Shown: positions 1 to 7,577 of the stretch, piece after piece
Layout of the letters: every line of letters starts with the position of its first letter
Numbering within the stretch: position 1 is the stretch's first letter
NCBI GenBank assembly: GCA_003644825.1
Contig: QNDJ01000062.1
Location: 1-7,577 of the forward strand
DNA: 7,577 bases
Reading direction: 5' to 3'
From: B21-G16 sp003644825 [NCBI: Candidatus Zhuqueibacterota bacterium]
Lineage (GTDB): Bacteria; SM23-31; B21-G16
Notes under the pieces: model-generated
Database searches by the model: none
What the model saw: the letters and a program-made list of their open reading frames with translations, nothing else
What the model was told of the DNA's origin: nothing
Position numbers and translations under genes: made by a program

Positions 1-102
1 ATTTCAAAACAAGAAATAATGAAATTCGTAAAGCAATTTCCTCAAGAAGAAGCTGAAATAGATGGAGAAGTAGAACTATGGAGAGAGGATGAAGATAGAT
101 AA
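1..102 (+). CDS. C-terminal end of an unidentified upstream gene (partial)
   Basis: Frame 1 is open from the first base to a TAA at 100-102, giving 33 residues that begin ISKQEIMKFV and end in a strongly acidic tail (ELWREDEDR). The start lies outside the window. Nothing in this tail identifies a family. The stop lies inside the first codons of the next gene (14-base overlap in a different frame), which indicates co-transcription with the PglZ gene. Loci combining PglZ and a DUF1156 methylase usually also encode a large ATPase (BrxC- or DUF499-like), and this could be its C-terminus, but that is inference from context, not something visible in the residues. Confidence 0.6.
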   Translation: MSKQEIMKFVKQFPQEEAEIDGEVELWREDEDR

Positions 103-994
103 TGATTTTATAGAATCACTAATAATATGTGATGATCCAGTTCCTTATATCTGGAAGAGCCTGCTTAATATCTGGTTTAATTATACAGATAGCAATCTGA
201 AAGAGTATTATTATCAAGGAGAAGGAGATGCATTTTTATTTGAAGATTTCCTTTTAAAAACCTATAATGAATTTTTTACAAAAATACTTCCCAGAAAATG
301 CTTGAATGGGCCTTCACCTTTTCAGAATGCTACCGAAGGAGTTTGTTTTATAGTAATGGATGGAATGAGTATTCGTGAAGGAGTTTTATTATTTAAGACT
401 TTACAGAAACAAGGGTTTAATCCAAAAATAAATTATTATACATCCAGTATTCCATCAGATACTTTAAGCTTTAGAGAAAAAATTAAAACTGATTTGTATA
501 AGCATTGTAAATTCGTGGAGGTAAATAATCCTGAAAAGATAAGAATTTCCGATAAAGAATGCTATATCTGGTCTTATTTTCCGGATATTCTGTTAGACAA
601 AATTCAGGTTGGACATACAGTAATATCGGACCTGGAAAATATGTATAAAACTGTAGAAAAGATTATTTTTGAATTATTAGGAAAGATTAATTCAAAAAAG
701 ATTATAATTCTATCTGATCATGGTTATATACGTTCAGAACCCGGTTTTTCCTTTTCAGTTCCAGATACCAGAAAGAGAGAATTAAGAGAATTATTTGGAA
801 GTTCACGTTATATTTCAATGGATAAAGCTGACCTCACAGATCTGGTTCAGGAAGGATTAATTTTAGATTTTTCAGGATTTTATCTTGTTAAATCCCGATA
901 TACCTGGCCTATACCGGGAAAGTATAACATTTATCTTCACGGTGGCGTAAGTCTTATGGAATGTTTTGTACCAGTAATTGAAGTTTTAAAATAA
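89..994 (+). CDS. pglZ: Compact PglZ-domain protein (alkaline phosphatase superfamily)
   Basis: This is a 301-residue protein. Three landmarks of the PglZ/alkaline phosphatase fold are visible in order: a hydrophobic strand ending in an acidic turn, VCFIVMDGMS (D91), the likely metal or nucleophile site; SDHG at 209-212 (D210, H211), a metal-binding motif; and LHGGVSLMECFVPVIEV from residue 283 (H284), the typical PglZ C-terminal HGG...E..VPV signature. D166 or D181 could supply a further ligand. PglZ proteins are essential in BREX/Pgl phage-defence systems, although their exact substrate is not settled. Known BREX PglZ proteins are usually well over 600 residues, so this is close to a minimal domain with only about 80 residues in front. 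ATG 89 is the only usable start: an in-frame TAG lies at 71-73 and no other start codon follows it before 89. A purine-rich GAGAGAGG abuts the ATG with no spacer, so translation probably depends on coupling to the overlapping upstream gene. The TAA stop shares one base with the next ATG. The family call is good; catalytic activity is not proven. Confidence 0.8.
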   Translation: MKIDNDFIESLIICDDPVPYIWKSLLNIWFNYTDSNLKEYYYQGEGDAFLFEDFLLKTYNEFFTKILPRKCLNGPSPFQNATEGVCFIVMDGMSIREGVLLFKTLQKQGFNPKINYYTSSIPSDTLSFREKIKTDLYKHCKFVEVNNPEKIRISDKECYIWSYFPDILLDKIQVGHTVISDLENMYKTVEKIIFELLGKINSKKIIILSDHGYIRSEPGFSFSVPDTRKRELRELFGSSRYISMDKADLTDLVQEGLILDFSGFYLVKSRYTWPIPGKYNIYLHGGVSLMECFVPVIEVLK

Positions 995-1401
995 TGAGCA
1001 ATGTGAATATAAGAGACCCTTTATATGGATTCATTATATTAAACGATATAGAATCGAAAATTTTGGATTCATATCCTTTTCAAAGGCTTAGGTTTATCCA
1101 TCAATTAGGAACAACATCTTTTGTTTATCCTACAGGTTGCCATACCCGTTTTGAACATTCTCTGGGTGTTTTAAGATTGAGTACACGGTTGATTAAATGC
1201 CTGAAAGAACAGGAATTAACCATAAAAGAGATGGATGAAAAAGTTTTTAGACTATCAGCTATGCTTCATGATATTGGTCATGCTCCGTTTTCTCATATTG
1301 GGGAAGATATGATGTTATTTTCAAAGGGATTTGATCATGAAAAAATGACAATTAAAATTATAGAAGAGTCAGAAATCGGGGAAATATTAAAAAAAATTTA
1401 G
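994..1401 (+). CDS. HD-superfamily phosphohydrolase (SAMHD1/dGTPase-like), 5' part before a frame change
   Basis: The 135-residue N-terminal part of an HD-domain phosphohydrolase (COG1078 type, related to dNTP triphosphohydrolases). It opens with IRDPLYGFI, then FQRLRFIHQLG, the RFEHS motif (R52, H55) and MLHDIGHAPFSH (H92, D93). In SAMHD1 the matching residues are R164, H167, H206 and D207, three of them metal ligands. The fourth ligand, a downstream Asp, is encoded in the next frame (see 1464-2216). The frame ends at TAG 1399-1401, directly after a run of eight A. Alone this product would lack the last metal ligand and about two thirds of the protein, so it is probably inactive unless the ribosome or RNA polymerase shifts frame. 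The ATG overlaps the preceding stop by one base (TAATG) and no clear Shine-Dalgarno precedes it, which suggests reinitiation after the PglZ gene. Confidence 0.8.
   Translation: MSNVNIRDPLYGFIILNDIESKILDSYPFQRLRFIHQLGTTSFVYPTGCHTRFEHSLGVLRLSTRLIKCLKEQELTIKEMDEKVFRLSAMLHDIGHAPFSHIGEDMMLFSKGFDHEKMTIKIIEESEIGEILKKI
1389..1396 (+). other. A8 tract with A_AAA_AAA slippery heptamer; frame change inside the HD gene
   Basis: In the upstream frame the codons are TTA AAA AAA ATT TAG, so bases 1389-1395 form an exact A_AAA_AAA heptamer, the type used for -1 ribosomal frameshifting. A -1 slip here, or one extra A in the transcript, gives TTA AAA AAA AAT TTA GAT, which runs into the 3' frame and yields a continuous 407-residue HD protein. 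A GGGGA lies 6 bases upstream (1378-1382) and could act like the internal Shine-Dalgarno stimulator of dnaX. A 5-bp hairpin (1438-1442 with 1451-1455) starts about 40 bases downstream, too far for a standard stimulator. A loss of one A by mutation, or a homopolymer sequencing error, would look the same. Confidence 0.6.
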
Positions 1402-1463
1402 ATAATGAAAGTATAGATAGAATAAAGTTTATATCTACAGGTAAAGGTAAACCTGCATGTGAA

Positions 1464-2216
1464 TTGGATTCTATATTTACAACTTTATTAACTGGTGAAG
1501 CAGGAATAGATAGAATGGATTATCTCTTAAGGGATTCCTATTTTCTCGGTGTTGCGTATGGAAAATTCGATTTAGAAAGGCTTTTTGAAACTATATTGTA
1601 TAGGAAAAATGGTGAACCTCCGATAATGTGGGAAGAAGGCGGACAGCATGCTCTGGAACAGTTTATTCTTGCTAGATATTTTATGTTCTTGGAAGTATAT
1701 TTCCATAAAACACGAAGGATTCTGGATTACCATCTATCACAGGTAATAAAGGAATATATTAAAAATACCAAGAAAGAAGAATTTTATCCAACAGATATAG
1801 ATGAATATATTAAATTAAATGATATTGTGATATTTAATTGGATATTAGAAAATAAAGAAAATAGATGTGCTAAAAGAATAATAAGTAGAGAATTTTTTAG
1901 AAAAATAGAAAAAGAAAGTAGAGAACATCCTACTGATGAAGAAATATTTTTATGGGATGAGATAGAAAAGAAAATGAAAGATAACTTTAATGATAATGAT
2001 TACTACTTAGATAAGGCTGAAAAGTCTCCATTAAAATTTGAAAAAACTGATATTTCTATTTTGTTAAATAATAAGTCTGTGCAATTGCCTAAAAGGTCTG
2101 CACTGGTTAACTCTTTGAAGCCTATAAAAAAAAGAAGGATTTATGCTGATAAAGATAAAATAAGGGAAATTGAAGAATTTGTTAAAAATTTTTTTAAAAA
2201 TAAGAACGGAGGATAA
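1464..2216 (+). CDS. HD-superfamily phosphohydrolase, 3' part after the frame change
   Basis: This frame carries the rest of the HD phosphohydrolase. It is open upstream of 1464 back through the A8 tract, and the stretch 1395-1463 encodes NLDNESIDRI and onward, which fits the family, so the TTG at 1464 is only the first nominal start codon and is not preceded by a convincing ribosome-binding site. LTGEAGIDRMDYLLRDS supplies the missing ligand: D173, Y177 and D181 of the fused protein correspond to SAMHD1 D311, Y315 and D319. The helical part that follows (QFILARYFMFLEVYFHKTRR) is typical of COG1078 proteins. Past residue ~250 of the fusion the sequence is Lys/Glu/Asn-rich and unusually AT-rich. 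The joined length of 407 residues is normal for the family, and motifs on both sides of the junction are intact, which argues for a functional gene (frameshifted product or sequencing error) or a very recent inactivation. Likely role: hydrolysis of (d)NTPs, perhaps to starve or signal during infection; the substrate is not shown by sequence. Confidence 0.72.
   Translation: MDSIFTTLLTGEAGIDRMDYLLRDSYFLGVAYGKFDLERLFETILYRKNGEPPIMWEEGGQHALEQFILARYFMFLEVYFHKTRRILDYHLSQVIKEYIKNTKKEEFYPTDIDEYIKLNDIVIFNWILENKENRCAKRIISREFFRKIEKESREHPTDEEIFLWDEIEKKMKDNFNDNDYYLDKAEKSPLKFEKTDISILLNNKSVQLPKRSALVNSLKPIKKRRIYADKDKIREIEEFVKNFFKNKNGG
2208..2212 (+). promoter_or_regulatory. Strong Shine-Dalgarno (GGAGG) for the YwgA-like gene
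   Basis: GGAGG lies 6 bases before ATG 2219 and overlaps the last codons of the HD gene. It is the best ribosome-binding site in the window; most other junctions rely on overlap. The YwgA-like protein can therefore be made at a good level even when ribosomes terminate early at 1401 in the HD gene. Confidence 0.6.
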
Positions 2217-2218
2217 TT

Positions 2219-2728
2219 ATGCTAAAAAGGCTAGATGCGATATTGAAGCTTATTAAAAAGATAGGAGATTCTGTTGGTAAAACATTTATTCAAAAAGGAA
2301 TCTACATTTTACAGGAAGGGTTAAAAGAAGATTTGGGGTATAGTTTCAAACTATATATTTATGGTCCATATTCTAATGACCTTGCCAGTGATATAGATAC
2401 ATTACAAGATATAGGATTTATAAAAGTTGATTATGATCCAGGTGGATATGGTTACCTTATCGGGATAACACAAAAAGGAAGAAAATTCTTGAATGATAAA
2501 TCAATAGAAAATTCGGTACCAATGGAAAAAATAGATAAAATAATTTCTTTATTAGAAGGTGGAGGTGTTAAGAAAATGGAATTATTGGGAACATTACTTT
2601 ACTTTTCTAAACTTTCTAATAAAGACAAAGAGATAAAAGAATTGGTTAACTATGTAAAACCTCATTTCTCAGAAAAAGATATAGAAAGTGGTTTAGATTT
2701 ACTTAAAAAGGAAGAAATAGTAAAATGA
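2219..2728 (+). CDS. YwgA-like family protein, probable partner of the HD phosphohydrolase
   Basis: This 169-residue soluble protein has an N-terminal helical segment, then FIQKGIYILQEGL (23-35), SFKLYIYGPYSNDLASDI (42-59, with the GPYS turn at 49-52) and a winged-helix-like strand pair near 66-86 ending in TQKGRKFL. This pattern (QK..Y..Q, F.....GPYS..L..D...L...G.I) is what I associate with the uncharacterised YwgA family, and it has the general look of Panacea/DUF4065-type domains. As I recall, Bacillus subtilis has ywfO (HD phosphohydrolase) and ywgA close together, so the HD-YwgA pairing seen here is likely a conserved module. Its biochemical role is unknown; regulation or binding of the HD enzyme is an inference. 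It starts 3 bases after the HD stop with a GGAGG in front, and its TGA overlaps the methylase ATG (ATGA). Confidence 0.6.
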   Translation: MLKRLDAILKLIKKIGDSVGKTFIQKGIYILQEGLKEDLGYSFKLYIYGPYSNDLASDIDTLQDIGFIKVDYDPGGYGYLIGITQKGRKFLNDKSIENSVPMEKIDKIISLLEGGGVKKMELLGTLLYFSKLSNKDKEIKELVNYVKPHFSEKDIESGLDLLKKEEIVK

Positions 2729-5496
2729 AGCCAAAACCCATTGAAATAGACTTTCCTATTGAGCAGGTAAATGAGATTGCTGAACGTGAAGCTCATGCTA
2801 AAGAGAAATACAGGCCTATTTATTTTATACATAAATGGTGGGCAAGAAGGCTTGGTAGTGTGTTCAGAACTATTATTCTTTACAGCCTGCTGGATGAAAA
2901 TGCGAAAGTCCTTGAAGATAATGGTAGGTGGCGTCCTGTAACAAAAGAAGAACTGGAAACCCCCTGGCTCTTGTATTTAAAGGATGTTGATTTGGGCGGT
3001 AAAATTGTTCTAGACCCGATGATGGGTGGCGGCACAACCGTTATAGAAGCATTAAGGCTTGGATGTAAAGTTGTTGCTCAGGACTTAAACCCTGTAGCCT
3101 GGTTCCTTGTTAAAAAAATGGTTGAGCCTGTGGATATTGATTTACTTAAAGAAGGATTCAAAAAGTTAGAGATTCAAGTGGCAGATGAGATAAAACAGTA
3201 TTACCGAACAATTTGTCCTGTTTGCTTGAAAAAATACTGTAAATATAGTAAAGAAATTCCAGAGTTTGTTATAAAAGAAGTTTCTAAGAAACTGAGAGAA
3301 GTAGAAAAGCCTGAAGAACTTTACGAAAAATATTATTTTGAAGATACTAAAAATTATAAGGTTAATCCTGGACAGATAAGTATTTTAAAGAAAGTAAATA
3401 TCTTTGCTGATACGATGTATTACTTCTGGATTAAAGAGGTTACCTGTTTGAATTGTGGTGTAAAGGTTCCACTTTTTAGAGGATATATGCTTGCCAGGAA
3501 AAGAGATAAAAGTGGTTATTATGTAATTTGCCCTTTTTGTGGAAATCTTTTTGATGTTAAGGATTACAGGAAAGATACTGAATGCCCGAAATGTGATAGG
3601 CATTTTAACCCGGATAAAGATGGTAACGTGGAAGGAAAATATTACACCTGCCCTGAGTGCGGCCAGAAAAGTGTAATAATAGAGGCGATTCAGAGAAAAG
3701 GGAAACCTGCTGAAAGGCTTTATGCTGTGGAATACTACTGCCCTTCCTGTAATGAGAAAGGATATAAACAGGTAGATGAATTTGACCGGGCTCTGTTTGA
3801 AAAGGCAAGAAGTGAATACAAAAAAGTTGAACCCGAATGGATGGGTAAGTATGTGCCCGATACAAAAATACCTAAAGGACAGGAAACATACCCAAGACTC
3901 ATTAAGAATCACGGCTATAAATACTGGAAGGATATGTTTAATGAACGACAGCTTCTTTCTCTTGGAAAGCTTTTAAAAGCGATACTGGAAATAGATGTGG
4001 ATGAAAATGTGAGAGAGTTGTTGGTGATTACATTTTCTGATACCTTGAATTATCAGAATATATTGTGTGAATATAATCGAGTTGCAAATAAGTTAAAGGA
4101 ATTATTTAGTAAACATTCATTTCATACTTTAGTAAATCCTGTTGAAAATAATGTATGGAGTACAAAATACGGACTTGGAATATTTGATCATATAATAGAA
4201 AAAATTATAAAAGGCAAAATTTATAATAAAACTACTTTTGAAAAATATATAAAATTTAACAAGACATTTGAAAAAACATCTAAAGTAAAAATTAAATTTG
4301 AAGTTGCTAACTCTTTTAATAAAAATGGAAAAATAAAGCTTCACTGTGGTGATTCTTCATATATCTATATTCCAGATAACTCAGTTTATGCAGTAATAAC
4401 AGATCCGCCTTATTATGGAAATGTTGTGTATTCAGAACTCTCTGAGTTTTATTATTCCTGGCTGAGATTGGCACTGAAGAACAGGTATGAATATTTCCAG
4501 AGTGACCATATACCAAATTCAGCAGAGGTAATAGTTAATAAAGTTCAGGGAAAAGAAGAAAAAGATTTTATTGAGGGTTTAACTGCTATTTTTAAAGAAG
4601 CAGGTAAAAAATTAAAAGATGATGGTATAATGACCTTTACCTTTCACCATCAGGAAGAAAAAGCATGGGGTGCAGTTTTACAGTCTGTCCTTAATGCTGG
4701 ATTTTATATTGCTTCTATATATCCTGTTCAGTCAGAAAAAAGCACAAGTACACACATTTTCCAGAAAGCCAATGTTCGTTTTGATATGGTTGTGGTATGC
4801 CGAAAAAGGGAGAATGAACCTGAGAAAAAACACTGGTCAATCCTTGAAGATGAAATCTATTTTAAAGTAGAGGATGAATTGAAGAGAATGGAAAAACACA
4901 AGAAAAATCTGTCATCAGGAGATGTTTTTGTGGTTACCATTGGCAAATGCCTTGAGGTTTATTCCAAACATTATCCTGAAGTTTATAAAGAAGAAAACAG
5001 AGTTAGCATAGAAGAAGCCCTTTCTTCTATAAGGGAGATTGTGGATTCTCAGCTTATGCATACAAGGTTTAATCAGGTTGCATTGGAAACAGATACCCTG
5101 ACCGCTATTTATATTTTTTATTTAGCAGGTAAAACAAGCATCTCTTATGAATCCCTTAATAAAGCTTTAAGGATGAGAAACCTTGGAGTAAAAGCAGTAA
5201 TTGATGCTGGACTTGTGGAAAGAGAAGGAAGTCAATTACTTATTTTGACTCCTTTGGAACGAAAAGAAATTTTGGATACCAAGAAGAAAGAAAGTTTTTC
5301 TGTTATTGATAGAGTGCATTATCTTTACTGGCTTTATAATAATGATAAGTTTTTCTCCTTTGAAAATAACTTATTAGAAGATGAAAAAGTGTTGTGGAAT
5401 AATGATAGTGTATTTAAAGCACTGGATTACCTGAAAGAAATTGAAAATGGTAAAATCTATGAAGAAATAATGAAACTTATAAAGAGCAGGTGGTAG
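2725..5496 (+). CDS. DUF1156-type adenine-specific DNA methyltransferase with zinc-ribbon insert
   Basis: The 923-residue protein starts with the DUF1156 signature (FPIEQVNEIAEREA, then FIHKWWARR at 35-42). SAM-binding motif I follows: KIVLDPMMGGGTT (D97-T105) and AQDLNPVAW (118-126). The catalytic motif IV is TDPPYYGN at 559-566, the N6-adenine/N4-cytosine amino-methyltransferase type. Between them lies a large insert with six CxxC pairs: C164/C167, C241/C244, C269/C272, C287/C290, C309/C312 and C339/C342, enough for about three zinc ribbons, followed by a helical part with SDTLNYQN and HSFHTLVNPVENNVW. The core closes near FDMVVVCRKR (686-695). Residues ~700-923 are largely helical, with a possible winged helix around 803-845. 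Likely role: N6-adenine methylation of host DNA to mark self in a defence system. The ATG overlaps the YwgA stop (ATGA), with AAGGAAG about 10 bases upstream. No truncation is seen. Amino group target (A rather than C) is inferred from the family. Confidence 0.88.
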   Translation: MKPKPIEIDFPIEQVNEIAEREAHAKEKYRPIYFIHKWWARRLGSVFRTIILYSLLDENAKVLEDNGRWRPVTKEELETPWLLYLKDVDLGGKIVLDPMMGGGTTVIEALRLGCKVVAQDLNPVAWFLVKKMVEPVDIDLLKEGFKKLEIQVADEIKQYYRTICPVCLKKYCKYSKEIPEFVIKEVSKKLREVEKPEELYEKYYFEDTKNYKVNPGQISILKKVNIFADTMYYFWIKEVTCLNCGVKVPLFRGYMLARKRDKSGYYVICPFCGNLFDVKDYRKDTECPKCDRHFNPDKDGNVEGKYYTCPECGQKSVIIEAIQRKGKPAERLYAVEYYCPSCNEKGYKQVDEFDRALFEKARSEYKKVEPEWMGKYVPDTKIPKGQETYPRLIKNHGYKYWKDMFNERQLLSLGKLLKAILEIDVDENVRELLVITFSDTLNYQNILCEYNRVANKLKELFSKHSFHTLVNPVENNVWSTKYGLGIFDHIIEKIIKGKIYNKTTFEKYIKFNKTFEKTSKVKIKFEVANSFNKNGKIKLHCGDSSYIYIPDNSVYAVITDPPYYGNVVYSELSEFYYSWLRLALKNRYEYFQSDHIPNSAEVIVNKVQGKEEKDFIEGLTAIFKEAGKKLKDDGIMTFTFHHQEEKAWGAVLQSVLNAGFYIASIYPVQSEKSTSTHIFQKANVRFDMVVVCRKRENEPEKKHWSILEDEIYFKVEDELKRMEKHKKNLSSGDVFVVTIGKCLEVYSKHYPEVYKEENRVSIEEALSSIREIVDSQLMHTRFNQVALETDTLTAIYIFYLAGKTSISYESLNKALRMRNLGVKAVIDAGLVEREGSQLLILTPLERKEILDTKKKESFSVIDRVHYLYWLYNNDKFFSFENNLLEDEKVLWNNDSVFKALDYLKEIENGKIYEEIMKLIKSRW
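5488..5493 (+). promoter_or_regulatory. Shine-Dalgarno (AGGTGG) that decides the start at 5499
   Basis: AGGTGG ends 5 bases before ATG 5499 and lies over the end of the methylase gene. The in-frame GTG at 5490 falls inside this element and has no site of its own, so ATG 5499 is the better start for the following gene. Confidence 0.5.
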
Positions 5497-5498
5497 TA

Positions 5499-5891
5499 AT
5501 GGATATTGGTTTCAACATTATTAGAAAGAATAACCCGGATATTTTTAAAGAAAAAATCAGCATTATAAAGTTTCTCAAGTACCTTAATGAGGGTAAAAAG
5601 TTTCCACCTGATTTTGCTGTATATGGGCTTGATAGTCTCCTTTATTATGCCAAGAATAGAGATAAGATAGCAAAGTACATAAGAGATATACTTCTTGATA
5701 GTGCTAATAATCTTGTTGCTGGTAATTATATTATTCAACTGGTCATAGAGGGTGATATAAATGTTGTGGAAAGTGATGAAAGGCCCAGAATAGTTTATAA
5801 GAATGAAGAATTTTTCCTTTATCCTGTAATAGGCAGGGTAAAACGTATAGATTTAAAACATTTCTATGCACCACTTAATCTTCAATCATGA
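5499..5891 (+). CDS. Unrecognised 130-residue protein between methylase and helicase
   Basis: I do not recognise this family. The protein is 130 residues from ATG 5499 (133 if GTG 5490 is used). It has mixed charge, no signal peptide, no membrane segment and no cysteines. The first half looks helical (IFKEKISIIKFLKYLNEGKK, then YGLDSLLYYAKNRDKIAKYI at 42-61); the second half looks more beta-like and ends with FFLYPVIGRVKRIDLKHFYAP (105-125). It begins 2 bases after the methylase stop, and its TGA overlaps the helicase ATG (ATGA) with no Shine-Dalgarno for the helicase, so helicase translation probably depends on it. That coupling suggests a stoichiometric partner or adaptor of the helicase or methylase, which is inference only. 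The length, good start context and tight packing make it a real gene. Confidence 0.75.
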   Translation: MDIGFNIIRKNNPDIFKEKISIIKFLKYLNEGKKFPPDFAVYGLDSLLYYAKNRDKIAKYIRDILLDSANNLVAGNYIIQLVIEGDINVVESDERPRIVYKNEEFFLYPVIGRVKRIDLKHFYAPLNLQS

Positions 5892-7468
5892 AAGAAAAAT
5901 GGAAGGGCTGGCATCTTCATCATCTGGCAAGAAGAGCCCGAGTTTTTGGAATAGAAGAAAGATTTATAGATGCCTTAGAAAAAGCTGGCTGGTATCTTAC
6001 TAAAGGTAAAGATATTCCTGCCGCACTTTATCCAGCTTTAGAAGAATCACTTAAAAGCCTTGCACTAATTAAAGATTTTGAGAAAACCTGTGATGACAGA
6101 AGTTGCTCTGTATGTAGGAGATTAAAGAATAATTATATTGTGTCCACTGCTTCTGTGAAACCTTATGAACTATCTATTGAGCTTTATAGATGGCAAAAAG
6201 AGGCAAAAAAAGCCTGGTGGAATAATAATGGAAGGGGAATTGTAAAAGTGGTTACAGGTGCAGGTAAAACAGTATTTGCCTTATCTTTAATTTCAGACCT
6301 TTACAGGTCTGTTGCTTATAGAGAAGGTGGTATTAAAACCATCATTATAGTACCCACTTCTGCTCTTCTTGACCAGTGGCTCATAAGTTTAATGGATAAA
6401 TTAAATATCCCAAGAAGAAAAATAGCTGTGTTTTATGGCAAAGAAAAAGAATTTATTTATGAAAAGGTATTTATACTTTATATTGTGAACACAGCAATAA
6501 AGTATATTGAGGAACACGCTCAAAATTATTTTAAAAATGATGATACTTTTTTAATAGCAGATGAATGCCATCGTTATGGGAGCAAAGAAAATTCGAAAAT
6601 CTTCAGAGTACAATTTTCTTATACTCTTGGTCTTTCTGCAACACCAAAAAGATTTAGTGATTTCGGTTTTGAGGAGAAAATTGAACCTGCCCTTGGTAAG
6701 ATTATTTTTTCTTACTCATATAAAGATGCATTAAGTGATGGAATTATTCCACCATATAAGTTGATTAGAACGAAGGTAAACTTAAGAGAAGAAGAATATT
6801 ATCAATATGAGGAATATACAGAAAAAATAAGTAAGGTAAGCAGAATTTTATTTTCAAGATACCCTGAGCTGGAGATGATAAAGCAATCCACATTCTTTAA
6901 GAAATTAGGTTCTTTATATGATAAAACAGAGGATGACATAATTGCAAGATATACATCTCTGTTGAACGCCCGAAAAGGAATAATTCATGCTTCAAAATCC
7001 AAGCTTGAAGCTTTGAAATGGCTTATATCTAATGAAAATCTAAAAAATGAGAAAGTATTAATCTTTCATGAGAGAATTGAAATAGCAGAAAAGATTTTTG
7101 AATATCTGGAGAAAAAGGGGTTAAAAGTTGGAATTTATCATACACATTTATCTTTTAACAAAAGGCTTAAAAATATTTCTAACTACAGAGATGGCTGTAT
7201 TAATGTTCTTATTTCATGTAGAGCCCTCGATGAAGGTTTTGATGTACCAGAGTCAAACATCGGTATTATAGTTGCCGGAACAAGCAGCGTAAGGCAGTGG
7301 ATTCAGAGAATGGGAAGAATTTTAAGAAGAATGCCGGGTAAAAAGTTTTCAAAAATTTATGTAGTATTTGTGGACCTTGTGGAAAAAGATGTATTTAAAG
7401 AAAAAGAACTTGCTGAATTTGAAAGAGAAGCTTATAGTGTTGAGTCTATAAACTTAACTTTTAAATAA
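5888..7468 (+). CDS. XPB/Rad25-like superfamily 2 DNA helicase/translocase (DECH box)
   Basis: The 526-residue protein has a full set of SF2 motifs: a Q-like element LYRWQKEA (99-106), Walker A TGAGKT (123-128), motif Ia IIVPTSALLDQW (153-164), Walker B ADECH (224-228), SAT motif LSATPKR (249-255), motif V ISCRALDEGFDVP (442-454) and motif VI QWIQRMGRILRR (470-481). The second RecA domain starts near EKVLIFHER (388-396). This order and the DECH box point to the XPB/UvsW-like group of ATP-dependent duplex translocases. The first ~95 residues form an unassigned N-terminal domain with WHLHHLARRAR (8-18) and a cysteine cluster C68, C73, C76. A helical stretch at ~300-375 separates the two motor domains. 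No nuclease domain is fused. In this operon it probably acts as the motor that tracks along or remodels invading DNA, as helicases do in BREX- and DISARM-like systems. ATG 5888 overlaps the preceding stop (ATGA) and has no ribosome-binding site, so it is likely coupled. Confidence 0.87.
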   Translation: MKEKWKGWHLHHLARRARVFGIEERFIDALEKAGWYLTKGKDIPAALYPALEESLKSLALIKDFEKTCDDRSCSVCRRLKNNYIVSTASVKPYELSIELYRWQKEAKKAWWNNNGRGIVKVVTGAGKTVFALSLISDLYRSVAYREGGIKTIIIVPTSALLDQWLISLMDKLNIPRRKIAVFYGKEKEFIYEKVFILYIVNTAIKYIEEHAQNYFKNDDTFLIADECHRYGSKENSKIFRVQFSYTLGLSATPKRFSDFGFEEKIEPALGKIIFSYSYKDALSDGIIPPYKLIRTKVNLREEEYYQYEEYTEKISKVSRILFSRYPELEMIKQSTFFKKLGSLYDKTEDDIIARYTSLLNARKGIIHASKSKLEALKWLISNENLKNEKVLIFHERIEIAEKIFEYLEKKGLKVGIYHTHLSFNKRLKNISNYRDGCINVLISCRALDEGFDVPESNIGIIVAGTSSVRQWIQRMGRILRRMPGKKFSKIYVVFVDLVEKDVFKEKELAEFEREAYSVESINLTFK

Positions 7469-7471
7469 GAA

Positions 7472-7531
7472 TTAAGGTAAATTAAATACCATACTTAAGT
7501 TTTTATGTATAATATATTAATTTATCCTTAA
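7472..7531 (+). terminator. Imperfect AT-rich inverted repeat after the last gene, possible terminator or mRNA 3' hairpin
   Basis: Bases 7472-7485 (TTAAGGTAAATTAA) are the reverse complement of 7517-7531 (TTAATTTATCCTTAA) apart from one bulged base, leaving a 31-base loop. The stem begins 4 bases after the helicase stop. It contains only two G-C pairs and is not followed by a clean T run, so it is not a classic intrinsic terminator on either strand. The position suggests an operon-end structure; chance pairing in AT-rich DNA is possible. The rest of 7469-7577 shows no gene. Confidence 0.25.
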
Positions 7532-7577
7532 CAATATGGTCAATAATAACACAAATAAAAAATAGATATTATATTCC

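What the first reader, a model, noticed from the sequence alone, without database searches (positions are those of the whole stretch)
1..7468. BREX/DISARM-like operon with an unfamiliar gene set: PglZ, HD + YwgA, DUF1156 methylase, unknown 130-residue protein, XPB-like helicase
All genes are on one strand with overlaps of 1-14 bases or 2-base gaps. PglZ, a DNA methylase and a helicase together are the core parts of known phage-defence systems, but here the methylase is DUF1156 rather than PglX, PglZ is minimal, and an HD/YwgA pair lies within the operon. I know of no BREX or DISARM type with exactly this composition. Families are read from sequence motifs; the defence role is inference from family knowledge.
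Basis: partly seen in the sequence, partly recalled or inferred. Interest (0 to 1): 0.75.

Follow-up and report, generated by a model that had tools for sequence, protein, structure and literature searches.

The report
BREX-related operon variant with accessory slot
This is most of a bacterial anti-virus operon of a recently described kind (Type-3 "BREX-related"), but with a different DNA motor and with extra genes in a slot where its relatives carry toxin-antitoxin, Gabija or CRISPR parts.

Summary
The genes are real and tightly packed. Bases 1-102 encode the last 33 residues of a DUF499 ATPase, so the operon reads DUF499 - standalone PglZ - [HD, YwgA-like] - DUF1156 methyltransferase - X (~130 aa) - XPB/PbeA-type helicase. 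The HD frame is broken near 1390.

This core is the plan of the Type-3 BREX-related (BR) system published in 2026 (PMC12839542), so it is not an unknown type. Two things differ. (1) The helicase is not the ~940-aa SNF2/BrxHII type but a 526-aa PbeA/XPB-type enzyme without nuclease motifs, conserved beside X in five relatives' genomes. (2) HD-YwgA sits in a recurrent insertion slot: the PglZ-MTase junction carries extra genes in 19 of 61 dereplicated loci, the DUF499-PglZ junction in 1 of 66. In 16 of the 19 the cargo has toxin-antitoxin or defence families (MNT-HEPN, PIN, MazF, Fic, Schlafen, Gabija). In the nearest relative CRISPR Cmr genes adjoin both sides of the slot, on two contigs.

Best reading: modification-dependent phage defence, a helicase-swapped variant of Type-3 BR with a docked dNTPase-like module. 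Function is inferred throughout.

The parts
1..102 (+). C-terminal 33 residues and stop of a DUF499 (BrxC-like) ATPase gene cut by the contig end
   Evidence: phmmer 4e-16 to 2e-6 against C-termini of DUF499 proteins of ten relatives
89..994 (+). standalone PglZ, 301 aa, putative nuclease
   Evidence: Pfam PglZ 7e-8; 28 positions invariant in 7 aligned relatives, among them D91, S94, D210, H211, H284; overlaps DUF499 by 14 bases
994..2216 (+). HD (SAMHD1-like) phosphohydrolase gene, frame broken near 1390 (ORFs 994-1401 and 1464-2216): accessory cargo
   Evidence: HD 3e-11 and HD_assoc_2 8e-12; 2hek 1e-29 and 2e-31 for the two halves; unbroken relative in L022
2219..2728 (+). YwgA/DarG-C-like protein, 169 aa: accessory cargo paired with HD
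   Evidence: PADLOC DarG 8e-11 over DarG 167-319, NCBIfam DarG 8e-8, under cut-off; pair also in a Priestia plasmid and in G016 (L108)
2725..5496 (+). DUF1156 DNA methyltransferase, 923 aa
   Evidence: motif-I-like stretch at residue 97, DPPY at 560, six CxxC between 164 and 342
5499..5891 (+). X, about 130 aa, degenerate P-loop-like (iSTAND-like) protein (ORF listed from 5490; relatives suggest the start at 5499)
   Evidence: profile family of 44 ORFs; model pLDDT 90; P-loop folds at Z up to 4.5 only; no Walker A in 0 of 44 exceptions, i.e. none has it
5888..7468 (+). SF2 helicase, PbeA/XPB type, 526 aa, no nuclease motif found
   Evidence: PADLOC PbeA 3e-78 from profile position 240 on; XPB structures 2e-29; relatives at 60-78%; motif scan

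Best explanation
The window holds most of a phage-defence operon on the Type-3 BREX-related plan: DUF499 ATPase - PglZ - DUF1156 methyltransferase - iSTAND-like X - helicase, in a sub-lineage whose helicase is a nuclease-less PbeA/XPB-type SF2 enzyme instead of the SNF2/BrxHII type. Shown here: gene content and order, conservation in relatives, helicase type, and a recurrent cargo slot between the pglZ and MTase genes in which HD-YwgA lies. Inferred: the MTase marks self DNA; DUF499 with PglZ and X senses unmarked DNA; the helicase translocates and PglZ nicks, which stops replication of the invader. Inferred, weaker: HD-YwgA is a back-up module in which the SAMHD1-like HD enzyme depletes dNTPs and the DarG-like YwgA protein restrains it. 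In this contig the HD frame is broken, so that module may be dead here, or the break is an assembly error.
For: DUF499 tail at the contig edge. Same core order in haloarchaeal plasmids and Aminobacter and in relatives from many phyla. X within 2.5 kb after the MTase in 55 of 59 loci, 57 with two overlapping cases. Whole operon on one contig with this helicase in L115; PglZ C-terminus to helicase in L117. The six PglZ rows labelled with this helicase lie on one side of a branch, 100/99. Plan matches Type-3 BR. PglZ-MTase inserts 19 of 61 against 1 of 66 for DUF499-PglZ, P 2.4e-6. Type I PglZ is a metal-dependent nuclease (PMC11974810, passages).
Against: The helicase fails the published Type-3 BR description (BrxHII arrangement). 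DUF499 itself is not in the window. Fold support for X as iSTAND is weak (no significant Foldseek hit; Z at most 4.5). Four of the six labelled tree rows have PglZ and helicase on different contigs of one MAG. HD is frame-broken. YwgA was found in 1 of 11 nearest genomes, outside the BR locus. No function was tested.
Confidence: 0.65

Rival explanations
1. It is a plain Type-3 BR system already inside the published survey; the helicase is ordinary variation and nothing is new.
For: Core matches section 33 of PMC12839542, which counts 569 taxa including 134 archaea; haloarchaeal relatives without SNF2 may be among them. Supplements could not be read.
Against: The main text gives the Type-3 BR helicase as identical in domain arrangement to BrxHII, ~940 residues; this one is 526 aa, PbeA 3e-78 against 5e-9 for the best BrxHI/BrxHII model. 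'xpb' and 'pbea' do not occur in the main text.
Confidence: 0.3
2. HD-YwgA and the other inserts are passengers: the PglZ-MTase junction merely tolerates insertions, and HD-YwgA is a housekeeping pair with no defence role.
For: HD_assoc_2 is found in 10 of 14 control genomes; the pair stands alone in Priestia and G016; X-helicase junctions also take inserts (6 of 36; difference from PglZ-MTase not significant, P 0.15); HD is broken here.
Against: 16 of 19 cargoes have toxin-antitoxin or defence families; cargo genes are on the operon strand and often overlap the core genes by a few bases; an HD gene 80% identical lies in the slot of L022.
Confidence: 0.35
3. A wholly new BREX- or DISARM-like type.
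For: Helicase lineage and cargo not described in the sections read.
Against: The other core parts and their order match Type-3 BR; no Drm component among the shown window hits.
Confidence: 0.08
4. A decaying operon: the broken HD frame marks the start of loss.
For: HD frame change near 1390; relatives include split or rearranged copies (L022, L024, L116).
Against: All core genes in the window are open and keep their motifs; HD is cargo; the MAG is 83.6% complete in 493 contigs, so an assembly error in an A-run is possible.
Confidence: 0.12

Closest known systems
Type-3 BREX-related (BR) system (PMC12839542, 2026)
   Same: DUF499 ATPase, standalone PglZ, DUF1156 MTase, small fast-evolving protein after the MTase, helicase without nuclease
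   Different: helicase is PbeA/XPB type, not BrxHII/SNF2; cargo (HD-YwgA) inside the operon, where the paper says Type-3 BR lacks auxiliary nucleases or keeps them in limited instances
Hma system / Type-1 BR
   Same: DUF1156 MTase (HmaB 7e-48) and DUF499/HmaC-type ATPase in relatives
   Different: Hma has a SNF2 helicase fused to a nuclease and no PglZ (section 29)
PbeABCD (CxC-ABC system)
   Same: helicase core (PbeA 3e-78)
   Different: PbeA carries an HKD/PLD nuclease domain in front, and partners PbeB-D; neither is seen here
BREX Types 1-6
   Same: PglZ domain, DNA MTase, BrxC-like ATPase, BrxB-like small protein (inferred)
   Different: DUF499 instead of BrxC/DUF6079, PglZ of 301 aa instead of a long multidomain protein, no BrxL/BrxA seen
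HD-YwgA gene pair (Priestia plasmid)
   Same: HD protein followed by a 169-aa YwgA-like gene
   Different: stands alone there; here inside a defence operon and frame-broken

Membership tests
Type-3 BR system | DUF499 ATPase in the core locus | tested here: met
   only its last 33 residues are in the window; whole gene next to PglZ in relatives
Type-3 BR system | standalone PglZ with conserved active-site residues | tested here: met
   301 aa, no other domain; D91, S94, D210, H211, H284 invariant in 7 sequences. That these are the metal/nucleophile positions is inferred; not aligned here to a solved PglZ
Type-3 BR system | N6-MTase with DUF1156 | tested here: met
   Pfam DUF1156 28.3 bits over cut-off 24; MTase motifs; N6 specificity not testable
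Type-3 BR system | small iSTAND protein with eroded Walker motifs | tested here: inconclusive
   X conserved after the MTase, no Walker A in any of 44, P-loop folds at Z 4.1-4.5 only, no significant Foldseek hit
Type-3 BR system | helicase with BrxHII arrangement (TUDOR, SNF2, inactive REase, alpha+beta) | tested here: not met
   526 aa; PbeA 3e-78, best BrxHI/BrxHII model 5e-9; SNF2 helicases of other loci hit BrxHI/HmaA at 1e-92 or better. Helicase model too poor to check domains
Type-3 BR system | no nuclease fused to the helicase | tested here: met
   no HKD or PD-(D/E)XK-like pattern, ends 26 residues after the helicase match; pattern test only
BREX (Types 1-6) | BrxC/PglY (DUF6079) ATPase and PglX with multidomain PglZ | tested here: not met
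   ATPase tail is DUF499; PglZ 301 aa, under all NCBIfam PglZ cut-offs; MTase nearest HmaB/DUF1156, PglXI weaker (8e-32)
DISARM | DrmB (DUF1998), DrmA, DrmC | tested here: not met
   no Drm family in the PADLOC rows shown for the 8 window ORFs (lists for MTase and helicase capped at 25); the upstream part is not in the window
PbeABCD | HKD nuclease domain on PbeA; PbeB, PbeC, PbeD partners | tested here: not met
   match starts at PbeA profile position 240; no HKD pattern; no PbeB-D in the rows shown
Hma / Type-1 BR | helicase-nuclease fusion and no PglZ | tested here: not met
   PglZ present; no nuclease pattern on the helicase
phage-defence system | protection against phage and operon-dependent DNA methylation | not testable with these tools
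   needs an experiment

The most novel reading that the evidence does not exclude
The pglZ-MTase junction of BR operons is a dedicated docking site through which a modification-sensing core (DUF499-PglZ, almost never split) commands exchangeable back-up modules: toxin-antitoxin pairs, Schlafen, Gabija, a CRISPR type III-B (Cmr) complex in the nearest relative, and HD-YwgA, which would be an unrecognised dNTP-depleting effector with an antitoxin-like regulator.
Probability: 0.3. Interest if true: 0.78.

Novelty: new variant of a known kind. Interest (0 to 1): 0.55.

Why it matters
In the text I read, Type-3 BR systems are described from sequence only. Two different helicase lineages, both without a nuclease and both next to PglZ, fit the proposal that PglZ is the nuclease of these systems and make it directly testable. 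The slot shows which parts may act as one unit (DUF499-PglZ, hardly ever split) and where back-up weapons are plugged in, possibly even a CRISPR complex, and it gives a context-based hypothesis for HD-YwgA, a pair whose role I do not know from any source.

Tried and rejected
BREX and DISARM membership: rejected on ATPase type, PglZ size and lack of Drm hits. The idea that X plus the helicase N-terminus are the missing first 240 residues of PbeA: dropped, since X also occurs in loci with an SNF2 helicase or none. Viral contigs: no relative of X or of the helicase confirmed. In the window's phylum (6 genomes held, its own included) the MTase was found in 1 of 6, its own. The AlphaFold2 model of the helicase is poor (pLDDT 59) and was not used. 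PDB by sequence: X profile, best E 0.016; PglZ nothing up to 0.01; YwgA nothing up to 0.1. The Cas10 of G007 lies on another contig (C429) followed by two ORFs that I read by eye as Csm2/Csm3-like; it is not evidence for the Cmr genes of the slot. The X profile recovered 0 of 21 of the 165-aa X ORFs of the Aminobacter type; these were counted as X by their own query and position. Repeats in L016 and L118 showed no CRISPR array.

Limits of the slot count: loci are the best 80 of 157 confirmed relatives of the window's PglZ plus plasmid loci and pieces of relatives' genomes; not a random sample. The 250-base threshold was set, before the final count but by me. ORFs are mechanical. The window, its copies and L046 (a copy of L010) were left out; PglZ at 90% identity or more dereplicated. 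PglZ-MTase against X-helicase is not significant (P 0.15). Inserts at other junctions were only sampled and also hold such genes (L075 AAA ATPase, L055 Eco57I-like MTase), so this kind of cargo is not special to the slot; what is special is the contrast with DUF499-PglZ.

Literature searches: (10 of 10 used). Only PMC12839542 held DUF499, DUF1156 and PglZ together; none held PglZ with SAMHD1. Statements on what is not in print rest on these and on the sections read, not on supplements (none could be read).
Full report
1. The observation. Apart from the break inside HD, neighbours overlap by 1-14 bases or lie 2 bases apart. The window is a whole 7577-base contig of an unnamed MAG, 83.63% complete, 493 contigs. 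Two points were not in the finding. Bases 1-102 are the end of an upstream gene: its 33 residues match the C-termini of DUF499 ATPases of ten relatives at E 4e-16 to 2e-6. And the HD gene is broken: its two ORFs are halves in different frames, the change lying in an A-rich run near 1390; a relative in L022 reads through this region in one frame (80% and 79% identity to the two halves).

2. The core. The MTase is 41.7% identical over its length to a haloarchaeal plasmid gene. Around such genes the order is DUF499 - PglZ (35% identity) - DUF1156 MTase - 132-aa protein (29%, E 2e-17 to X). In Aminobacter it is DUF499 - PglZ - MTase - 165-aa protein - SNF2-related protein. One haloarchaeal MTase relative, L008, has no such neighbours. 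A scan of genome contigs with a PglZ alignment gave 157 confirmed relatives, of which 80 were kept. Annotation with window and reference proteins showed the same order in bacteria and archaea. X follows the MTase within 2.5 kb in 55 of the 59 loci where this could be seen; two of the four misses (L068, L072) have an X ORF that overlaps the MTase end. This is the plan of the Type-3 BR system of Rakesh and Krishnan (PMC12839542; abstract, sections 27, 29, 33, 34, 35 and 40 read, passages of others): DUF499 ATPase, N6-MTase, helicase without nuclease, a standalone active PglZ across all 569 taxa and an iSTAND in 466 of them. A later paper repeats that the type 3 subsystem encodes a minimal PglZ (PMC13326643, one passage).

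3. X. No family in Pfam, PADLOC or NCBIfam. A profile from 30 members finds 44 ORFs in the loci held then, copies included, but none of the 21 Aminobacter-type ones. AlphaFold2 on an alignment of 31 gives mean pLDDT 90, an alpha/beta protein with further strands after residue 86. Foldseek gives no significant match (best E 0.2). The second look is filled mainly with RecA, Rad51 and AAA-type P-loop domains, at Z up to 4.5 over about 100 residues, a level the tool itself calls common. None of the 44 has a Walker A motif. This fits a degenerate P-loop protein such as the iSTAND but does not prove it.

4. The helicase. Its best matches are PbeA (3e-78), TIGR04095 (5e-62, under the cut-off) and archaeal XPB structures (2e-29). 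It matches PbeA only from profile position 240 on. PbeA is described as an HKD nuclease fused to an SF2 helicase (PMC10853773, passages; PLD plus helicase in PMC6459918, passages). No HKD or PD-(D/E)XK-like pattern was found in the window's helicase. The helicases of L012 and L030 are BrxHI/HmaA-like at E 1e-92 or better. So the BrxHII type that the paper gives for Type-3 BR was tested and is not met, and I call this a variant and not a plain member. The same helicase (60-78% identity) is in 5 of 14 relatives' genomes searched; a sixth match, in the Haloferax genome, is 29% identical and not counted. It is next to X in four of the five; in the fifth (L098/L117) ORFs of 79 and 352 aa lie between; in G007 it is cut by the contig end, with one in-frame stop in the matched stretch. 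PglZ and this helicase are on one contig in L115 (whole operon) and L117 (end of PglZ - MTase - X - two ORFs - helicase). In a PglZ tree of 85 rows (one a copy of the window) the 6 rows labelled with this helicase lie on one side of a branch (100/99), inside an 11-row group; four of the six carry the helicase on another contig of the same MAG. The 7 haloarchaeal rows with Dam and an AAA pair form another (100/99). Of 38 rows labelled SNF2, 37 lie in one 54-row block (99/96); the 38th, L044, has a weak SNF2 hit 3.9 kb behind X and lies in a haloarchaeal block. 34 rows bear no label, many because their contigs end early.

5. The slot. HD and YwgA-like genes lie between PglZ and MTase. Inserts of 250 bases or more (window excluded): PglZ-MTase 20 of 76 (19 of 61 dereplicated), DUF499-PglZ 1 of 81 (1 of 66), MTase-X 5 of 60 (5 of 46), X-helicase 9 of 44 (6 of 36). 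Fisher tests, dereplicated: PglZ-MTase against DUF499-PglZ P 2.4e-6, against MTase-X 0.018, against X-helicase 0.15. Cargo of the 19: MNT-HEPN in L020 and L033; MNT in L070; PIN with a ribbon-helix-helix partner in L060 and L061; PIN in L087 and L094 (with DUF3800); MazF/PemK in L069 and L090; Fic in L045; Schlafen-AlbA in L059, L064, L066, L084; an AAA ATPase with a HEC-01-like partner in L079; Ppl-like ATPase, Schlafen-AlbA, GajA and GajB in L021; DUF3800 in L028; a GMT-wHTH protein and DUF5131 in L053; no family in L058. That is 16 of 19 with toxin, antitoxin or defence families by my own sorting. Of the eleven closest relatives (L015-L025) L015 ends before the junction; six of the other ten have extra genes there (L016, L017, L020, L021, L022, L024, the last with a PglZ fragment and no core gene behind), four do not (L018, L019, L023, L025 with L117). 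L022 holds MNT-HEPN-HD and then ends; L017 holds MNT and a methylase-like ORF. In G007, the nearest relative by the MTase (79%), PglZ reads into an MNT domain, followed by HEPN and a Cmr1-like gene cut by the contig end (L016); on another contig Cmr4-, Cmr5- and Cmr3-like genes run into the MTase with a 4-base overlap, followed by X and the helicase (L118). The two contigs were not joined, and the Cas10 of a Cmr complex was not seen there. The paper notes auxiliary effectors in core loci in general, but says that Type-3 BR lacks them or keeps them in limited instances; 'cmr' does not occur in its main text.

6. HD-YwgA. The HD protein is SAMHD1-like (2hek 1e-29 and 2e-31 for the halves; SAMHD1 4e-21), and HD_assoc_2 rings in 10 of 14 control genomes. 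The YwgA-like protein resembles the C-terminal part of the antitoxin DarG; that this part binds the toxin, and the name YwgA, are recalled. The pair also stands alone in Priestia (27% identity for YwgA) and in G016 (L108). YwgA was found in 1 of the 11 closest genomes and there not in the BR locus; in L022 only HD is seen. So the pair is cargo, not core; that it is a dNTP-depleting defence module is a guess from context.

7. Mechanism. Inferred, not shown: the MTase marks self; DUF499, PglZ and X sense unmarked DNA; the helicase translocates; PglZ nicks, as the Type I enzyme does (PMC11974810, passages), where BrxB, a small AAA-like protein, binds PglZ; cargo acts when this fails. The rarely split DUF499-PglZ junction suggests that these two act as one unit; their mechanical ORFs overlap in 66 of 82 pairs (copies included, starts not curated).

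8. Verdict. The core is known in kind; the helicase lineage and the cargo slot are new as far as the searches and sections named here go. New variant of a known kind; interest 0.55.

Noticed in passing
L016:10001-12239 and L118:1-5792 (both G007): Cmr (CRISPR type III-B/C) genes adjoin PglZ-MNT-HEPN on one contig and MTase-X-helicase on another: a CRISPR effector module apparently inside a BR operon.
   Followed up: partly
L115 (G012 contig C16, 6409-24500): Whole BR operon with a complete Gabija pair (GajA, GajB), a Schlafen-AlbA gene and a Ppl-like ATPase between PglZ and MTase.
   Followed up: partly
L006, L007, L011, L013, L014, L026, L027: Haloarchaeal form: behind X a Dam-type methylase and, on the other strand, a McrB-like AAA ATPase with a 454-524-aa partner in 7 of 7 loci, no SNF2 or PbeA-type hit. 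In L007 and L011 annotated ISH3-type insertions split one gene of that pair while the core stays open.
   Followed up: partly
G000 contig C167 (L095): A second DUF1156-like MTase next to a second DUF499 gene in the window's own genome, probably another BR system.
   Followed up: no
L015-L018 against the window: PglZ 60-74% identical in MAGs labelled Pacearchaeota, Actinomycetota, Spirochaetes and Aerophobetes: wide transfer or mis-binned contigs.
   Followed up: no
window 5888-6120: The helicase N-terminus (about 95 aa) has an invariant H-rich start and three invariant cysteines (C68, C73, C76) in 5 aligned relatives, maybe a zinc site; no family hit.
   Followed up: no
L010:13591-16170 (also L046): Divergent helicase of the PADLOC PDC-S28 kind behind X in Haladaptatus.
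   Followed up: no
L117:3689-4747: 352-aa protein without any Pfam or PADLOC family between X and the helicase in S5B7_HD70.
   Followed up: no
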